Source of the DNA: Fibrobacter sp.
GTDB taxonomy: Bacteria; Fibrobacterota; Fibrobacteria; Fibrobacterales; Fibrobacteraceae
DNA: 64,000 nucleotides
NCBI GenBank assembly: GCA_017550445.1
Contig: JAFZOV010000046.1
Location: 35,040 to 99,039 of the forward strand
Direction of reading: 5' to 3'
Made by a program: the position numbers and the translations under genes. Within the stretch, counting starts at the first letter, position 1; each line of letters starts with the position of its first letter. Below the pieces are notes generated by a model. That model saw only the letters and a program-made list of their open reading frames with translations. It was not told the origin of the DNA and did not search any database. Positions 1 to 64,000 of this stretch are shown here, one piece after another.

Positions 1-750
1 GCCACAATCTGGGGAAGCAATTCCAGGATGTACGACAGTGTCACCAACACCGGGCTCACATTCTACGTCAGCACAAGCTATGATTACGGTTCAAGAATCA
101 GCTTCACATACGCAAATTATGCATTTCCTGTTCGTTGTCTAAACGATACATTACAGCCATACGGCTATCAAGGCGAATACGGCGAGTTTACCGACGAGCG
201 AGACGGAAATGTCTACAAGACCGTCGATATCGGGAACCAAACATGGATGGCCGAAAATTTAAGATACAAGTTGTCCGAATCGTGGTCCGACAGGGATCCC
301 CAAATAGGTCAAATATATGACTATTGGTACCAAGCTATCGACACTCTTGAAAAGGTCTGCGCAGTCGGCTACATTTGCGGACTTGCCCCCGACGCTTTCC
401 CAAGACAAGGAATTTGCCCCCAGGGGTGGCACCTTCCCACCAAAGATGAATTCGATACTTTGGTCAACTTTGTCCTAGAAAATTACGACATCAATAAAGA
501 CCTGAGAAGCATCATGGATTGGCCCTATCACCATTACGGGTCCAACATACTGGGTTTCAACGCACATCCCGTCTATCAAAGAACCTTCGGAGATGAAAAG
601 CGCAATAATGTTGTCACCTATTGGAGCGCTTCCGAAAAAAACGATGATGAAGCATGGGCGCTGCGCATCTCTTCAGACACGACAACAATCGTACCTTGGT
701 ATAAAAAAGCCAGTTACAGCACATCCATCCGCTGCTTAATGGATAAATAG
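1..750 (+). CDS. FISUMP-domain protein, 5' end outside window
   Basis: The frame is open from base 1, so the gene starts upstream of the window; the first ATG, at 28, is internal. Two FISUMP units are visible. The first is only a C-terminal end, closing at a PVRCLND motif. The second runs from GEFTDERDG through VYKTVDIGNQTWMAENLRY, GICPQGWHLP and YWSASE to SIRCLMDK. These are the hallmark motifs of the Fibrobacter major paralogous domain (TIGR02145), whose molecular function is unknown; members are usually exported lipoproteins with tandem domains. It is convergent with the minus-strand FISUMP gene at 777-2339, so this is a small paralog cluster. The signal peptide cannot be seen because the start is missing. 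Confidence 0.85.
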   Translation, partial: ATIWGSNSRMYDSVTNTGLTFYVSTSYDYGSRISFTYANYAFPVRCLNDTLQPYGYQGEYGEFTDERDGNVYKTVDIGNQTWMAENLRYKLSESWSDRDPQIGQIYDYWYQAIDTLEKVCAVGYICGLAPDAFPRQGICPQGWHLPTKDEFDTLVNFVLENYDINKDLRSIMDWPYHHYGSNILGFNAHPVYQRTFGDEKRNNVVTYWSASEKNDDEAWALRISSDTTTIVPWYKKASYSTSIRCLMDK

Positions 751-776
751 CGCCGCTCGCAAAGGCACGCTAGCTT

Positions 777-2339
777 TTATTGCGGAATGTCGTAGGGGGA
801 CTTGTAAACATGTTCCCCTTCTTCATCTTTAACACAACGAACAACTTCGAAAGTTTCCATTCTGACGTAAGCATTTTCATTGAACGCCATCGAGGTTTCG
901 TTATACATCGCATTCGACAAATTTAGAGACCCTGCATAAAAATCATCGAAGGTTTCACTTTTCCACATGGCTGTGGTATGGTTAGAATCCTTTTTCGCGA
1001 CACGTCCATCAGTACCCAACCTTGGAACAGTTTGAAATTTCATATTCATACAATCCTTTCCTATGAAGGAATTGTTCGTAAACGTGCTCCAGTTTTGGCC
1101 AACATAGCAAGCATTTACACTGTTTTTGACGCTAGTAATATGACTGGCGTGAGTATAATCATCTACCATTCCATGGATTGCATCGGATAACTCCAAAAAA
1201 TCTCTGTAAGTCGGCAAATGCCAGCCATCCGGACATATCCCCTGAATGGGAGCCTTGATCTTGAGCGGTTTATTGTTCCAATCCTTTTCAGACACATTTG
1301 CAGCCGTGTACCAGTTGTATTGCGGGCCCTGTTTAACAGTATAGGTTCCATACTCCACCGCAGGAACATCCTTGGTATATCTCAGGTTTTCCTGCATCCA
1401 GATATGGTCTCCTATCCCAACCGTTTTGTATTCTTTTCCATCGCGATCATCCACCATTGTTCCCGTATACTGGTCTTCAAGATACCAGTAATATCCGTGA
1501 CACACAAAAGAGGAATACTTCTTTTGCACGACAAAATTCTGATGAAAGTCATCACATTTGATACCACCAAAGAAAGTCAGCACCGTCGAATAGGATTTTT
1601 CAAATGAATAGTATGTCTTATAAGAACCTTTTTGGCATATATAAAAGTTCCGATAGGGATTCAGGGAATCTTTAAGATCATAAAAGTCATGCGTTCCCCA
1701 AGCAGTATCGGCATCCGAAGTACAAGGCTTTCCATATGTGTCATATTCTACTAAAGTCGAAGGAATCCAACCATTTGCCTTACACTGGTAGTAATAAGTT
1801 TTGTCATTATGAGTGAAAACTGTAAAACTGTCAATGACAGTTTCATCGCATTTTTCTTCAACTTGTTTGCAATACCAGTCATCGGCACAAACAAAAATGG
1901 AAGAACTAGACAACTCCTCCAAAGACGACGAAGAACACTCACCCTCTTCAGAATCCGAGGAATCTTCATCTGGATCAGAAGAAGATTTATTCGAAGATGA
2001 CGATTCATCCTTCGAGGAGCGTGACGAGCTGGATTTTCCGCTAGACTCTTCCGAAGAACTGTACGATTCGTTTTCGTCGTCGTCAGAGTCACCTATATGC
2101 GGCTCATCATATTCTTCATAGACTTCCCATTTTTTCAAGTCACAAATATAAGCAGTGTGTTCATCCCTGACATAGACAATATCGCCATTATTTTTTTCGG
2201 TACATTTTTTCAAATCATCATGACTGTCTACGATTTCAGAAACAGCAGAGCTCGGATAATAAACAGTCTTTTCATCGCCACAGGCATTCAGCAAAACAAG
2301 CAAGCCCAAAGAGAGCGCAGACATCAAATACTTTTTCAT
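777..2339 (-). CDS. FISUMP-domain lipoprotein, 520 aa
   Basis: The N-terminus has a basic start, a hydrophobic stretch and a lipobox (LLNAC, Cys20), so this should be an outer-envelope lipoprotein. A Ser/Asp/Glu-rich linker (about residues 90-150) separates the N-terminal part from a Cys-containing middle region with paired Cys residues. A C-terminal FISUMP domain follows (about 295-510), with DDRDGKEYKTV, IWMQENLRY, GICPDGWHLPTYRDF and a final RCVKD. Family role is unknown; surface display or substrate attachment is a guess. The ATG directly follows the stop codon of the upstream paralog (2340-3446), with GGAGG just before it, so the two genes form a translationally close pair. Confidence 0.88.
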   Translation of the reverse strand: MKKYLMSALSLGLLVLLNACGDEKTVYYPSSAVSEIVDSHDDLKKCTEKNNGDIVYVRDEHTAYICDLKKWEVYEEYDEPHIGDSDDDENESYSSSEESSGKSSSSRSSKDESSSSNKSSSDPDEDSSDSEEGECSSSSLEELSSSSIFVCADDWYCKQVEEKCDETVIDSFTVFTHNDKTYYYQCKANGWIPSTLVEYDTYGKPCTSDADTAWGTHDFYDLKDSLNPYRNFYICQKGSYKTYYSFEKSYSTVLTFFGGIKCDDFHQNFVVQKKYSSFVCHGYYWYLEDQYTGTMVDDRDGKEYKTVGIGDHIWMQENLRYTKDVPAVEYGTYTVKQGPQYNWYTAANVSEKDWNNKPLKIKAPIQGICPDGWHLPTYRDFLELSDAIHGMVDDYTHASHITSVKNSVNACYVGQNWSTFTNNSFIGKDCMNMKFQTVPRLGTDGRVAKKDSNHTTAMWKSETFDDFYAGSLNLSNAMYNETSMAFNENAYVRMETFEVVRCVKDEEGEHVYKSPYDIPQ

Positions 2340-3446
2340 TTATTCCTCCCCTACCATGCTCTGTCGGCGTGCAATTTCATCGGGGTCGTCTTTGATACAC
2401 CTCACCGGAATCGCTGTTTTTCGCCCTATCGAGGTCAATCGGAAAACTTTATTATAATACTGGGCGAAATACACCATATTTTGCGACGCCTTGACAAATT
2501 CAGTTTCACTCACAAAATGCAAATAGCCCTTAGGATATCCGGCATAATCATTCGAATAACTAACCTGTCCATTACTATTTAAACTCTGAGAACCGGCTCC
2601 AACAAAGTTAAAACCAAAACTAAGGGCATACAAGGTAGGACCAGCCGCCTCCATTCCGCCAAACAGTTCAATCAGTTTCGCCACGTCGATAGAATCAGGC
2701 AAATGCCAACCAACAGGGCACACGCCACGATAGGGATAGCTAAACAGTTCCGGGCAGCCGCCTTCGCCACTACATTCCTCAGGCTGAATATCCATCATGG
2801 CATACCATGTATAATACCTTCCGAATTCTTCGCATGTCGTTGAATCGAACCTAAAACATTCATCATCAATTCCATCAAGATCAGGAATATCATAATTCAA
2901 ATTTTCGGCAAACCATAGTTGGTCTTCAATCTGAATCGTTCTATACAAATAGCCATCACGTTCATCTACAAATTCACCATAGGAATAATTTTTATTCATA
3001 CTTCGCCAGCTCTTTCTTTCGGAACTAGAGGACTCTTCCGCAGAAGACGAACTGTATTCTACAACCTCTTCTTCGGAACTTGAGCGGGGCTTTACATCAT
3101 TTCTTTCAGAGCTGGAAGATTCGTAATCGTCATCATCCGAGCTTTCAATATCTTCGTCGGAATCAGAAGATTCGTCATCAAAATCGTCGCTGCTGGAAGA
3201 TGACCGGCTTGAAGACGAGCGGATCTCCTCTATTTCGTTCCACGACTTTCCATCCCAGGAATAGAAACAGTCCTCGTTACGGACAAAGATTCGCGTTCCA
3301 CGGGAATAACCAGATGCATCCAGGTCAGACAAATCCTTGTAAGATTCCACCATGACGGGGTCAGCGTCATATTCTATATACGTGGTGTCGTCAGAACACG
3401 ACAGAAACAGCGCCATCAATGCGCCAAGAAACAATACTTTCTTCAT
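2340..3446 (-). CDS. FISUMP-domain lipoprotein, 368 aa
   Basis: The signal peptide ends in a lipobox (ALFLSC, Cys17). After a short N-terminal module with WDGKSWNEIEE there is a long Ser/Asp/Glu linker (about residues 78-148), then a FISUMP domain: GEFVDERDGYLYRTIQI, LWFAENLNYD, GVCPVGWHLPDS and a final PVRCIKDD. It is paralogous to the genes on either side and is first of a two-gene minus-strand unit with 777-2339, whose start abuts its stop. The extended acidic/Ser linker suggests a spacer that lifts the domain off the membrane; this is inference. No enzymatic motif is recognisable. Confidence 0.88.
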   Translation of the reverse strand: MKKVLFLGALMALFLSCSDDTTYIEYDADPVMVESYKDLSDLDASGYSRGTRIFVRNEDCFYSWDGKSWNEIEEIRSSSSRSSSSSDDFDDESSDSDEDIESSDDDDYESSSSERNDVKPRSSSEEEVVEYSSSSAEESSSSERKSWRSMNKNYSYGEFVDERDGYLYRTIQIEDQLWFAENLNYDIPDLDGIDDECFRFDSTTCEEFGRYYTWYAMMDIQPEECSGEGGCPELFSYPYRGVCPVGWHLPDSIDVAKLIELFGGMEAAGPTLYALSFGFNFVGAGSQSLNSNGQVSYSNDYAGYPKGYLHFVSETEFVKASQNMVYFAQYYNKVFRLTSIGRKTAIPVRCIKDDPDEIARRQSMVGEE

Positions 3447-3464
3447 TTGTCCTCCTCAACGTTC

Positions 3465-4238
3465 TTATTCCCCAACCCGCTTAAAGCTCTTGGGAATATT
3501 CAAGCGCCAAGTTCCCGAACTGAATGATTTGTTGCGGGCGATTTTCTTAATGCGAATTTCAAGAAATTTTGCATTGTCCAGCTCAAATTCAATCCTGGAC
3601 GGAGTTTCTACGCCTTCAAATTCCTTGAAGTCGTAATAGCGAATGACTTCGGTCTTGCCGCCGCGACCCAAACGCGAAAGCCAGGAAACATGGTCACCTT
3701 CTTTAACAAAGTGGAAAAGGCGTCCCATTTTTTCACGGGCATAAACGGCACCTTCGACCTTCGTCGAATCTTCGGGCGGAGCAACCTCTTCATAACCTTC
3801 GGGCAACAGACGGCCATCAAAAATGTCTGCAACCTGGTGGATATGCACCATCGGAAGAGCATCAGTATTCAAAAGCCCCACCATGTAGCCCACGCCGTTC
3901 ATGTAAAGTTTTTCTGTCGGGAATGTCATTTGCCATCCCTCTTCTTGCCATAGGAGAGATGCCACGCCAATGCCTAATGGGCCTGTAAGTTCCATACGGT
4001 AGCGCTTGCCCGGCACCGAGAAAAGAACCGCATCAAATTCCTGCGCTTTTACCTCTTGCGTCGCCGTATCCTGCTGGAATATCGTAAGCACAAATTTAGC
4101 GCGCAAACTGTCGCGAGGAGCTTCGACCAAAACAGTGCTATCGGCAGCAACCGGCTCTACCACGGGCTTTTTACCCGCACAACCGAACAGGCCTGCAACA
4201 GCAGCTATCAACAGAATTATTTTCACGCAATTTTTCAA
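3465..4238 (-). CDS. LolB/DUF4292-like lipoprotein, about 257 aa
   Basis: The hydrophobic N-terminus ends in a lipobox (LFGC followed by AGKK). The body resembles the LolB/DUF4292 group of beta-rich lipoprotein-carrier folds: FDAVLFSVPGKRYRMEL, GPLGIGVASLLW and FPTEKLYMNG are typical of proteins that bind lipid or lipoprotein at the outer membrane. The assignment rests on this pattern only. No ATG precedes the signal peptide. The longest frame starts with TTG at 4250, but the GGGAAG motif fits better a TTG at 4238, and a GTG at 4226 is also possible. It follows the TPR lipoprotein gene 4279-6213, and the intervening bases are a low-complexity repeat that also supplies the ribosome binding site. 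Confidence 0.65.
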   Translation of the reverse strand: MKNCVKIILLIAAVAGLFGCAGKKPVVEPVAADSTVLVEAPRDSLRAKFVLTIFQQDTATQEVKAQEFDAVLFSVPGKRYRMELTGPLGIGVASLLWQEEGWQMTFPTEKLYMNGVGYMVGLLNTDALPMVHIHQVADIFDGRLLPEGYEEVAPPEDSTKVEGAVYAREKMGRLFHFVKEGDHVSWLSRLGRGGKTEVIRYYDFKEFEGVETPSRIEFELDNAKFLEIRIKKIARNKSFSSGTWRLNIPKSFKRVGE

Positions 4239-4242
4239 AACA

Positions 4243-4284
4243 CTTCCCAACCACTAATCACTGCCTACTGTCTACTACCTACTT
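4243..4284. repeat. low-complexity GTAG/CAGT-type repeat between two genes
   Basis: On the minus strand this short stretch reads as tandem-like variations of GTAGGTAGTAGACAGTAGG and CAGTGATTAGTGG. It spans the end of the TPR gene and the start of the next lipoprotein gene and includes the only Shine-Dalgarno-like motif there. It looks like one of the short dispersed repeats of this genome, but only one copy was seen in the window. Confidence 0.35.
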
Positions 4285-6213
4285 TTTCTTAAAGTATTTC
4301 TTCACGGCAGGGTGATGCGGCTGCAACTTTTTCAGTTTCTTGTACGCGTCCTTGGCCTCGGCCTTCATACCCAACGCTTCCTGAATTGCCGCCATATGTT
4401 CCCAGTAAACGAAATCTTCATCAAAGTGAGGACTCTTGATCAATTTCATCACCGTGAGGGCTTCGTTATAAAGTCCCTTGCGGTAAAAGCCCCAAGCTCT
4501 CGAATCCAAATAGGCTTCCGAAGGCTGGCCTTCCTTTTCCATCAAAAGGGCCTGGTCCACCAAGGCAATTCCCTTGTCCAGTTCTGCCGGGCTGCGATTC
4601 AAGTCAATCAGCGTATAACCGTAATAATTCAAGACTTCGGCACGGTCAACGGCCGCCTTCTTGTTGCTCAAGATTTTTTCGAACAGAGCGAAAGCTTCTT
4701 CATAGCGTTCCATGCGTTCCAGGTTCATGGCCATCAAAACGCGGACACCCATGTCCATCGTATCCCTTGCGGCCAAATCCTTGTAGAATCCGTCGGCACG
4801 TTCACGCAAGGCAACCGCCTTTTTAATCCTCGCAGAATCCGCAATGTCCTTCTGCCAAATTTCCTGGGCTTCTACGCACAGAATTCGGGCATACACGCTA
4901 CGGAACTGGCGCCTATTGCGTTCAACGTCGCTCTTCATGCGCTGTATAGAGGCAGAATCGGCAATGCCTTCCATGGGGGTCCACTTGTCCCACACCACAA
5001 TCACCGAGTCCAGCATCTTGTAGGCTTTGCCGTATTGTCCCGCCGTGCCGTAAGTCAGGGCAAGGGCGGCCTTGTCGCTACCCAAGGCTACGGAGTCAGC
5101 CTTTTCGGCATAGCGCACGGCATCTTTATTCTTCTTTTCTTTAAAGGCAATCGCCGAAAGGGCGTGGTAAGCATTGGTCGCATAGACCCGCTGGTCCACC
5201 AACTGTTCCGCCGCTATTTTTAAGTGAACCTTTGCACTGTCCAGATCACCGAACATATGCTCATAATGGCCCAAGAAGTTGGCAAGCATAGGCGTGCGCA
5301 CCTGATCGGTGTAATACTTTTTCTTGAGCATGGCATAAGCGGAATCGCGACTCTTCTCGGCAAGGGCGCTCATCAGAAGCACAATCATGGATTCATCTTC
5401 CGGAGTCGATTCCGTAAGGGTATCCACCACTGCATTCACTTCTTTCAAACGCTGCTGGAACACAAGTCCCTGTACCATCTGCAAAAGCATTTTCTTGTCA
5501 CCGGTAGCCTCGTGGCCCTTCGCAAAAAGCTCCACTACCGCCGAATCCCTGCCCTGATCCAAAAGCAGCTTGAGCTGGCGCTGGAAAAGCGTAGGCATGT
5601 AATTTACCTGGGGCAGGAGCAAGTCATAGACTCGAGTCAGTTCCTTGCCGTCTTGAACAGCCTCAAGGAACAGGCTGTAGTCGTACAGCAGCGTCATATC
5701 CTGGTAACGGGAAGTATCCAGAGCTGCATTGAAATACTTACGGGCAGAATCGGCACGACCGTCCTTCACGTACAAGTGGGCAAGCATGCCCAATTGGGAA
5801 GCCGTCGGCCGCCCCTTCAGGGTCTGGGCCCGTTGAGCCTGAATCAAGGCCAGGGAATCCGCGCCCTGGGCCATCATGATTTCGGCAAGTTTAAAGGCCA
5901 GGTATCTGCTATTGGGGTCCGATTCCGCAGCATGCTGCCAGAACACATTGGCCAAGGATCTTTCTCCGCGCAGTTCCATTTCCTGGGCACGAATAAAAGA
6001 TTCATGGGCAGCATCGATATTCTGGGAAAGCGACAAATCTCCAGTCGCATTCTTGATTGAATCCAGTTTTGCGTTCACAGCCATGGCAATCGCGGCAGAG
6101 TCTGCAGCCGTCAAAGCGTCCCCCTTTTTAGAGGACGAGGCACACGCCGAAAGCGAAAGCGACATCGTCACAAGAGTCGCCGCCATTGCAAGTGAGACAA
6201 ACAAAAACTTCAT
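4279..6213 (-). CDS. TPR-repeat lipoprotein, about 644 aa
   Basis: The preferred start is the ATG at 6213, giving MKFLFVSLAMA, because AGGA lies 5 nt before it. A TTG at 6231 would overlap the preceding gene. The signal peptide ends in LSACASSSKKG (lipobox). The rest is alpha-helical with many tetratricopeptide-like repeats, for example ANVFWQHAAESDPNSRYLAF and ADSARKYFNAALDTSRYQD, plus near the C-terminus a tail ending YKKLKKLQPHHPAVKKYFKKK. TPR proteins act as scaffolds for protein complexes; a cell-envelope assembly role is likely but the partner is unknown. It sits 7 nt after the stop of the PASTA gene and before the LolB-like lipoprotein, suggesting an envelope operon. Confidence 0.8.
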   Translation of the reverse strand: MKFLFVSLAMAATLVTMSLSLSACASSSKKGDALTAADSAAIAMAVNAKLDSIKNATGDLSLSQNIDAAHESFIRAQEMELRGERSLANVFWQHAAESDPNSRYLAFKLAEIMMAQGADSLALIQAQRAQTLKGRPTASQLGMLAHLYVKDGRADSARKYFNAALDTSRYQDMTLLYDYSLFLEAVQDGKELTRVYDLLLPQVNYMPTLFQRQLKLLLDQGRDSAVVELFAKGHEATGDKKMLLQMVQGLVFQQRLKEVNAVVDTLTESTPEDESMIVLLMSALAEKSRDSAYAMLKKKYYTDQVRTPMLANFLGHYEHMFGDLDSAKVHLKIAAEQLVDQRVYATNAYHALSAIAFKEKKNKDAVRYAEKADSVALGSDKAALALTYGTAGQYGKAYKMLDSVIVVWDKWTPMEGIADSASIQRMKSDVERNRRQFRSVYARILCVEAQEIWQKDIADSARIKKAVALRERADGFYKDLAARDTMDMGVRVLMAMNLERMERYEEAFALFEKILSNKKAAVDRAEVLNYYGYTLIDLNRSPAELDKGIALVDQALLMEKEGQPSEAYLDSRAWGFYRKGLYNEALTVMKLIKSPHFDEDFVYWEHMAAIQEALGMKAEAKDAYKKLKKLQPHHPAVKKYFKKK

Positions 6214-6220
6214 GAACATC

Positions 6221-6994
6221 CTAGTCCGCAATCACGAAATCAATCTTGGTATCGGGCGGCAAGTAATCACCATGTCTAGGAGTAGTTTCAATCACGGTTC
6301 CGGGCGCACGGCCTTCGCCGTCTTTTTTACGTTTGATCTTTCCGACCCTAAAGCCGAGCTTTTCGATTTTTGCGTATACGTTATCGATCTGTTCGCCGGC
6401 AAAATCAGGAAGCAAAGTGTTACCCATCGTCACGCCGGCAGAAATCACCACCTTCACCGTATCGCCCACGCGAACCTTCTGACCTGCAAAAGGAATAGTG
6501 CGAATCACGACACCGCGGGGAATGCTCTGGTGGGCGCCCTTCACAATCGCACCCTGCACAAGGCCAGCGCGGCTCAAAGAAATCGCCGCCTGTTTCTGGC
6601 TCTTGCCGCGAAGATCGGGGATTTCCACTTCGCGAAGCCCCAAGCTCTTGGTAAGCTTTACCGTACGGCCAAGCTTTGCTGTGCGTCCGGCAGCGGGCAT
6701 CTGCACCAGTACCAGACCTTCCGGAATCTGGGCGTTATAACGGCCTTCGGCAAGCCATTCATACTTAAAGCCCGCTTCGTCCAAGGCCTTTTCGGCGGCT
6801 TCTTGCGTCATGCCTTCCAAATTCGGGACTTCACCCGTAGAGGCAAAATGGCCCGAGAAAATCGGCATCACCAGCTTGTCTACAGCAAAAGCGAGTATAA
6901 TCAAAAGGACGACCCAAATGCCAATCGCCTTTACAACCGGCGCCGCCTTGAGCCACGCTAAAACTTTATTCAAAATAGACTTTAATTTATTCAT
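6221..6994 (-). CDS. membrane-anchored PASTA-domain protein, 257 aa
   Basis: A short cytoplasmic N-terminus is followed by one transmembrane helix (about residues 23-45). Three extracytoplasmic PASTA domains follow, starting near GEVPNLEGMTQEAAEKAL, VEIPDLRGKSQKQAAISL and NTLLPDFAGEQIDNVYAKI. PASTA domains bind peptidoglycan fragments or beta-lactams and are usually fused to a Ser/Thr kinase or a penicillin-binding protein. Here no kinase or transpeptidase domain is present. It therefore could be a peptidoglycan-sensing or cell-wall anchoring protein. It is followed at 7 nt by the TPR lipoprotein gene, likely in one operon. Confidence 0.85.
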   Translation of the reverse strand: MNKLKSILNKVLAWLKAAPVVKAIGIWVVLLIILAFAVDKLVMPIFSGHFASTGEVPNLEGMTQEAAEKALDEAGFKYEWLAEGRYNAQIPEGLVLVQMPAAGRTAKLGRTVKLTKSLGLREVEIPDLRGKSQKQAAISLSRAGLVQGAIVKGAHQSIPRGVVIRTIPFAGQKVRVGDTVKVVISAGVTMGNTLLPDFAGEQIDNVYAKIEKLGFRVGKIKRKKDGEGRAPGTVIETTPRHGDYLPPDTKIDFVIAD

Positions 6995-7000
6995 AAAACT

Positions 7001-7036
7001 CCGAATTCTGAATTCCGAATTCTGAATTCCGAATTT
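7001..7036. repeat. dispersed AATTC-type repeat (family C)
   Basis: Two near-identical halves of CCGAATTCTGAATT lie in tandem between the crp-like gene and the PASTA gene, ending 2 nt before the crp-like stop codon. Related copies occur at 36978-36996, 40529-40557, 45209-45238, 51798-51830 and 51863-51895. Confidence 0.75.
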
Positions 7037-7038
7037 CC

Positions 7039-7749
7039 CTATCCTTTCGTCGCCTTTTCCTGCAGCGCACCTTCGTCAAAAATAACGATATCCTTGCCGG
7101 TCATGGCGATTGCGTTCGCCTTCACCAACAGGGAACAGATACGGCTAACAGTTTCGCGGGTAGTACCCGACATGTCCGCCAACTGCTGCTGGGTCGGGCG
7201 GTTGTGAATCACCGTCACCATCTGGCCGTTGTCGGTATGAATACGCATGCCACGTTCTTCCATCAGGTTCAGGAGCGTGCCAGCAACGCGGCCGCTCACC
7301 GACATGGTAGAAAGCGAACCGATCTGCTTGTTCGCCTTGCGGAGTCGCTTGCTCATTTCAGAAAGGAGCGACATGGCGATTTCCGGAGTCTGGCGAATAA
7401 GCGTCAGGAACGGTTCACGGTGAATAATCATCAGCTGTGCATCGGTTACGGTGCGAACCGAGGCAGACCTCGGTTCCCCGTCGATGAGCGACATTTCGCC
7501 AAAGAAGTCACCGCGTTCCAAGAAACTGAGGATCGTCTCGCGCCCATCGACGCCGGTCATGTAGACCTGCACCGTACCCGAAGCGATCAGGTACAGAGCC
7601 TTCAGCGAACAGTCACCTTCAAGAACCACGGTTTCGTCGCGGTTGAAGTCCTGGACAACAACCAGATTGGCGAGCAAGCCAAGCTGCTCTTCAGTCAGTT
7701 CAGAAAAAAGGTCAACGCCTTTCAAAAGACCACATACATTGCTGTCCAT
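7039..7749 (-). CDS. Crp/Fnr-family transcriptional regulator, 236 aa
   Basis: The N-terminal cyclic-nucleotide-binding fold (about residues 10-125) shows GDFFGEMSLIDGEPRSASV, close to the phosphate-binding cassette of Crp. The C-terminal winged helix-turn-helix (about 150-225) contains PTQQQLADMSGTTRETVSRI, the recognition-helix signature of the family. There is no N-terminal Cys cluster, so an Fnr-type iron-sulfur sensor is unlikely. The ligand (cAMP, c-di-GMP or none) cannot be told from sequence. It lies 26 nt downstream of purA on the same strand, and no target site could be assigned in the window. Confidence 0.92.
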   Translation of the reverse strand: MDSNVCGLLKGVDLFSELTEEQLGLLANLVVVQDFNRDETVVLEGDCSLKALYLIASGTVQVYMTGVDGRETILSFLERGDFFGEMSLIDGEPRSASVRTVTDAQLMIIHREPFLTLIRQTPEIAMSLLSEMSKRLRKANKQIGSLSTMSVSGRVAGTLLNLMEERGMRIHTDNGQMVTVIHNRPTQQQLADMSGTTRETVSRICSLLVKANAIAMTGKDIVIFDEGALQEKATKG

Positions 7750-7775
7750 TTCTTCTTTCTCCTTCAGTTAGATTC

Positions 7776-9059
7776 CTAGTCCAGATCCACGATAATGCTC
7801 TGGTCGCGCTTGGCACCGATAGAAATCATGCCGATCTTCACGCCCACCAGTTCCGCCATGCGGTTCAGGTACTTGCGGGCATTTTCCGGCAATTCTTCCA
7901 GCTTACGGCACTTGGTGGTATCGCACTTCCAGCCCGGCATTTCTTCGTAGACCGGCACGCAGCGGCCGACCTTGGAAAGCTGGTTCGGGAAGTTTTCGAT
8001 CTTTTCGCCATCGCATTCGTAGTGAGTGCAAATCTTGATGGTATCGAAGGTGTCCAGCACGTCCAGCTTGGTGATAGCCAAGTGAGTGAGGCCGTTCACC
8101 ACGGCAGCCTTGCGGACCACCGGAGCGTCGAACCAACCGCAGCGGCGGTTACGACCAGTGGTTGCACCGTATTCGTTACCAATCTTACGGAGCGTATCGC
8201 CCGTTTCGTCCAAAAGTTCAGTCGGGAACGGACCGTTACCCACGCGGGTCGTGTAAGCCTTCACCACGCCAACCACCTGGTCAATGGCCGTGGGGCCAAT
8301 GCCTGCACCGCAGCTAGCATAGCCGGCAACGGTATTGCTGGAGGTCACGAACGGGTAAGTACCCTGGTCCACGTCGAGGATAGTGCCCTGGGCACCTTCG
8401 AACACCAGGCGCTTGCCAGACTTCACGGCGGCATAGAGCATGGCGCTTACGTCGCGCACGAACGGCTTGATCTTCTGGCCGAGTTCGAGGTAGTCCTTGA
8501 TGACCTTTTCCGGGTCGATTTCGGGCACATCGTACATCACCTTAAATTCTTCGTTGTGAACCTTGGCCATGGCTTCGACGCGGGGGCGCAGTTCGCGTTC
8601 GTCCATGAGGTCGCCCACGCGGACACCGATACGGTTCACCTTGTCGCTATAGCAGGGGCCAATGCCACGACCCGTGGTACCGATAGCGGCCTTGCCAGCC
8701 TTCTTTTCCTTGGCCTTGTCGAGGGTAGAATGGTACGGGAGCACCACGTGTGCATTGTCGGCAATGAACAGGCGACCTTCCGGGTTGATACCCTTCGTGT
8801 GGAGGTCTGCAATTTCGTCGAGCGTCTGGATCGGGTCGAGCACGACACCGTTACCAATCACGCAAATTTTGTCTTCGTGCATGATGCCCGAGGGAATCAA
8901 GTGGAACACGAACTTCTTGTCGCCCACTTCTACGGTATGGCCGGCATTTGCACCGCCCTGAAAACGCACAATGTAGTCTGCGTCCAGAGTCAGAAAATCA
9001 ACAACCTTGGCCTTGCCTTCGTCACCCCACTGGGAACCGATTACAACACGATTTGCCAT
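7776..9059 (-). CDS. purA: adenylosuccinate synthetase
   Basis: This 427-residue protein has the usual family length. It catalyses GTP-dependent joining of IMP and aspartate to adenylosuccinate, the first committed step to AMP, in the cytoplasm. Visible motifs include the N-terminal GSQWGDEGKAKVVD loop with the catalytic Asp, GGANAGHTV with the catalytic His, GTTGRGIGP for IMP binding, and EGAQGTILDVDQGTYPFVTSSN. The guanine-binding region near TKLDVLDTFDTIKIC is also present. The glycine normally in GDEGKGK is Ala here, a mild change. It is upstream of the Crp-like gene on the same strand. Confidence 0.97.
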   Translation of the reverse strand: MANRVVIGSQWGDEGKAKVVDFLTLDADYIVRFQGGANAGHTVEVGDKKFVFHLIPSGIMHEDKICVIGNGVVLDPIQTLDEIADLHTKGINPEGRLFIADNAHVVLPYHSTLDKAKEKKAGKAAIGTTGRGIGPCYSDKVNRIGVRVGDLMDERELRPRVEAMAKVHNEEFKVMYDVPEIDPEKVIKDYLELGQKIKPFVRDVSAMLYAAVKSGKRLVFEGAQGTILDVDQGTYPFVTSSNTVAGYASCGAGIGPTAIDQVVGVVKAYTTRVGNGPFPTELLDETGDTLRKIGNEYGATTGRNRRCGWFDAPVVRKAAVVNGLTHLAITKLDVLDTFDTIKICTHYECDGEKIENFPNQLSKVGRCVPVYEEMPGWKCDTTKCRKLEELPENARKYLNRMAELVGVKIGMISIGAKRDQSIIVDLD

Positions 9060-9227
9060 ATATCCTTCGTTTTTTTAAACTAGTTAAACACGAAAATAAG
9101 CTACCCAGAGGATTTCCCTGAGCCCTTTTTCGCCATAAAGATAAAAAAGAGATTCCTAATTGGAAGCCTGGGAGACGTTCAACGCCCGCGAAAACAAGGA
9201 AAAACAAGGATTTTTAAGAAAAAAGCA

Positions 9228-9437
9228 TCATTCTTCATAATCATCGCATTCGGAATTGGCAAGCTCAGAACAATAGATATCCGCCATCCACGATTCCATG
9301 GCGTTTTTCATGCATTCCTCATATATCGAGCTCCTGCATGGTCCCGAAGTAGATGCACTACACGAACATAAAGCAAGCAAAAGGAGACTTGCAACAAGTC
9401 CCCTTTTTAAAGCACGTTTAGAACAAATTAAATTCAC
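9228..9437 (-). CDS. small cysteine-rich lipoprotein, 69 aa
   Basis: The start is taken as the GTG at 9437, which overlaps the last base of the moxR TAG stop and has GGAAG about 6 nt upstream. The N-terminus (KRALKRGLVASLLLLALCSC) is a basic-hydrophobic signal ending in a likely lipobox. The mature part is only about 45 residues with four more Cys and an acidic tail (CDDYEE). The pattern suggests a small disulfide-containing lipoprotein. No family is recognised. The link to moxR may be only transcriptional. Confidence 0.6.
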   Translation of the reverse strand: MNLICSKRALKRGLVASLLLLALCSCSASTSGPCRSSIYEECMKNAMESWMADIYCSELANSECDDYEE

Positions 9438-10420
9438 TACGGAACTTCCACGCTGTCGAGGATCTTCTGCACGACGGTTTCGGCGGAGACTTCTTCCGCT
9501 TCGGCCTCGTAGCTGAGGATAATGCGGTGACGGAGCACTTCCATGGCGACAGCCTTCACATCTTCCGGAGTCACGTAGGCGCGGCCCTGAATAAACGCAT
9601 GAGCCTTTGCCGCCTGGGCGAGGCCGATAGATGCTCGCGGCGAAGCACCGACTTCGACGAAGCCGACCAGGTCGCTGCGCTTGATGCAACCCGGGTCACG
9701 GGTGGCGAGCACGAGGTTCACGATGTATTCACGCACGCGTTCGTCCACGTACACCTGCTTCACCAACTGGCGAGCAGCCAGAATATCTTGCTTGGTAGCC
9801 ACAGCCTGCGGCTGACGGAGCCCTGCACCTGCAACAGCGTCGAGAATCTTCATTTCGTCGGCCTTGTTCGGGTAAGACACCTTTACCTTCAGCAAGAAAC
9901 GGTCCACCTGGGCTTCGGGCAGCGGGTAAGTACCTTCCTGTTCGATCGGGTTCTGGGTGGCAAGCACCAGGAACGGTTCGTCGAGCTTGAACGTCTCGTC
10001 ACCGATGGTGATGTGGCGTTCCTGCATGGCTTCGAGCAAGGCACTCTGCACCTTCGAGGGCGCACGGTTAATTTCATCGGCTAGCACCAGGTTCGTAAAG
10101 AGCGGGCCCTTACGGGTTTCAAACTTCGCTTCGCGGGCGTTATAAATCGTAGTACCGAGCAAGTCGGCCGGGAGCAAATCGGGCGTAAACTGAATACGCT
10201 TGAAGTCCAGCGACACGGCATCGGCAAAAGCCTTCACCGCAGTCGTCTTGGCAAGGCCCGGCAAGCCTTCCAAAAGCACGTGGCCGTCAGCCAGAATACC
10301 CGTCAGAATGCTTTCGACCAGAGCCTTCTGGCCAATCACCGTTCCTTCCACTTCGCGCAACAAATTCATGCAGAATGCGCTCTGTTCGCGCACCTTTTCC
10401 GAAAGTTCCTGAATATCCAT
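9437..10420 (-). CDS. MoxR-family AAA+ ATPase, 327 aa
   Basis: MoxR ATPases are chaperone-like AAA+ proteins that assemble or insert metals into partner complexes, often with von Willebrand factor A proteins. Seen here are the Walker A motif GLPGLAKTTAV (about residue 55), Walker B LVLADEINRAPSKVQSALLEAM (the longer stretch spans about 110-132), sensor 1 VLATQNPIEQEGTYPLPEAQ and an arginine-containing ASPRASIGL in the C-terminal lid. Length is typical. The usual DUF58 and VWA genes are not next to it; it is followed only by a small lipoprotein gene. Its partner is therefore unknown here. Confidence 0.93.
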   Translation of the reverse strand: MDIQELSEKVREQSAFCMNLLREVEGTVIGQKALVESILTGILADGHVLLEGLPGLAKTTAVKAFADAVSLDFKRIQFTPDLLPADLLGTTIYNAREAKFETRKGPLFTNLVLADEINRAPSKVQSALLEAMQERHITIGDETFKLDEPFLVLATQNPIEQEGTYPLPEAQVDRFLLKVKVSYPNKADEMKILDAVAGAGLRQPQAVATKQDILAARQLVKQVYVDERVREYIVNLVLATRDPGCIKRSDLVGFVEVGASPRASIGLAQAAKAHAFIQGRAYVTPEDVKAVAMEVLRHRIILSYEAEAEEVSAETVVQKILDSVEVP

Positions 10421-10525
10421 GTGAGTACCTCTAAAATTTTTACGGACATTAAAATACTAAAATCCGCACGAAAAAACAAATCTCCCCGTTTTTTGGCCGA
10501 AAAAAAATGTTCCAAAAGGCGTTTT

Positions 10526-11305
10526 CTACAAATACAACCCGAATCGGACATCGCACTTGACGCCGGCAAAGTCCGCGTAATTCATCCAGACGGCGCAACC
10601 GGCACTCACGCCGTTAATCAGAACATCTTCGTCTTCAATGATATTCTTTCGGCTCTGCAGAGTATGCTCGTAGCGCACTCCCACTGAATAATGGAACAGC
10701 GGCTGTACATAATCATCACTGTCAAAAGGTCCATAAGAAGTGACGCCCATGCCAACTTCAGGTGCGATTTTCCAGATGCCGTTCATGTCAATAGGCGGCC
10801 TGTAGAATAATTCCACATTGGCGAAGCCCATGGACGCGTTCGCTCCCCCGCCCATCGATGCGAAAAACTCGCCAAACCGGAAAACCATATTGGTAACAAG
10901 CTCGACCCCGAACAACACCTTGCCCTCTTCGGCAACGAAGGGCGCAGTCAAAGCAATTCCCAAATAACCGAACTTGTCATCGCGGTTTTTGTGGTGCCAA
11001 TTATTCCTGATATTTTCTCCTTCACGCTTCTGCACTTCATAAGCAGAATATTTTTTGTGATTCTTGACGTACTTCTTTTTGCATTCATAGTCTTCTTCAT
11101 CACACGAAAGAATCCATCCGAGAAAAGTCGTCGTATCCGTAGTGTAGTTGTAAGTCGCGCCTTCCGGAATTCCCGTCTCGATGGAAACATCTTTTTTCGC
11201 ATCAACTGCAAGATTGAGCGAATCCGCAGAACCTGCCCACGCCGGCAAAACCAGTACGCACACGCATACCAGAACAATCCGTAATATCAATTTCGGCGAA
11301 AACAT
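10526..11305 (-). CDS. exported protein of unknown function, 259 aa
   Basis: The ATG at 11305 is chosen because it has GGGGGCTGGAT just upstream and begins a clear signal peptide (MFSPKLILRIVLVCVCVLV, cut near AWA). The longer frame adds 14 residues without support. The mature protein contains a charged segment with Cys residues (CDEEDYECKKKYVKNHKK) and a C-terminal half rich in alternating aromatic and hydrophobic residues, for example FRFGEFFASMGGG, VELFYRPP and FGLYL at the end. This resembles an outer-membrane beta-barrel, but the barrel is inferred. No homologous family is recognised. Confidence 0.7.
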   Translation of the reverse strand: MFSPKLILRIVLVCVCVLVLPAWAGSADSLNLAVDAKKDVSIETGIPEGATYNYTTDTTTFLGWILSCDEEDYECKKKYVKNHKKYSAYEVQKREGENIRNNWHHKNRDDKFGYLGIALTAPFVAEEGKVLFGVELVTNMVFRFGEFFASMGGGANASMGFANVELFYRPPIDMNGIWKIAPEVGMGVTSYGPFDSDDYVQPLFHYSVGVRYEHTLQSRKNIIEDEDVLINGVSAGCAVWMNYADFAGVKCDVRFGLYL

Positions 11306-11417
11306 ATCCAGCCCCCAAAATATTGCCCTAGGCAACCATCTTCTCATTTATGAAGATACTTTATTTTGCTCAAAAAACGAACACCGGACATCAGCAGATT
11401 CCGCCCGTTCGTCGGAA

Positions 11418-11735
11418 TTACTTCTTCTTCGGGGCAGGCAATTCCGGGAGCATGGCGTCCAGGAGTTTCGCCAAAAAGGCGCTGTCGGCAACCTGCTCGG
11501 CGGTAATGCGGAGCATGGGTTTTGCACCATCATAGGGCAACTGCTTTTTCGCAGTCGGGAGCATTTTCAAAGCGGCGGGCACAGGCTTCACCAAGAGACG
11601 GTCATCGTAAATCCCGCCAAAGATTTTCCCGTCGGCATAAAGAATGTACTCGCCCATCATCTTGCGGGTGGTTACACGCAGCTCGCCTTTAAACTGCACC
11701 ACAACATAATCACGAAATTTTTGTGTACTCGGCAT
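11418..11735 (-). CDS. TfoX N-terminal domain protein, 105 aa
   Basis: The start at 11735 (MPSTQKFRDYVV) has GGAGA upstream; the longer frame would translate a dispersed repeat at 11750-11778 and is not favoured. Typical TfoX_N motifs are present: VTTRKMMGEYILYADGKIFGGIYDDRLLVKP and the C-terminal PELPAPKKK tail. TfoX/Sxy regulates competence in Gammaproteobacteria, but many small stand-alone members have no known role. It follows the GNAT gene on the same strand. Confidence 0.85.
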   Translation of the reverse strand: MPSTQKFRDYVVVQFKGELRVTTRKMMGEYILYADGKIFGGIYDDRLLVKPVPAALKMLPTAKKQLPYDGAKPMLRITAEQVADSAFLAKLLDAMLPELPAPKKK

Positions 11736-11749
11736 ATTTTTTCTCCTAT

Positions 11750-11778
11750 GGATTGCTTCGCATTCGCTCGCAATGACG
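11750..11778. repeat. dispersed palindromic repeat, family A
   Basis: The core GGATTGCTTCG...CGCAATGACG is shared with copies at 36938-36971, 38174-38205, 48585-48619, 57282-57315 and 61112-61139. The two ends are fixed and the middle varies. This copy lies between the GNAT and TfoX-like genes. Confidence 0.8.
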
Positions 11779-11794
11779 TTGCCCTCAACGAATA

Positions 11795-12226
11795 TTACAG
11801 TTCCTTTTCCATGTACACGCATTGAAACGTGTCATGATGGGCCTTACCGTTTTCGTTAAAGCGGTAGCCCATTTTTTCATAATAACCTTCAACACCTATG
11901 CGGCTAGAGATTACAGCCTTCTTGAAGCCCGCCTCGCGCATCCACTGTTCCGCTTCGGCAACAACCGCCGGACCCAAATGCTGACCGCGATATTCCGGCA
12001 ACACCACCACACGCCCAACTTCTGCAGATTCATCATCAACGGCGAACCAGCGACATGTGGCCACTGGATAAATGTCATCAAGCGCTAGGATGTAGTGGCA
12101 GTTTTCGCCGTCGTTCTCGTCGACTTCAGCTTCGAGCGGAATCTGGTGTTTGCGCATCATCGTCTGAATACGCACATAATAGGCTCCGGCCCGTTCACAC
12201 TCTTTTGTTACGCGGATAATTTTCAT
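11795..12226 (-). CDS. GNAT-family N-acetyltransferase, 143 aa
   Basis: The acetyl-CoA-binding motif A is visible as VVLPEYRGQHLGPAVVAEAEQW (about residues 75-96; R/Q-x-x-G-x-G/A pattern), followed by motif B in SRIGVEGYYEKMGYRF. These define the GNAT fold; the acceptor (antibiotic, polyamine, protein or small amine) cannot be predicted. Length is normal for a single-domain member. It lies upstream of the TfoX-like gene and just downstream of recD on the same strand. Confidence 0.88.
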   Translation of the reverse strand: MKIIRVTKECERAGAYYVRIQTMMRKHQIPLEAEVDENDGENCHYILALDDIYPVATCRWFAVDDESAEVGRVVVLPEYRGQHLGPAVVAEAEQWMREAGFKKAVISSRIGVEGYYEKMGYRFNENGKAHHDTFQCVYMEKEL

Positions 12227-12248
12227 TTATCAACAGACCTTTTGCAAC

Positions 12249-14078
12249 CTACAATTGAATTCCCGTATCGCGAGTGATGACCGTCTCGCAGGCTACCTTG
12301 AAGGTTTCGAGGGTGGCGACGATGGTTACAGATTCCTTCGCGCGGGTAATGCCGGTGTAAAGAATCTGACGGTTCAATAGAGGATGCCCAATTCTGGTAG
12401 GCAGGAACATCAACACATGGTCATATTCAGAACCTTGGGCCTTGTGAATGGTTATTGCAAAGGCCGACTCAAGCACATCGGGAGCAAACTGATATTCTGG
12501 ATAAAAGACAAAGCCCTTATTGCCCTTGAACATGATATACTTTTCGCCATTACCCGCAGTACAAAGAATTCCCGTATCGCCGTTGTAAAGTCTAAAACTG
12601 CTCTGGTTGCGATTGAGCATAACGATTTTACAAGCCGGAAGTCCATTCGCTTTCGCAAGTAAGAGGCGTTCGATTGTAGCATTGATATTCTGAACACCAG
12701 CAGCACCCAAACGTTCCGCAGAAAGGATTCTCGACTTAGATGCAAAATTCCAGACTCGATCCAGCAATTCATCTTGGCCAGGTTTATTGGGTACAATTTG
12801 CGAAGCGAGTTGCACAAAGGAATCCAAATATTCTTTCACCCATTTTTCAAGGATTCCTTGCAAATCGGCGGACTTTTCCCTTGTATCAAGATTCAGCAGC
12901 TGAACTTCTTCGCGCAAATTCCAATCTTTTGGCGAAATAAACGAATGGGGCAACACGCCATCAAGTTTCGACAAGTTGCCGATTGCAGACTTTTCATTGA
13001 AACGCCTAGAAACTGTAAGTTTGACCGTAGAATCGGCCTTCGCTTCGAGAAGTTCGCCCAAGACTGCACCAGCATCGACCGATGGCAACTGGTGCGCATC
13101 ACCTAGTAGAAAGACCCGCGCACTATGCGGCAGTGCCTGCAAGAAATCCGCAAAAAGAGTCAAGTCAATCATACTCGATTCATCAACGACAAATACCGAA
13201 TTCTCAGGAAAACGATTTTCGGAATTATAGATAAACTTATTTTCGCCAGGTCTATAACCTAAAAGCCGATGCAACGTAAACGATTCCGCATTCGACATCT
13301 TGTTGTAGATGACAAAATTCGCCTCGAACTCATCGGCAGCAATCAGGCCGACCGACTGTTCAATGCTTTCTTTCATGCGGTCAGCGGCCTTGCCACTCGG
13401 AGCCGCCAGATAAAGAGGCGCATGCAAATACTTTTCGGAATTCAGATAGAGTTCCCGGAGCAGGAAAAAGACGACCGTCGTCTTGCCGGTGCCCGGCCCA
13501 CCTGTCACAATCAAGTTTTCCTGTTTACCACGAATCACGGCCAAAGCCTGTTCCTGCTCCAGCGTAATTCCAGCACCCTGCGGGCCTTGCGTTATCGATC
13601 GGACGCATTGCACACAATCCTGAATATCCGACTCGTTATACGGAGCGCAATTAAAAAATTCCTTGACCTTGTTTTCGACTATCGACTTTGCAAAATAATA
13701 CTTGGACGGATACACATATCCATCTTGCAGCACAAACGGCTTTTGATAAAACGCACTTGCATCAGGAGCATTTTCTACAATATTTTCAAACGCACCCTGT
13801 TCTATGGAACGCGCCCCATTTACAACCGATGCCGCAAATGCATCAATTTTTTCGACACCCAGATTTCGCATCTTATTTTGCAAAACAGCTAGCAGATGTT
13901 TTTCTTCGACAGGGATTCTCGTATCACCGTCATTCTGCTTTGCAAGCAGTAGCGCAAAAAAGTTCAAGGCATCTTGATTCAAGTTCTTCTGAACGCCGGT
14001 CAGGAATTTCAATAACCGGGCCTGCAATAAAGAGATTCCACCGCATTCAAGCATGATATTGATAAACAAGCTATGCAT
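12249..14078 (-). CDS. recD: exodeoxyribonuclease V subunit alpha (RecD)
   Basis: RecD is the 5'-3' helicase of RecBCD, which resects double-strand breaks for recombination and degrades foreign linear DNA. At 609 residues it matches the E. coli protein. The Walker A motif TGGPGTGKTTVVFFLL is at about residue 192, Walker B VFVVDESSMIDLTLF near 297, and the late helicase motifs include FAITIHKAQGSEYDHV and ILYTGITRAKESV. The ATG shares one base with the recB stop codon (TGATG), so translation is coupled. Confidence 0.95.
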   Translation of the reverse strand: MHSLFINIMLECGGISLLQARLLKFLTGVQKNLNQDALNFFALLLAKQNDGDTRIPVEEKHLLAVLQNKMRNLGVEKIDAFAASVVNGARSIEQGAFENIVENAPDASAFYQKPFVLQDGYVYPSKYYFAKSIVENKVKEFFNCAPYNESDIQDCVQCVRSITQGPQGAGITLEQEQALAVIRGKQENLIVTGGPGTGKTTVVFFLLRELYLNSEKYLHAPLYLAAPSGKAADRMKESIEQSVGLIAADEFEANFVIYNKMSNAESFTLHRLLGYRPGENKFIYNSENRFPENSVFVVDESSMIDLTLFADFLQALPHSARVFLLGDAHQLPSVDAGAVLGELLEAKADSTVKLTVSRRFNEKSAIGNLSKLDGVLPHSFISPKDWNLREEVQLLNLDTREKSADLQGILEKWVKEYLDSFVQLASQIVPNKPGQDELLDRVWNFASKSRILSAERLGAAGVQNINATIERLLLAKANGLPACKIVMLNRNQSSFRLYNGDTGILCTAGNGEKYIMFKGNKGFVFYPEYQFAPDVLESAFAITIHKAQGSEYDHVLMFLPTRIGHPLLNRQILYTGITRAKESVTIVATLETFKVACETVITRDTGIQL

Positions 14079-17000
14079 CAGTCGACAATCCCCTTATAAA
14101 GTTTTTCCAGTTCTTCAAAAGATTCAAATGTACTCGTCACAATTCCGCAACTTTCACCCGCGCGGCAACCTCTGAAGAACACATAATAAATGCCACCAAA
14201 ATAATTCTCGAAAATTTCCGATTCGCTCATTTGCGGATAGAACGATTTTAGCCAGCGGATAAGCACATACGAATACAGAACTTGCTGCACATTATAGCGA
14301 CGCAAGAGCATCTGATTCTTCATGGCAGATTCATCGTAAGTTTCAATATAGTCGGACTTCCAGTCCAAAATACAATAGCGACCATTCCGCTCAAACAAAA
14401 GATCCATAAAGCCCTTGCAATACAAGTTCATTACTTCTCTTTCATGTGCCGACTTTAAATCCATAAAGAAAAGCATTTCACTTCGGCGGGATTCATGCGC
14501 AATTTCATTCAAACTGAATGTTTCAGGCTTTTTGACATTACCCTCGACCACGTTCAAATTCGCATTTAACGTATTCCACACAAATTCCGCAGTCGTATCA
14601 ATCCAATCGGGATGCGCATCAATATCCAGCGATTCGTGCAGGAACGACGATACAATCAAATCCTTGAAAGCTGCATTGTCTTTCGCAGTTTGCAAATCCA
14701 TTTGCCCGATTTCCTGGAAATCGACCAACTCAAAGATCTTGTGCAATGCGTTACCGAGTTCAGCACCGCGCGGGTATGTATCTGCATTTTTCACCACGCG
14801 TACGGTACCATCACCTTCATCTTTTTGCAGGCGGCCTTCGTCGGTTTCCTGTTCCTGCGCGCCATGCGCAATCTGCGAGTATGACGTAGAATGCGGGTAA
14901 CGGTTCCAAACATTCCATGCAGCCATCTTTTCCGCAAGCTTTTGAGCATCCATCAAGCCCGATTCTTTTTCGGCGCTACCCATACTGGCAAGAATTTGCG
15001 AGACCCGTCTCTTAAGGTTTTCAATAGGCTTGTCTACGAGTCGCTCATAGTAGAGCGCTTGATTTTCGCTATCGAGACAGAAATTATCCATTGTCTTCGA
15101 AAGCCAAGTGAGCTCTTTCTTACGTTCACGAACATCACCCTTGGCATTCACCGTCGTCTTTGCAAAACGGGGCATGACAAGCATGTGCGTCGCACGGGTG
15201 AACGCCACATAAAAGAGACGGCGCCATTCTTCTTCGGTTTCATGCTTCGAAAGTTCCTTGCTATCATCATCGAAAGACAAAAGCCGTCTAGATTCATCTT
15301 CTAAATGCACCAGATACGGCCCCGATGAACCGGCGTGGCCACGTTCGCCCGCCACCGAAATAACAATCGGATACTCCAAGCCTTTAGAGGCATGAATCGT
15401 CATCGTCTGGATAACATCAAGGTCCGTTCCCTTCGCCACAATGCTTGAATCCTTGAGAGCCTCTTCGGAATCCGTCACAAGACCATCCAAATGGCGAATC
15501 ATTTCTTCGAGCGAACTATTTGTCGTGTATAGATATTCGACAATATAATCGCCAATTTGACGAATCTTGTTCAAGCTTTGGAGATTTTCAGGCTGATAGA
15601 GTTCCCTCATATTGGGAGCTTCTGCATAAATGCTTTCCTGCAGTTCGGCCCAACGGCGTGATTCCGCAAGAGCATGCCACTTGACAAACGTCGAAATTTC
15701 ATCGACAGAAATTTCAGCAGATTTAGTCGCATTGATATAGTCTAAATTCCTGCCAAAGAAATCAGTCAAAAGCGCAGCATACAAATAATTGCGATTTCTT
15801 TCGGAGTAATCTTCGACATCGATTGCCTTGAGCAAGGCACTCCATTCGGCGCATTCCCTGCTCTTGAAAAGATTGTCATCCTTGTAACGCAAGAACGGGA
15901 GCCCTACCTTACGCAACTTATATTCGACATGTTCTAGTTCCGAACGGGTTCGCGCGAGAATCGCAAAATCCGAGAATTTTACATTGCGCAAAGAATGCGT
16001 TTCCTTATCAGGAATCCGCAATCTCGTTTTACCATCTTCGAATGTGCAAAAATCGATAATGTTATTGACGACAATTTCTGCATATTCCTTCGGCTCAACA
16101 TCCTCTTCACTAATCCAGAAGGGCTTTACAGGCTCGCCCTTATATTCGGCATCAGGCTTGGGACTTGGCGGGCAATTCGACGGCAGAAATTCAAAATCGA
16201 AATCAGGACTCGTTTCAAACAGCTTGTTACAAGCCTTAATCATCACATCGCTGGAGCGCCAGTTTGTTGCGAGAGCCTTTCCGAGTCCGATTTCAGAAAT
16301 TGCCTTTTCATAAACATTAAGGTCTGCACCCTGGAACGAATAAATCGACTGTTTCGGATCGCCTACCACCAGAATATGATGCAGGCCGTCATTTGCCTCG
16401 ACAAAAATCTTCTTGAAAATGTCCCATTGCAGCGCATTCGTATCTTGGAACTCGTCAATAATGGCATAACGATATTTTTGCCGGAGCGAGTGAATCAAGG
16501 GCGAATTTTCGACCATGACCGCATTGCGGACATTCCGAATCATGTCATTGAACGACTGAATTTTCTTGACGCGTTTTTCTTTTTCCCATTCCCTGTACAA
16601 CTTGGGAATGTAAGTAAACAGGCATTTCTGAGAAAGGAACGCATCTATTCCCTTTTTGGGATCCAGCAGATTCTTGAAATCAACAATAATCTGCAAGGCT
16701 TGCTCGAATTCACTTTGAGGATTTTCAACTTTAATGCGGAACGTATTTCCGTTATAAAGATTTTTTCCCTTGCGCCATTCTTTTAAAACCTTGATAAAAT
16801 CCTTTGCCGTCTTGCTCTTGGTCACCGGCTGATCAAAGCAACCTTCCAAAACGTGAACCGCAGCAGCAAAAGTATCTGTAAGCAGCAAGTCTTCGTAATT
16901 TTTCGCTTCGTTAATTTCGCTTAGTTCCGAGAAAGTCAATTTGTCGCCGCCGACAATGACATCGGAATCCGGCGGAAACACGACCGTTTCAGGAATATAG

Positions 17001-17494
17001 GTCTGTATCGACTTCTGCAAAAGCAACGACAACCGTTCAACACTTCCGCCGCCCTTCACATACGCCACAAAAAGTTCATCATGAATCCAGTTATCACGAA
17101 TCAGTTTTTCAATCAAATCCGCAACGGCATTTTCATCGACCATTTGCTGTTCAAACGGAACGTCCGCCTCATACGCAAACTCAGCAGAGACCTTCTCACA
17201 AAAAGAATGGATTGTCCCAATCGGCGCACTATGGATATCGCGGAGCGCCTGCTGCAACATCGCGTTTCCCGGATGTTCCAAGGATTTATCCTCTATGATT
17301 TTTCGGATTCGGTCCTTGAGTTCACCCGCCGCCTTTTCGGTGTAGGTCACAATCAAAATCTGGTCCAGCGTAAGACCACTCAACACCAACTTTGCAACGA
17401 CCTGCTGAATCGTATAGGTTTTACCCGTTCCTGCCGAAGCTGCAATGAACAGATTCTCGCCTTCCTTAAACTCATTGATGTCGAAATTATTCAT
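14078..17494 (-). CDS. recB: exodeoxyribonuclease V subunit beta (RecB), about 1138 aa
   Basis: RecB combines a 3'-5' SF1 helicase with a C-terminal nuclease. Walker A is AASAGTGKTYTIQQVV near the N-terminus; Walker B-like YAIIDEFQDTNALQWDIF and GDPKQSIYSFQGAD are UvrD-type motifs, as are TIHASKGLEYPIV and YVAFTRATHMLV. The nuclease motif GRYCILDWKSDYIETYDE near the C-terminus holds the catalytic Asp and Lys. The start at 17494 (MNNFDINEFKEG) has GGAG about 8 nt upstream and overlaps the recC stop by 8 nt (ATGAATAA); the longer frame adds 8 residues. Confidence 0.95.
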   Translation of the reverse strand: MNNFDINEFKEGENLFIAASAGTGKTYTIQQVVAKLVLSGLTLDQILIVTYTEKAAGELKDRIRKIIEDKSLEHPGNAMLQQALRDIHSAPIGTIHSFCEKVSAEFAYEADVPFEQQMVDENAVADLIEKLIRDNWIHDELFVAYVKGGGSVERLSLLLQKSIQTYIPETVVFPPDSDVIVGGDKLTFSELSEINEAKNYEDLLLTDTFAAAVHVLEGCFDQPVTKSKTAKDFIKVLKEWRKGKNLYNGNTFRIKVENPQSEFEQALQIIVDFKNLLDPKKGIDAFLSQKCLFTYIPKLYREWEKEKRVKKIQSFNDMIRNVRNAVMVENSPLIHSLRQKYRYAIIDEFQDTNALQWDIFKKIFVEANDGLHHILVVGDPKQSIYSFQGADLNVYEKAISEIGLGKALATNWRSSDVMIKACNKLFETSPDFDFEFLPSNCPPSPKPDAEYKGEPVKPFWISEEDVEPKEYAEIVVNNIIDFCTFEDGKTRLRIPDKETHSLRNVKFSDFAILARTRSELEHVEYKLRKVGLPFLRYKDDNLFKSRECAEWSALLKAIDVEDYSERNRNYLYAALLTDFFGRNLDYINATKSAEISVDEISTFVKWHALAESRRWAELQESIYAEAPNMRELYQPENLQSLNKIRQIGDYIVEYLYTTNSSLEEMIRHLDGLVTDSEEALKDSSIVAKGTDLDVIQTMTIHASKGLEYPIVISVAGERGHAGSSGPYLVHLEDESRRLLSFDDDSKELSKHETEEEWRRLFYVAFTRATHMLVMPRFAKTTVNAKGDVRERKKELTWLSKTMDNFCLDSENQALYYERLVDKPIENLKRRVSQILASMGSAEKESGLMDAQKLAEKMAAWNVWNRYPHSTSYSQIAHGAQEQETDEGRLQKDEGDGTVRVVKNADTYPRGAELGNALHKIFELVDFQEIGQMDLQTAKDNAAFKDLIVSSFLHESLDIDAHPDWIDTTAEFVWNTLNANLNVVEGNVKKPETFSLNEIAHESRRSEMLFFMDLKSAHEREVMNLYCKGFMDLLFERNGRYCILDWKSDYIETYDESAMKNQMLLRRYNVQQVLYSYVLIRWLKSFYPQMSESEIFENYFGGIYYVFFRGCRAGESCGIVTSTFESFEELEKLYKGIVD

Positions 17495-20400
17495 TTTCGT
17501 CACTCCAAATGGGCGCAAGAAGGCTTGTCTGTTCCTTAATCGCAGTAGTCCATTCTTCCTTGAAATTGTCTATCGAGAATCCCGAAAATTTTTCTGGTGC
17601 AAAAAGTTTCTTCCCGTCAAAATATTCCCACGGACCATTCTGGCACGTAAGCTTGTAGCGGTAATCCGCAAAAGTCATAATCAGTTTATCCGAGAACAAC
17701 TGCACCGGAGCGCACTTCGCGTATTTTTTGACGTAGGCACGGTCAAACATTTGCTTAAGCAAGGACGAAGCTGTTTCCGGTTCTATCTCAAACGACTTTT
17801 CCTGTGGCGAATCGTTAGCGCTCAGGTATATTCTAAGGTGGAACGTTTCCGCAATTTCTTTCGTATTACTCGACGCCGCAATCAAAAGTGCATCAAGGTA
17901 CATCTTGATAAAATCAAGGACCGTTCCGGCATTTTTCTTTACCGTAAAAAGAAGATGCTCATGCTCATCAAGCTGGGTGTACCAATCTAGAGTGGTCATG
18001 AGCGTCCACAAATGCCCCGCATTATTCAGGACCGTTTCACGCTTTTCCTGATAGGTTGCAGGAATCAGGAAATCGCCCGCCTGTATTTTCTGCGCAATAT
18101 CTGCAGCCATGTCATTGTATTTCTGCTGAACAATCTCGCCAAAAATACCATTCGGAAATTTTCTTCTTAAAATCCATTCCTGTTCCGTCTTCGTATATCC
18201 ACTAAAGTCCTCGCTTAAAATGGAATGGACATATTCCCTGAGCAACTTGGACTTGTCATACGCCTTCAAGTCAATCGGCTCAAAAAGCTCCTTTTCGGGA
18301 TTATCTTCGAGAGAAGGCAAACGCACAGATTTCGCAAGTTGAAAGCGGAACGGGTCTTCAAAGAACTGTTTCAGTTCCCGCGTAGTCACCTTATCAGGAA
18401 GTACGGACTTTTCGGGTTCTTGGATTTTTTTCGGCTGATTTTCAACAGTATCAAGATAAAGGCTCATCCTGTTTCGCAAGGCGCGTTGCGTAAACAAATC
18501 ATCCGGTTTACGGGTCTCGTCCAACGGAATTTTCTTTTCGTCAAACGCATGCGCGCCAGGCACCTTCGAAGAGGCGATAAAGAACTGCAAATCGCGCACC
18601 ACCGAAGCCGGGAATAGTTCCTCATCTTTCTGCAAGTTCCTATTGATGTAGCTGATATGGAATCCGTCCGCAGCACTCATCAACTGGCACAGGAACGTAT
18701 AGCAGTTGCGGTCGATTACGGAATCATCACCAGGCCAACGTTTCGCCTGCGTGCGCAAATCCATCGTATTCTGCTTTTTGCGGCCAGGGAATACGCTCGC
18801 GTTCGCGCCAATGAAAAAGATATGCCTTGCAGGAATCGTACGGTTGACCGAAAATTTCATGAAGGTTAGTCCACCGCTAAATAAACGGTTATTGCCTCCG
18901 CGCGTATTCTTGCAAGCACACTGGATTGTCTGCTGTACAATTTTCCAAGAAATATATTCCGCACCCGCGTCGAACTGAATATTCAGCAAGTCAATCGCAT
19001 TCTGGATTTTGTACCAGATATTCTTTTCATTCACAAAGCCATCTTCATTCGCTGGAATAGAGACCCAGTACGAAAGCATTTTTTCGAGCTGCTGAATGCT
19101 ATTCTTTTCACTTACGTCGAGCCCCTCGCGAGCAAAGGCAATCCACTTGCGCAATCCGTCAATACAGTCAATGAACTTCTGCACTGAATCCGTATTTCCC
19201 GATTCGATATCCGAGTATGGCACATATCCATCATTTTCGAAACGGAACGGACTTGCACTCACCTGCGACAGCAATAGTTGATTTACGCAATGCTCCCAGT
19301 CATCTTCGCGGATTTTGCCGCCATGACGGAATACGTTCATGTTTACAATCCACTGTTCCCAAGCCGTAATATAGTCTGGATTGATGGAAAGCGACGCCTG
19401 AACCACGGGATTTTTCACGAGGCTAAAGAACGCGGGTCTCGAAATATAGCCTTGCTGGTGAATTTCAAACAAGTTTTCTACAGCATTTTCAATCAGCGTA
19501 TCTTTTTCAGGGTAATCCGTAATGGTAAACGAAATGTAGAAAGGGGAATCCTTTTTCGCCGCATTGAAAACCTGTTCGATAGGCGTCCTGTACTGATCCA
19601 AATTCGGGGACACCACAATCATTTCATCAAGTCGAATCCCATCTTGCAAAAGATGACACACTTCGGTATGGAGAGCTTCTATTTCACGTAATGCAGACGG
19701 AGCGGCCGTCAAGGTAAGCGAGCGGTCTGCAGCAAAATCCGCATTTTCCACCCCGTTTTCCGATTCAAATTCATTCTTACGATGCGCCACCAAGTACTGC
19801 ACCTGATGCAGCAGCGAATCGGGGCTAAAATCGGCATCCTTAAAATCAAAGGTATAGTCACTGGAAAGGCACCAAAGCCTTATGTTTTCGCGGCCAGTCC
19901 GTCCCCAATTTTTCAGCAGCAGATTTTCATTTTCGTCCAGGTTTTGTTCAGCATCGTCATTTGTCGCCTGGGGCAATGCGATTCCAGCAGGCGCATTGGC
20001 CCTATTCCAACGCCTTACGGGCTTGACATCCACATCTTCCCAAAATTCCATACACGGATTCTGGATATAGGCGTAAACTTCTTTTTGACTAGCAAGCTGC
20101 TGCAAAATAACACGGTAAAACTGACCCATTCCCGAAAGGCCGAAAATAAAGATGGGGGCCTTGCAATCAAAATCATCCTTGCTCAGCGAGAACAAATAAG
20201 GCAATGTCAAAAATTCAGTTTTATGCCCCGAGCGCGCTACAGTCGCCTTAAAAGTCCTGGTCAGCAGAGAATCGTTGCCATCGTTATGGAACAACTTCGC
20301 ATAAATAAAGCGTTGCCACTTCTCCTTGGGAGCGGGCCTATCCTTAGTCGAGAAAAAGTCGCGCAACTCCCCCTGCTTCCAGTAGGCGAGCAAACCCTCG

Positions 20401-20870
20401 TAATGGTCACTTTGCAAAGGCGAAATAAAGTCACCCGGTCGACTCGTTTCGTATTCCAGGAAAAGACCAGCCAATGTATTTGCAAAGTCAAACAACTTCG
20501 CATCATCCATCTCACCAGTTTCAGAAGCCAAATACGATTGAATTTCCTTAAGATTCTTTACATCTTGCAGCAAAGCGTCCCCTTTAAGGTACGCAATCAA
20601 TACATTTCGCAAAATATCGGCCGAAATTTTCTGCTTCGAGGCATTTCCATGCGAAAGCGTACGGAAAAGGAACTTGTCTATCGTCGTGATTTCAAGATTC
20701 GCTACCACGCCCTTCTTTTGTACCCAACGCAAACGGAACCATTGTTCCAATTTCGGATCCGGAAAAATGACAACGGGAGCCTCGAACGGATTCTTCCAAC
20801 ACCGGGAAATCTCGTCAATCATTTCGTCGGCAAGATTCTTAAGATTCAATGCAAAATTCAGGTGCAGCAT
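17487..20870 (-). CDS. recC: exodeoxyribonuclease V subunit gamma (RecC), 1127 aa
   Basis: RecC is the scaffold and Chi-recognition subunit of RecBCD; its own helicase and nuclease centres are degenerate. Length matches E. coli RecC (about 1120). Supporting motifs are the N-terminal PFEAPVVIFPDPKLEQWFRL with WVQKKGVVANLEI, IFIFGLSGMGQFYRVIL, and FMKFSVNRTIPARHIFFIGAN in the second half. Gene order recC-recB-recD with overlaps supports the call. It is first of the operon; a promoter is likely in the 74 nt before dgt's end, but no convincing pair of boxes was fixed. Confidence 0.92.
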   Translation of the reverse strand: MLHLNFALNLKNLADEMIDEISRCWKNPFEAPVVIFPDPKLEQWFRLRWVQKKGVVANLEITTIDKFLFRTLSHGNASKQKISADILRNVLIAYLKGDALLQDVKNLKEIQSYLASETGEMDDAKLFDFANTLAGLFLEYETSRPGDFISPLQSDHYEGLLAYWKQGELRDFFSTKDRPAPKEKWQRFIYAKLFHNDGNDSLLTRTFKATVARSGHKTEFLTLPYLFSLSKDDFDCKAPIFIFGLSGMGQFYRVILQQLASQKEVYAYIQNPCMEFWEDVDVKPVRRWNRANAPAGIALPQATNDDAEQNLDENENLLLKNWGRTGRENIRLWCLSSDYTFDFKDADFSPDSLLHQVQYLVAHRKNEFESENGVENADFAADRSLTLTAAPSALREIEALHTEVCHLLQDGIRLDEMIVVSPNLDQYRTPIEQVFNAAKKDSPFYISFTITDYPEKDTLIENAVENLFEIHQQGYISRPAFFSLVKNPVVQASLSINPDYITAWEQWIVNMNVFRHGGKIREDDWEHCVNQLLLSQVSASPFRFENDGYVPYSDIESGNTDSVQKFIDCIDGLRKWIAFAREGLDVSEKNSIQQLEKMLSYWVSIPANEDGFVNEKNIWYKIQNAIDLLNIQFDAGAEYISWKIVQQTIQCACKNTRGGNNRLFSGGLTFMKFSVNRTIPARHIFFIGANASVFPGRKKQNTMDLRTQAKRWPGDDSVIDRNCYTFLCQLMSAADGFHISYINRNLQKDEELFPASVVRDLQFFIASSKVPGAHAFDEKKIPLDETRKPDDLFTQRALRNRMSLYLDTVENQPKKIQEPEKSVLPDKVTTRELKQFFEDPFRFQLAKSVRLPSLEDNPEKELFEPIDLKAYDKSKLLREYVHSILSEDFSGYTKTEQEWILRRKFPNGIFGEIVQQKYNDMAADIAQKIQAGDFLIPATYQEKRETVLNNAGHLWTLMTTLDWYTQLDEHEHLLFTVKKNAGTVLDFIKMYLDALLIAASSNTKEIAETFHLRIYLSANDSPQEKSFEIEPETASSLLKQMFDRAYVKKYAKCAPVQLFSDKLIMTFADYRYKLTCQNGPWEYFDGKKLFAPEKFSGFSIDNFKEEWTTAIKEQTSLLAPIWSDENE

Positions 20871-20944
20871 AGCAGTTTAAAGTCGAAAATTCTTCCATGA
20901 CACAATATACATTTGTTCCGTTGTCAAAAGATGACACCTTGAAA

Positions 20945-22114
20945 TTATTCAGCAAAATTTATCCCAAACGACTTGGGAATCACGATTTCTTTATAGGCGT
21001 TCATCAAGTAGTCATCCGTCATTCCGGAAACGTAATCAGCAACGACGCGCGCCTTTGATGTTGCGGTCTTGTACTCGTCACGCATCGTTTCAAACCAGTG
21101 CTTAATTCCGGTTACCTTTTTACCGGATTCCAGTTCTTCGAGGCATTCTTCCAGAACAGTCTCAAACATCGCCTTGATTTTGCCGTCTTGCGATGACTTT
21201 TTCGGATTCAGATAAATGTTCTTGTAGTTCCAATCTTTCAGGCGGTTAAGCGCATCAAAGACATCCGCCGAGAATGTCAGCGTTTCTTTATCGATGCTAT
21301 TGTTCACAAGGTCGGTAATAAGCGTGTTGACAATCTCTTTGTTGTTATTGCCGAGAATTTCCGTAACCTCGCGGGGGAGGTCATCACGCTTAACCAATTT
21401 CAAGATGATGGCATCTTCGATGTCGCGGCCAATGTAGGCAATCACATCCGAAATACGCATCACGCAGCCTTCGAGCGTCATCGGGACCATGTTTTTCGAC
21501 TTCAGTGTGCCTGTCAAACTGTTGCGATATTCTGCCAGCAACTTTTCTGGAGTCTTGCTTTTGTCGCAGCCGTATTCGTTTTTCAGAATTTCGCCGTTGT
21601 GGCAAATAATTCCATCAAGCACTTGTGCGGTCAAGTTCAAGCCCTTGCCGTACGCTTCAAGGTCATGGAACAAGCGGAAACTCTGCACGTTATGTTCAAA
21701 AATTCCGGCACCTTGGCTTTCCAAAAATGCCGACAGAATGCGCTCGCCATCGTAACCAAAAGGCGTGTGGCCCACATCGTGCCCCAACGAAATCGCCTCA
21801 ATCAAATCTTCATTCAGATTTAGGAAACGCCCAATCGTACGTGCAATCTTTGAAACCAGTTGCACATGCAACACGCGGTGTGTAATATGATCGTTCTCGA
21901 CCAAATAAAAAACTTGCGTCTTGTCAATGTAGCGGCTGTAGCAATAGGAATGGATAATCTTGTCCGAATCGTGAAAAAAGTTCGGGCGAACATCTTCCGA
22001 TGCCTCGCGAAAACGAACCGCTGCAGCAGACCTGCAAGCATACGGTGCAAGCGAATTTTCCTTCGCATTCAAACGAGCCTTAATACGGTCTTTCGTTTCA
22101 GCATTCCATTGCAT
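20945..22114 (-). CDS. dGTPase-like HD-domain triphosphohydrolase, 389 aa
   Basis: Members hydrolyse dNTPs, typically dGTP, to the deoxynucleoside and triphosphate, lowering the dNTP pool. The metal-binding HD domain is seen in NDHITHRVLHVQLVSKIAR, then LGHDVGHTPFGYDGERIL with the HD pair, and ICHNGEIL plus MRISDVIAYIGRDIEDAI further on. Length is close to type-2 bacterial dGTPases. It starts 3 nt after the stop of a WYL-domain regulator on the same strand, so the two form one unit. Some dGTPases are known anti-phage proteins; that role is an inference here from the WYL partner and the neighbouring accessory block. Confidence 0.9.
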   Translation of the reverse strand: MQWNAETKDRIKARLNAKENSLAPYACRSAAAVRFREASEDVRPNFFHDSDKIIHSYCYSRYIDKTQVFYLVENDHITHRVLHVQLVSKIARTIGRFLNLNEDLIEAISLGHDVGHTPFGYDGERILSAFLESQGAGIFEHNVQSFRLFHDLEAYGKGLNLTAQVLDGIICHNGEILKNEYGCDKSKTPEKLLAEYRNSLTGTLKSKNMVPMTLEGCVMRISDVIAYIGRDIEDAIILKLVKRDDLPREVTEILGNNNKEIVNTLITDLVNNSIDKETLTFSADVFDALNRLKDWNYKNIYLNPKKSSQDGKIKAMFETVLEECLEELESGKKVTGIKHWFETMRDEYKTATSKARVVADYVSGMTDDYLMNAYKEIVIPKSFGINFAE

Positions 22115-22117
22115 AAG

Positions 22118-23131
22118 CTACCCGTAAATATTCTTGAGATAATCGGCAAAATCGCTCAGCTTTTTGCGCAGAGAAACCGGCTTGATAACACGCGCAATAT
22201 CCGAGAAAGACACAACCCAGTTAAACAGCATCTGATTATTTTCCGCTTTCAGATTCACAATAATTTTATCACCGCGCCCTTCGTTAATACGCATAGATCT
22301 ATTGAACGGATTTTCTTGCAGGAACAGTTTTGCACGGCGTTCAAATTCAATTTCAACATCTTGGAGTTTGGGTTCTTGGCCGCTCATGAACGCAGCGCCC
22401 GACACAACCTGCCTGCGCATTTTATCCACTATCTTCGGATTCTCGACAAATGTTTCCTTAGAAAGCTTTACACTCTTAATTCTGCGGAACTTGAGTGTGT
22501 AAGTAGAATCTTTCATTTTCTCCGATTCGCACCCCACATATAGATCATTTTCATACACAATAATCATCAGCGGAATGCGTTTCGATTTTTTGCAAGAAGA
22601 TTCAGTAATGTATTCCACCTCAATTTTGCGGCGATCATGTATCGCCTGCAAAATCACACGGATTTTTTCGCTAGAATCTTCCTCGAAATCCAGCGGCGTA
22701 CCCATAAAAAGAATCTTGCTGTTCAGCTCTTCGCCGAGTTGGCGAATCGACTTCTTTTCGCGAGCCGGGAGACTGTTTTCGATTCGTTCTAACAGTTGCG
22801 TAATGATTTCGCTCGTCGCCGGGTAAATATTTGCGATGCGGCGCAAGAATACAAAATGCAACATGGTATTCTCAAAATTCGGGAACAGCAGTCTATCCGC
22901 ATTCTGTAATGCTGAACTATAGTAAAATGTACGGCCAACGTTTTCCTGTTGAATGTAACGACCTGCATCCATCTCCGACAAAAACCGCATATCGCGTTGC
23001 ACGTTGCGACGTTCACTTTCAGGAATATCGAGTGATTCCATCAAGTCTGTTACAGTGTATTTCTTTGTCGGATTAGAAATCACTTGCGCAAAAAGTTGCA
23101 CGGTCCGTTCGCCACGAGTCATATCTGCCAT
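22118..23131 (-). CDS. WYL-domain transcriptional regulator, 337 aa
   Basis: The N-terminal winged helix-turn-helix (about residues 1-65, TRGERTVQLFAQVI and YTVTDLMESLDIPESERRNVQRD) is followed by a WYL domain (about 160-240) with IHDRRKIEVEYI, RIPLMIIVYENDLYVGCES and TLKFRRIKSVKLS. A C-terminal WCX-like extension follows (about 255-335). WYL regulators sense nucleic acid or nucleotide ligands and control several phage-defence loci. It lies 3 nt upstream of the dGTPase gene and probably controls it. An AT-rich promoter-like stretch lies in the 106 nt upstream of its ATG. Confidence 0.88.
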   Translation of the reverse strand: MADMTRGERTVQLFAQVISNPTKKYTVTDLMESLDIPESERRNVQRDMRFLSEMDAGRYIQQENVGRTFYYSSALQNADRLLFPNFENTMLHFVFLRRIANIYPATSEIITQLLERIENSLPAREKKSIRQLGEELNSKILFMGTPLDFEEDSSEKIRVILQAIHDRRKIEVEYITESSCKKSKRIPLMIIVYENDLYVGCESEKMKDSTYTLKFRRIKSVKLSKETFVENPKIVDKMRRQVVSGAAFMSGQEPKLQDVEIEFERRAKLFLQENPFNRSMRINEGRGDKIIVNLKAENNQMLFNWVVSFSDIARVIKPVSLRKKLSDFADYLKNIYG

Positions 23132-23237
23132 AGAAAACCTCTATGCAGTAATATATATAAATATGATTTACAAGGAAGAAATCTTTTCGATAAAAAGATG
23201 AAGAAACAATCGTCAAAAGGTTTCGAAAAATAATATG

Positions 23238-25433
23238 CTATTTTATTTCGTGGTTGAAATACTCCCATACGAGAACCATTGCCATCGTATCTAGTTCGCA
23301 GTACTTAAGAAGACCTTCGCGCAACGCTTTATATTTTAGGGCATCAGGCGAGATGTTTTTCACATCTAAAGTATTCTCCCAATCTTTATTCGGATCAAGC
23401 GCTTGAAAACTGCGGAACAGAACCAACGGCAATCCGCCATTGTTAATTTGCGTATCTCCATCAGCATCCATTTCGTCAGCATTATTCTTTTTTAAGTAAG
23501 CCCATAGGTCTTCTTGGCTTATATTGTTATTTTGGGCAATTTCTTCGACTAACGACTTTTCAATGTCCTGGAGTTGAGGTAAAATTTTATACGGATTCTT
23601 TACCCCACCTTGTTCATCTTTGATAATAAGGGCAAATGGATGATCTCCAGTATAATTCTTGCTTTTGATTTCGCTTCCATAAATGGGCTTGCCGTATTTT
23701 TCTTGCAAGTAAGTGCCGCTATTCAATATTGCCGGAAGCACGACCTTAATTGAATTGGAGCCCTTCATTATTGGATGCCAATAAAACCGTTTTACGATTT
23801 CGCAAAGGTCTATCATGCAGCGAATTCCTCTGCGGGCAGGAATTCCAGCCTTTCTATCTTCATTTTCGTAGGTTATACTTTCTATAAACTCAATCAATTC
23901 ATCTTTATCCGATTCGTTTGAAGCAAGAAGCTGAACGCGAATAGCGTTCAAAATTGTGTTTTCGTGCGTTGCGTAACGGAAAACAGAGCCTTCATCATTT
24001 TCCAGCTGTCTTTTTAACTCGCGAATAAAATCAAAGTTCGGGAATACGCTAGGGCGAGTTTCCAGAAATTGCCCTGCATGCTCAATTCGTCCATCTTCAT
24101 AGATTATATGGTGCGAAAACTGAAACGCCACTTGTTCGTACGGTCGCATATTTCTGAAATACGGAAGCGCAGAAGCAGTCGTTTCAAAATCAATCATATG
24201 GAGAGGGAATTTCCAAGTTGCCATTTCGGTGCGGAGTTCATCTCGCATAATAAAGGCATCGGCTTTACCAGATTTCACACCATTAATTTGAATCCATTTA
24301 CGTTCGCAATGATCCAATCCGCTCTCAGGGCGCGTTCGAGCTTGTGCCGGTACGTCGCGATCAGTAAGGTCATCTATGAAAAACTTTCCGTTTGAGACCC
24401 ATTCATTTTTACGGCCACCGAGATATGCGCCCCACAAATCTTTTATAAAATGCCGTGCTTCTTTGATTCTGCCCAATTCATCAAAATCGGCATCTTGAAG
24501 TTTCGCTGTATTTCGCCAACATTCTTTAAAGCCGCTCTTTAAACCTTTCGCCTTGCCTTCGTCGGAAAGCGCAAACGGGCAACCAAAACATTTTGCTCCT
24601 AGATTGCAGAAGGTGCGCGTGTTATTCACGTAATTCAGGGATTCCGCTTCAATAAACGGAACAAATTTCATCCCGGTGCCTAGCACCGATTCCTGTTCAG
24701 CAGTTTTCCCATCTATAACCTTTTGACATTCGTCATCAACGGGAAATGCGACAAGAATGTGTTCATGGGAATTTTGCAGTAATTCTTTGGCACCGGGAAC
24801 AGCTTCTGCGTACGCTCTTTTTTCGCCATCTTGGCAAACTTCTTTCTTGACCCGAAAAAGACCGTTCAGTCCCTGAATGGTGTTAACCTTACTCTTATCC
24901 GGCATCATCAGGAATGCATGTACCTTGAATTTTTCGCCCGGATAATCAACTTTTAGCGCATTTTCGACCACCCACTTTTGAAAGGCGACATCGTAGAGAT
25001 AATCTCGAATTTCTCTATTGACCGTTTCCTTGTTATTTATAAAAACATCTGTTTCAGAATTCCAACTCTTTGCCTTAACTTCGATAAGATTGACAACATT
25101 TCCTTTCTTTTGCACAACATCGGCTCGGACAAAACAGTTTCCAAACCTGAATGCGGCCTCGGCAACATTCACATTTTCTTGTTCAAAAAGTTCTCGAGTA
25201 CGCTTCAAGGGTATGTCGTAGCCTGTGCAGTTTTCCAAATCATTTTCAGGAGGAACCTCGCCATAAATCTTAGCAAGTTCACCGACCTGAAAGCCACCTT
25301 CTGCCAATGATTTCAAAAAATCATCGGAGGCAGATAGGTTCTCGTAAACATCAGAATTTCTGTAGTAGTACGCCTGTGTGCGACAATGCGTAGCGATCTT
25401 GAATGCTGATTTGGTAAAGAGCTTTTCAGACAT
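23238..25433 (-). CDS. DUF2779 protein with Cas4-like nuclease and RNase H-like parts, 731 aa
   Basis: The N-terminal part resembles a PD-(D/E)XK nuclease: FVRADVVQKKGNVVNLIEVKAKS supplies Asp and the E-x-K pair (about residues 105-122). A cluster of four Cys (FCNLGAKCFGCPF and later FKECW, about 285-315) resembles the iron-sulfur site of Cas4/AddB nucleases. The C-terminal DUF2779 region begins at PLHMIDFETTASALPYFRNM, an exonuclease-like DxE start, and continues to a late YCELDTMAMVLVWEY, typical of DnaQ-like folds. Function is unproven; DNA processing or defence fits the motifs and the neighbouring recBCD genes. Monocistronic on the minus strand. Confidence 0.82.
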   Translation of the reverse strand: MSEKLFTKSAFKIATHCRTQAYYYRNSDVYENLSASDDFLKSLAEGGFQVGELAKIYGEVPPENDLENCTGYDIPLKRTRELFEQENVNVAEAAFRFGNCFVRADVVQKKGNVVNLIEVKAKSWNSETDVFINNKETVNREIRDYLYDVAFQKWVVENALKVDYPGEKFKVHAFLMMPDKSKVNTIQGLNGLFRVKKEVCQDGEKRAYAEAVPGAKELLQNSHEHILVAFPVDDECQKVIDGKTAEQESVLGTGMKFVPFIEAESLNYVNNTRTFCNLGAKCFGCPFALSDEGKAKGLKSGFKECWRNTAKLQDADFDELGRIKEARHFIKDLWGAYLGGRKNEWVSNGKFFIDDLTDRDVPAQARTRPESGLDHCERKWIQINGVKSGKADAFIMRDELRTEMATWKFPLHMIDFETTASALPYFRNMRPYEQVAFQFSHHIIYEDGRIEHAGQFLETRPSVFPNFDFIRELKRQLENDEGSVFRYATHENTILNAIRVQLLASNESDKDELIEFIESITYENEDRKAGIPARRGIRCMIDLCEIVKRFYWHPIMKGSNSIKVVLPAILNSGTYLQEKYGKPIYGSEIKSKNYTGDHPFALIIKDEQGGVKNPYKILPQLQDIEKSLVEEIAQNNNISQEDLWAYLKKNNADEMDADGDTQINNGGLPLVLFRSFQALDPNKDWENTLDVKNISPDALKYKALREGLLKYCELDTMAMVLVWEYFNHEIK

Positions 25434-25500
25434 TATTTCGCCTCAAGAAGATTGTATCAAGACTTTTAGTGAATATAAAAAAGAATCCTTCTTGTAAAGG

Positions 25501-26103
25501 TTAGATTCCCCTTTCTGCCAACATATTCTTCAATTCTTCGAGTTTTCGTGGTAGGAAATCTTCCAGGCACTTCTTCTGCTTGGCAAAAATCTTGCCAATC
25601 GCATCTTCGAGCATCAGCGGTTCCATCAACATCACATCGCTTTGGGCATCGTCACCAAGTTTGACAAGTTCCCTTTGCGAGCTTTCATCAAACTCACGCC
25701 AAATCGACGGCCGATAGAACATATCAGCAATACAAGTCAAGGCGAATTTCTCGGGATCTTGCAGCCCCCATTCTCGCTTACTTTTCTCTTGCTCGTATTT
25801 TTCTACACTCCACGCCGAAACAATTTCAATCATCCGCTCGTAAGCGGCAATGGCGCGGGCGCACTTATCAGCGGCAACCTGTTCCGATGTCGCCAACTTT
25901 TCAGCAACTCCCGACGGGAAAGCCTTTTCAGCCGGCGCCGTAGCCGGGTCAAAGTTAGAGTCTTCGAGTTCAAACGTCCAGCCGATAGAATCCAGCAGGT
26001 ATCCGTAAAACTCGCGGACATAATTGTAGTAGCGGAAAGCTTTCTCTAATTCTGTCGCCGCGTTCACAGCAAAATTGATTGTGACATTTTTTGCTCCTGT
26101 CAT
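25501..26103 (-). CDS. hypothetical protein, 200 aa
   Basis: No family is recognised. The protein is predicted to be mainly helical and acidic, with segments such as ATELEKAFRYYNYVREFYGYLLDS and CARAIAAYERMIEIVSAWS and a C-terminal charged helix (CLEDFLPRKLEELKNMLAERGI). The start is supported by an AGAGGA motif 6 nt upstream. Its promoter region carries one of four 21-bp dyads shared with other accessory genes (26140-26160), followed at 8 nt by a TATCTTTATTG stretch. This suggests that it belongs to the same regulon as the six-gene operon, the Fic gene and the zinc-ribbon gene. Confidence 0.7.
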   Translation of the reverse strand: MTGAKNVTINFAVNAATELEKAFRYYNYVREFYGYLLDSIGWTFELEDSNFDPATAPAEKAFPSGVAEKLATSEQVAADKCARAIAAYERMIEIVSAWSVEKYEQEKSKREWGLQDPEKFALTCIADMFYRPSIWREFDESSQRELVKLGDDAQSDVMLMEPLMLEDAIGKIFAKQKKCLEDFLPRKLEELKNMLAERGI

Positions 26104-26120
26104 ATACTATCCTCTTTTTT

Positions 26121-26160
26121 CAATAAAGATAGTTACGCTATGCGACAACTGATGACGCTT
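26121..26160 (-). promoter_or_regulatory. 21-bp dyad plus TATCTT element before the 200-aa gene
   Basis: In the gene direction the dyad reads AAGCGTCATCAG then TTGTCGCAT (26160 to 26140); after 8 nt comes TATCTTTATTG. The stretch from TTGTCGCATAG to TATCTTTATTG matches that at 27992-28019 with the same N6 spacing. It lies 36 nt before the start codon. Read as an operator next to a -10 box. Confidence 0.6.
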
Positions 26161-26246
26161 ATAGGATGTTAGGCTCAGCCAGATTTCCCGGAAATCTATG
26201 AATGCCTGAAACTTATATTTATCCAAAAGTTCAAAATTTTTACACT

Positions 26247-26329
26247 TTTGGCGGATTATAACGTTATATTTTGCCAAATCTCCATTTTTTTGCCACATTT
26301 GGCAGATTATAGCACTATAATTTGCCAAA
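26247..26329. repeat. two 32-bp palindromes with TTTGGC/GCCAAA ends
   Basis: The 240-base gap between two minus-strand genes holds two imperfect palindromes, 26247-26278 and 26298-26329. Each has the ends TTTGGC and GCCAAA and an AT-rich core (TTATAACGTTATA, TATAGCACTATA). The spacer adds a shorter TGCCA/TTGGCA pair. They look like paired binding sites or a decayed regulatory region. The reading frame that crosses them (26107-26328, minus) is just translated palindrome and is not annotated. Confidence 0.55.
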
Positions 26330-26344
26330 TTTTAATAAAAAAGC

Positions 26345-27244
26345 CTAGATTGGGTAGCTGACAGTATTTTTAATGAACTCATATAAATCATCATTAATGA
26401 CATCTTTGATTACTTCCAATTCTTTTTTTAATTTTTCTGCCATAATCAAATCAAATAAAGAACTTTGATTTTTATTGGCATTTCCTTTTTCCGCTTCTTT
26501 AATTTTTATATCGCCTTCACTTATAGAGAATGCATCTACAACATTTTTGTATTCTTCTTTATTCAAAATAAGAGAAAGAGACCCTTTCTTTATTTTACCA
26601 TACAACCACAAAAAGTTGTCAAATGGAGAGAATGACCCGTCATCTTCTATACTCAAATCATATTTTCTTTGAAGATTAACAAGTAATTTCACTAATAAAA
26701 AATCATTTTTTATCAAATCTGTTTTAGTACAATTAAAATCTGACATCAAAGAAAATCTTTCCATAATGGAATTAATATTGTCTCTAACAAGAGAATCTAC
26801 AATAGGAAAATTATAGTCTGTCGCAAAATAAAGATACTTGGATATTAAGGAACCAGCTTGAGCACCTTCTTCAACTTTTTTACTTAGATGAATCTTCGTC
26901 CAATCTATTTTAGAACAACCATATGCTTTGCGAAATAGCTCATAAGAGAGCGAATTCTCGTCAATACCGTTTTTCTTGTATTTAGCAGATTCTTCTCTTA
27001 ATTCAGTATAATCAATCTTTGATAAAGCATTTGCCAAGTCGTCTAAACCATATAAGCGTTTGCTCATATTTGTAGAGTAAAGAGCATCTAAAGTTGTTAA
27101 TCTTATAAAAGTTTGTGATTCGTCATTCAAATCATTTTTGTCATTGAATAATCCATCTAGCATTGATTTACTTCGAATATACGGAGTATCATTTTTTAGC
27201 ACTTTTACAGATAATCTAATCAAATCTTTTATACCGACATCCAT
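26345..27244 (-). CDS. AT-rich hypothetical protein, 299 aa
   Basis: Unknown family. Base composition is clearly more AT-rich than the housekeeping genes, suggesting transfer. A recognisable feature is the middle segment SLISKYLYFATDYNFPIVDSLV and the later PFDNFLWLYGK, which together resemble an SKFLHF...FPIYDS...LWLYGK pattern in hypothetical proteins from other bacteria; no function is known to me. The C-terminal third is Lys/Glu-rich and helical. It follows the 214-aa gene (27263-27907) at 18 nt and probably shares its transcript, which diverges from the six-gene operon. Confidence 0.7.
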   Translation of the reverse strand: MDVGIKDLIRLSVKVLKNDTPYIRSKSMLDGLFNDKNDLNDESQTFIRLTTLDALYSTNMSKRLYGLDDLANALSKIDYTELREESAKYKKNGIDENSLSYELFRKAYGCSKIDWTKIHLSKKVEEGAQAGSLISKYLYFATDYNFPIVDSLVRDNINSIMERFSLMSDFNCTKTDLIKNDFLLVKLLVNLQRKYDLSIEDDGSFSPFDNFLWLYGKIKKGSLSLILNKEEYKNVVDAFSISEGDIKIKEAEKGNANKNQSSLFDLIMAEKLKKELEVIKDVINDDLYEFIKNTVSYPI

Positions 27245-27262
27245 ATATGCCTCCTTGTAAAA

Positions 27263-27907
27263 TCAGTCTCTATAAATTTTAGGGTCAATATCTGCTAACA
27301 CATATCGAATAAATGGATCGTCTTTTTCCCAATTCCAATTTTCTGGCATCGAGTCATTGAAAAGACTGTTCACCTTTTTATTTTCGGTCTCTTTTAAAAG
27401 TGCAATTTGGGGAATTTTTGACAAAAAGATTATAAAATCACATGCTTTTTCATAATCCTTCGATTTAACAAAGGAAAGAAACATCTTTTTAGAATAATTA
27501 GATGGTATTGGGTGTTCCCAAACAATTTCTTTTCCAGATAATTTGAAAGCCTTTGCTCTTGCCTTTTGTTTTGGAGGCCTACGATGAATTTTTCTAAAAG
27601 TCTGATTTTGTTGTTGGAATAAGTATTCATTGATAAGTTTCTCTGAAAAAGAATAATTGTTGTATTGAATAAGATATTTGATATACTCTTGAGCGCATTC
27701 TTCACAAGATATTTTTGACTTTTTGCCAATTCGCTTCTCATGATAGAAAGGCATGTCCATTTTAGCGCTTAAATCAATACATATTTTATAACATATTTCT
27801 GGGCGTACATTCCCTTTTTCAAAGAAATCCAAAACATCCTTTTTAAATTGCTGAACTTTTGGAGAATCGTGTTTTTCCTTCAATTTATTAGTTGTTGGGG
27901 TTCCCAT
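27263..27907 (-). CDS. AT-rich hypothetical protein, 214 aa
   Basis: Unknown family, Lys-rich and AT-rich in codon use. A CEECAQEY pair of Cys at about residue 70 and a basic segment KIHRRPPKQKARAKAFKLSGKEIVWEHPIP near the middle are notable; the WEHPIP stretch faintly recalls an HNH-type or nucleic-acid-binding loop, but this is weak. The C-terminus has NWNWEKDDPFIRYVLADID. It is first of a two-gene minus-strand unit with 26345-27244 and diverges from the operon at 28044, sharing a 136-nt control region that holds a 21-bp dyad. Confidence 0.7.
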   Translation of the reverse strand: MGTPTTNKLKEKHDSPKVQQFKKDVLDFFEKGNVRPEICYKICIDLSAKMDMPFYHEKRIGKKSKISCEECAQEYIKYLIQYNNYSFSEKLINEYLFQQQNQTFRKIHRRPPKQKARAKAFKLSGKEIVWEHPIPSNYSKKMFLSFVKSKDYEKACDFIIFLSKIPQIALLKETENKKVNSLFNDSMPENWNWEKDDPFIRYVLADIDPKIYRD

Positions 27908-27979
27908 ATCATAGTCTCCTTTTACATAAATATATCTCTTTTTATTGAAAAAAGAAGGCTCTTTTTCATAAAGTTCCCC

Positions 27980-28019
27980 ATCCGACTACATTTGTCGCAT
28001 AGGCAAAGTATCTTTATTG
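27980..28019 (+). promoter_or_regulatory. 21-bp dyad plus TATCTT element before the six-gene operon
   Basis: The dyad ATCCGACTACAT then TTGTCGCAT (27980-28000) is followed after 8 nt by TATCTTTATTG (28009-28019), 24 nt before the first start codon. The same arrangement occurs at 26121-26160. It lies between divergent genes and may control both sides. Confidence 0.62.
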
Positions 28020-28043
28020 CGTCAACCTATTATAGGAGTAAAA

Positions 28044-28250
28044 ATGACGCAAAAAGAATTGATAGATACGGTTCATAGCGAAATGTTAGGCAAAGTTCCT
28101 TTTGCCGAGGTGGTTCACCGCATTGCGAAGGCTATTGCCCAGGAGGGCAAAATAAATTTCCGCACTATGTTTGCCAAACTCGAATCGGCTTCAAGCGCGT
28201 ATGTCTACGCATATCCGGACGACATTTCGGACGGACCGTGGGATATCTAA
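28044..28250 (+). CDS. small hypothetical protein, 68 aa, first gene of six-gene operon
   Basis: The ATG at 28044 has TAGGAG 5 nt upstream, which decides the start over an earlier in-frame ATG at 28017. The sequence starts MTQKELIDTVHSEMLGKVPF and ends in a Tyr/Asp-rich tail (YVYAYPDDISDGPWDI). It is helical at the N-terminus and has no recognised family. It is followed at 16 nt by the DnaE-fragment gene, in the first position of a tightly spaced plus-strand operon. A small adaptor or antitoxin-like partner is possible but unsupported. Confidence 0.65.
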   Translation: MTQKELIDTVHSEMLGKVPFAEVVHRIAKAIAQEGKINFRTMFAKLESASSAYVYAYPDDISDGPWDI

Positions 28251-28266
28251 TTGAGAAAAGTGTCTT

Positions 28267-28980
28267 ATGCAAAGTGAAAATAATCAGGTTTTGGAACCAT
28301 ATCCGATTTCGGCATTGCGGAAAATCTTGGATTGTATTGAAGAGAACAAAGGCGTTTGCGTTGACATCAGTCGCGTTCCCCTTGATGACAAGAAAACGCT
28401 AGGCTTGTTCAAGAAAGGGAATACGGAAGGCGTATTTGGGTTCAGTTCGCCGGACATGCAGGATGTTTTGAAGCAACTAAAGCCAGACAGTTTCAATGAC
28501 TTGATGATACTATGTGCTTTATATGGGCTTGAGGGAATGTTTAGGCCTGCAGTTTTCGACATGCTTCCCGAATACATTGCAAGAAAGACGGACAAACAGA
28601 AAATAGACATCATTCATCCTGACCTTAAATCGATTTTATCACCTACATACGGATTGATTGTTTATCAGGATCAGGTGACGGAAATCCTTTGTGAAATTGC
28701 AGGGTACAACCCCGAAAATGCGGAGACCGCTCGGCGTATACTCGCCAAGAAAAATCCTGAGAAAATCGCAAAACTGGAACCAGAGTTTTTCAGTTGTTGC
28801 ATAGCTCGTGGTTACGACCGGCAAACCGTTTCAAAAATATGGGACGCGATGTTTCCGTATGCAGGGCAACTAGGCCGGCGAAGCCTTGTATCGATTTACA
28901 CCTTCACAGCGTACCAGTTCACCTATTTGAAAGCGCATTACGAAAGCGAATTCTACACAGCAACATCCAAAGCAAAATAG
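28267..28980 (+). CDS. stand-alone DnaE (DNA polymerase III alpha) fingers-region protein, 237 aa
   Basis: The protein aligns by eye with the middle of bacterial DnaE only. Matching blocks are IPLDDKKTLGLFKKGNTEGVF, MLKQLKP-type KQLKPDSFNDLMILCALYGLEG, IHPDLKSILSPTYGLIVYQDQVTEI, ENAETARRILAKKNPEKI and YQFTYLKAHYESEFYTA. In E. coli DnaE these lie roughly between residues 565 and 770. The PHP domain, the palm with its catalytic Asp residues, and the beta-binding, OB and tau-binding parts are absent. It begins and ends cleanly with start and stop codons, without frameshift, inside an operon. So it is unlikely to be a random pseudogene fragment. It cannot polymerise DNA alone. Role is unknown; binding of nucleotide or DNA, or interference with polymerase, is inference. 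Confidence 0.85.
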   Translation: MQSENNQVLEPYPISALRKILDCIEENKGVCVDISRVPLDDKKTLGLFKKGNTEGVFGFSSPDMQDVLKQLKPDSFNDLMILCALYGLEGMFRPAVFDMLPEYIARKTDKQKIDIIHPDLKSILSPTYGLIVYQDQVTEILCEIAGYNPENAETARRILAKKNPEKIAKLEPEFFSCCIARGYDRQTVSKIWDAMFPYAGQLGRRSLVSIYTFTAYQFTYLKAHYESEFYTATSKAK

Positions 28981-28989
28981 GAGACTTAG

Positions 28990-29697
28990 ATGACATTAGA
29001 TGAATTCAAAAAATACAAGACGCTTAAAAATTATGTCGAAGAGTCATATCCCGATAAGGAAGAATGTAAAGATGTTTGGCATTCTGTCAAACGGCTGATA
29101 TTAAGCTGCAATGAATACGATATCAGGCAAGATCAGCTAGACATTTTCGTTCAAATGTCTGAAACCGGGAAACCGCTTTGTCATTTGGATGTCCTCGTAA
29201 ATTCAGACGATTTCGTTACACTTTTTGACATCCTAGACGAACCATTCGTAAGTTATCCATTTACACATTCTTTATTGCTGTGCGACACCATCAAAAATAC
29301 GCATCGCGTCTTCTTTGTAAATCCAGATGTGTCGGGTGCAAAAGATTTCTCATTCAACAGCAAGTTGGCTCTCAGGGATTCGTACGTTCTACTGAGTTCT
29401 TGCGAAGAAAACATGGACAATATCACTGATTTGAATATTACCGAAACGGCAAAGTTTATCATTCGTTGTGTATTAAGCAAGAACCGTGTCAAGTATGCGG
29501 GCGTTTTCGAAATATCAAGAGATGCAACAGGGGGCATTTCTACTGTTGAATTTACAAATGAGGAATCAGACCTACAGGAATTGCTGTGCAAAAAAATAAA
29601 GAACGCAGTCTCTGTTATTCAAAAATCGCAAAAACAACCCTTCAACATGTCTCTTTTTAAATGGAATGAAATCATTCAAAAAAGTTTCCACAAATAG
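28990..29697 (+). CDS. hypothetical protein, 235 aa, operon gene 3
   Basis: No family is recognised. The start has TAGGAG 6 nt upstream that overlaps the stop codon of the DnaE-fragment gene, a sign of coupled translation. Features include a charged N-terminus (MTLDEFKKYKTLKNYVEESY), a central YPFTHSLLLCDTIKNTHRVFFVNPDV, and a C-terminal SVIQKSQKQPFNMSLF. There is no signal peptide or membrane segment, so it is likely cytoplasmic. Its place between the DnaE fragment and two other unknown proteins suggests a shared function. Confidence 0.7.
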   Translation: MTLDEFKKYKTLKNYVEESYPDKEECKDVWHSVKRLILSCNEYDIRQDQLDIFVQMSETGKPLCHLDVLVNSDDFVTLFDILDEPFVSYPFTHSLLLCDTIKNTHRVFFVNPDVSGAKDFSFNSKLALRDSYVLLSSCEENMDNITDLNITETAKFIIRCVLSKNRVKYAGVFEISRDATGGISTVEFTNEESDLQELLCKKIKNAVSVIQKSQKQPFNMSLFKWNEIIQKSFHK

Positions 29698-29706
29698 GAG
29701 CATCTT

Positions 29707-30474
29707 ATGGGTACAAAGAATTACAAGAGCGTTTTCATTTTGCGTGTTTATAAATTCGATCAGTGCGAAAAACCTGCGTACCGCATAGACAAAGAAGAAA
29801 TCGAGCGGAATGGTTATGCCAAGCCGGGTTTCGGAATCTTTGAATCGGAAAACGGGATTTACCTGACACTCGCCGAAGCCGAAAAGAATATCAAGAAACT
29901 CGCGAAAGACAAAGATGTTTACAGCTTTCTTGTAGAAGAAAAACCACTGGGTGGCATATTCTACACTTGTGACGCTCTGTCGCGAAGGCGTTATCTGAAA
30001 AATGGCAAACTGTGGCAAAAATGCGAAGTTTCTGGTATACGCTATTTCAACGGGAAAAATGTTGATTTAGGAGACACTGGTTTCTATGGCCGTGACCCGA
30101 AAACAATTCCCTTCAAAGAGGGCGATATCGTAGAGGTTGCCTCCCGCGATTTTGTGCAACTAGCTATTGTTTGGAACTTGCCACCGAGCATTGAATATAT
30201 GAAGCCTATATGGGAACGCCACAGAATCCGAGGCAAAAAGTTTTCACAAATTCATCCCGATGATTCCGATGATGCTTATACCATCGTGTATTATGATGTG
30301 CATAAAGACGGTGAAATCGGTTATGGTCACTCGCACCCTGCTGTAGTCAATGTTTTGCCGCCCGCGCTTCCTGTTCCTAGAAAAATTGCTGCCGAACTCC
30401 GCCGACGCCTCAAAATGCTACAAGACGAATGTGAACAATACGTAAAAGAACATGGAGAAGATCTGCCTTTCTAA
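29707..30474 (+). CDS. hypothetical protein, 255 aa, operon gene 4
   Basis: Unknown family, though the general layout (KSVFILRVYKFDQCEKPAY..., FGIFESENGIYLTLAEAEKNI, then FKEGDIVEVASRDFVQLAIVWNLPP, then DAYTIVYYDVHKDGEIGYGHSHP) reminds me of uncharacterised proteins of gut Bacteroidota; I cannot name a domain. The FKEGDIVEV segment looks like a small beta-barrel of the SH3/KOW kind. Start supported by TAGGAG 6 nt upstream, again overlapping the previous stop codon. Likely cytoplasmic. Confidence 0.68.
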   Translation: MGTKNYKSVFILRVYKFDQCEKPAYRIDKEEIERNGYAKPGFGIFESENGIYLTLAEAEKNIKKLAKDKDVYSFLVEEKPLGGIFYTCDALSRRRYLKNGKLWQKCEVSGIRYFNGKNVDLGDTGFYGRDPKTIPFKEGDIVEVASRDFVQLAIVWNLPPSIEYMKPIWERHRIRGKKFSQIHPDDSDDAYTIVYYDVHKDGEIGYGHSHPAVVNVLPPALPVPRKIAAELRRRLKMLQDECEQYVKEHGEDLPF

Positions 30475-30489
30475 AAAGGTGTTTTTTAT

Positions 30490-31122
30490 ATGAAATACGA
30501 AGAACGCAGAAGTCCAGAATATTTAAACAGAATCGTAAATTTTCTGATTGAAGATAGGGATTGGCTTCAACAGCAGAGGCAAAGCGAAATAGAAAATAGG
30601 CATCATCAGGATTTGCAACTTTTGGCAAGGAAGGTTCTTGCCAATGCTAAGTTCGAACACAGCAAGGAAAACATCGACAAACTGTTGCTCTTGAATAAAC
30701 GACTCCATGAATTGCAAGATGAGTGCGCCAAAATCACCTTTGACATGTACAAAGACTTGATGGAACTTAAGGCAAAGGGCAAATCTTACTACGAGACCTT
30801 CTGCATAGAGACTTATATCGTTTACGAATCGGAGGAGGACTGGGAACGACATATCGGCGGTTTAGTCGAATCATATGACCGAGCGAATCGATACGAGGTC
30901 AGCATTAGTGACGCACCGGGGAAAGAACCTACGAATTACAAAGAACTCAACAAACATGAAAATTTAAGTTGGAACATCGAGTGCCTCGACCTCCCAGAAT
31001 TCAAGGACGAATACATTTGCTTTGCCATGCACAAGTTCTTTGCTGACGGCGATTACTCACTCGAAGATGCCATGCGTATGAAACTAGAGGATTTTCATAT
31101 TTATACCGAAATACACATATAA
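30490..31122 (+). CDS. hypothetical protein, 210 aa, operon gene 5
   Basis: Unknown family. The first half is a long charged helix, probably coiled coil (about residues 20-95, with QQQRQSEIENRHHQDLQLLARK and LLLLNKRLHELQDECAKI), and the second half is acidic and mixed (ESEEDWERHIGGLVESYDRAN, LDLPEFKDEYICFAMHKFF). AAGGTG precedes the ATG by about 8 nt. It lies 15 nt after operon gene 4. No motif points to an activity. Confidence 0.68.
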   Translation: MKYEERRSPEYLNRIVNFLIEDRDWLQQQRQSEIENRHHQDLQLLARKVLANAKFEHSKENIDKLLLLNKRLHELQDECAKITFDMYKDLMELKAKGKSYYETFCIETYIVYESEEDWERHIGGLVESYDRANRYEVSISDAPGKEPTNYKELNKHENLSWNIECLDLPEFKDEYICFAMHKFFADGDYSLEDAMRMKLEDFHIYTEIHI

Positions 31123-31153
31123 ATCAAAAAATGATAATAGAAAGGTGACCTTT

Positions 31154-31840
31154 ATGAGAAAATTCAAAGACCTGCCCATGACAACGGGCAAAAGTAAAAC
31201 ATACGCCGGAATCGGACACCGCGATCTGGGCGGCTTTTGCGAGCCGAATACCAAGGAGCCGGTGGAACGTGTCATGTGCTGGCTGGCCGGAGAGCTGGAA
31301 AAACTCGGCTATACGTTGAACAGCGGCGGAGCATTGGGGGCCGATTCCGCCTTCGAGGCGGGAGTCCGTTCGCCTGCGCACAAGAATGTCTTTACTCCGG
31401 CAGATGCCACCGAAGAAACCCGCGCCATCGCGCAGGAATTGCACCCCGCACACGAGCGGCTGCAGGGCCACGCCCTTGATTTGTTCGCACGTAACACGAA
31501 CCAGATTTTCGGGCGCAATCTTGACGTTACCGTAGATTTTGTGGTGTGCTACACCAAGGACGGTTGCGAAACCGCCGCGACGCGCGCCAGAGATTCCGGT
31601 GGAACGGGTCAAGCTATCGAGATGGCCGACCGCAAGGGCGCCCCCGTATTCAACATGAAGAGTCCCGATTGGTTCATCCGCCTGAAAGAATTCTTGAAAT
31701 TGCCGTTTGATTTGCCAACAGGCAGACTCCCCGTTTTGAATCTGGCAAAGCCGAGCCCGCAACCCAAACCGGACATTGCAAAAAAGAACGCCCCAAATCC
31801 CCAACAAATCAAGAACCTGCTGAAAGCCGCCAGGAGGTAG
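31154..31840 (+). CDS. SLOG/DprA-like nucleotide-binding protein, 228 aa
   Basis: The ATG at 31154 has AAAGGTGA upstream; a GTG at 31145 is the alternative. The N-terminal half has the Rossmann-like SLOG pattern: KTYAGIGHRDLGGF, then LGYTLNSGGALGADSAFEAGV, then VVCYTKDGCETAAT and SGGTGQAIEMADRKGAPVFNM. This matches phage and bacterial proteins related to the DNA-processing protein DprA and to nucleotide-sensing SLOG domains. The C-terminus (about 185-228) is a Pro/Lys-rich extension. GC content is higher than in the five preceding genes, and the gap to them is 31 nt. Operon membership is likely but less certain than for the others. Confidence 0.8.
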   Translation: MRKFKDLPMTTGKSKTYAGIGHRDLGGFCEPNTKEPVERVMCWLAGELEKLGYTLNSGGALGADSAFEAGVRSPAHKNVFTPADATEETRAIAQELHPAHERLQGHALDLFARNTNQIFGRNLDVTVDFVVCYTKDGCETAATRARDSGGTGQAIEMADRKGAPVFNMKSPDWFIRLKEFLKLPFDLPTGRLPVLNLAKPSPQPKPDIAKKNAPNPQQIKNLLKAARR

Positions 31841-31954
31841 CGAAAAACGTCGTTTAGCCCCAAAATCACGTTTTTTTAATATTTTTTGTGGAAAATTTCA
31901 CGCTTTTTTAGATTTTTATGTGATTTTTAGGCAAAAACAACCTATATTTAAGGC

Positions 31955-33259
31955 ATGAAACGCAATATTCTTGAAAAACTGAATACGTGGAAAACATCCA
32001 AAAGACGCAAACCCCTGCTATTGCGCGGAGCTCGACAAGTGGGCAAAACTTGGGCTTTGAAGGAGTTCGGCAAATCGTTTCCGGACGGTTTTCTCCACAT
32101 CGATTTCGACAAGCAAATCGAATACAGGCAGTTTTTTGAGCAGACTAAAGACGTAAAACGCATCTTGGCTAACCTCGCGATGGCGAGCGGGAAAAAGATA
32201 ACCGAAAATACACTAATCATCTTTGATGAAATCCAGGCTTGCGAAAGTGCCTTAAATTCGCTGAAATACTTTTGCGAGGACACACCACAATACAGCGTTG
32301 TCGGCGCAGGCTCCCTTTTGGGATTGAAACTTGCATCAGGTTTCCCCGTGGGCAAGGTGGAATTCATGGACATGCAACCCATGACATTCACCGAGTTTTT
32401 GCTTGCGAATGGAGACAAGAACCTTGTTGAATTCCTTGACTTCATTGAAACACCGGAGAACATTCCGCGAGCATTCTTGGGCCCGCTGGAAGAAAAACTG
32501 AAGACGTACTTTGTGACTGGCGGGATGCCGGAATCCGTACTCAACTGGGTTGAAGATCAAGACATCACTGCGGCCGACAAAGTTCTTTCAGACATTCTAA
32601 CAGCTTACGAAGCAGATTTTGCAAAGCATGCCGAAAAAAATGACGTGCCAAAAATTCAATACATTTGGGATTCGTTACCATCGCAACTATCCCGCGAAAA
32701 CAAGAAGTTCCTGTATTCGGCGGTGAAGCCCGGTGCACGCGCAAGGGAATACGAGAACGCCTTGAATTGGCTTTACAACGCAAACCTCGTTAAAAAGGTT
32801 TTCCGCTCCACGAAACCGGGCCTCCCGATATCCGCCTACGATGACTTGACATCCTTCAAGATATACATGGGTGACGTCGGACTCTTGCGAAAGAAAGCGG
32901 GACTCGCGACTTCGGCTTTTGCCGAACAGAACCGCCTGTTTACGGAATTCAAGGGCGCACTCACCGAAAATTATGTATTGCAGAACTTGTCCGGAATGTT
33001 CGATGTAGCTCCGCGTTACTGGAGCGACAATTTCCACGAAGTCGATTTCATAATCCAAAAAGAAAACACAATCATTCCTGTTGAGGCCAAGGCCGGCACA
33101 AACGTCAGGGCGACCAGCATCAAGTATTACGACAAGCAATACGACGCACCCTTAATGGTGCGATTCTCAATGCGCAACCTCTCCCGCGACGGAAAGATCC
33201 TGAACATTCCGCTCTTTATGGCTGACAGACTGAATGAACTGCTAGAGAAGTGGGGGTAG
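31955..33259 (+). CDS. AAA ATPase with DUF4143, 434 aa
   Basis: A typical member of the AAA_14/DUF4143 family. Walker A is LLRGARQVGKTWALKEFGK (about residue 23), Walker B LIIFDEIQACESALNSLKYF (about 90), and the DUF4143 part ends with FHEVDFIIQKENTIIPVEAKAG, a PD-(D/E)XK-like nuclease motif. These ATPases are widespread in gut bacteria, with unknown function; they are often in mobile or accessory regions. It is monocistronic, with an AT-rich 114-nt upstream region containing CCTATATTTAAGG close to the start codon, a possible -10 and short leader. Confidence 0.93.
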   Translation: MKRNILEKLNTWKTSKRRKPLLLRGARQVGKTWALKEFGKSFPDGFLHIDFDKQIEYRQFFEQTKDVKRILANLAMASGKKITENTLIIFDEIQACESALNSLKYFCEDTPQYSVVGAGSLLGLKLASGFPVGKVEFMDMQPMTFTEFLLANGDKNLVEFLDFIETPENIPRAFLGPLEEKLKTYFVTGGMPESVLNWVEDQDITAADKVLSDILTAYEADFAKHAEKNDVPKIQYIWDSLPSQLSRENKKFLYSAVKPGARAREYENALNWLYNANLVKKVFRSTKPGLPISAYDDLTSFKIYMGDVGLLRKKAGLATSAFAEQNRLFTEFKGALTENYVLQNLSGMFDVAPRYWSDNFHEVDFIIQKENTIIPVEAKAGTNVRATSIKYYDKQYDAPLMVRFSMRNLSRDGKILNIPLFMADRLNELLEKWG

Positions 33260-33280
33260 GACTTCCATCTCCCTATCTGC

Positions 33281-33327
33281 TGCACTGAGCTTGCCGAAAG
33301 GTCTTAGGGACTAACGCCCCTAAGACC
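33281..33327. repeat. composite dispersed repeat with 10-bp perfect hairpin
   Basis: GCACTGAGCTTGCCGAAAG (family E, compare 40502-40523) runs into the arms GGTCTTAGGG (33300-33309) and CCCTAAGACC (33318-33327) with an 8-nt loop. It lies between the convergent DUF4143 and phosphoesterase genes and could act as a bidirectional terminator, though neither side has a strong T-run. Confidence 0.55.
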
Positions 33328-33356
33328 CTAAACTGAGAGTCGCATATAAGGCTTAA

Positions 33357-34088
33357 TCAACAACCCACTTTCACCATTTCAGCGATGTCTAGCCCCTGGT
33401 AGGCTGTTTCGCCGATGGAGCCTTCGTAATGATGATGATAATGGCCGTAAAACCAATGCTGCGGCTTGACGGTTCTTAAAACGTAATCGAGGTAGCGGCG
33501 AGATTCAATTGCTTTTTGCCATGTATTTTCACGCACATGGGATTCTCGGACAGGCGTCGGAGCGAACGACAAAGGCGCTTCATGCGACACGATGATGTCC
33601 GCTGAATTAGGAAGGCCTTCTGTGATTGGGACAGGAGTTTCGCCTTCCCACCAGATGCGCTTTGAAGAACCATGCTTGATAAGCGATTCGTTTATTGTCC
33701 GGCGTGATTTTCGCGTGAGCGGATCAACTAAATCAATGTCTGTAGAAACCGCTCCGCCGATGGCGTAAATTCGTTTTCCGCAGAGCTCAATCGTCTTGTG
33801 GTCGAGCAAAAAGTGGAGGCGTTCGTAATCGTGTGCGCCGTCGAAAAAAGCGGGGTCGTCGTGATTACCGCGAATCGTGTATAAGCAAATATCATTCGCT
33901 TCAAGTGACGGGAAAATTTCGCGATACCGTACATCCATAGAATTTGGACGACCGAAACCAGCTCCAAAATCGCCGACAACGAGAATATCTGCGCATCGGA
34001 TTTTTAATCGATGCGTAGCATCGTGAACTAGGCGTTTTATTTCGCCGTGAATGTCGCCGCATATCCATAATTCGCGATTGAAAGTCAT
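33357..34088 (-). CDS. calcineurin-like metallophosphoesterase, 243 aa
   Basis: All five metallophosphatase motifs are visible: ICGDIHGEIKRL (D-x-H), LVVGDFGAGF (GD), TIRGNHDDPAFF (GNHD), IIVSHEAPLSF (H) and FYGHYHHHYEG (GHxH). The enzyme should hydrolyse phosphoester bonds using two metals; the substrate is unknown. The ATG at 34088 is preferred over an upstream GTG at 34097; no strong ribosome binding site is seen for either. It lies downstream of the Fic gene on the same strand, separated by a short hairpin repeat at 34113-34128. Confidence 0.88.
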   Translation of the reverse strand: MTFNRELWICGDIHGEIKRLVHDATHRLKIRCADILVVGDFGAGFGRPNSMDVRYREIFPSLEANDICLYTIRGNHDDPAFFDGAHDYERLHFLLDHKTIELCGKRIYAIGGAVSTDIDLVDPLTRKSRRTINESLIKHGSSKRIWWEGETPVPITEGLPNSADIIVSHEAPLSFAPTPVRESHVRENTWQKAIESRRYLDYVLRTVKPQHWFYGHYHHHYEGSIGETAYQGLDIAEMVKVGC

Positions 34089-34112
34089 TTTTTGCACTCA
34101 AGAAAAGGAGGT

Positions 34113-34128
34113 CCCCGCTTACGCGGGG
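34113..34128. repeat. short perfect palindrome CCCCGC-TTAC-GCGGGG
   Basis: Six-base perfect arms with a 4-base loop, located between the Fic gene stop and the phosphoesterase start. There is no T-run, so it is more likely a dispersed repeat element than a terminator. Confidence 0.5.
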
Positions 34129-34141
34129 AAGACAATGAAGA

Positions 34142-34672
34142 TTACATCCCCAGCAGATTAGTGGCGAGTTTCACCATGATTTCGCGTTCTTCGGGTTTGC
34201 TTTCGGCGATGAGCAGCGTGAGTGCCACCAGCATTCCGTCGGCAATATTCTTGGAACCGTCTGCTTTATAAAGCAGGCCGTTCCGCGACAAAAACCACAA
34301 GAAAACAAACGCCGCGATGCGCTTGTTGCCGTCGACAAAAGAATGATTCTTGACGACTAAATACAGGAGCATGGCCGCCTTGATTTCTGCGGTCGGGTAA
34401 AGTTCCTTGCCGTCGAAGGTTTGGTAGATTTGCCCGAGTGAACTTTTGAACGACGCGTCCTTTTCTGTGCCGAAAATATCACTATCGTTAAACATTTCCT
34501 TAAGAACGGCGATTGCCTCCATCGCCTCTTCGTAGGTAATACGTTCCCCCGCATTTGCCGTAGCGCTCTTGGGGTATACCAACTGTTCGTGGTCATAACA
34601 GTCAAGCGTTTCTAGCACAGATCGAAAGTCCTCAATGACCCACGCTATTTTCTGTTTTTCTTGACAATCCAT
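34142..34672 (-). CDS. Fic/DOC-domain protein, 176 aa
   Basis: Fic proteins transfer AMP or another phosphate-containing group to target proteins. The active-site motif is intact: VVKNHSFVDGNKRIAAFVFLWFL contains the H-x-F-x-D-G-N-K-R signature (about residues 109-117). The whole protein matches the C-terminal half of RhuM-Fic fusions (YPTAEIKAAMLLYLV before the motif, LVALTLLIAESKPEEREIMVKL at the end); the RhuM half is missing here. The ATG at 34672 is preferred because GAGGA lies 4 nt upstream; longer frames exist. One of four 21-bp dyads lies upstream (34716-34736). No inhibitory (S/T)xxxE(G/N) helix was recognised. Confidence 0.87.
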   Translation of the reverse strand: MDCQEKQKIAWVIEDFRSVLETLDCYDHEQLVYPKSATANAGERITYEEAMEAIAVLKEMFNDSDIFGTEKDASFKSSLGQIYQTFDGKELYPTAEIKAAMLLYLVVKNHSFVDGNKRIAAFVFLWFLSRNGLLYKADGSKNIADGMLVALTLLIAESKPEEREIMVKLATNLLGM

Positions 34673-34696
34673 AAATCCTCTTAAGATAGACATTTT

Positions 34697-34736
34697 TACT
34701 AAAAATAAATTCTGCATGCGACAAATAATATCGCGT
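34697..34736 (-). promoter_or_regulatory. 21-bp dyad plus TATTTT element before the Fic gene
   Basis: In the gene direction the dyad is ACGCGATATTAT then TTGTCGCAT (34736-34716); after 8 nt comes TATTTTTA. This is the same arrangement as at 26121-26160 and 27980-28019. It lies 43 nt before the start codon at 34672. Confidence 0.58.
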
Positions 34737-34741
34737 AACCT

Positions 34742-34909
34742 TTACTCTCCCTCGTACAGTTTCCCATACCATTCTTTGTCGTATTCCGGGTGTTCCTTTA
34801 CAAAGCGGCGGAGCGCCTTGTGGACTTCCCACGCGAGGCACAGGCCCTCTTTTTCGCACTTGGGCTTTAGTTCATAATAAAGTTCATGTATTTTTTCATC
34901 CATTGTCAT
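34742..34909 (-). CDS. small hypothetical protein, 55 aa
   Basis: This frame is too short for a routine ORF list. It reads MTMDEKIHELYYELKP, then a CEKEGLCLAWEVHKALRRF stretch with two Cys, and ends YGKLYEGE. AGGAGG lies 6 nt before the ATG, a near-perfect ribosome binding site. It starts 12 nt after the stop of the 262-aa zinc-ribbon gene, so both probably share a transcript, which in turn would read toward the Fic gene. No family is recognised. Confidence 0.6.
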   Translation of the reverse strand: MTMDEKIHELYYELKPKCEKEGLCLAWEVHKALRRFVKEHPEYDKEWYGKLYEGE

Positions 34910-34921
34910 AACAGCCTCCTT

Positions 34922-35710
34922 TTATTCGATCGAAGTCGACGCCTCAAATTCCTTCAGCTTCAGCTCGTTAATCATAGTTTCCAGTTCGCAGATTTCGCCA
35001 TCGTCCTTAAACGCATCGCCCACAGTGAACCAGCGTGCAGATTTGCCCTGGACAATCTTTTTCTCGTATTCCACCTCGGCCAGGGTCCACTTCGTCATCA
35101 ATGCCTTTGCGAACTTTTCGATGTCTTCGGCGTAAGCGGCATTCACAATACCGCAGTAGGCGCCAAAGCTACGATTGTCCACGCGGACAATCTTTTTGCA
35201 CTTGGGACAAATGGCCGACGCCTGAGAGCTACCCGACAGAGGTGACCCAGCAAAGCCGCGGATAAAGGTTGTCGTGCCACATTCGCATTCCACGCGGAAC
35301 TGGTCCGATCCCCAAATCTTGAAGAGCGAAGCAAGTCTGAGGTTTATGATGACGACGTTGCCCGCGATGTTGAATTGACGCGCCATATTGAGATGCCCCA
35401 CATAAAGCCCGCCACCCTTGAGCAAGTAATGCGCATCAATGTTTGCGTAGCGCGGAGTCGCAAGGATTTCGTCCTTGTGGCGCAAAATCAGGTCCAGGTT
35501 GTCGTAAAACAACTTCTTTTTGCGTTCAATCCTCTTTTCGCGGAGTTTGCCCAATTCCTCCAGTTCGCGGTCATCTTGTTCCATTTCGTCACTAATCAGC
35601 TTCAGGCCTTCGGCCTGGCGCTTGCAAAAGTCAGCGAAAGTTTCGCGTTTGTTGTTGGTTTCCTGCAGAAACTGCGGGAAGGGCTTGGTATCGTCAATAT
35701 GGATAGCCAT
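34922..35710 (-). CDS. zinc-ribbon hypothetical protein, 262 aa
   Basis: Unknown family. A long charged coiled coil (about residues 25-75) is followed by a compact middle region and a likely zinc ribbon: FRVECECGTTTF and SAICPKCKKIVRV supply two Cys pairs (about residues 139-170). The C-terminal segment is helical and acidic. The start is supported by AAGGAGATATCCT upstream. The fourth 21-bp dyad with a TATATT element lies 96-132 nt upstream. Together with the 55-aa gene it forms a short minus-strand unit of the accessory block. Confidence 0.7.
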   Translation of the reverse strand: MAIHIDDTKPFPQFLQETNNKRETFADFCKRQAEGLKLISDEMEQDDRELEELGKLREKRIERKKKLFYDNLDLILRHKDEILATPRYANIDAHYLLKGGGLYVGHLNMARQFNIAGNVVIINLRLASLFKIWGSDQFRVECECGTTTFIRGFAGSPLSGSSQASAICPKCKKIVRVDNRSFGAYCGIVNAAYAEDIEKFAKALMTKWTLAEVEYEKKIVQGKSARWFTVGDAFKDDGEICELETMINELKLKEFEASTSIE

Positions 35711-35805
35711 AGGATATCTCCTTGTTTTGTGAGCGTTTACTTATTTATCGTTTTTAGCCGCCATTTTATCTATGCATAAATGCAAATACACGCATAAATC
35801 TTTTT

Positions 35806-35842
35806 AGAATATACAAAAAACATGCGTCAGATAATGACACAT
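35806..35842 (-). promoter_or_regulatory. 21-bp dyad plus TATATT element before the zinc-ribbon gene
   Basis: In the gene direction the dyad is ATGTGTCATTAT then CTGACGCAT (35842-35822); after 8 nt comes TATATTCT (35813-35806). The spacing equals the three other copies although one half-site differs by two bases. It is 96 nt from the start codon. Confidence 0.55.
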
Positions 35843-35856
35843 GCCAAATTTTCAGG

Positions 35857-35880
35857 AAAAAGCCCTATTTTTAGGGTTTT
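35857..35880 (-). terminator. Rho-independent terminator after the Ton operon
   Basis: Read on the minus strand, CCCTA-AAAA-TAGGG is followed by CTTTTT, just after the stop codon of the TPR gene. It would end the long DUF3450-to-TPR transcript. Confidence 0.7.
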
Positions 35881-36923
35881 CAGTCGTTCTTCTCGAATTC
35901 CAAGATGTCGGCCTGGAGGGTGACATCATCGGGGAAGTATTGCTGGGCGATACGAAGCAGGCGGAGGGCTTCGTCGTCGCGCTTTTGGGCGTGGGCGTCG
36001 TAGGCCATGTTCTTGTAGCCGAAAACGGATTCGGCGTTGCCCTGCTTGGCGGCGAGTTCGTAAGCGGCTTCGGCGCGGTCGAGGAACTTGGCGTCGTAAG
36101 CCAGGTTCCCGAGGAAGATGGCGGCGTCGCTAAATTCGGGCTTGATTTGCGTCAGATTGTTGAGTACGTCCATGGCAACGAAGGGCTTGTTGTCTTCGGC
36201 GAGAACGTCGGCCAACTTGTACATGGTGGGAGCGTCATCGGGGCGGACGCCCAGAGCTTCGCGGTAGGCGCCGGCGCTTTCTTCGTACTGCTTATTCAGG
36301 CGGTACACATCGCCCAAGTAAACGAGAAAGTCGATTTCTTCGGGGTGGGCGGCATAGCCTTCGCGAATCACGGCAACGGCGCGATCAAAATCATCTACGG
36401 CAATATTCGCTTCGGAAAGCTGATAAACGATGCTGATATCTTCTTTGTCCAGCTGGTAGGCTTTTTCGATGGCACGCAATGCGCCGACCGCGTCGCCGGT
36501 TTTACTGTAGGCTTCGCCTAAGTAAAGCCAACCGGAAACATTTTCCGGTTCCAGTTTCAACGCGCGGTGATAGGCCGCCACGCATTCGGGATATTGGCGC
36601 AGGCGAAAATAGACGCTGGCCATGTTGAAGAGGGCCAGAGAAAACGCACCATTAGAGAAATCGATGGCCTTGCGGTAAGTGGCGGCCGCATTCGGCAAGT
36701 CATTCATCTGGTAATAACTGTTGGCGATGTTGAAACTGGTGGCGACGGGGTCGGCGCCGCGAGATTCCGCCTTATGGTAAAGGGTAATGGCCTGCTTAAA
36801 TTTGCCTTCGCGATAAAGCGCATTCGCACGTTCCATCAGGTCGTACGCGGACTGCGCGGCAAAACAAAAAACTGCAAGAAACAGCACAAACAGCAGACAA
36901 ATCTTTATTTTTTCATTATTCAT
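35880..36923 (-). CDS. TPR protein at the end of the Ton operon, 347 aa
   Basis: A signal peptide (IKICLLFVLFLAVFCFAAQSA) is followed by about eight tetratricopeptide repeats, for example ALYREGKFKQAITLYHKAESRG, PECVAAYHRALKLEPENVSGWLYLG and YEESAGAYREALGVRPDDA. It is probably periplasmic. In Vibrio TonB2-type loci the same gene order (DUF3450, TtpC, ExbB, ExbD, TonB, TPR) ends with such a TPR protein, so its role is likely in the assembly or function of that Ton complex. Two dispersed repeats separate it from tonB. Confidence 0.88.
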   Translation of the reverse strand: MNNEKIKICLLFVLFLAVFCFAAQSAYDLMERANALYREGKFKQAITLYHKAESRGADPVATSFNIANSYYQMNDLPNAAATYRKAIDFSNGAFSLALFNMASVYFRLRQYPECVAAYHRALKLEPENVSGWLYLGEAYSKTGDAVGALRAIEKAYQLDKEDISIVYQLSEANIAVDDFDRAVAVIREGYAAHPEEIDFLVYLGDVYRLNKQYEESAGAYREALGVRPDDAPTMYKLADVLAEDNKPFVAMDVLNNLTQIKPEFSDAAIFLGNLAYDAKFLDRAEAAYELAAKQGNAESVFGYKNMAYDAHAQKRDDEALRLLRIAQQYFPDDVTLQADILEFEKND

Positions 36924-36937
36924 ACAAAATCTTCCAT

Positions 36938-36996
36938 AGATTGCTTCGTCGCTGAGCTCCTCGCAATGACGTTCTCTGAAATCCGAATTCTGAATT
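36938..36996. repeat. family A palindromic repeat joined to family C repeat
   Basis: AGATTGCTTCG...CGCAATGACG (36938-36971) is followed by AAATCCGAATTCTGAATT (36979-36996), ending 3 nt before the tonB stop codon. It fills the gap between tonB and the TPR gene. Confidence 0.8.
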
Positions 36997-36999
36997 ACC

Positions 37000-37647
37000 C
37001 TAGTCCCTAAATTTCACTTCGAAGGGTTGTTCCATGCCGCAGAAGGGCACAGCCTTGCCCGCCTTTTCAGCCGGAGCAAAAGTCATGCGAGAAAGAGCAT
37101 CTTTACCGGCCTGCGCCAAGCCAGAACCTGCCGGAGTTTCTTCAAGCACCTTGATGTCGTAGACTCGCCCACCGGCATCCACGCAAAAACTCAGACGAAG
37201 CATCGCATCAATTTCACGATCGCGAATCTGCGGCGGCACCTGGAAATTGGGGAAAGCCCTGCTTTCAGGTTTCTTGTCCACATCGCCTTTTTCAACCGAA
37301 AGCGCACCGCCACGGAAATCCGCCACCATGTCTTCACTCACGGCAGCACCAGCATTACCCGAAGCCGCACCAAGGTTCATCGCAAAGCGCGGCCCCGCTT
37401 TGGGCGAACGCGAATTAGACTTCATACGATACGGCTTGCGAGCGGGCTTTTTCTTTTCGACCTTTTTCTCAACCTCATCCACTTTCTTGATGGCGATTTC
37501 GGCCTTATTGTACTTCTTTTCGTGAAAGACCTTGCCGCTCAAGAAAAGATTCGCCATCGTCACGGAGAATACGAGCAACATACTCGCGAGAATCGCCGCA
37601 AGCAAAATGCTAAAACGCTTGAACAATTTCTTAAAAATTCTCAACAT
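37000..37647 (-). CDS. tonB: TonB-family energy transducer, 215 aa
   Basis: One N-terminal transmembrane helix (about residues 13-37) is followed by a Lys/Glu/Pro-rich linker (VEKKVEKKKPARKPYR) and a C-terminal TonB domain (about 130-215) ending PFEVKFRD. The C-terminal domain has two Cys (LSFCVDAGG and VPFCGMEQ) that could form a disulfide. TonB carries proton-motive energy from ExbB/ExbD to outer-membrane receptors; the likely client is the receptor encoded at 43102-45597. It is preceded by exbD in the same transcript. Confidence 0.9.
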   Translation of the reverse strand: MLRIFKKLFKRFSILLAAILASMLLVFSVTMANLFLSGKVFHEKKYNKAEIAIKKVDEVEKKVEKKKPARKPYRMKSNSRSPKAGPRFAMNLGAASGNAGAAVSEDMVADFRGGALSVEKGDVDKKPESRAFPNFQVPPQIRDREIDAMLRLSFCVDAGGRVYDIKVLEETPAGSGLAQAGKDALSRMTFAPAEKAGKAVPFCGMEQPFEVKFRD

Positions 37648-37668
37648 AAAACAGCTCTATTCAGGTCT

Positions 37669-37710
37669 GGATCCTTCGACTTCGCGCCCTGCGCTCCGCA
37701 CAGGATGACA
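37669..37710. repeat. dispersed palindromic repeat, family B
   Basis: GGATCCTTCGACT...CAGGATGACA lies in the gap between exbD and tonB. The arms are imperfectly complementary, typical of dispersed genome repeats of the TGTCATCCTG class. Only one copy was seen in the window. Confidence 0.7.
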
Positions 37711-37750
37711 CTTAACCAATCCCACATTCCACATCACACATTACACACTC

Positions 37751-38155
37751 TTAGTCTGCCTGAGCCGCGATAGAAACCTTTTTCACTCCAGCCAAATTGC
37801 ACATGTCAATCACCTGCACAAGTACACCTGTTTCGGCACCCTTGTCCGCAATCACCACAGCTTCGCGGTCAGGAGTTTTCGCCAACGACTGCTTCAAAAT
37901 ATCCTGCAAGCTCGCCAAATCCACCTGGCGTTCGTTCATGTGAATCGTGCCTTCGCGGGTAATGGCAATCAGCAGGTTTTCTTTTTCGAGCTGGCTCGCC
38001 GTCTGCGCCTGCGGCTTGGTCACATCCACACCCGTTTCGCGGGTAAACGAAGACGTCACCACAAAGAAAATGAGCAAAATGAACACGATGTCCATCAGCG
38101 GGCCCATTTCGATGCCCATATCCTTCTGCTTTCTTCTCGGCAAGTTAAATTCCAT
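37751..38155 (-). CDS. exbD: ExbD biopolymer transport protein, 134 aa
   Basis: ExbD is the small inner-membrane subunit of the Ton motor with one transmembrane helix and a periplasmic domain. The helix (about residues 17-40) has the key Asp in GPLMDIVFILLIFFVVTSS, equivalent to Asp25 of E. coli. The periplasmic part ends KKVSIAAQAD. Length and position after exbB are typical. Confidence 0.95.
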   Translation of the reverse strand: MEFNLPRRKQKDMGIEMGPLMDIVFILLIFFVVTSSFTRETGVDVTKPQAQTASQLEKENLLIAITREGTIHMNERQVDLASLQDILKQSLAKTPDREAVVIADKGAETGVLVQVIDMCNLAGVKKVSIAAQAD

Positions 38156-38173
38156 AATAAAACCTCTTCTATG

Positions 38174-38205
38174 GATTGCTTCCCTTTACAGGGTCGCAAT
38201 GACGT
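38174..38205. repeat. dispersed palindromic repeat, family A
   Basis: GGATTGCTTCC...GTCGCAATGACG, between exbB and exbD. The middle (CCTTTACAGGG) forms its own short stem, a variant of the family. Confidence 0.75.
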
Positions 38206-38211
38206 TTCGTC

Positions 38212-38889
38212 CTATGCCTTCTCCACGAAATAATTCTCTATCACAGTCGCGCCAAGTTCCATCTTCTGGCGCAAAATTTCCACGCGTTCATCTAGGCGCT
38301 GTTTCAAAAGAGTCAGCGGGAACGCCACCAAGAGTCCGCTCTGCGTCGAAATCAAAGCTTCCGAAATGCCATCGGCCATCAGCACCGGGTTCTGGTTACC
38401 GTACAGCGTAATCACTTCAAAGGTCGAGACCATGCCCGTCACGGTTCCAAGGAGCCCCAGCAGCGGCGCCGCAGAAGCCATCACCGACACAATGTGGTTT
38501 CCCTGTTCCATGTAGCGCACCGTTTTCATCATGCGTACCTGCATGTAGTCGCGGAATCCTTCAGGATTCTTTTCGGCCACATCTATCGCATAGCAAAGTT
38601 CGCGAGACAGAAGCCCACCGCGCTTGCGGAGTCTGCGTACCGCCTTTTCGACGCTTGGCGGCTCGCTATTCTTTTCGTATTCTTCGTTGCCGCCGTTCAA
38701 GTCAAGGCGCATTCGCTTGATGACCTTGTGAATGTCCGTGCGGAAAAAGTCGCTACCAATACGGAACCACGTCGAGAACAAGAAATAGAAGCCGATTACA
38801 CCCGCCAAGAGAATCGGGAGCATCACCACGCCACCGGCCTGGTACGTGTTCTGCAACGATTCAATGAATATGTAGTGAGTGTTTGTCAT
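38212..38889 (-). CDS. exbB: ExbB/MotA/TolQ proton channel protein, 225 aa
   Basis: This is the channel-forming subunit of the Ton motor in the inner membrane. Three transmembrane helices are predicted (about residues 18-38, 115-140, 165-190). The family signature ASAAPLLGLLGTVTGMVSTFEVI and GISEALISTQSGLLVAFPLTLL is complete. It lacks the long N-terminal extension of its neighbour and corresponds to ExbB2 of Vibrio TonB2 systems. It lies between the TtpC-like gene and exbD. Confidence 0.94.
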   Translation of the reverse strand: MTNTHYIFIESLQNTYQAGGVVMLPILLAGVIGFYFLFSTWFRIGSDFFRTDIHKVIKRMRLDLNGGNEEYEKNSEPPSVEKAVRRLRKRGGLLSRELCYAIDVAEKNPEGFRDYMQVRMMKTVRYMEQGNHIVSVMASAAPLLGLLGTVTGMVSTFEVITLYGNQNPVLMADGISEALISTQSGLLVAFPLTLLKQRLDERVEILRQKMELGATVIENYFVEKA

Positions 38890-38896
38890 TCCCTTA

Positions 38897-38924
38897 TGTC
38901 ATGCTCGCGAAGGCGGGCATCTCC
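38897..38924. repeat. dispersed palindromic repeat, family D
   Basis: TGTCATGCTCGCGAAGGC then GGGCATCTCC, located in the gap between the TtpC-like and exbB genes. It is related to the copy that encodes the BioF tail at 59429-59457 (GTCATTCCGGC...GCCGGAATC type). Confidence 0.65.
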
Positions 38925-38932
38925 TTTTTCTC

Positions 38933-40561
38933 TTACGATTCCTTCCCGAAAATTTTGTTCAACAGCGAGGTACTCTGCACGTACATTTCGCTGGTAACTT
39001 TTTCAATCTTTTCACTCAACAGGCCATGCAAAATCATCACCGGGATTGCAATCACAAGGCCCGTTTCTGTTGTCACCAGGGCTTCGGAAATACCGCCAGC
39101 AAGCACGCGTGCATCGTTCGTGCCAACTTCGGTAATCACGGTAAACAGCGTAATGATACCCGTCACCGTACCAAGCAAACCAAGCAGCGGCGCAATCGTT
39201 CCCATAGCAGCAAGCAAGCCCATGCGACGTTCCAATTTCGGCTGTTCACGCAGCAGCGCCTCTTGCAGAGAGCGTTCCGCATCTTCGCGCTTTTCACGGG
39301 CGCGGTTCAGCACAGCAAACAGCACCATCGAAAGGCTAGATTCCTTTTTGAGGCAAAGGTTCGCTGCATCTTCGTAGCGGGTCTCCTTCACCATCGCATT
39401 CAGCTTCTTGAGGAATCGGCGGCTCATGTGTCCGCGGAAGGTGAGCACCAAGAAACGTTCCAGGCAAAGGAGTAGCGCAAAAATCGCCACCAATGCGAGC
39501 GGGTACATCACGATGCCGCCCTTCTTGAAGAACGCCTTGAGTTCTTCGTCCCAGGTAAGCTCCTTGGTATCGGTAATCGAATTCTTGACAGCCTTGTTCT
39601 GCAGAACGTCCAGCGGCACCACGACAGACGCCGCACCCGTAGCAGAATCGCCAGCCACACCGGCCTGTACCACAGCCTGCTTAATGTTCGCAGCCATTTC
39701 CGGCGGAAGCGTTGCATTCCATTCAAAAATCTTGCCCTGCAAGGCTCCAGAACGCAGCAAAGCCTGCACATCGCCGTTATCCTGGGCAACTTCGCCAAGG
39801 AACACCGTGCCCAAGCGCAAACGGTTCACGTTCACATCGGGGCGGTTGCCCACCTGCGAAATTTCACGGCCATAAGACTGCGTATAAGTCAACTCATGAC
39901 GGAGCAGCAAGTCGTTCATGTAACCCTGCACAGCGCCAATGGTATTCGGATCTTTCTTGTCCGCTTCGCCAGCAGCCTGACGCAAACGCAACAGGCGACC
40001 GTTCATGCCCACCGGGTAATCGCCCATCACATCGCCAAGCGTCTTGTCAATGGAAAGTTTCACCTGCGTGTTCATGGCATCGTAAGCCGATTCTTCGGAC
40101 TGCGCCTTTTCTTCGGCATCGCTTGTCATGTTCTTGCTTGCCATGACTTCCTCGTTCACGCGGCCCAAATCCGTAGAGAGCTTGGAATAGCGGCCATCAA
40201 GTTCGCGTGAAGCAGTCTGATGTTCTTCGGTCAACTGGGATTCTGCGTAACGCTTGCGCCAATGTTCCGCTTCAAGCTTTTCCAAGGAATCCGCCTTCTG
40301 CAAGCGAATGCGGGTCAAAGCCTCCACTTCGCGCTGCAAGTTGCGAACTTCTACAGTCTGCAACGAATCCTTGATTCGCGCCTGGTCTTCGGCAGAAGCC
40401 TTACTTTCGCCATTAGACGACCACGGCCACGCAAATGCGGAAGATGCAAAAGCAAAAATCAATGCAACAAACAAACTGTAAGGCATGGACATCTTCGGCG
40501 GCACTTCGGCGAGCTCAGTGACCTTGCTCCGAATTCTTAATTCCGAATTCTGAATTAACAT
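38933..40561 (-). CDS. TtpC-like ExbB with periplasmic coiled-coil N-terminus, 542 aa
   Basis: The long N-terminal part (about residues 45-230) is a periplasmic coiled coil. The C-terminal part is an ExbB/TolQ channel with ALLREQPKLERRMGLLAAMG, APLLGLLGTVTGIITLFTVI and GISEALVTTETGLVIAIPVMIL. This is the architecture of TtpC of Vibrio TonB2 systems. Two starts are possible. The ATG at 40561 overlaps the DUF3450 stop (TAATG) and has GGGGGGA upstream, but then the first 23 residues are a translated dispersed repeat. The ATG at 40492 or 40486 begins directly at the signal peptide (MSMPYSLFVALIFAFASSAFA). The first is kept because its ribosome binding site is clear; the second may be a re-initiation point. 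Confidence 0.9.
   Translation of the reverse strand: MLIQNSELRIRSKVTELAEVPPKMSMPYSLFVALIFAFASSAFAWPWSSNGESKASAEDQARIKDSLQTVEVRNLQREVEALTRIRLQKADSLEKLEAEHWRKRYAESQLTEEHQTASRELDGRYSKLSTDLGRVNEEVMASKNMTSDAEEKAQSEESAYDAMNTQVKLSIDKTLGDVMGDYPVGMNGRLLRLRQAAGEADKKDPNTIGAVQGYMNDLLLRHELTYTQSYGREISQVGNRPDVNVNRLRLGTVFLGEVAQDNGDVQALLRSGALQGKIFEWNATLPPEMAANIKQAVVQAGVAGDSATGAASVVVPLDVLQNKAVKNSITDTKELTWDEELKAFFKKGGIVMYPLALVAIFALLLCLERFLVLTFRGHMSRRFLKKLNAMVKETRYEDAANLCLKKESSLSMVLFAVLNRAREKREDAERSLQEALLREQPKLERRMGLLAAMGTIAPLLGLLGTVTGIITLFTVITEVGTNDARVLAGGISEALVTTETGLVIAIPVMILHGLLSEKIEKVTSEMYVQSTSLLNKIFGKES
40502..40557. repeat. family E and family C repeats over the ttpC-like start
   Basis: GCACTTCGGCGAGCTCAGTG (family E) followed by CCGAATTCTTAATTCCGAA (family C) lies between the first ATG (40561) of the TtpC-like gene and its signal peptide. 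It keeps the frame open. Confidence 0.75.
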
Positions 40562-41397
40562 TACTTATCCCCCCTTGCCACAGAAAGGCTGACCGGCAAC
40601 TTCACGATCTGAGGCGGCTTTTTCGCCTGTTTCACCTCAATAGCGAGCTTCACGGCAGCGCGTTCTTCCAAATTCAACTCTTCGTTCCATTCATAGCTAA
40701 TCTTGTCGCCTTCGGACTTGCGCACCATAGAACCGAAAACGGTACCATTTTCGTCGCTATAAACCATCCACTGGTTACCGATGCGCAAAATCGAGGCATT
40801 AATCAGTTCGCCGTTCTTGCGGGTAAGCGGACTGTTGATAATTGCCACTTCGTCGCCGAACTTGGTTTCTTCGGCAATAAGCGACTTCAAGCGAGAAAAG
40901 CTTTCTTCTTCGCTGGCGTTGCCGCTTTCGATGTCTCGAGTGAGCGACTTGACGCGATCAAGCCTAGTTTCGCGTTCCCAAGGAATAGTCGATGCCACCT
41001 GAGCTTCCAGGCGCTTGCTGATGCCCGCCAGTTCTTCGCGCAACGCCTTGCGCTTGGCAGCCACATTGTCGCTGCGGTTCTTCGCACGGGCCTGCTTGTT
41101 GCGTTCTGTCTGAAGTTCACCCGCCACAGTCTTGATTTTGGCATTCAAGCTGTCAATTTCGCTGCGACGGCGTTCCGTATCAGCCTTATAGCGTTGCTGC
41201 AAGGCCTTGTAACGGGAATCATCCGCCTTGAGCATCGAATCGGTCGAGGCAATTTGACGGTTCAGCTTCTGGATTTCAGAATTCAGCTTGTCTTTTTCAA
41301 GCTTCAGGTCTCGAATTTCGGCATCCCGGTCGGCATAAGCAGCCACCGAGAACACCAAAACCAAAAGCGCCAAGGGCAATAATTTAAACTTATTCAT
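40561..41397 (-). CDS. DUF3450 periplasmic coiled-coil protein of the Ton operon, 278 aa
   Basis: The ATG at 41397 starts a signal peptide (MNKFKLLPLALLVLVFSVAAYA). The body is a long coiled coil (about residues 25-140) then a globular part with IINSPLTRKNGELINASILRIGNQW. This is the DUF3450 pattern. In Vibrio TonB2 loci a DUF3450 gene stands just upstream of ttpC, as here, although its mechanism is unknown. It is the first gene of the transcript and carries an ECF-like promoter at 41434-41465. Confidence 0.85.
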   Translation of the reverse strand: MNKFKLLPLALLVLVFSVAAYADRDAEIRDLKLEKDKLNSEIQKLNRQIASTDSMLKADDSRYKALQQRYKADTERRRSEIDSLNAKIKTVAGELQTERNKQARAKNRSDNVAAKRKALREELAGISKRLEAQVASTIPWERETRLDRVKSLTRDIESGNASEEESFSRLKSLIAEETKFGDEVAIINSPLTRKNGELINASILRIGNQWMVYSDENGTVFGSMVRKSEGDKISYEWNEELNLEERAAVKLAIEVKQAKKPPQIVKLPVSLSVARGDK

Positions 41398-41433
41398 AAT
41401 GATCCACAATAGGTTATTTTTCAAAATTACATA

Positions 41434-41465
41434 AATGAAACACTTGAACCCAACAAAAGTGTCAC
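41434..41465 (-). promoter_or_regulatory. ECF-type promoter copy C, before the Ton motor operon
   Basis: In the gene direction: GTGACACTTT, 12 nt, GTGTTTCATT. The first box is identical and the second differs by two bases from copies A (49335-49366) and B (45650-45681); spacing is equal in all three. It lies 36 nt before the DUF3450 start codon, right after the stop of the lipoprotein gene. Confidence 0.75.
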
Positions 41466-41474
41466 CGCCTCACC

Positions 41475-43118
41475 TCATTTTTCCAAAGAGCTGGATTCTG
41501 GGCATTCCATGCGGCCCTTGTTTTCGGTACACCAGTTATCACAAATAGTCGGGTGATAACGGTTACAAACATTTTCCACCTCACGCAAGATAATACTCGA
41601 TTTCTGCTCTTTTAGGTAATAACGGCTCACCAATGCACTCCGGCACTGTTCCATATCCGGCCAATCACGGTCAGCACACCAAGTCCACAAATATTCCTTG
41701 CAGTAATTATCTTCCGGGTCTTCCATGCACAACTTATACAAGCCGTAGCAATCGGCAATCTTGTTGTTTTCAAAGTTAGACGCCACACAGTAACGTTTAA
41801 GACCATCGGCGTACGCCATAGACTTTGGGCCAGCACTAATCGTATCGGGCAAGAAGATAGACCACTTGGTGGTATCGAGCATCATGGCAGCCTTCACGTT
41901 GGAAGCATAGCATTCTTCGCTACTTCTGCTGTATACAGAATCACGATAACTTTCGTAAGCCGTACTATTCAGCGTCGCCAAATCATCGCTCCAAACGGAA
42001 ACATCTATAGCGGCACAGTAAACATCCTGGTAAAGCCTGCACCCTTTTGAATCCCAGCTGTCCGAAAGATCGCCATCGGCATTAAAGCAAGTATGGTGCG
42101 CAATGTGCTTCACGCTCACGCCCTCGCCGTTGACATGCAACAGCACTGTCGCCTTGGACATTCCGGTGAACACGCCCATGCCGTTTTCGATATTCGATTC
42201 GGGAATAATTCTTGAATCATTTACCGATTCCTTCACCTTGTCTATATAATTAATATAGGATTCATCCGTCGAATACAAGTCCACAGAGACATCGCCCAAG
42301 GGGAGCATCATGTTCATCAGGTAGGCCGTATCAAGCGCGTAGAAATCAGCAACCTTACGGTTCGAAGTAAAGCCCAAATTTTGAGTCTGTTCCAACGGAT
42401 CATGAATCGAAATGCCACGATAACCCTCTTCATCTTCGCTGGTAAAGCCCTTGAACATGTCGTTAATGGTCGTATTCTGCGATTCTGCATTGCTCATGTC
42501 GTAATTCATTACCGCAATCACCCCCCTCACAGAATGATCATAGTCCAATGCGCACTTCACGAATTCCATATCCATGGGGAATTCCAAGAAGTCTATTTCG
42601 AACCTTGGATTTTTCTCATCGAAAGCCACCCACTTGTAGTCGCCATTTTGCAGAGGAACATTCAAGCCCTTGACTTTTACCGCCGGCGGAATGGTCGCCT
42701 CTGCCTTGTAGCGGGATTTTGCCTTATGGCCCGAGCTGTCCCATTCAAAGTAGGCTTCCATGGCGTAAGACTCGCCTACAACGCCACGGAACATTCCCGA
42801 AAAACAATTCGGCTTATCGCTTCTAGAATAAAGGACATCCAACGTATCCTTTTCTTTGCCCTGATTCGTAATGAAGCGTCCCTTCACCGTCACATAGGCG
42901 CTGTCGTAAAAGGCAAAACTTTCGGCAGCCGTTTCATCCAGCTCATAGACCTTCGAAAAACAGATATTAGTAGCTTGATCGGAAGCGACGTAGCCATAAG
43001 TGTAAACACCCGTATAGACATCGCGATTTTCGGGATAATATTCCCAAGGGCCGTGAAAATCACAAGCCACAAGGAACAACACAAACAGAACGCACAGAAT
43101 TTTAGAAATAGTATTCAT
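41475..43118 (-). CDS. DUF4249-like lipoprotein paired with the TonB receptor, 547 aa
   Basis: The lipobox is LFLVACDFHG (Cys19), so it is a lipoprotein, probably at the outer membrane. The N-terminal half contains a pattern like DUF4249 (AEATIPPAVKVKGLNVPLQ, then a Tyr-rich beta region). That family is usually encoded next to a TonB receptor in Bacteroidota, in a SusD-like lid role. The C-terminal third is Cys-rich (about 12 Cys, e.g. CADRDWPDMEQCR and CNRYHPTICDNWC) and may be a separate disulfide-bonded domain. It overlaps the end of the receptor gene by 17 bp. Function is inferred from context. Confidence 0.72.
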   Translation of the reverse strand: MNTISKILCVLFVLFLVACDFHGPWEYYPENRDVYTGVYTYGYVASDQATNICFSKVYELDETAAESFAFYDSAYVTVKGRFITNQGKEKDTLDVLYSRSDKPNCFSGMFRGVVGESYAMEAYFEWDSSGHKAKSRYKAEATIPPAVKVKGLNVPLQNGDYKWVAFDEKNPRFEIDFLEFPMDMEFVKCALDYDHSVRGVIAVMNYDMSNAESQNTTINDMFKGFTSEDEEGYRGISIHDPLEQTQNLGFTSNRKVADFYALDTAYLMNMMLPLGDVSVDLYSTDESYINYIDKVKESVNDSRIIPESNIENGMGVFTGMSKATVLLHVNGEGVSVKHIAHHTCFNADGDLSDSWDSKGCRLYQDVYCAAIDVSVWSDDLATLNSTAYESYRDSVYSRSSEECYASNVKAAMMLDTTKWSIFLPDTISAGPKSMAYADGLKRYCVASNFENNKIADCYGLYKLCMEDPEDNYCKEYLWTWCADRDWPDMEQCRSALVSRYYLKEQKSSIILREVENVCNRYHPTICDNWCTENKGRMECPESSSLEK

Positions 43119-45597
43119 AGCTCAACATAATTGGTAAAAAGGGGAACTGAGTGATTTCGGTTTTCTCTGGCGGGTTCTTGCTCGTATCGTAGAAGGTAAA
43201 GAACATATTCTCATGGTCTGTCAAATTGATGATGGTCCAGCTGAAATTCCACTTATTTTCGCGACCGATATCGATGAGCTTGACATCAACGCGGAAGTAG
43301 TCCGTCTGGCGGGCGGCATTGCGGCTACCGGGCAGCACCACCACCTCGTCGCTATACTGCTGGTGTCCCATATCTTGCGACATGTAATAGCCTTTGTATT
43401 CGCTGATAGGCATGCCAGCCGAGTACTTGAGCATCACAGATGATCTAAAATAGCGACCTGCTTTCTCATGCTTTCGGCGAGAATTTTCATCACCGCTCCA
43501 ATTAATGCCTAAATCCATCTTTAAAGCGTAAGGCTGGTGCCAACTCGGGTAATAGGGCTTGGTACCGTCATCTGTTTTCATGACACTAATGCTCTGGCTC
43601 CAGTTAATACCGCCAAACCACCAGCCATTATCTTTGCGCAGAGAAAGTTCATAACCAAAGGAATAACCTTCTGCCGTTCCAAATCCGTCTGCCAGCACAA
43701 AGTCATCGGAAGTGGTTTCGTCGTTACTGTCAAGCACAGATACAAAAGTATTCAGGTTGCTTTGGGTCTTGTAGTAAACGCCCACGGTAGCATCGTAGTC
43801 TTCCATAATACCACGCTGGCTATATTCCGCAGCAAACAGCCAAGAAGAAGCCGGTTCGATATGCTTGCCCTTGGAGGTTGTCGTGGCCGGGTAATAGAAT
43901 TCGTTCAGAGTCTCCTGGTCAGTATACACAATGGAATTCAAATATTGCAAGTAGTAACCACCATAAAGTTCCACCGTCTTGTCGTCATCGACATTGATAG
44001 TGAACGATGCGCGAGGCTCTACGCCAAAGTGTTCTGCCGCGGTCTGATAGTTAAAGCGGAGGCCGTATTGCAATAAATAATCGGGAGTCAGTTTCCAGGC
44101 ATCCTGCAGATAACCCACATGATGGAAGGGCTTCTGGATATCCGCTATACTGATGGTAGACATCTGTTCTTGGTAACGTTCGTAGTCATATTCCAGTTCG
44201 TAACCCATGGTGAATGTATGGTTCGGAACGCCACGATAATTCACCCATTGCTTGCCAGCAAAGGTGTAAAGGAACATTTCGATAGACATGAGGTCGCTGA
44301 TACTCATGGTCTGGTAGAATTCACTGAAGGCAAGAGTCGCATTATAATCCCAGTCGCCATTAATTCGATGGCTAATACCGAGAGGAATCGCCACGTTGCC
44401 CCAGTCCATATAAAGCGGGTCAAAACTCAGGCGGTCCTTACCCACATAGAAGCTCAGTTTCATGCGGGTATCGTCAGTAAAGTTGTACATGAAGGTGCCC
44501 TGCACATCCGTAAATTCGTAGTCCAGGTTAAGGTCGATAATGTCGAGGGCATTCATCAAATCCAGCATGTAGCCGATATAAGTCGTACGGCCAGCCACCA
44601 CCCAGCGGGCAGGGCCCTGATGGCCTTCGGTGTGAACCTGGGCGGCAAAGGTACTAATCTTGATACTGGACTTGCTGAACCATTCGTTGACGGTATCCTG
44701 GCCACCGGCGCGGCCATCCATCTTGAGCACGGAGCTCAGGCGGTTACCGTACTGCGCCGGGAAACCGCTCTTGTAGAACTGCACATCGTCAATACCTTCC
44801 ACCAGGAATGTGCTGAAAAGTCCAAAGAAATGCACCGGAGAATAAACCACCGCGTTATCGAACAGGAACAGGTTCTGGTCGGCGGCGCCACCGCGCACGT
44901 AAATCTTGGAACTAAAATCGGAGCTAGCCACCACGCCCGGGAGCGCCTGAATGCTCTTGATGACATCTGCTTCGGCAAGGCTCGGCATACGCTTGATAGA
45001 CTTCGCCGACACCACAGATTCACCGGGCTTACGCTTGGGGCGACGGCGCAGTTGCACCACGACTTTCTTAAGTTCGGTGACCTTGGAGTTATCACCGCCG
45101 GCAAGGAGGTCATCGACATTCACATCTTTTTTCGCCGAATCACTCTCAACCGGTTTCGTCTCGGCAGAGTCATTCTTCGCAACCTGCGCAGCAGAATCTA
45201 CAGAAGGTTCCGAATTCCTAACTCCTAATTCCGAATTATTCGAGCTGTCATTCACAAACGCTTCGCCGAGCGTCTGCGAAAAACTGCGTTCCGAGCCCGA
45301 ATACACCAATTCGTAGCATTTTTCCTTTTCGGCACCCGAAGTATCGGAATTAGTAACGCAAACGTTCCAGAGGGTATCTTCGGGGAGAATCACGCTAAAA
45401 GGCGTGCCCACAGTGGTCTGCAGCGCTTCGCCGGACTCCAGGATTTCTACATTCAGCTTTTCGCCTGGCGCAAAGGAAGAATCCTGTACCACGCCGTTAA
45501 AAATAATCCCTGCAGGTGCAAGGGAATCTGGCACAGGTTCCTGCGCCATAGCAGCCAAAGCCACCAGTAAAACAAAAATTCCAAATAACTTTTTCAA
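43102..45597 (-). CDS. TonB-dependent outer-membrane receptor, about 831 aa
   Basis: No ATG precedes the signal peptide, so a TTG at 45597 is used (LKKLFGIFVLLVALAAMAQEP), with GAGAG about 6 nt upstream; 45600 is also possible. After an N-terminal beta domain come the plug domain (IKRMPSLAEADVIKSIQ, ALPGVVASSDFSSKIYVRGG, GFPAQYGNRLSSVLKM) and a large barrel ending LSYEYYF, with a terminal aromatic residue. The ligand is unknown. A dispersed family C repeat is translated in the linker before the plug (NNSELGVRNSEPSV). It shares a transcript with the following lipoprotein and has its own ECF-type promoter. Confidence 0.9.
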   Translation of the reverse strand: MKKLFGIFVLLVALAAMAQEPVPDSLAPAGIIFNGVVQDSSFAPGEKLNVEILESGEALQTTVGTPFSVILPEDTLWNVCVTNSDTSGAEKEKCYELVYSGSERSFSQTLGEAFVNDSSNNSELGVRNSEPSVDSAAQVAKNDSAETKPVESDSAKKDVNVDDLLAGGDNSKVTELKKVVVQLRRRPKRKPGESVVSAKSIKRMPSLAEADVIKSIQALPGVVASSDFSSKIYVRGGAADQNLFLFDNAVVYSPVHFFGLFSTFLVEGIDDVQFYKSGFPAQYGNRLSSVLKMDGRAGGQDTVNEWFSKSSIKISTFAAQVHTEGHQGPARWVVAGRTTYIGYMLDLMNALDIIDLNLDYEFTDVQGTFMYNFTDDTRMKLSFYVGKDRLSFDPLYMDWGNVAIPLGISHRINGDWDYNATLAFSEFYQTMSISDLMSIEMFLYTFAGKQWVNYRGVPNHTFTMGYELEYDYERYQEQMSTISIADIQKPFHHVGYLQDAWKLTPDYLLQYGLRFNYQTAAEHFGVEPRASFTINVDDDKTVELYGGYYLQYLNSIVYTDQETLNEFYYPATTTSKGKHIEPASSWLFAAEYSQRGIMEDYDATVGVYYKTQSNLNTFVSVLDSNDETTSDDFVLADGFGTAEGYSFGYELSLRKDNGWWFGGINWSQSISVMKTDDGTKPYYPSWHQPYALKMDLGINWSGDENSRRKHEKAGRYFRSSVMLKYSAGMPISEYKGYYMSQDMGHQQYSDEVVVLPGSRNAARQTDYFRVDVKLIDIGRENKWNFSWTIINLTDHENMFFTFYDTSKNPPEKTEITQFPFLPIMLSYEYYF
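45209..45238. repeat. family C repeat inside the TonB receptor gene
   Basis: CCGAATTCCTAACTCCTAA then TTCCGAATTA, translated in frame as SNNSELGVRNSEP. It sits in the flexible linker between the N-terminal domain and the plug. Confidence 0.75.
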
Positions 45598-45622
45598 CAA
45601 AAACTCTCTTCTCGTATGCAAA

Positions 45623-45652
45623 AATAGCAAATAGGTTTCCCTATTTGCTATT
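45623..45652 (-). terminator. 13-bp perfect hairpin terminator after the caspase gene
   Basis: The arms AATAGCAAATAGG (45623-45635) and CCTATTTGCTATT (45640-45652) pair perfectly around a 4-nt loop. On the minus strand the second arm ends in TATTTTTGC. It would stop transcripts from the caspase operon. It overlaps by 3 nt the last bases of promoter copy B. Confidence 0.72.
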
Positions 45653-45681
45653 GTAACACCTAAAGGAGTAAAAAGTGTCAC
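45650..45681 (-). promoter_or_regulatory. ECF-type promoter copy B, before the TonB receptor
   Basis: In the gene direction: GTGACACTTT, 12 nt, GTGTTACAAT. Both boxes are identical to copy A. It lies between the caspase gene and the receptor gene, with a short leader of about 45 nt to the receptor start. Confidence 0.78.
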
Positions 45682-45689
45682 TATTTTAT

Positions 45690-48023
45690 TTAAAATCTTC
45701 CGACGGTAATTCCAGAGTAGAAGCCAGGCCACCAGCGAGCTTGATGCTTTTTGCTACCAAAATCGTCGTGGTAATTACCCCAAGGTTTCGTCCAAAGCTC
45801 ATCGGCATCGCCAATCGAGGCTATATTCAGCGAGCCACCCACTGCAAGGCCAACTCCTGGGATCAGACGATGCACAAATCCTAAGCGCAAACGATGGTGA
45901 TGGTTCCAATCAATATCGTCGCTAAAGCCAACTCTTTCATAAGCATTCAAGTACATATATTCCAGTTCAAAGTGGTTACCGTACTTACCGAACTGCGTAC
46001 CGAAACCGACACCGCTTTCATAGTGATCATCGAAGTGCTTGAATTCCGAGCCCTTTTCAAAGGGGCGAGCCCATTCGATCGCCGTGTACAAATAAGCCGT
46101 ACCCAGATGGAGCGAAAGATCCAGCGAGCCCATTTCGTTCAGGGTCGTCGTTGCAGTCCACACACCGTTACCGACTACGTTGACAAAACCAATCGGGCTC
46201 TTATCGCATTCCAAGCAAACGTTCACAAAACCCACCTGACGCCCGGTCGCATGTCTTTCGACATTGACAAAGCCCACTTGCGCACCGCCTGTACCGGCAT
46301 TCACATTTACATAGCCCACCTGCGTATCAGAAGAGTCTATAACCGCATTAACAAAACCCACATGTACACCACCCGTCTTGTAAGCCGTATTGACAAAGCC
46401 CACCTGCACATCAGATGATGCCGCCACGTTCACAAAACCCACATGAACCTTGCTATATTCGGAATAGTTGACAAAGCCAATCTGCGTATAATCAACACTA
46501 TCTACACCCACATTGACATAACCAATCTGCGCAGCCTTAGACTTTTCTTCGGCAATATTGACAAGACCCATTTGCAAGCCGTCCACAGATTCGGCGTAAT
46601 TCACCAAACTCAGGACTTGAGCACCTTCAATCTTCTCGTTGGCAATGTTTGCAATGCCGGCTACCTGAATGCCATGTATTTCTTTCTTGGCAGAGTTGAC
46701 GAACAAGCTAAACTGGGAACCAATCATGTAATCCTTGGTACGTGTTGCCAAAAGGCCTAGCTGCACACCTTTACGCGGATTGTCTTCACGATCATAAATA
46801 TCAAATGTCGTACGTGAAGTTCCATAATGGTCGAGCGAATCCAGCGAACACATTACCGGATCCCCGGCTGCACAACTTCTATCTTGCTTAATTTCACCAC
46901 GGAGCGTCGTCTTTTCGGCAGTCACCACTGCGAACTGTTTGTTACCAAGGCGAGCGCGGTTATTGTCGTAAAGCGTAATCGAGGCTTCCTTGAATTCGGC
47001 AGGGCGTTCCAGGCGAACGCTGTACTTGCCGGCAGGGAACCCGAGGCTCATGGCGCGACCGGACTTCTTGTAAAGTTCAGCGACAAGTTCGCCATTTTCA
47101 TCGCGAATGAACAAGTGACCGTCTACATCTTCGTCCAAGTCGAGGCCTGCGCTCGTGCTGCGCAAATCCGTCATCACCACGTCACCGGTACCCGCCAAGT
47201 TCATGTCACGGCTCGGGTGCTGGGCTCCGCCCATCGTGGCTTCAGTCTTCTGCAAAGTTTCATTGAAAGCAAACTGATAAGCTTCGGACAAGGTCACCTT
47301 GCCGTCGCCACTCACATCGCCAGCGCCACGAAGGCCGCTCACCAGCGAATGCGTAAAGAAGGATCCCTTGAGCTTGTCACTTTCCTGGCTCGACTCATCT
47401 TGAGTGCTGCTGGTGATAAAGGCGTAGCCTTTCATGTCGCTGCTCTTGTCGACCATGAACGCCGGCACAGCGACACCGCCCTTCGCGCGGGTGATTGCAC
47501 CCGAGCCGCAAGCGTCAATCACGGCGATTTTTACATCGGCATGCAAGGCATCCACGCGCTTGCGGAATTCCTTCCAGCTGTAAATTTCTTCACCAAGGCG
47601 GAGCCCCTTTTCATCGGCATGACCACTGTAATACACCAGCACTTCTTCGCGGGAATTAGCATCGCCCTTCGCAGACTTCGATGCCTGCAGCTTTTTATCG
47701 AGGGCATCCAGTTGATTTTGCAAAGAGGCAACGCTGGGTTCCGTGACGCGATAGACATTCTGCTTGGGAACGCCACCCATCTGCGAAAGCACATTGGCGA
47801 ATGCGCGGGCATCGCTTTCGGCATAACGCAGCACCGGGCGGCCCTTACCGCCATTGTTCGCACTCACTGCAAACACGTAACGGTTTATCGCAATTTCGTC
47901 GGATTTCGTAGCGGCATGAGCCTTGCCCGCCACGGCAAATAGTGCAACGATACACACCAGGCAAAGAATTGCAGATCCCGACAAGAAATCGCAGAATAAT
48001 ACATTACCCAAAAACTTTTTCAT
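45690..48023 (-). CDS. secreted caspase-like protein with surface-repeat region, 777 aa
   Basis: A long signal peptide ends near KAHAATKSDE. The caspase-like (C14) domain spans about residues 45-290. Catalytic His is in VYYSGHADEKGL and Cys in IAVIDACGSGAITRAK; an EF-hand-like loop DVSGDGKVTLSE lies near the end. A beta-sandwich-like middle follows, then about a dozen short repeats of the type xQVGFVNV (about 495-650), similar to the LA_2272-type surface repeats known from Leptospira and other bacteria. The C-terminus looks like an outer-membrane beta-barrel ending SGITVGRF. Gene order sigma, anti-sigma, caspase suggests sigma-controlled expression. It could be a surface or periplasmic protease; substrate is unknown. 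Confidence 0.88.
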   Translation of the reverse strand: MKKFLGNVLFCDFLSGSAILCLVCIVALFAVAGKAHAATKSDEIAINRYVFAVSANNGGKGRPVLRYAESDARAFANVLSQMGGVPKQNVYRVTEPSVASLQNQLDALDKKLQASKSAKGDANSREEVLVYYSGHADEKGLRLGEEIYSWKEFRKRVDALHADVKIAVIDACGSGAITRAKGGVAVPAFMVDKSSDMKGYAFITSSTQDESSQESDKLKGSFFTHSLVSGLRGAGDVSGDGKVTLSEAYQFAFNETLQKTEATMGGAQHPSRDMNLAGTGDVVMTDLRSTSAGLDLDEDVDGHLFIRDENGELVAELYKKSGRAMSLGFPAGKYSVRLERPAEFKEASITLYDNNRARLGNKQFAVVTAEKTTLRGEIKQDRSCAAGDPVMCSLDSLDHYGTSRTTFDIYDREDNPRKGVQLGLLATRTKDYMIGSQFSLFVNSAKKEIHGIQVAGIANIANEKIEGAQVLSLVNYAESVDGLQMGLVNIAEEKSKAAQIGYVNVGVDSVDYTQIGFVNYSEYSKVHVGFVNVAASSDVQVGFVNTAYKTGGVHVGFVNAVIDSSDTQVGYVNVNAGTGGAQVGFVNVERHATGRQVGFVNVCLECDKSPIGFVNVVGNGVWTATTTLNEMGSLDLSLHLGTAYLYTAIEWARPFEKGSEFKHFDDHYESGVGFGTQFGKYGNHFELEYMYLNAYERVGFSDDIDWNHHHRLRLGFVHRLIPGVGLAVGGSLNIASIGDADELWTKPWGNYHDDFGSKKHQARWWPGFYSGITVGRF

Positions 48024-48033
48024 TGTTACCCCC

Positions 48034-48831
48034 TTACTTTTCCACCTTGCGAAGAGTAAACGAAACCGTTTCTACTCCAGCCTGCTTCAAACTCTTATCG
48101 AAATCATCCACATTGATTGCAAAAGAATTCTGCGAGGTCAGCAAAAAGAACTTTTCAAACTTCGGCGCATTGTCGAGCTTGTAGGCGAACGGAAGCGTCG
48201 TCATCTTGCCCGGCTCCAGCTCAATGGCGTTATTACCGTCGCCCATGTGCATGGTCACAGTACCATTGCCGTCCATGCTAAAGAGCATGCCGAAGCATTT
48301 CTGCGGAACACGATAACGCAGCTGGATTTCGTCACCTTCGGAAGCATCGGCCAGATTCGCCATTTGCACGGCGCTGTCACCCGTCTTTTTCCAGACTTCC
48401 AACGATGCGGACATTCCCTTGATGCGGGTACCATTGTCCACGTCGGCCATGGCAACTTCCATCGAGGCATTTTGACTGTCGAAGGTTTCCACATTGCGGT
48501 TCAAAAGCACCATCGAGAACACGCCAAGCGCAATCACCAGCGCCGCAGCAACCTTCAGCCACAAGATATTGCGACCGGCATCTACGTCATTGCGAGGAGC
48601 GTCAGCGATGTGGCAATCCATGCCTTCGGCAGCCTCGATGCGATCTTCAAGCACCGCAAACGGGTTCTCCGCCAAGAAACGTTTACCCTGTTCGCGCATT
48701 TCGCGCACACGGGCGGCAAAAATTTCATCGTTCAGTTCACGTTCCTGGAATTCGCGCATTTCTTTTTGGGACAGTTCCCCGAGCAAAAAGCGTTCCAGTT
48801 TGAAATCGGAAATTTTGTTGACAGCAGTCAT
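48034..48831 (-). CDS. membrane-spanning anti-sigma factor, 265 aa
   Basis: The start overlaps the sigma-factor stop by 4 nt (ATGA), the classical coupling of sigma and anti-sigma genes. The N-terminal about 65 residues are cytoplasmic and helical (DFKLERFLLGELSQKEM). One transmembrane helix (about 89-110) and a periplasmic beta-rich domain (about 115-265) follow. No zinc-binding H-x3-C-x2-C site is present, so the call rests on topology and context. A family A repeat is translated in frame just before the helix (residues 71-83). It probably holds the sigma factor until an envelope signal releases it. Confidence 0.75.
   Translation of the reverse strand: MTAVNKISDFKLERFLLGELSQKEMREFQERELNDEIFAARVREMREQGKRFLAENPFAVLEDRIEAAEGMDCHIADAPRNDVDAGRNILWLKVAAALVIALGVFSMVLLNRNVETFDSQNASMEVAMADVDNGTRIKGMSASLEVWKKTGDSAVQMANLADASEGDEIQLRYRVPQKCFGMLFSMDGNGTVTMHMGDGNNAIELEPGKMTTLPFAYKLDNAPKFEKFFLLTSQNSFAINVDDFDKSLKQAGVETVSFTLRKVEK
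48585..48619. repeat. family A repeat inside the anti-sigma gene
   Basis: GGATTGCCACATCGCTGACG then CTCCTCGCAATGACG, encoding MDCHIADAPRNDV. The ends match the intergenic copies of family A. Confidence 0.8.
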
Positions 48832-49331
48832 CTTTCAACCTCCAGATTCTTGATTCTGGCTTGCAGGGTACGCAAACGCTTGCGCACGCCGCTCACCGAA
48901 AGTCCAACGGTTTCAGCAGTTTCTTCCAGAGTCATGCCGTCTACATAATGGAGGGTGGCAATTGTCCGGGTCGATTCCTGCTCCTTAGAAAAAATCTTAG
49001 CCAAAAGCCCCCTGGCCTCATAACCGTCATCTTCTTCGGCACAGGCAATCGTGAGCAGCATTTCGCTGGAATCCACATCTAGCCCGTGGCGCTTCTTGTC
49101 GCGGATACGATTCAGGCAAAGCCTCGTCGCCGTATTCCACAGCAAGCTTGACGGTTGCGACAAATCCAGGAAATCTACACGTTCGTACACGCGCAAAAAT
49201 ACGTTTTGCACCATGTCCTTCGCTTCGGCATCGTCCTTGAGCAAAAACACACAGCGTCTGAAAACCATCGGGGCGTAAGCCTCGTACAGTTTCGAAAATG
49301 CCATGCGGTCAAAGAGATTTTTCCCATTCAT
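48828..49331 (-). CDS. ECF-family RNA polymerase sigma factor, 167 aa
   Basis: Region 2 is visible as FSKLYEAYAPMVFRRCVFLL and AKDMVQNVFLRVYERVDFL (about residues 10-60), and region 4 as TLHYVDGMTLEETAETVGLS and VSGVRKRLRTLQARIKNL (about 120-165). Regions 1 and 3 are missing, as in ECF sigma factors. The start used is at 49331, only 3 nt after the -10-like box of its own promoter. An internal ATG at 49304 (MAFSKLYEAY) would leave a normal leader and is a good alternative. It probably recognises the three promoters listed here, including its own. Confidence 0.92.
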   Translation of the reverse strand: MNGKNLFDRMAFSKLYEAYAPMVFRRCVFLLKDDAEAKDMVQNVFLRVYERVDFLDLSQPSSLLWNTATRLCLNRIRDKKRHGLDVDSSEMLLTIACAEEDDGYEARGLLAKIFSKEQESTRTIATLHYVDGMTLEETAETVGLSVSGVRKRLRTLQARIKNLEVER

Positions 49332-49334
49332 ACC

Positions 49335-49366
49335 ATTGTAACACTAGAGGATGTTGAAAGTGTCAC
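49335..49366 (-). promoter_or_regulatory. ECF-type promoter copy A, before the sigma factor gene
   Basis: In the gene direction: GTGACACTTT, 12 nt, GTGTTACAAT, ending 3 nt before the annotated start codon. The GTGACA to GTGTTA spacing is 16 nt, normal for ECF promoters. Identical boxes lie before the TonB receptor (copy B). Confidence 0.78.
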
Positions 49367-49373
49367 CGCAAAT

Positions 49374-49409
49374 TTAAAAAAAAAGAGCCCCCCGACCTAG
49401 TCGGGGGCC
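49374..49409 (-). terminator. Rho-independent terminator after the FKBP gene
   Basis: Read on the minus strand, GCCCCCGAC-TAG-GTCGGGGG is followed by GCTCTTTTTTTTTT. It separates the FKBP gene from the sigma-factor promoter A. Confidence 0.88.
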
Positions 49410-49442
49410 ACTTCCATATAATTATTCAGCAATCGCCGGTTT

Positions 49443-50360
49443 TTACTTCTTGGCAGCGGGCTTTTCGGCAGGCTTCTTTTCGGCCGACTTGGCCTCGGCG
49501 GGCTTCGCTTCCGGCTTCTTCTCTGCGGCAGGCTTGCCTTCAGCCTTAGCGGGTTCAGTTGCCGGTGCAGCAGGGGCCACGGCAGCGCTGTCAATGGCAG
49601 GCACTTCGGCAAAAACCTTCAACAATTCCACCTCGAACACCAGCATCGCATTGGCCGGAATCATCGGAGGCACGCCAGCTTCGCCGTAAGCCAAGGCGCT
49701 GGGGATCCAGGCCTTCACCTTGTCGCCTTCCTTCATGACCTGCAGCAAGTCCTGCCAGCCTTCTATCACGGCCTCCACCGGGAATTCCAGCGGTTCGCCG
49801 CGCTTTACGCTATTGTCGAATTCCGTACCATCCAGGAGGGAACCCACATAGTGGACCTGCACCTTGTCGCCCGTCTTAGGGCTAATGCCAGCACCAGCCT
49901 TGAGCATCTTGTACTGCACACCCTTGGGCGTCTTCTTGACAGTAGTATCCTTCGCGTTTTCAGCAAGGAACTTGGCCTGTTCATCCAAAGCCTTCTGGGC
50001 CTGGGCCTTGTCATCGGCTTCCTTCTTCTTTTGCATCTGCAAGAGCAAGTCCTGCAAAGCAGATTCCGACGCGGAATCGGACATCAGCACCGCGCGGCTA
50101 GAATCCACCTGGTCCTTGATGGCACTCATGAGCACCGGGATATTCAAGGGAACATTCACATTCGCGACAGCCTTGCCCAAATCCATACCCAGGGCATAAC
50201 TGTAGCGGTCCACGGGATTGTTTAAATCCGGTTGCGACGAATCTGCAGCAACAGGAGCGGCCACAGGATCGGGCTCCACAGCGGGTTTTTCACCGCCGCC
50301 ACAGGCAACAAAAATACCACAAATGGGCAAAACAGCACTAAAAATCGGCTTGAATTTCAT
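49443..50360 (-). CDS. FKBP-type peptidyl-prolyl isomerase lipoprotein, 305 aa
   Basis: The lipobox is FVACGGGEK (Cys20). An N-terminal helical dimerisation region (about residues 45-130, with SYALGMDLGKAVANV like FkpA/Mip) precedes the FKBP domain (about 145-255). The catalytic domain shows VQVHYVGSLLDGTEFDNS, GWQDLLQVMKEGDKVKAWIPSALAYGE and IPANAMLVFEVELL. The last 45 residues are an Ala/Lys/Pro/Glu-rich low-complexity tail. It should fold proteins in the periplasm or at the outer membrane. A terminator follows at 49374-49409. Confidence 0.93.
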   Translation of the reverse strand: MKFKPIFSAVLPICGIFVACGGGEKPAVEPDPVAAPVAADSSQPDLNNPVDRYSYALGMDLGKAVANVNVPLNIPVLMSAIKDQVDSSRAVLMSDSASESALQDLLLQMQKKKEADDKAQAQKALDEQAKFLAENAKDTTVKKTPKGVQYKMLKAGAGISPKTGDKVQVHYVGSLLDGTEFDNSVKRGEPLEFPVEAVIEGWQDLLQVMKEGDKVKAWIPSALAYGEAGVPPMIPANAMLVFEVELLKVFAEVPAIDSAAVAPAAPATEPAKAEGKPAAEKKPEAKPAEAKSAEKKPAEKPAAKK

Positions 50361-50595
50361 TTTAAACCTTTGAAAATCAGTGATTTATGACACATCTAAA
50401 AATAGAAAACACTCAAAGGAACGGAGTGTGAACACTTTTTAGAACGCATTTTTCACTCAGAAAAATACAAAAAACAGACCTCTCAGAACAATTTTTAAAC
50501 AAAAACTGCCGTTTTCAGCTAAAAATAAGGACTTTTATCCAAATAGGCAACAACTCGCCTTACACACTCACCGTAAACAGCCCTTTACAAAGGGG

Positions 50596-50624
50596 TTGCA
50601 ATATAAGCTTTTTGTTACTAAATT
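50596..50624 (+). promoter_or_regulatory. sigma-70-like promoter for the 73-aa gene
   Basis: TTGCAA (50596-50601), a 17-nt spacer and TAAATT (50619-50624). The remaining gap of about 235 bases back to the FKBP gene holds AT-rich sequence and a small CCCTTT/AAAGGG hairpin just upstream; no gene is seen in it. Confidence 0.5.
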
Positions 50625-50656
50625 TACACATAAGAGTGAGAAAATAAGGAAATTGT

Positions 50657-50878
50657 ATGAATTATAGATTCAAAAATTTCATAAACTCGGCCAACGAGAA
50701 CAAGGCCATCTTCGATAGCTCTATCGAAGGAGTCCGCAATTCTCTGGATGCCATGATGGCCTCTGCAAGCACACAGGCCGTTCCCAGCGCTTCGACGACT
50801 GGCTGGCTCAAGGGCTCCCTTTCCTACCCGTGGGTTTTGATTTGCTCCTTGGTTCCTTCCCTCAAGGAACTGTTCTAA
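50657..50878 (+). CDS. small protein of unknown function, 73 aa
   Basis: The ATG has AAGGAAA about 6 nt upstream, a promoter at 50596-50624 and a strong terminator directly after the stop. So it is an independent, probably well-expressed gene. The sequence is soluble-looking at the N-terminus (MNYRFKNFINSANENK), has a Ser/Ala/Thr stretch in the middle and a hydrophobic end (SYPWVLICSLVPSLKELF). No family is recognised. It precedes folD but is separated from it by the terminator. Confidence 0.65.
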   Translation: MNYRFKNFINSANENKAIFDSSIEGVRNSLDAMMASASTQAVPSASTTGWLKGSLSYPWVLICSLVPSLKELF

Positions 50879-50903
50879 GATCTTTCCATCAGAACACTTT
50901 AAG

Positions 50904-50932
50904 CACCCTGCAAAACGCAGGGTGTTTTTTTT
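50904..50932 (+). terminator. strong Rho-independent terminator after the 73-aa gene
   Basis: CACCCTGC-AAAAC-GCAGGGTG followed by TTTTTTTT. It ends the small-gene transcript just before folD. Confidence 0.92.
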
Positions 50933-50959
50933 ATTTTTGGGAAAAAAATCGGAGACTTT

Positions 50960-51799
50960 ATGGCAGCACTCATCCTCGACGGCAAGGCCCTTGCCAAGAC
51001 CACTGAAGAAGAACTCAGCGCCCGCGTGGCAAAGCTCAAGGAAAAGACGGGCAAGACCCCGATCCTTGCCACCATTTTGGTGGGCGACGATCCGGCAAGC
51101 GCCACGTACGTGAAGATGAAGGGCAACGCCTGCGCCCGCGTGGGTATGGAAAGCATCCGCGTGGTGCTCCCGAAGAACACCACCACGCAGGAACTCCTCG
51201 ACAAGATTCAGGAACTCAACGACAACAACGACGTGCACGGCATTTTGCTGCAGCACCCGGTTCCGCGCCACATCGACGAACGCGCCGCTTTCGAAGCAAT
51301 CGACGCCCGCAAGGACGTGGACGGCGTGACCTGCCTCGGTTTTGGCCGCATGGCGATGGGCGAACCGGCTTACGGTTGCGCAACGCCCGCCGGCATTATG
51401 CGCCTTTTGAAGGCTTACAACATTCCGCTGAAGGGTAAGCATGCTGTGGTTGTAGGCCGCAGCGCCATCCTTGGCAAGCCCATGGCCCTCATGCTCTTGA
51501 ACGCAGACTGCACCGTAACGATTTGCCACAGCAAGACGGAGAACCTGCCAGAATTCGTGAAGCAGGCAGACATCTTGGTAGGTGCGGTCGGCAAGCCCGA
51601 GTTCATCAAGAAGGAATGGATCAAGCAGGGCGCAGTCGTGGTTGATGCAGGCTATCATCCGGGTGGCGTGGGCGATATCGAAAAGGGTCTCGACGACGTG
51701 GCCAGCGCTTACACTCCGGTTCCGGGCGGCGTAGGTCCCATGACCATCAACACGCTCATTTACCAAAGCGTAGAATCCGGCGAAAAGTACTTAGGATAA
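50960..51799 (+). CDS. folD: bifunctional methylenetetrahydrofolate dehydrogenase/cyclohydrolase (FolD)
   Basis: FolD interconverts 5,10-methylene- and 10-formyl-tetrahydrofolate in one-carbon metabolism. The 279-residue length is normal. Signature motifs are [23 protein letters not shown] (with catalytic Lys), [41 protein letters not shown] for NADP binding and [15 protein letters not shown] near the end. A CGGAG motif 7 nt before the ATG supports the start. It is monocistronic. Confidence 0.97.
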
Positions 51800-51895
51800 T
51801 TCGGAATTAGGAATTCAGAGTTCGGAATTAAAATAATCGCGGCGAAGACGCCTGTCTAAATAACTCTGAAATCCGAAATCTGAACTCCGAATTAA
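51798..51895. repeat. inverted pair of family C repeats
   Basis: AATTCGGAATTAGGAATTCA...GAATTA (51798-51830) and its reverse-oriented partner (51863-51895) flank a 32-nt spacer. They can form one long imperfect hairpin between folD and the convergent 107-aa gene, ending at the latter's stop codon. It may act as a bidirectional terminator. Confidence 0.7.
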
Positions 51896-52219
51896 TTACC
51901 GTCTCGTTCGTTCGAGTTCGACGGCGTCGGTTTCAGCGGAGTTCGGCGAAAGCATTCCTTTCATGATATCGCCGACGAATTCGGCCCCAACCCCAATCAA
52001 AGTACCGACGGTAGAATCGTTTGAAATCTTGCGGCTGTCCATTTCGACAGTCGCATCTTTTATAGCAGACTTTTCGTTTTCCTTAGGGTCCGCGTAAACA
52101 ATCGGACCTTTCTTATGACCCAAATCAATAGAATCGGCAACCGTAGGCGCTTTCTTTTGCACAAGTTGGGCGCACGCAACGCCCGCAAGCATAAATATGA
52201 CCAATCCAAGAGATTTCAT
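51896..52219 (-). CDS. small exported protein of unknown function, 107 aa
   Basis: A signal peptide is clear (MKSLGLVIFMLAGVACAQLVQ); it may be cut as a lipoprotein at Cys16 or by signal peptidase I after CA. The mature part is charged (VQKKAPTVADSIDL, PKENEKSAIKDATVEMD) with a hydrophobic TLIGVGAEFVGDIMKGML near the C-terminus. No family recognised. Monocistronic; a family C repeat ends right at its stop. Confidence 0.65.
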   Translation of the reverse strand: MKSLGLVIFMLAGVACAQLVQKKAPTVADSIDLGHKKGPIVYADPKENEKSAIKDATVEMDSRKISNDSTVGTLIGVGAEFVGDIMKGMLSPNSAETDAVELERTRR

Positions 52220-52278
52220 TTTACACCCTTCAGTGCAAAATATAGCAAGACCTTGGCGAGGCGATTCTCGCCCCCCCC

Positions 52279-53262
52279 CTAAAACTTTGTCAAGAATTCC
52301 TTGGCATCCATGGACTGCACTAGCGATTCACCCAAAAGTGCACGCAGACGATCCAAATCGGGGTGACCCTCACGTTCAAACACCACCACCTTCTTGAATC
52401 GGTCACGGTGCCGGAGCAAAAATTCCAGATTATTCATGTCAGACTTCGGGAAACCATAACCCAAGAAGAAAATTTCCTGAGCATTCTTCAGGTAATAATC
52501 GGCCTTGCTCCACAACAAATTAAACAGGCTCCCGCGCAGGAACGATTCCTTGGCATGCGCCATGGGAATATAAATCGGAGTATCTTCGCGGTAAATCGGG
52601 AAACTGCGGTCGCAAGGTTCCACCTGGCACACGTTCTTCAAATCGAGCGGATCAGACGCACCCTTGACCGGGTACCAGTTCAGCGAACCATGCAACTTGA
52701 CCAAGTCAATCGTATGGCTCTTGGGCGCACGCACCGCGCTGCGATCGGCAGGGTCTATGCGCACTCCATAATCTACCGCCACACGCGCCGACAAATCAGG
52801 ATCATCGGCAATCACGTTTTCGACAAGCGTATCGTAATTAAAGCTGAGCAATAGAGTATCGCGCACGCCTTCGCTCGGGCAGTTGACACATTCCGAAAGG
52901 AACTTGCGGAGCACTGCCGCCGACTGCGCATCTACACCATGGTCATGGCGAATGGCACCGGCAATAAAACGCAGCAGTTCAAAGCGCAAACTCGAATGGT
53001 AAAGGCTCTCGCGCACACCGGGGAAAATCTGCGCCGACAGAATCGACGTTGAAAGCGTTTCGATGTTCAGGTATTCCGCCTGGTTGTTGCAAAGTTCCAA
53101 GAACCGCCTGCAATAATCACGCAGGTGCGGGAACTCATCCGAAATTCCGAACGGAATCAGTTCGTTCAGGTCGCGGAGCGTGGGCATTTGCGGGCAAAAC
53201 GACTTGCTGAACCCGGAACCCAATACAAAAATCCGCCGGTATGTACTCGATGCGATATCCAT
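52279..53262 (-). CDS. SIR2-like NAD-binding domain protein, 327 aa
   Basis: The protein has the SIR2-like pattern: FVLGSGFSKSFCP for nucleotide binding, LLLSFNYDTLVENVI, DLVKLHGSLNWYPV with the catalytic-type His, and IFFLGYGFPKSDMNNLEF. Bacterial SIR2-like proteins of this kind often act as NAD-degrading effectors in phage defence, but a stand-alone member can also have another role; that is inference. No partner gene is adjacent. A run of nine C on the plus strand touches its stop codon (52271-52279). Confidence 0.85.
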   Translation of the reverse strand: MDIASSTYRRIFVLGSGFSKSFCPQMPTLRDLNELIPFGISDEFPHLRDYCRRFLELCNNQAEYLNIETLSTSILSAQIFPGVRESLYHSSLRFELLRFIAGAIRHDHGVDAQSAAVLRKFLSECVNCPSEGVRDTLLLSFNYDTLVENVIADDPDLSARVAVDYGVRIDPADRSAVRAPKSHTIDLVKLHGSLNWYPVKGASDPLDLKNVCQVEPCDRSFPIYREDTPIYIPMAHAKESFLRGSLFNLLWSKADYYLKNAQEIFFLGYGFPKSDMNNLEFLLRHRDRFKKVVVFEREGHPDLDRLRALLGESLVQSMDAKEFLTKF

Positions 53263-53304
53263 ACCTTTAATGTATAATAATTTGAGCAGATATGCACAAA
53301 ATTT

Positions 53305-54216
53305 TTATTTAATTCCGCAATGACGCTTTAGCGCCACCACATACGCCTGCGCATAACGCGACAGCGGCACGCCTTTTCGGTTCACAAAACCGATGGTCAT
53401 TTTATCATCGACCGAGAGCGGCTTTGCGATAATATTTTTGCCGTTCAGTTTATGGCTAATCACGCCCGAGCAAACTGTGTAGCCGTCCAGACCAATCAGC
53501 AAATTAAAAAGCGTAGCGCGGTCGCGCACCTTGATGTTTCGCGGGCAATCAAAGTCAATCGCCGTCAAAGGTTCTTCGGCAAAGTAGAACGAGTTGAAGT
53601 TGCCCTGTTCATAAGTCAAGTACGGGAAGGGCTTAAGATCTGCCAGCGTAATGCGTTCTTTTTTAGCGAGCGGGTTCTTGGACGACATAAACACATGCAG
53701 CGGCGTGGTAAAGAGCGATTCAAATTCCAGATTGTTCTTTTTCATCAAGTTGCGAATGACCTTTTCATTTTTCCCGCTGAGGTAGAGCACGCCAATTTCA
53801 CTTTTCATCTTGGCGACATCTTCGATAATTTCGTTTGTCTGCGTTTCGCGGAGCGTAAAGTCGTAGCTCGGACCGCCGAATTTACGAATAACATCGACAA
53901 AGGCGTTTACCGCAAAAGAATAATGCTGACAGCTGACCGAGAAAATGGTGTTGCCGCCTTCGCCAGCCTTGTAGCGGTCTTCCAAAAGCGAAGCCTGTTC
54001 CAGCACCTGACGCGCGTAAGAAAGGAATTCATCGCCTTCGTTGGTGATGGTGACGCCTTTATTGGAGCGGTTGAAAATGGTCACGCCCATTTCTTCTTCA
54101 AGTTCGTGAATGGCCGCCGTAAGGCTCGGCTGCGAAATAAACACTCGCTTGGAGGCTTCAGTAATATTCAATGTATCGGCTACCGCTACGGCGTATTTAA
54201 GTTGTTGTAAAGTCAT
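53305..54216 (-). CDS. LysR-family transcriptional regulator divergent from metE, 303 aa
   Basis: The N-terminal winged helix-turn-helix is complete (MTLQQLKYAVAVADTL, NITEASKRVFISQPSLTAAI, GVTIFNRSNKGVTIT), followed by the substrate-binding domain (about 90-300) with the hinge region ISHKLNGKNIIAKPL. LysR regulators usually control the divergent gene, so control of metE by a sulfur-amino-acid signal is likely. A perfect dyad with the T-N11-A shape lies between them at 54256-54276. Confidence 0.92.
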   Translation of the reverse strand: MTLQQLKYAVAVADTLNITEASKRVFISQPSLTAAIHELEEEMGVTIFNRSNKGVTITNEGDEFLSYARQVLEQASLLEDRYKAGEGGNTIFSVSCQHYSFAVNAFVDVIRKFGGPSYDFTLRETQTNEIIEDVAKMKSEIGVLYLSGKNEKVIRNLMKKNNLEFESLFTTPLHVFMSSKNPLAKKERITLADLKPFPYLTYEQGNFNSFYFAEEPLTAIDFDCPRNIKVRDRATLFNLLIGLDGYTVCSGVISHKLNGKNIIAKPLSVDDKMTIGFVNRKGVPLSRYAQAYVVALKRHCGIK

Positions 54217-54255
54217 AGAATTTTCTTATTGCTAGTTATCATTTATTCAAAATAT

Positions 54256-54276
54256 ACCATAGGTTAAACCTATGGT
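54256..54276. promoter_or_regulatory. LysR-type operator between the regulator and metE
   Basis: The arms ACCATAGG and CCTATGGT are perfectly complementary around TTAAA. TAGGTTAAACCTA fits the T-N11-A LysR box. It is 40 nt upstream of the regulator's start codon and 93 nt upstream of metE. Confidence 0.75.
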
Positions 54277-54369
54277 GAACATATAAAAAATAGTATTTTA
54301 CCGATGATAAAAACGGAGGTATATTTGGCAGCGAACTTAAAAACAAACAAAAAAGGTAGGTAAAACAAT

Positions 54370-56646
54370 ATGACAACGAAAAACACCTCTGTAATCGGTT
54401 TCCCACGTATCGGCAAGGCACGTGAACTCAAGTTCGCCAGCGAAAAGTTCTTCAAGGGCGAAGTCTCTGAAGCAGAACTCCAAAAGGTTGCTGCCGAAAT
54501 CCGTCAGTACGGTTGGCAAAAGCAAAAGGCCGCTGGAATCTCTTTCATTCCGTCCAACGACTTCTCTTTCTACGATAACATCTTGGATACTTCCTTCTTG
54601 CTGGGTGCCGTTCCGGCCCGCTATAAGGAATTGGGCGTTTCTGCTCTCGAAACCTATTTCGCCGCAGCACACGGTTACCAAGGCGAAAAGGGTGACGTGA
54701 AGGCGCTCCCCATGAAAAAGTGGTTCAACACCAACTACCACTACATTGTCCCGGAAATTGACGACAACACCCAATTTGCGGTCGCAACCAATTCCAAGCC
54801 CGTTCGCGAATACAACGAAGCAAAGGCCGCTGGCATTCAGACTGTTCCGAGCCTGATCGGCCCTTACACATTCTTGCGTCTTGCCCGTTATAACGGCAGC
54901 AAAAAGGCGGCGAACTTCGCAGCAGCTGCGGCAAATTCTTTCTTGAAAATCGCCGAAGAACTTTCAGCTGCAGGCGCCCAATGGATCGCCCTTGCAGAAC
55001 CCGCATTGGTCTTCGACGTAACCGACGAAGAAAAGCAGCTGTTCAAGTCGATTTATGCTTTCTTGATCGAACAGATTCACGCCAAGACTTCGGCAAAAAT
55101 TTTGCTGCAGACTTACTTTGGCGACATTCGCGACATTTACAAGGAAGTCACCGCTCTCGGTTTCGACGGCATCGGCCTCGACTTTGTGGAAGGCCTCAAG
55201 TCTCTTGAACTGTTGAAGACGGGCTTCCCGAAGAATACGCTCCTGTTCGCAGGCGTCATAAACGGCAAGAACATCTGGCGCGCTGATTACTCCAAGAAAA
55301 ATGCACTCCTCGCCGAAATTGAAAAGCACGTAGACGCAGCCAACGTTGTCGTGGGTACTTCTTGCTCCCTGTTGCACGTACCGTATACGGTTGCAGCAGA
55401 AAAGGCTTTACCCGCAAACGTACTGAGTCACTTCGCCTTCGCCGGAGAAAAGCTCGTGGAACTCGCCGACATCGCAAATGCCAGCGCAGCAGCACTCCAG
55501 AAGAACAAGGAACTCTTCGCTACCGCCCGCGTTGACGCAAACGCCTCTGTACAATCTGCGCTCGCCGCCCTTACAGATGCAGACTTTGTTCGCAGCCCGA
55601 GCCGCCTCGAACGCCGCAAGGTTCAAAAAGCAGAATTCAAGCTCCCGGCATTCCCCACGACAACCATCGGCTCTTTCCCGCAGACTGCAGAAGTCCGCGC
55701 CAATCGCGCCGCTTACAAGAAGGGCGAAATTAGCCGCCAGCAGTATGTTGAATTCAACCAGAAGAAGATTGCTGAATGCATCAAGCTGCAAGAAAGCATC
55801 GGCCTCGACGTGATTGTACACGGCGAATTCGAACGCAACGACATGGTGGAATATTTCGGTACGCAGATTGACGGATTCCTGTTTACGCAAAACGCCTGGG
55901 TGCAGAGCTACGGCACTCGCTGCGTGAAGCCGCCTGTAGTTTGGGGCGATATTCACCGCAACAAGCCCATTACCGTTGAATGGTCCGTATTCGCACAGAA
56001 GCAGACTAGCAAGTCCGTGAAGGGCATGCTTACCGGCCCTGTGACGATTCTCAACTGGTCATTCCCGCGTGAAGATGTTTCTTTGAAAACGCAGGCACAG
56101 CAGATCGGCCTCGCCATCCGCGACGAAGTTCTTGACCTCGAAAAGAACGGCATCAAGATTATTCAGATTGACGAAGCCGCCCTCCGCGAAAAGCTGCCGC
56201 TCCGCAAGAGCGACTGGCACAAGGAATACCTTGACTGGGCCATTCCGGCATTCCGCTTGGTGCACGCCAAGGTAAAGCCTGAAACTCAGATTCACACTCA
56301 CATGTGCTACAGCGAATTCAACGACATCGTGCGCGACATCGACGCCATGGACGCCGACGTGATCACCTTCGAAGCAAGCCGTTCCGACCTCAAGTTGCTT
56401 GATGCCCTGAACGAAGCCCATTTCGAAACTCAGGTAGGCCCGGGCGTGTACGACATTCACTCTCCGCGCGTACCGTCTGTGGAAGAAATCGTGAACACCC
56501 TGCACAAGATTCTTGACAAGGTCCCGCAAGAAAATGTGTGGGTAAATCCTGATTGCGGCCTCAAGACTCGTGGCGAAACGGAAACTACCGCAAGCCTCAA
56601 GAATCTTGTCGCAGCAGCTAAGCAGCTCCGCGCCGAAGTGAAGTAA
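54370..56646 (+). CDS. metE: cobalamin-independent methionine synthase (MetE)
   Basis: MetE transfers a methyl group from 5-methyltetrahydrofolate (polyglutamate) to homocysteine without B12. The 758-residue length is normal. The N-terminal barrel starts IGFPRIGKARELKFASEKF; the C-terminal barrel holds TTTIGSFPQTAEVR and the zinc ligands in HTHMCYSEF (His and Cys) and WVNPDCGLKTRGE (Cys). GGTAGG about 9 nt before the ATG supports the start. Regulation by the divergent LysR protein is likely. Confidence 0.97.
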   Translation: MTTKNTSVIGFPRIGKARELKFASEKFFKGEVSEAELQKVAAEIRQYGWQKQKAAGISFIPSNDFSFYDNILDTSFLLGAVPARYKELGVSALETYFAAAHGYQGEKGDVKALPMKKWFNTNYHYIVPEIDDNTQFAVATNSKPVREYNEAKAAGIQTVPSLIGPYTFLRLARYNGSKKAANFAAAAANSFLKIAEELSAAGAQWIALAEPALVFDVTDEEKQLFKSIYAFLIEQIHAKTSAKILLQTYFGDIRDIYKEVTALGFDGIGLDFVEGLKSLELLKTGFPKNTLLFAGVINGKNIWRADYSKKNALLAEIEKHVDAANVVVGTSCSLLHVPYTVAAEKALPANVLSHFAFAGEKLVELADIANASAAALQKNKELFATARVDANASVQSALAALTDADFVRSPSRLERRKVQKAEFKLPAFPTTTIGSFPQTAEVRANRAAYKKGEISRQQYVEFNQKKIAECIKLQESIGLDVIVHGEFERNDMVEYFGTQIDGFLFTQNAWVQSYGTRCVKPPVVWGDIHRNKPITVEWSVFAQKQTSKSVKGMLTGPVTILNWSFPREDVSLKTQAQQIGLAIRDEVLDLEKNGIKIIQIDEAALREKLPLRKSDWHKEYLDWAIPAFRLVHAKVKPETQIHTHMCYSEFNDIVRDIDAMDADVITFEASRSDLKLLDALNEAHFETQVGPGVYDIHSPRVPSVEEIVNTLHKILDKVPQENVWVNPDCGLKTRGETETTASLKNLVAAAKQLRAEVK

Positions 56647-56654
56647 AAGCATAA

Positions 56655-56790
56655 TGCATCGCGGTGGCCAAGGCAACGACCATCGCGATGTAATTTACGA
56701 AGAACAGCACGTAGTCGCGTTCAACAAAAGCATAGATTCCGTAAGCACTCGCAAGTGCGACGACAACGCGGGTCGCGATAAGCCGACAGG
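56655..56790 (-). pseudogene. remnant of a DUF4405 membrane protein gene
   Basis: Read on the minus strand this stretch gives LIATRVVVALASAYGIYAFV, then ERDYVLFFVNYIAMVVALATAM. The intact DUF4405 protein at 62760-63395 has LIATRVVVALVAGYGIYAFA, then a 23-residue loop, then GYALFFADYIAIVVLFAMAI. The first part is nearly identical; the loop and all upstream coding sequence are missing. It is convergent with metE and has no start codon of its own. This is a decayed copy or a recombination scar. Confidence 0.75.
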
Positions 56791-56815
56791 AACTAATTTT
56801 TATATATTCGGGGCA

Positions 56816-57262
56816 ATGGCGAAGCTTAAGACAAACATGTTCTTGACTTTTGCTAGTCTGGCGCTTGCCCTTCTAGCTTTATTCGCCTTGCCTACGGCAT
56901 TTGACAGGCATTTGTCTGTCGCGGATGCCTATCTGTCAGCAGATACGGAATATACCGCTCCGTCAGCAAATGTTCCTGACCAGCAATCAGGCGACACATA
57001 CCTCGATTCAAACAGTCCGCTGCGATCGGCGCTGTTTTTAGGGAATCGTAGGCCCTTTTCGCAAATTTCCTTGCGACCGCAACGCGGTGGGCCGCTCCAC
57101 AGGATTCTTAGCCGCGACGGCAGCTTGTTTAAGGAGGAGAAGCTTCATCGAGTCAAGAAAGTTTCAGCTCTGTATTTTCAACGAAACGGTTTCCCATCTC
57201 CGCTTTCTTATCGCGTACCTAAGGAATATTACGTTTTTACGTTGAAACGGATTCTCTGTTAA
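56816..57262 (+). CDS. exported or membrane protein of unknown function, 148 aa
   Basis: The ATG at 56816 follows GGGGCA and starts a hydrophobic N-terminus (MAKLKTNMFLTFASLALALL), which may be a signal peptide or an anchor. The mature part is basic, with LGNRRPFSQISLRPQRGGPL and FKEEKLHRVKKVSALYF, and ends in KRILC. Longer frames starting at 56654 cross the pseudogene and are rejected. No family recognised; the gene could also be spurious. Confidence 0.45.
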   Translation: MAKLKTNMFLTFASLALALLALFALPTAFDRHLSVADAYLSADTEYTAPSANVPDQQSGDTYLDSNSPLRSALFLGNRRPFSQISLRPQRGGPLHRILSRDGSLFKEEKLHRVKKVSALYFQRNGFPSPLSYRVPKEYYVFTLKRILC

Positions 57263-57281
57263 CAAGTTCTTTCTCAAAAAC

Positions 57282-57315
57282 GGATTGCTTCGTCACTGCG
57301 CTCCTCGCAGCGACG
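57282..57315. repeat. dispersed palindromic repeat, family A
   Basis: GGATTGCTTCGTCACTGCG then CTCCTCGCAGCGACG, one base different from the usual CGCAATGACG end. It lies between two small genes. Confidence 0.75.
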
Positions 57316-57356
57316 CACATGGTTATATAAAACAAATCAAACAAAGAGAAAGAATT

Positions 57357-57758
57357 ATGGAAAACATTTCCAAGATGGAGATGGCAAGCGCCCTCTTCAG
57401 CAAATCATACATCAAGGTCGAAAAGAGGTTTTTCGGCTTTATCACGAAAGTCACTTACACCCCGACAAATTCCCCTGTTGTCGGACTTTACCTGGACTAC
57501 GCCCTTGCCGACGGCGAGAAGGTGAAACGACTCGCCTCCGCTGCTCCCGGTGAAGTGGTGACTCTCATCAAGAAAGATGGCAGGCCGACAACATCTCCGA
57601 ACGGACATTGGCGTTTGTCGCTGTGTTATTCGCAAGATCGCAGGTTCGCAGCACTTTGCTTTTCCGAATTTGTCGGTTTTGAATATAAGACTATCGGCGA
57701 AATCCGCTTTCTCGAAGGCGACGACGCAGCAAAAATACTGCAATCGTTCGTGAAGTAA
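57357..57758 (+). CDS. hypothetical cytoplasmic protein, 133 aa
   Basis: The ATG at 57357 has AAAGAGAAAG upstream; an earlier start would translate the family A repeat. The sequence is a mixed alpha/beta protein with KVEKRFFGFITKVTYTP, VVGLYLDYALADGEKVKRL and RRFAALCFSEFVGFEYK. No family recognised and no signal peptide. It is followed by a terminator at 57788-57815, so it is probably a real single-gene transcript. Confidence 0.62.
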   Translation: MENISKMEMASALFSKSYIKVEKRFFGFITKVTYTPTNSPVVGLYLDYALADGEKVKRLASAAPGEVVTLIKKDGRPTTSPNGHWRLSLCYSQDRRFAALCFSEFVGFEYKTIGEIRFLEGDDAAKILQSFVK

Positions 57759-57787
57759 TCTACTAGCGACTCGTCCGTCACAATACG

Positions 57788-57815
57788 CCCCGACCATTCG
57801 TTGGTCGGGGTTTCG
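57788..57815 (+). terminator. Rho-independent terminator
   Basis: CCCCGACC-ATTCGTT-GGTCGGGG followed by TTTCGTTTATTTT, 29 nt after the 133-aa gene. Confidence 0.8.
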
Positions 57816-57850
57816 TTTATTTTGTATTTGAAAATATCTATATTAGCCGC

Positions 57851-58723
57851 ATGACTGGACCGATTCTGATTATTATTGCCGCCTGCTTCTGGGGCAGCAT
57901 GGGCATTTTTGTGCGGGGACTCGGCGAATACGGTTTCAGTCCCATCCAAATTGTGGCGATTAGAATCACATTGGCGACGCTGATGTTCTGCGGACTTTTG
58001 TTAGCGAAGGACCGCAACGGTTTCAAGATCCGCCCGCGCGACATTCCGTTGTTTCTCGGACTCGGCTTCGGAAGCATTTTGTTCTTTACTATCTGCTACT
58101 TTTCGGCCATCACCATCATGCCGCTATCGACTGCGGCGATCCTGCTGTACACATCGCCCATCTGGATTGTGCTGATGTCCGCGGTTTTCTTCCGCGAAAA
58201 AATGAACGCCAAAAAGCTTGCCGCCCTGGCGCTTGCCTTTGGCGGTTGCGTACTGGTTTCTGGAATTTCGGGAGAAGGAATTTCGCTGAAAGGACTGCTG
58301 TTCGGACTCGGTTCCGGCATCGGTTACGGACTCTACAGTATCTTGGGCACTGTCGCGTTGCGCAGGTACTCGCCCTACACCGTCACGACCTACACATTTT
58401 CGCTTGCGGCAATTGGCTCTTGGTTTATCAGCAGTCCGACGGACATGCTTTCAAAATTCTCCGCTGCAAGCGATTTGCCGTGGCTCGCATTCTTCTGTAT
58501 TTTGACAGCTTTGGTGACGGCCGTAATTCCGTTTCTCTCTTACACGCTCGGGCTCCGCACCGTAGAGGCGAGCAAAGCGGGAATCATCGCCACCCTCGAA
58601 CCCATGGTCGCGACAGTCATCGGCATCGCCTATTTCTCCGAAGCATTGACGCTGTTGTCCGGGATGGGAATCGTCTTGATCCTCGCGGCTGTCGTCTTAC
58701 TGAACTGGCGCGGGAAAAATTAA
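57851..58723 (+). CDS. EamA/DMT-family transporter, 290 aa
   Basis: Ten transmembrane helices are predicted in two EamA repeats. The first starts PILIIIAACFWGSMGIFVRGL, the second GLLFGLGSGIGYGLYSILGTVA, and the end is GMGIVLILAAVVLL. EamA proteins export metabolites such as amino acids; the substrate cannot be predicted. It ends convergent with bioD, overlapping it by 4 nt. A role in biotin transport has no support. Confidence 0.92.
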   Translation: MTGPILIIIAACFWGSMGIFVRGLGEYGFSPIQIVAIRITLATLMFCGLLLAKDRNGFKIRPRDIPLFLGLGFGSILFFTICYFSAITIMPLSTAAILLYTSPIWIVLMSAVFFREKMNAKKLAALALAFGGCVLVSGISGEGISLKGLLFGLGSGIGYGLYSILGTVALRRYSPYTVTTYTFSLAAIGSWFISSPTDMLSKFSAASDLPWLAFFCILTALVTAVIPFLSYTLGLRTVEASKAGIIATLEPMVATVIGIAYFSEALTLLSGMGIVLILAAVVLLNWRGKN

Positions 58724-59385
58724 AACGGTTTGACACCTAAATCGGTTGCGCCCTCGGGAATTTTAGCGAGAATTTCGAGACCAGTCATATCGCACATCAT
58801 GCGGATGTTGTCCTCTTCCATTTCAAGATTCTTGCTAATGCCGTAGCGGTTGATAATAAGGCCGCGAACAGGAATATTGCGGGCTTTCGCATATTCTACG
58901 GTGAGAACTGCGGCATTTATGGAGCCGAGCGCCGCCGTTGTGACAATAACCAGTGGCAAATTCAGCGCTTTGATAATATCCACAAGGAAAATTCTTTGTT
59001 CATCATAGCGGATGGGGCAAATGATTCCACCGCTACCTTCGGCAAAAATAAATTCATGACGCTTGGTCGCGGCATCATAATCTGCACGCACCTTTTCAAG
59101 TTCTACAGGGTCGCCCTCTTTACGGGCAGCCAAATGCGGCGAAACAGCTTCTTTATAAACGTAACTGACGAGTTGTTCCTGCGAATCAGGGAGATTTGCA
59201 ATAGTCTTCACATAGTCAGCATCGCCTGCAACCCACTTGCCGTCGCGTAGTTCGGCTCCGCTAAGGGCGGCCTTGTAATAGCCCGCATCGATTCCCGAAT
59301 CGCGCCACTTTTTCACAAGTAGTGCGGTAACAAAAGTCTTGCCGACATCGGTTCCGGTCGCTGTGATAAAATAACCTTTAGACAT
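58720..59385 (-). CDS. bioD: dethiobiotin synthase (BioD)
   Basis: BioD makes dethiobiotin from 7,8-diaminopelargonate, CO2 and ATP. The P-loop TATGTDVGKTFVTALLVKKW is at the N-terminus; FAEGSGGIICPI and VTTAALGSINAAVLTVEYA match the family. Length 221 is normal. It is the last gene of the biotin operon. Confidence 0.95.
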   Translation of the reverse strand: MSKGYFITATGTDVGKTFVTALLVKKWRDSGIDAGYYKAALSGAELRDGKWVAGDADYVKTIANLPDSQEQLVSYVYKEAVSPHLAARKEGDPVELEKVRADYDAATKRHEFIFAEGSGGIICPIRYDEQRIFLVDIIKALNLPLVIVTTAALGSINAAVLTVEYAKARNIPVRGLIINRYGISKNLEMEEDNIRMMCDMTGLEILAKIPEGATDLGVKPF

Positions 59386-59424
59386 ATAGAGTAAACACTT
59401 TTTTTATTAAGTAAATGTCGTTTA

Positions 59425-60663
59425 TTACGTCATTCCGGCCCGTGAGCCGGAATCTAGATGGCGGATCACGTCCGCCATGACGGTAGCGGCAGTTTGAAGC
59501 TGTTCGCGCGTGTGCGTTGCCATTAGGCTTGCACGGAGGCGGGCTTGTCCCTTGGCGACTGTCGGATAGCGAATCGCAGGAATGAGTATTCCCGCATCCT
59601 GGAGTGCAGCCGAAATTTCAAGCGCACGGGCTTCGTCACCGATGACTATTGGAACAATCGCCGAAGGAGACAGTTCTACGTTCACGCCTTCGCTTTGCAA
59701 GGCTTCGCAGAAAAATTTCACGTTATCGCGCAAGTTCTGCACGCGTTCAGGGTGTGCATCGATGTAGCGCAAGTTATTACAGGCGGCAGCGGCAACAGCA
59801 GGGGCCATCGCCGTCGTAAAGATAAAGCTGCGGGCCTTGTTGCGGAGAAAATCAATCAGCTGCTGCTTACCCGCCACGAAGCCGCCCTCGGCGGCGACGG
59901 CTTTGCTCAAAGTCCCGACAGTAACATCGGCGTGAGCACAGCCGTAGTGTTCGGCAAGTCCGCGCCCGGTCTTGCCGAGCACGCCCGTGGCATGCGCCTC
60001 GTCGATCATCAAGAGACACTCGCTTTCGCGTGCAATCCGCAGAAGCTCCGGCAAATTCGCGAGGTCGCCATCCATGCTGAAAACTGCGTCGGTCACAATG
60101 AGTTTGCGAGGGACCGGCAACGTGGGCTCATACGCACGAGACTTTTCCGCTTCTTGAATCACGCGTTCCAAATCCGCCATATCGTTATGCTTGTAAACAA
60201 GGCATTTGGCTCGCGACAACCTGATTCCGTCAATAATGCTCGCGTGATTCAATTCATCGCTAAAGATAAAGTCGTTCTTGCCACACAATGCCGAAATCGT
60301 ACCGACATTCGCCATGTAGCCCGTATTGAACGTGATAGCGGATTCTTCGCATTTGAATTTCGCAATAAATTCTTCCAGTTCCTGATGCGGAGACTTGTTA
60401 CCCGTAGTAAGGCGGGCTCCCCCGCTCCCTGTCCCCCACTCCAAAACCGCCTGGGCCATCGCCTGCTTGAGTTCGTCGACATTCGCCAAGTCCAGGTAAG
60501 AATTGGAAGCCAGCAGAATCTGTTCCTGCGAATTGTCGTCGGGCATGCGGATTTTCACGCACGACGATTCCGGCGTTTCCATCAAACGCATGGTGCGGTA
60601 AGTGTTATTCGCCCGCGCCGTTTCCAAAGCGTCTTTCGTAAAAATGTCAAGAATGCGACTCAT
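59425..60663 (-). CDS. bioF: 8-amino-7-oxononanoate synthase (BioF), 412 aa
   Basis: BioF condenses pimeloyl-CoA with alanine using PLP. The PLP lysine is in DVTVGTLSKAVAAEGGFVAG; SNSYLDLAN, GTGSGGARLTTG and MIDEAHATGVLGKTGRGL are family motifs. Its start overlaps the bioW stop (ATGA). The last residues, HLDSGSRAGMT plus the stop codon, are encoded by a dispersed family D repeat (59429-59457), so the natural C-terminus was probably replaced. Confidence 0.95.
   Translation of the reverse strand: MSRILDIFTKDALETARANNTYRTMRLMETPESSCVKIRMPDDNSQEQILLASNSYLDLANVDELKQAMAQAVLEWGTGSGGARLTTGNKSPHQELEEFIAKFKCEESAITFNTGYMANVGTISALCGKNDFIFSDELNHASIIDGIRLSRAKCLVYKHNDMADLERVIQEAEKSRAYEPTLPVPRKLIVTDAVFSMDGDLANLPELLRIARESECLLMIDEAHATGVLGKTGRGLAEHYGCAHADVTVGTLSKAVAAEGGFVAGKQQLIDFLRNKARSFIFTTAMAPAVAAAACNNLRYIDAHPERVQNLRDNVKFFCEALQSEGVNVELSPSAIVPIVIGDEARALEISAALQDAGILIPAIRYPTVAKGQARLRASLMATHTREQLQTAATVMADVIRHLDSGSRAGMT
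59429..59457. repeat. family D repeat encoding the BioF C-terminus
   Basis: CGTCATTCCGGC-CCGTGA-GCCGGAATCTAG, a palindromic GTCATTCCGGC-type element whose arms pair. It encodes the last residues of BioF; the stop codon lies just after it. Confidence 0.8.
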
Positions 60664-61451
60664 GCCCCGACATCCACCAAAATTTTCTTCTTCTGCAAGT
60701 ACTCAATACATTCTTCGGCACTTGCCTTGCGCGAATCAAACAGGAAAATGCGGCCTCCGTTTTCGTCGCCCATTTCCTTCATCTTCATGATGCGCACATA
60801 GCCGAGTTCCTTGCTCGCGACATAGCCCGTCACATAATTCGGGTCATCGCTCACACAAAATTCCGCAACCATTCCGGGGGCATTCGCCACCTTGGTTGCC
60901 AGCACAATCGCTTCGTTAAAATGATTCTTGCAGCCATCCACTTCGCTCGAATGAAGCGCGTCCATATAAGTCGCGCGCACGCCGCGTTCGTGGTCAGGTT
61001 CCAGGCGCTCACCCGTCGCGATATCGTACAGCATCGCCCCACGCATCGGGAAAGTCTCGCGCAGGAGTTCCGGAAGTTTTTGGGCAAAATCTTTGATGAG
61101 GACTTCGTATTCGTCATTGCGAGCTTCGCGAAACAATCCGTCACTTACAGTTTTATTTATGAGTCCAAACGCCTTCTCTAGCCCTTCCTGCCAGCTTTCC
61201 ACATCTACACGCGTCACCGGCAAGGCCTTTAAAATCTGAATATCGCTTTCGTGAACCTTCTCGATTTTCACATTGATAAAATCCGGGTCGCCCTTGGAAT
61301 GCGTCATGGCCCGGCGCACCATCGCCGTACAAACAGCCTCAACAGAATCCCTATTTACAATGCGTTCTGCGCCGGAAATATGCTGTTCGTGTTTCTGTTC
61401 GCCCTCGCCCACTTGCTGCGAGGCACGCATTTTCAAGCTGTAATAATCCAT
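60660..61451 (-). CDS. bioW: 6-carboxyhexanoate-CoA ligase (BioW), 263 aa
   Basis: BioW activates free pimelate to pimeloyl-CoA, bypassing BioC/BioH. Motifs shared with the Bacillus protein are YSLKMRASQQ, HISGAERI, VRRAMTHSKGDPDFI, MRGAMLYDIATGERLEPDHERGV (interrupted here only by line length) and AEFCVSDDPNYVTGYVASKELGY. Residues 105-114 (GLFREARNDE) come from a family A repeat translated in frame and have no counterpart in the Bacillus sequence I recall. The start is 1 nt after the bioA stop. Confidence 0.95.
   Translation of the reverse strand: MDYYSLKMRASQQVGEGEQKHEQHISGAERIVNRDSVEAVCTAMVRRAMTHSKGDPDFINVKIEKVHESDIQILKALPVTRVDVESWQEGLEKAFGLINKTVSDGLFREARNDEYEVLIKDFAQKLPELLRETFPMRGAMLYDIATGERLEPDHERGVRATYMDALHSSEVDGCKNHFNEAIVLATKVANAPGMVAEFCVSDDPNYVTGYVASKELGYVRIMKMKEMGDENGGRIFLFDSRKASAEECIEYLQKKKILVDVGA
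61112..61139. repeat. family A repeat inside bioW
   Basis: GGATTGTTTCGCGAAGCT then CGCAATGACG, in frame, encoding GLFREARND. The ends match the intergenic copies. Confidence 0.8.
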
Positions 61452-61452
61452 A

Positions 61453-62763
61453 TCACTCGTGAAATTCGTCTTCGCCTTCTACGATAGGCGCGGGTTCACA
61501 TTCGCCAATCATCTTGATGGCTTCGCAGATGCGGTCGATTTCAGAATCAGTCGTAATGAACGGAGGCATCGTGTAAACATAATTGCAGAAAGGCCTGAGC
61601 CACACGCCAGTTTCGCGAATCACTTTCAAAATGTCCTCGGCACTCGGCTTTGCCTTGAGTTCTAAGACGCCAATTGCACCCAATACGCGCACGTCCGCCG
61701 CATTTTCAAGCGAACGTAGCGGTTCCAAGTTGGCACAGAGGCGGCCTTCGATTCGAGCAACGCTCGTTTCATAATCGCGACTTTCGAACAGCGAAAGCGA
61801 AGCAATTCCCGCAGCACAAGCCAGCGGGTTCGCCATGTAGGTGGGACCATGCATGAATGCAGGAATTTTGCTGTTCGTAATCGTTTCGGCGACCTTCTCG
61901 GACGCAACACAGGCCGCCATCGTAATGCTTCCGCCCGTGAGCGCCTTGCCAATGCACATGATGTCCGGCGTTATCCCCGCATGCATCATCGCAAATCGCG
62001 GCCCCGTTCGATAAAAGCCCGAAGCAATTTCGTCCAAAATAAGCAAGATACCGTAACGGTCGCAAAGTTCGCGGAGTGATTTCAGGTAACCCGCATTGTA
62101 AAGCCACATGCCGTTTCCGCCCTGAAACACGGGTTCGCAAATCACGGCAGCGATTTCACCCTTATGTTCTTCGACAACGCGTTCCATCGAAGCGAAATCT
62201 GTCGGATTCCACGCCTCGTCATAGCGGCAGTTCGGACGTTCCGCAAAATAATGATGCGGCATGATTCCGCGGAAAAGCGTATGCATTCCATCTGGATCGC
62301 TAAGCGCCATCGCGCCTGCGGTATCGCCGTGATAGCCGCCCTTCAACGCAACCAACTTACAACGCTCCGGATGTCCAAGGGAATACTGGTACTGCACCGC
62401 CATCTTGGCACTGCATTCCACGGCAATGCTACCCGAATCCGCAAAGAAAATCTTATTCAATCCTTCGGGCAAAAAATTCACCAGCTTTTCGCCCAACTCA
62501 ATTGCGGGTTCGTGCGTAAAACCGCCGAACATCACGTGGCACATTTTTTCACTTTGTTTTTGAATCGCTTCGACGATTTCAGGGGCATTATGCCCGTGCG
62601 CCATGCACCACCAGCTAGACACGGCATCAATCAATTTCAGACCATCGGCCGTTTCAATCGTTGTTCCGTGAGCTGTTTTGGCGAGAAATCTTGCGGGAGT
62701 ATTTTTCAGCGCCGCATACGGATGCCACAAATGTGCGCTATCAAAATCTAAAAGGGGTTTCAT
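61453..62763 (-). CDS. bioA: adenosylmethionine-8-amino-7-oxononanoate aminotransferase (BioA)
   Basis: BioA converts the BioF product to 7,8-diaminopelargonate using S-adenosylmethionine as amino donor. WHPYAALKNTPARF, SSWWCMAHGHNAPEI, GSIAVECSAKMAVQY, LILDEIASGFYRTGPRF and the PLP-lysine motif MCIGKALTGGSITMA are visible. Length 436 is normal. It overlaps the DUF4405 gene by 4 nt (ATGA). Confidence 0.95.
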   Translation of the reverse strand: MKPLLDFDSAHLWHPYAALKNTPARFLAKTAHGTTIETADGLKLIDAVSSWWCMAHGHNAPEIVEAIQKQSEKMCHVMFGGFTHEPAIELGEKLVNFLPEGLNKIFFADSGSIAVECSAKMAVQYQYSLGHPERCKLVALKGGYHGDTAGAMALSDPDGMHTLFRGIMPHHYFAERPNCRYDEAWNPTDFASMERVVEEHKGEIAAVICEPVFQGGNGMWLYNAGYLKSLRELCDRYGILLILDEIASGFYRTGPRFAMMHAGITPDIMCIGKALTGGSITMAACVASEKVAETITNSKIPAFMHGPTYMANPLACAAGIASLSLFESRDYETSVARIEGRLCANLEPLRSLENAADVRVLGAIGVLELKAKPSAEDILKVIRETGVWLRPFCNYVYTMPPFITTDSEIDRICEAIKMIGECEPAPIVEGEDEFHE

Positions 62764-63395
62764 TTGCGGCCAAATATAGAAATTGCCATCGCGAACAGCA
62801 CGACGATGGCGATATAGTCCGCAAAAAAGAGGGCGTAGCCGCGTTCCGCATCAAAGAAAAAGAAGGGCTGCTGCAGGAACATGTATTTCCAAAGCCCGCG
62901 AATCGCGAAGGCGTAAATTCCGTAGCCCGCCACAAGAGCGACAACCACGCGAGTTGCAATAAGTGCAGCCTTTGACTTGAATGCGCCCACAAGTCCCAAG
63001 CGGTTTGCAATCAAGCTCACGTGCAGCCCAATGTGCAATGCGATAAATACAAAATACCAGTGCGAAGCGAGCAAGTGAGTCGTCCGGGCAAAGCTCGCTC
63101 CCGATTCAATCCCGAGAAAAGCGAACACGTGATTCGAGAGCATCACGCCGCTGATTGCGAGAAACACCGCACAAATTAACATTCCGCAATTCACGACCAT
63201 CTGCACGATGCGATACGGATTGTACCGCCCGCAAAATATCGCCTTGAACCAGCGCCGATTCGCGTACACATGCACAGCCCACACGACAATCAGCAACACG
63301 CCGATAATCTCGTGCGCAGGAGCCCACGGGAAGAACATGTTCCCTCCCATCAGCGAGAGCGAAAGGATTGTCAGCGGAATTTCAAGACGCATCAT
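62760..63395 (-). CDS. DUF4405 cytochrome b-like membrane protein, about 211 aa
   Basis: Five or six transmembrane helices are predicted. Histidines that could bind haem are at VVWAVHVYANRRW, TTHLLASHWYFVFIALHIGLH. The start is set at an ATG preceded by GCGGGA (63395; 63392 also possible); the longest frame (63419) overlaps the flavodoxin gene more. DUF4405 proteins are often encoded next to a secreted flavodoxin, as here, suggesting electron transfer across the membrane. It is in the transcript that continues into bioA; a link of this electron-transfer pair to the biotin genes is not established. Confidence 0.85.
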   Translation of the reverse strand: MMRLEIPLTILSLSLMGGNMFFPWAPAHEIIGVLLIVVWAVHVYANRRWFKAIFCGRYNPYRIVQMVVNCGMLICAVFLAISGVMLSNHVFAFLGIESGASFARTTHLLASHWYFVFIALHIGLHVSLIANRLGLVGAFKSKAALIATRVVVALVAGYGIYAFAIRGLWKYMFLQQPFFFFDAERGYALFFADYIAIVVLFAMAISIFGRK

Positions 63396-63406
63396 TTTCC
63401 CGCAAG

Positions 63407-63967
63407 CTATTTCACCCACTTATCCACTTCTTTCTGGGCCTTTTCGCGTTCGTTCTGCGCGACATGACCGTAAATGGCGAGACCCGCCGTCACATTCGCT
63501 CCCGTCACCTTCTTGAGTCGCTGCACGCCAGAAAGGCCGCTGCCCTCATGCGTCACGAACGGATGAATCGTCTTTCCCTTCAAATTGTACTTCTCGAGGA
63601 ACGTGAACATCGGCATGGGCATTTCGCCCCACCACACCGGATAACCGATGTAAATCTCATCAAAATCCTCGGGGTTCACGCTCACCGGTTTGATCGCCGG
63701 ACGTGCATCCTGGGCGAGTTCCTTTTTCGCCACGTTGATGCAGTCATCATACTTCTTCGGGTATTCCTTGGCAGGTTCCACATGCAAGAGCGTGCCACCC
63801 GTCTTTTTCGCAATCATCTCGGCAACGATTTCGGTGTTGCCCTTGGTGATTTCGCCCACGCCGTAGTTTTCGTCGGCACGAGAATAGTACGCGACCAAGA
63901 TTTTCTTTTCAGCAGCCATAGAGACTCCCATGAGAATAGTTAAAAGAATGAGGATAAATTTTTTCAT
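63407..63967 (-). CDS. exported flavodoxin-like protein, 186 aa
   Basis: A signal peptide (MKKFILILLTILMGVSMAA) is followed by a flavodoxin fold (Flavodoxin_4 type): KILVAYYSRADENYGVG with the FMN phosphate loop, YIGYPVWWGEMPMPMFTFLE and IHPFVTHEGSGLSGVQRL. It is therefore a periplasmic electron carrier rather than a cytoplasmic one. It is the first gene of the window's biotin-region transcript, with AGAGGG before the ATG. Confidence 0.9.
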   Translation of the reverse strand: MKKFILILLTILMGVSMAAEKKILVAYYSRADENYGVGEITKGNTEIVAEMIAKKTGGTLLHVEPAKEYPKKYDDCINVAKKELAQDARPAIKPVSVNPEDFDEIYIGYPVWWGEMPMPMFTFLEKYNLKGKTIHPFVTHEGSGLSGVQRLKKVTGANVTAGLAIYGHVAQNEREKAQKEVDKWVK

Positions 63968-63984
63968 ACGGGCCCTCTGTTACA

Positions 63985-63990
63985 ATTATA
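63985..63990 (-). promoter_or_regulatory. -10 box (TATAAT) before the flavodoxin gene
   Basis: TATAAT on the minus strand, 17 nt before the start codon. The -35 region lies at or beyond the window edge, so this is only half a promoter. Confidence 0.4.
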
Positions 63991-64000
63991 ATATACATTA

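Follow-up and report, generated by a model that had tools for sequence, protein, structure and literature searches.

Which regulatory logic would join an ECF sigma factor, an exported caspase, a TonB-dependent receptor and a TonB motor in one bacterium? The question is raised by a stretch of Fibrobacter DNA of 64,000 nucleotides (in the following, the window), in which one promoter-like motif stands before three transcription units. In these gut bacteria, an envelope caspase, an import receptor and the receptor's own motor apparently fall under a single sigma factor. To our knowledge, the function of bacterial caspases is largely open. The literature searched, which was available in part and leaves most subscription journals outside its coverage, yielded no ECF sigma factor joined to a caspase in Fibrobacter and no sigma-caspase-receptor-motor combination, each part of which is of known kind; likewise, the part of it on Fibrobacter yielded no described ECF regulon in this group. 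The features of the locus are the following:

49389 to 49407, minus strand: terminator-like hairpin (consensus match) between the upstream FKBP-type gene and the sigma promoter
49335 to 49366, minus strand: motif copy 1, proposed ECF promoter of the sigma-anti-sigma-caspase operon
48828 to 49331, minus strand: ECF sigma factor, 167 aa (Sigma70_r2 and Sigma70_r4_2 in Pfam; TIGR02937 above cut-off in NCBIfam)
48034 to 48831, minus strand: putative anti-sigma factor, 265 aa, with N-terminal helices, a membrane helix (89-110) and a DUF4384-like beta domain (model pLDDT 82)
45690 to 48023, minus strand: exported caspase-fold protease, 777 aa, His135/Cys172, with LA_2272-type repeats and a barrel-like C-terminus (Peptidase_C14 in Pfam)
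45650 to 45681, minus strand: motif copy 2, proposed promoter of the receptor-lipoprotein unit
45626 to 45649, minus strand: inverted repeat AGCAAATAGG-GAAA-CCTATTTGCT, followed by TATTTTT, directly after motif copy 2
43102 to 45597, minus strand: TonB-dependent receptor, 831 aa, TTG start (Plug in Pfam)
41475 to 43118, minus strand: DUF4249-like lipoprotein, 547 aa (PF14054 at 4.5e-5, below cut-off with 23.6 vs 28.5 bits)
41434 to 41465, minus strand: motif copy 3, proposed promoter of the TonB motor operon
40561 to 41397, minus strand: TtpB-like DUF3450 protein (PF11932)
38933 to 40561, minus strand: TtpC-like MotA/ExbB protein (PF01618), its true start probably further downstream
38212 to 38889, minus strand: ExbB (PF01618)
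37751 to 38155, minus strand: ExbD (PF02472)
37000 to 37647, minus strand: TonB (TonB_C just below cut-off, 23.7 vs 24.6 bits)
35880 to 36923, minus strand: TtpD-like TPR protein (TPR in Pfam), last gene of the motor operon

The motif, GTGACACTTT-N12-GTGTTACAAT, is found exactly at 49335-49366 and 45650-45681 and with two mismatches at 41434-41465, always on the minus strand and directly 5' of a transcription unit (sigma ATG at 49331, receptor TTG at 45597, DUF3450 ATG at 41397). A preliminary description had reported these three copies and their placement; both are borne out, and its gene calls agree with ours. The 64 kb contain no further match with up to three mismatches, and 100 shuffles of the window gave none at all, the number expected by chance being 0. 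A relaxed pattern that tolerates three mismatches adds a fourth site at 26240; as 1.5 chance matches are expected for it, this site was left out of all counts. Scans for other signals returned 21 terminator-like consensus sites (18.3 expected in the region scanned) and 13 sigma-70 sites (11.9 expected), and no Rfam match at the gathering score between 35000 and 52000.

The same arrangement recurs in relatives. A search with the caspase returned 74 loci, whose record titles place every one in Fibrobacter, Fibrobacterales, Fibrimonadales, Chitinispirillia or a similar group. At least 16 of the 20 box positions of the window consensus were found upstream of 49 of 62 sigma, 23 of 29 receptor and 15 of 20 DUF3450 genes. 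This score was reached by none of the genes inside operons (0/64 anti-sigma, 0/74 caspase, 0/18 exbB, 0/17 exbD), by one of 24 lipoprotein genes and by no shuffled upstream region. Most of the divergent sigma loci score lower, as do some receptor and DUF3450 genes; a convincing site is absent before the receptor gene in L015, L017 and L046, and before the DUF3450 gene in L007, L009, L037 and L042.

For a genome-wide survey we used the strict pattern GTRACANNTT-N12-GTGTTNNAW. In 12 relatives it gave 22 matches in 9 genomes, with none for the reversed pattern, and in 111 genomes of the family 223 matches in 87, with a single one for the reversed control. All 223 were classified by their downstream gene, either from the DNA of the locus or through an identical 31-mer in such a locus. 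They precede DUF3450 genes (60), receptor genes (58), sigma genes (46), flavin reductase genes (31), caspase genes (8), DUF4249 genes (8) and other genes (8); for four, no open reading frame of 70 aa lies in the next 160 nt, and in three of these cases the contig ends after about 100 bases. The five core gene types, i.e. sigma, caspase, receptor, DUF4249 and DUF3450, thus account for 180 of the 223 matches in the 87 genomes. The preliminary description had proposed one promoter type with these targets and had named a scatter of the motif without relation to genes as what would speak against it. Such a scatter did not appear in the relatives, and the proposal is strongly supported by the comparison, both by the 180 matches at core genes and by the co-occurrence of the motif with the sigma gene.

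This co-occurrence holds throughout the phylum. At a threshold of E 1e-25, the sigma gene has one match in each of 90 of the 111 family genomes, and 105 of 167 phylum genomes are matched; the strict motif is present in 100 of the 167 (control 2). Counted as both, sigma only, motif only and neither, the genomes divide into 79/11/8/13 within the family (p 7e-6; one sigma-negative genome assigned by elimination), 12/3/1/40 outside it (p 1e-8) and 91/14/9/53 in the phylum (p 4e-21), all three p values being uncorrected for kinship and for gaps in metagenome-assembled genomes. Some of the sigma-only genomes carry a form of the motif outside the strict pattern (e.g. L024, L042). The motif also follows its genes when they are separated: G011 has the sigma-anti-sigma pair on one contig and the caspase on another, both with the motif, the copy of the sigma pair in relaxed form. 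In G136, one of five matches precedes a sigma gene; two others precede genes similar to a receptor (26%) and to ExbB (28%), and the last two precede unidentified genes. G123 is an exception, with four strict matches and no sigma match at 1e-25. Its motif-like sites (L267-L269) stand before three exported-looking proteins, two of them similar, and one caspase; the near identity of three of the four sites may reflect a repeat.

The motif, its targets, its co-inheritance with the sigma gene and its anatomy are established by the sequence comparison; that this sigma factor recognises the motif we infer, as we do the signal, the imported substance and the role of the caspase. The best reading, and in our judgement a highly probable one, is a small, dedicated and self-activating ECF-sigma regulon, which on the comparative evidence is real, dedicated and old. 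The membrane-bound anti-sigma factor would hold the sigma factor until some periplasmic or outer-membrane event releases it. The freed sigma factor would recognise GTRACACTTT-N12-GTGTTNNAW and turn on its own operon, including the exported caspase, from a leaderless or nearly leaderless mRNA. Its further targets would be the TonB receptor and the DUF4249 protein paired with it, the motor of six genes (TtpB-TtpC-ExbB-ExbD-TonB-TtpD) and, in many relatives, flavin reductases of the CX2CX2C kind. The link between the anti-sigma factor and the caspase through DUF4384, the leaderless start of the sigma gene and the flavin reductase arm, all proposed from sequence, are new relative to the preliminary description.

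The two regulators fit the general scheme of ECF sigma/membrane anti-sigma pairs. The sigma factor possesses only regions 2 and 4 (Sigma70_r2 at 15-81 and Sigma70_r4_2 at 122-154 of 167 aa), its gene overlaps by 4 bases with a gene for a protein with one membrane helix (89-110 in the predicted structure), and its own motif lies upstream. Unlike in such pairs, the targets here are a caspase, a receptor and a private motor, the sensor domain is DUF4384-like, and only 3 nt separate the motif from the start codon. For the anti-sigma protein, Pfam gives no match at E 0.01, and the function of this protein can only be called putative, because the NCBIfam model 'antisigma' matches it at 4e-8, far below its cut-off.

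In its beta domain, DUF4384 is detected at E 0.1 in 22 of the 35 relatives that were aligned (from 64 loci), the best at 1.2e-5, and the window protein itself reaches E 0.011, below cut-off. A fold search gave two matches below E 0.001, both to generic beta-sandwiches with low TM-scores, and in a homolog search with the alignment, Fibrobacter is the sole organism named among the matches listed (120 of 1396). In 12 selected genomes of the phylum, DUF4384 has 10 matches in 6 genomes, nine of them beside a caspase and eight beside a sigma gene. The relaxed motif precedes one of these eight sigma genes (L295); for L300, one of the seven without it, no start codon could serve as anchor. These loci (L293-L300) are divergent sigma/DUF4384 anti-sigma/caspase operons elsewhere in the phylum, mostly without the motif, and several show other shared-looking strings before the sigma gene, such as GTAAC or CGTCTTA.

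The caspase gene begins 10 bases 3' of the anti-sigma stop codon. Its product has the characteristics of C14 peptidases and orthocaspases: the model adopts a caspase fold across residues 43-280 (a VIA re-examination covered mainly residues 40-274), and the His-Cys pair is present in all 38 aligned sequences, taken from the 74 loci. C14 has one match in each of seven relatives and two in an eighth. The C-terminus has weak Foldseek matches to NspA, OprF and OmpA (E 0.002-0.02), in a model whose low pTM of 0.43 makes both the repeat region and the barrel tentative. A domain that lies N-terminal to such an outer-membrane barrel would be located in the periplasm. Because the caspase domain precedes the barrel-like C-terminus, it is therefore probably periplasmic according to the model and not surface-exposed, which renders the earlier designation as a surface caspase doubtful. 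An anti-phage defence system was rejected as an explanation: the sigma factor, anti-sigma factor, caspase, receptor and lipoprotein gave no PADLOC match at E 0.01.

Bacterial C14 caspases share with this protein the fold, the His-Cys pair and an association with DUF4384, which, in the available text of two studies, is found on caspases of cyanobacteria and alphaproteobacteria (PMC7475262, PMC6426788). Unlike these, the Fibrobacter caspase is exported, bears repeats and a putative barrel, and is apparently under ECF control, and the DUF4384-like domain resides on the anti-sigma factor instead. As a domain fused to caspases elsewhere is found here on the neighbouring anti-sigma factor, this arrangement suggests that the two proteins meet each other. 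It is conceivable, albeit doubtful, that the caspase is part of the signal relay, anchored in the outer membrane and facing the periplasm, where it would either cut the DUF4384-like domain of the anti-sigma factor or be held by it. If it cuts, caspases would join the proteases of envelope signalling. If such a relay exists, the caspase would be the site-1 protease of an ECF pathway, amplifying its own synthesis and switching on import, and the sigma/DUF4384 anti-sigma/caspase operon, with several divergent copies across the phylum, would represent a general caspase signalling module. In any case, the regulon that contains the caspase is compact and old, its promoter is defined, and it comprises a sigma factor and an anti-sigma factor besides three or four outputs; since the genus also has cultured strains, the role of the caspase becomes testable.

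The remaining genes point to import. The receptor gene, starting at TTG 45597, overlaps the lipoprotein gene by 17 bases, and a comparable pairing of a receptor gene with an adjoining DUF4249 gene is seen in BT2172-BT2173, for which the available text of PMC11003636 does not mention ECF regulation. The motor operon holds six genes in the order ttpB-ttpC-exbB-exbD-tonB-ttpD, TonB_C being sub-threshold. This corresponds to Vibrio TonB2/TonB3, which, as far as the available text goes, have the same six kinds of protein in identical order, TtpB2 being a DUF3450 protein and TtpD2 a TPR protein of TonB2 (PMC6957404). The same source gives a putative Fur box for tonB2, whereas an ECF motif precedes the Fibrobacter operon. 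In eight relatives we found three to six ExbD-type matches each, some of them fragments, and one to six plug-type matches; by this count, the motor is therefore one of several TonB/Tol-type systems in these organisms.

This resemblance raises the possibility of a usual iron or haem acquisition regulon, with the caspase as a passenger or helper. The six families of the motor and their order are those of Vibrio TonB2, which is induced by iron limitation according to the available text of PMC6957404, and the flavin reductases could reduce imported iron. We nevertheless regard this explanation as rather unlikely. No inner-membrane importer is found among the genes directly after the 223 matches, of which only the first gene was classified, and the receptor shows no STN domain up to E 1, its matches being Plug and two at chance level. 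Furthermore, caspase genes unlinked from the sigma gene retain the motif (8 strict matches); as the caspase keeps it even when standing alone, it does not behave like a passenger. Among the closest known systems, FecI-FecR-FecA cell-surface signalling also unites an ECF sigma factor, an anti-sigma factor and a TonB receptor in one regulon, but its counterparts here are a receptor without STN and an anti-sigma factor without a FecR match (FecR is absent among the 8 families that match any of the 35 aligned members at E 0.1).

By sequence, the flavin reductases form a further arm of the regulon in many relatives. They follow 31 of the 223 strict matches, belong to two families of 20 and 11 members, and all 31 contain CX2CX2CX3-10C, which we take to be the cysteine pattern of the iron-sulfur flavoproteins with which anaerobes reduce oxygen or peroxide. 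FMN_red (Pfam) was found in all four of the 31 that were submitted. Six genomes (G036, G040, G045, G084, G086, G092) have the reductase site on the strand of the sigma gene, about 0.7 kb upstream of it; other reductases behind the motif are found at L092, L096, L107, L115, L117, L118, L122, L125 and elsewhere. The eight other targets comprise what we take to be an HXXEE-like membrane protein in three genomes (L086, L136, G086:C33:15636), presumably a YbjQ-like protein in one case, a DUF2141 protein, an unidentified protein, and LiaF-like envelope-stress genes in two genomes (L143 in G063 and G110:C8:5753; Pfam on one). In a Chitinispirillia genome (L075, G012), a DUF2807 protein stands behind the motif.

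Such targets would suit a response to envelope or redox damage, in which the caspase clears damaged envelope proteins, the reductases handle oxidants and the receptor imports what repair requires. Both the cysteine pattern, shared by every reductase, and the LiaF-like genes agree with it. However, the reductases are missing from the matches of most genomes, the 31 genes being spread over about 25 of the 87 (20 and 11 genomes for the two families), and we consider a damage response rather unlikely as well.

In the window, 3 nt separate the end of the motif from the sigma start codon; with the first base of that codon numbered +1, the first box starts at -35. In 57 of 62 sigma-matched related loci, GTGTT stands exactly 13 nt 5' of an in-frame start codon; the five others are L008, L065, L067, L069 and L070, of which L008 and L070 have both boxes nearby. 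Because the motif ends so close to the start codon, the sigma mRNA is presumably leaderless, or its leader does not exceed about 3 nt. An alignment of 45 dereplicated sites, including the window, displays a conserved A/T-rich tract around -51, then GGTRACACTTTT, then GTGTT(A/T)NA, running into the start codon, with little conservation upstream of the tract.

It is very improbable that the motif is instead an operator with arms GTRACAC and GTGTTAC at a distance of 22 bp, bound by a dimeric transcription factor for which the sigma gene is merely one target. The boxes do form a partial inverted repeat in general, and a perfect one where the first reads GTAACAC and the second GTGTTAC. Their conservation is asymmetric, however: in the first arm, 42 and 43 of the 45 sites retain the outer G and T; the partner C and A are retained in 24 and 26, and the A after the core of the second arm in all 45. 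Moreover, the closeness of the site to the start codon (3 nt) and the A/T-rich tract preceding it are what -35/-10 boxes would show, and the motif co-occurs with the sigma gene. A chance repeat is rejected by the shuffles, the reversed controls and the operon-internal genes without the motif, and a housekeeping promoter by the 0-5 strict matches per genome over 167 genomes. The motif provides a promoter signature for sigma-factor biology in Fibrobacterota.

Lastly, the receptor leader has a feature of its own. A stem of 8-11 bp is found in 35 of 59 receptor leaders (the 58 matches and the window), mostly with TATTTTT next to it. Some of the stems contain G-T pairs, which suit an RNA hairpin more than a palindrome bound by protein, and it is possible that the stem-loop acts as a 5' mRNA hairpin or attenuator. 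Its interpretation as a terminator of the caspase transcript was rejected, since it stays with the receptor gene where this is located elsewhere (L004, L010, L019, L023). In strict form the hairpin occurs in 27 of the 111 genomes, with one copy each and never more than one per genome, and in 24 of these genomes its start lies 2 nt beyond a strict motif match. Nineteen hairpins that seemed to lie away from the motif proved, by their flanks, to be the opposite strand of these same receptor-leader inverted repeats.
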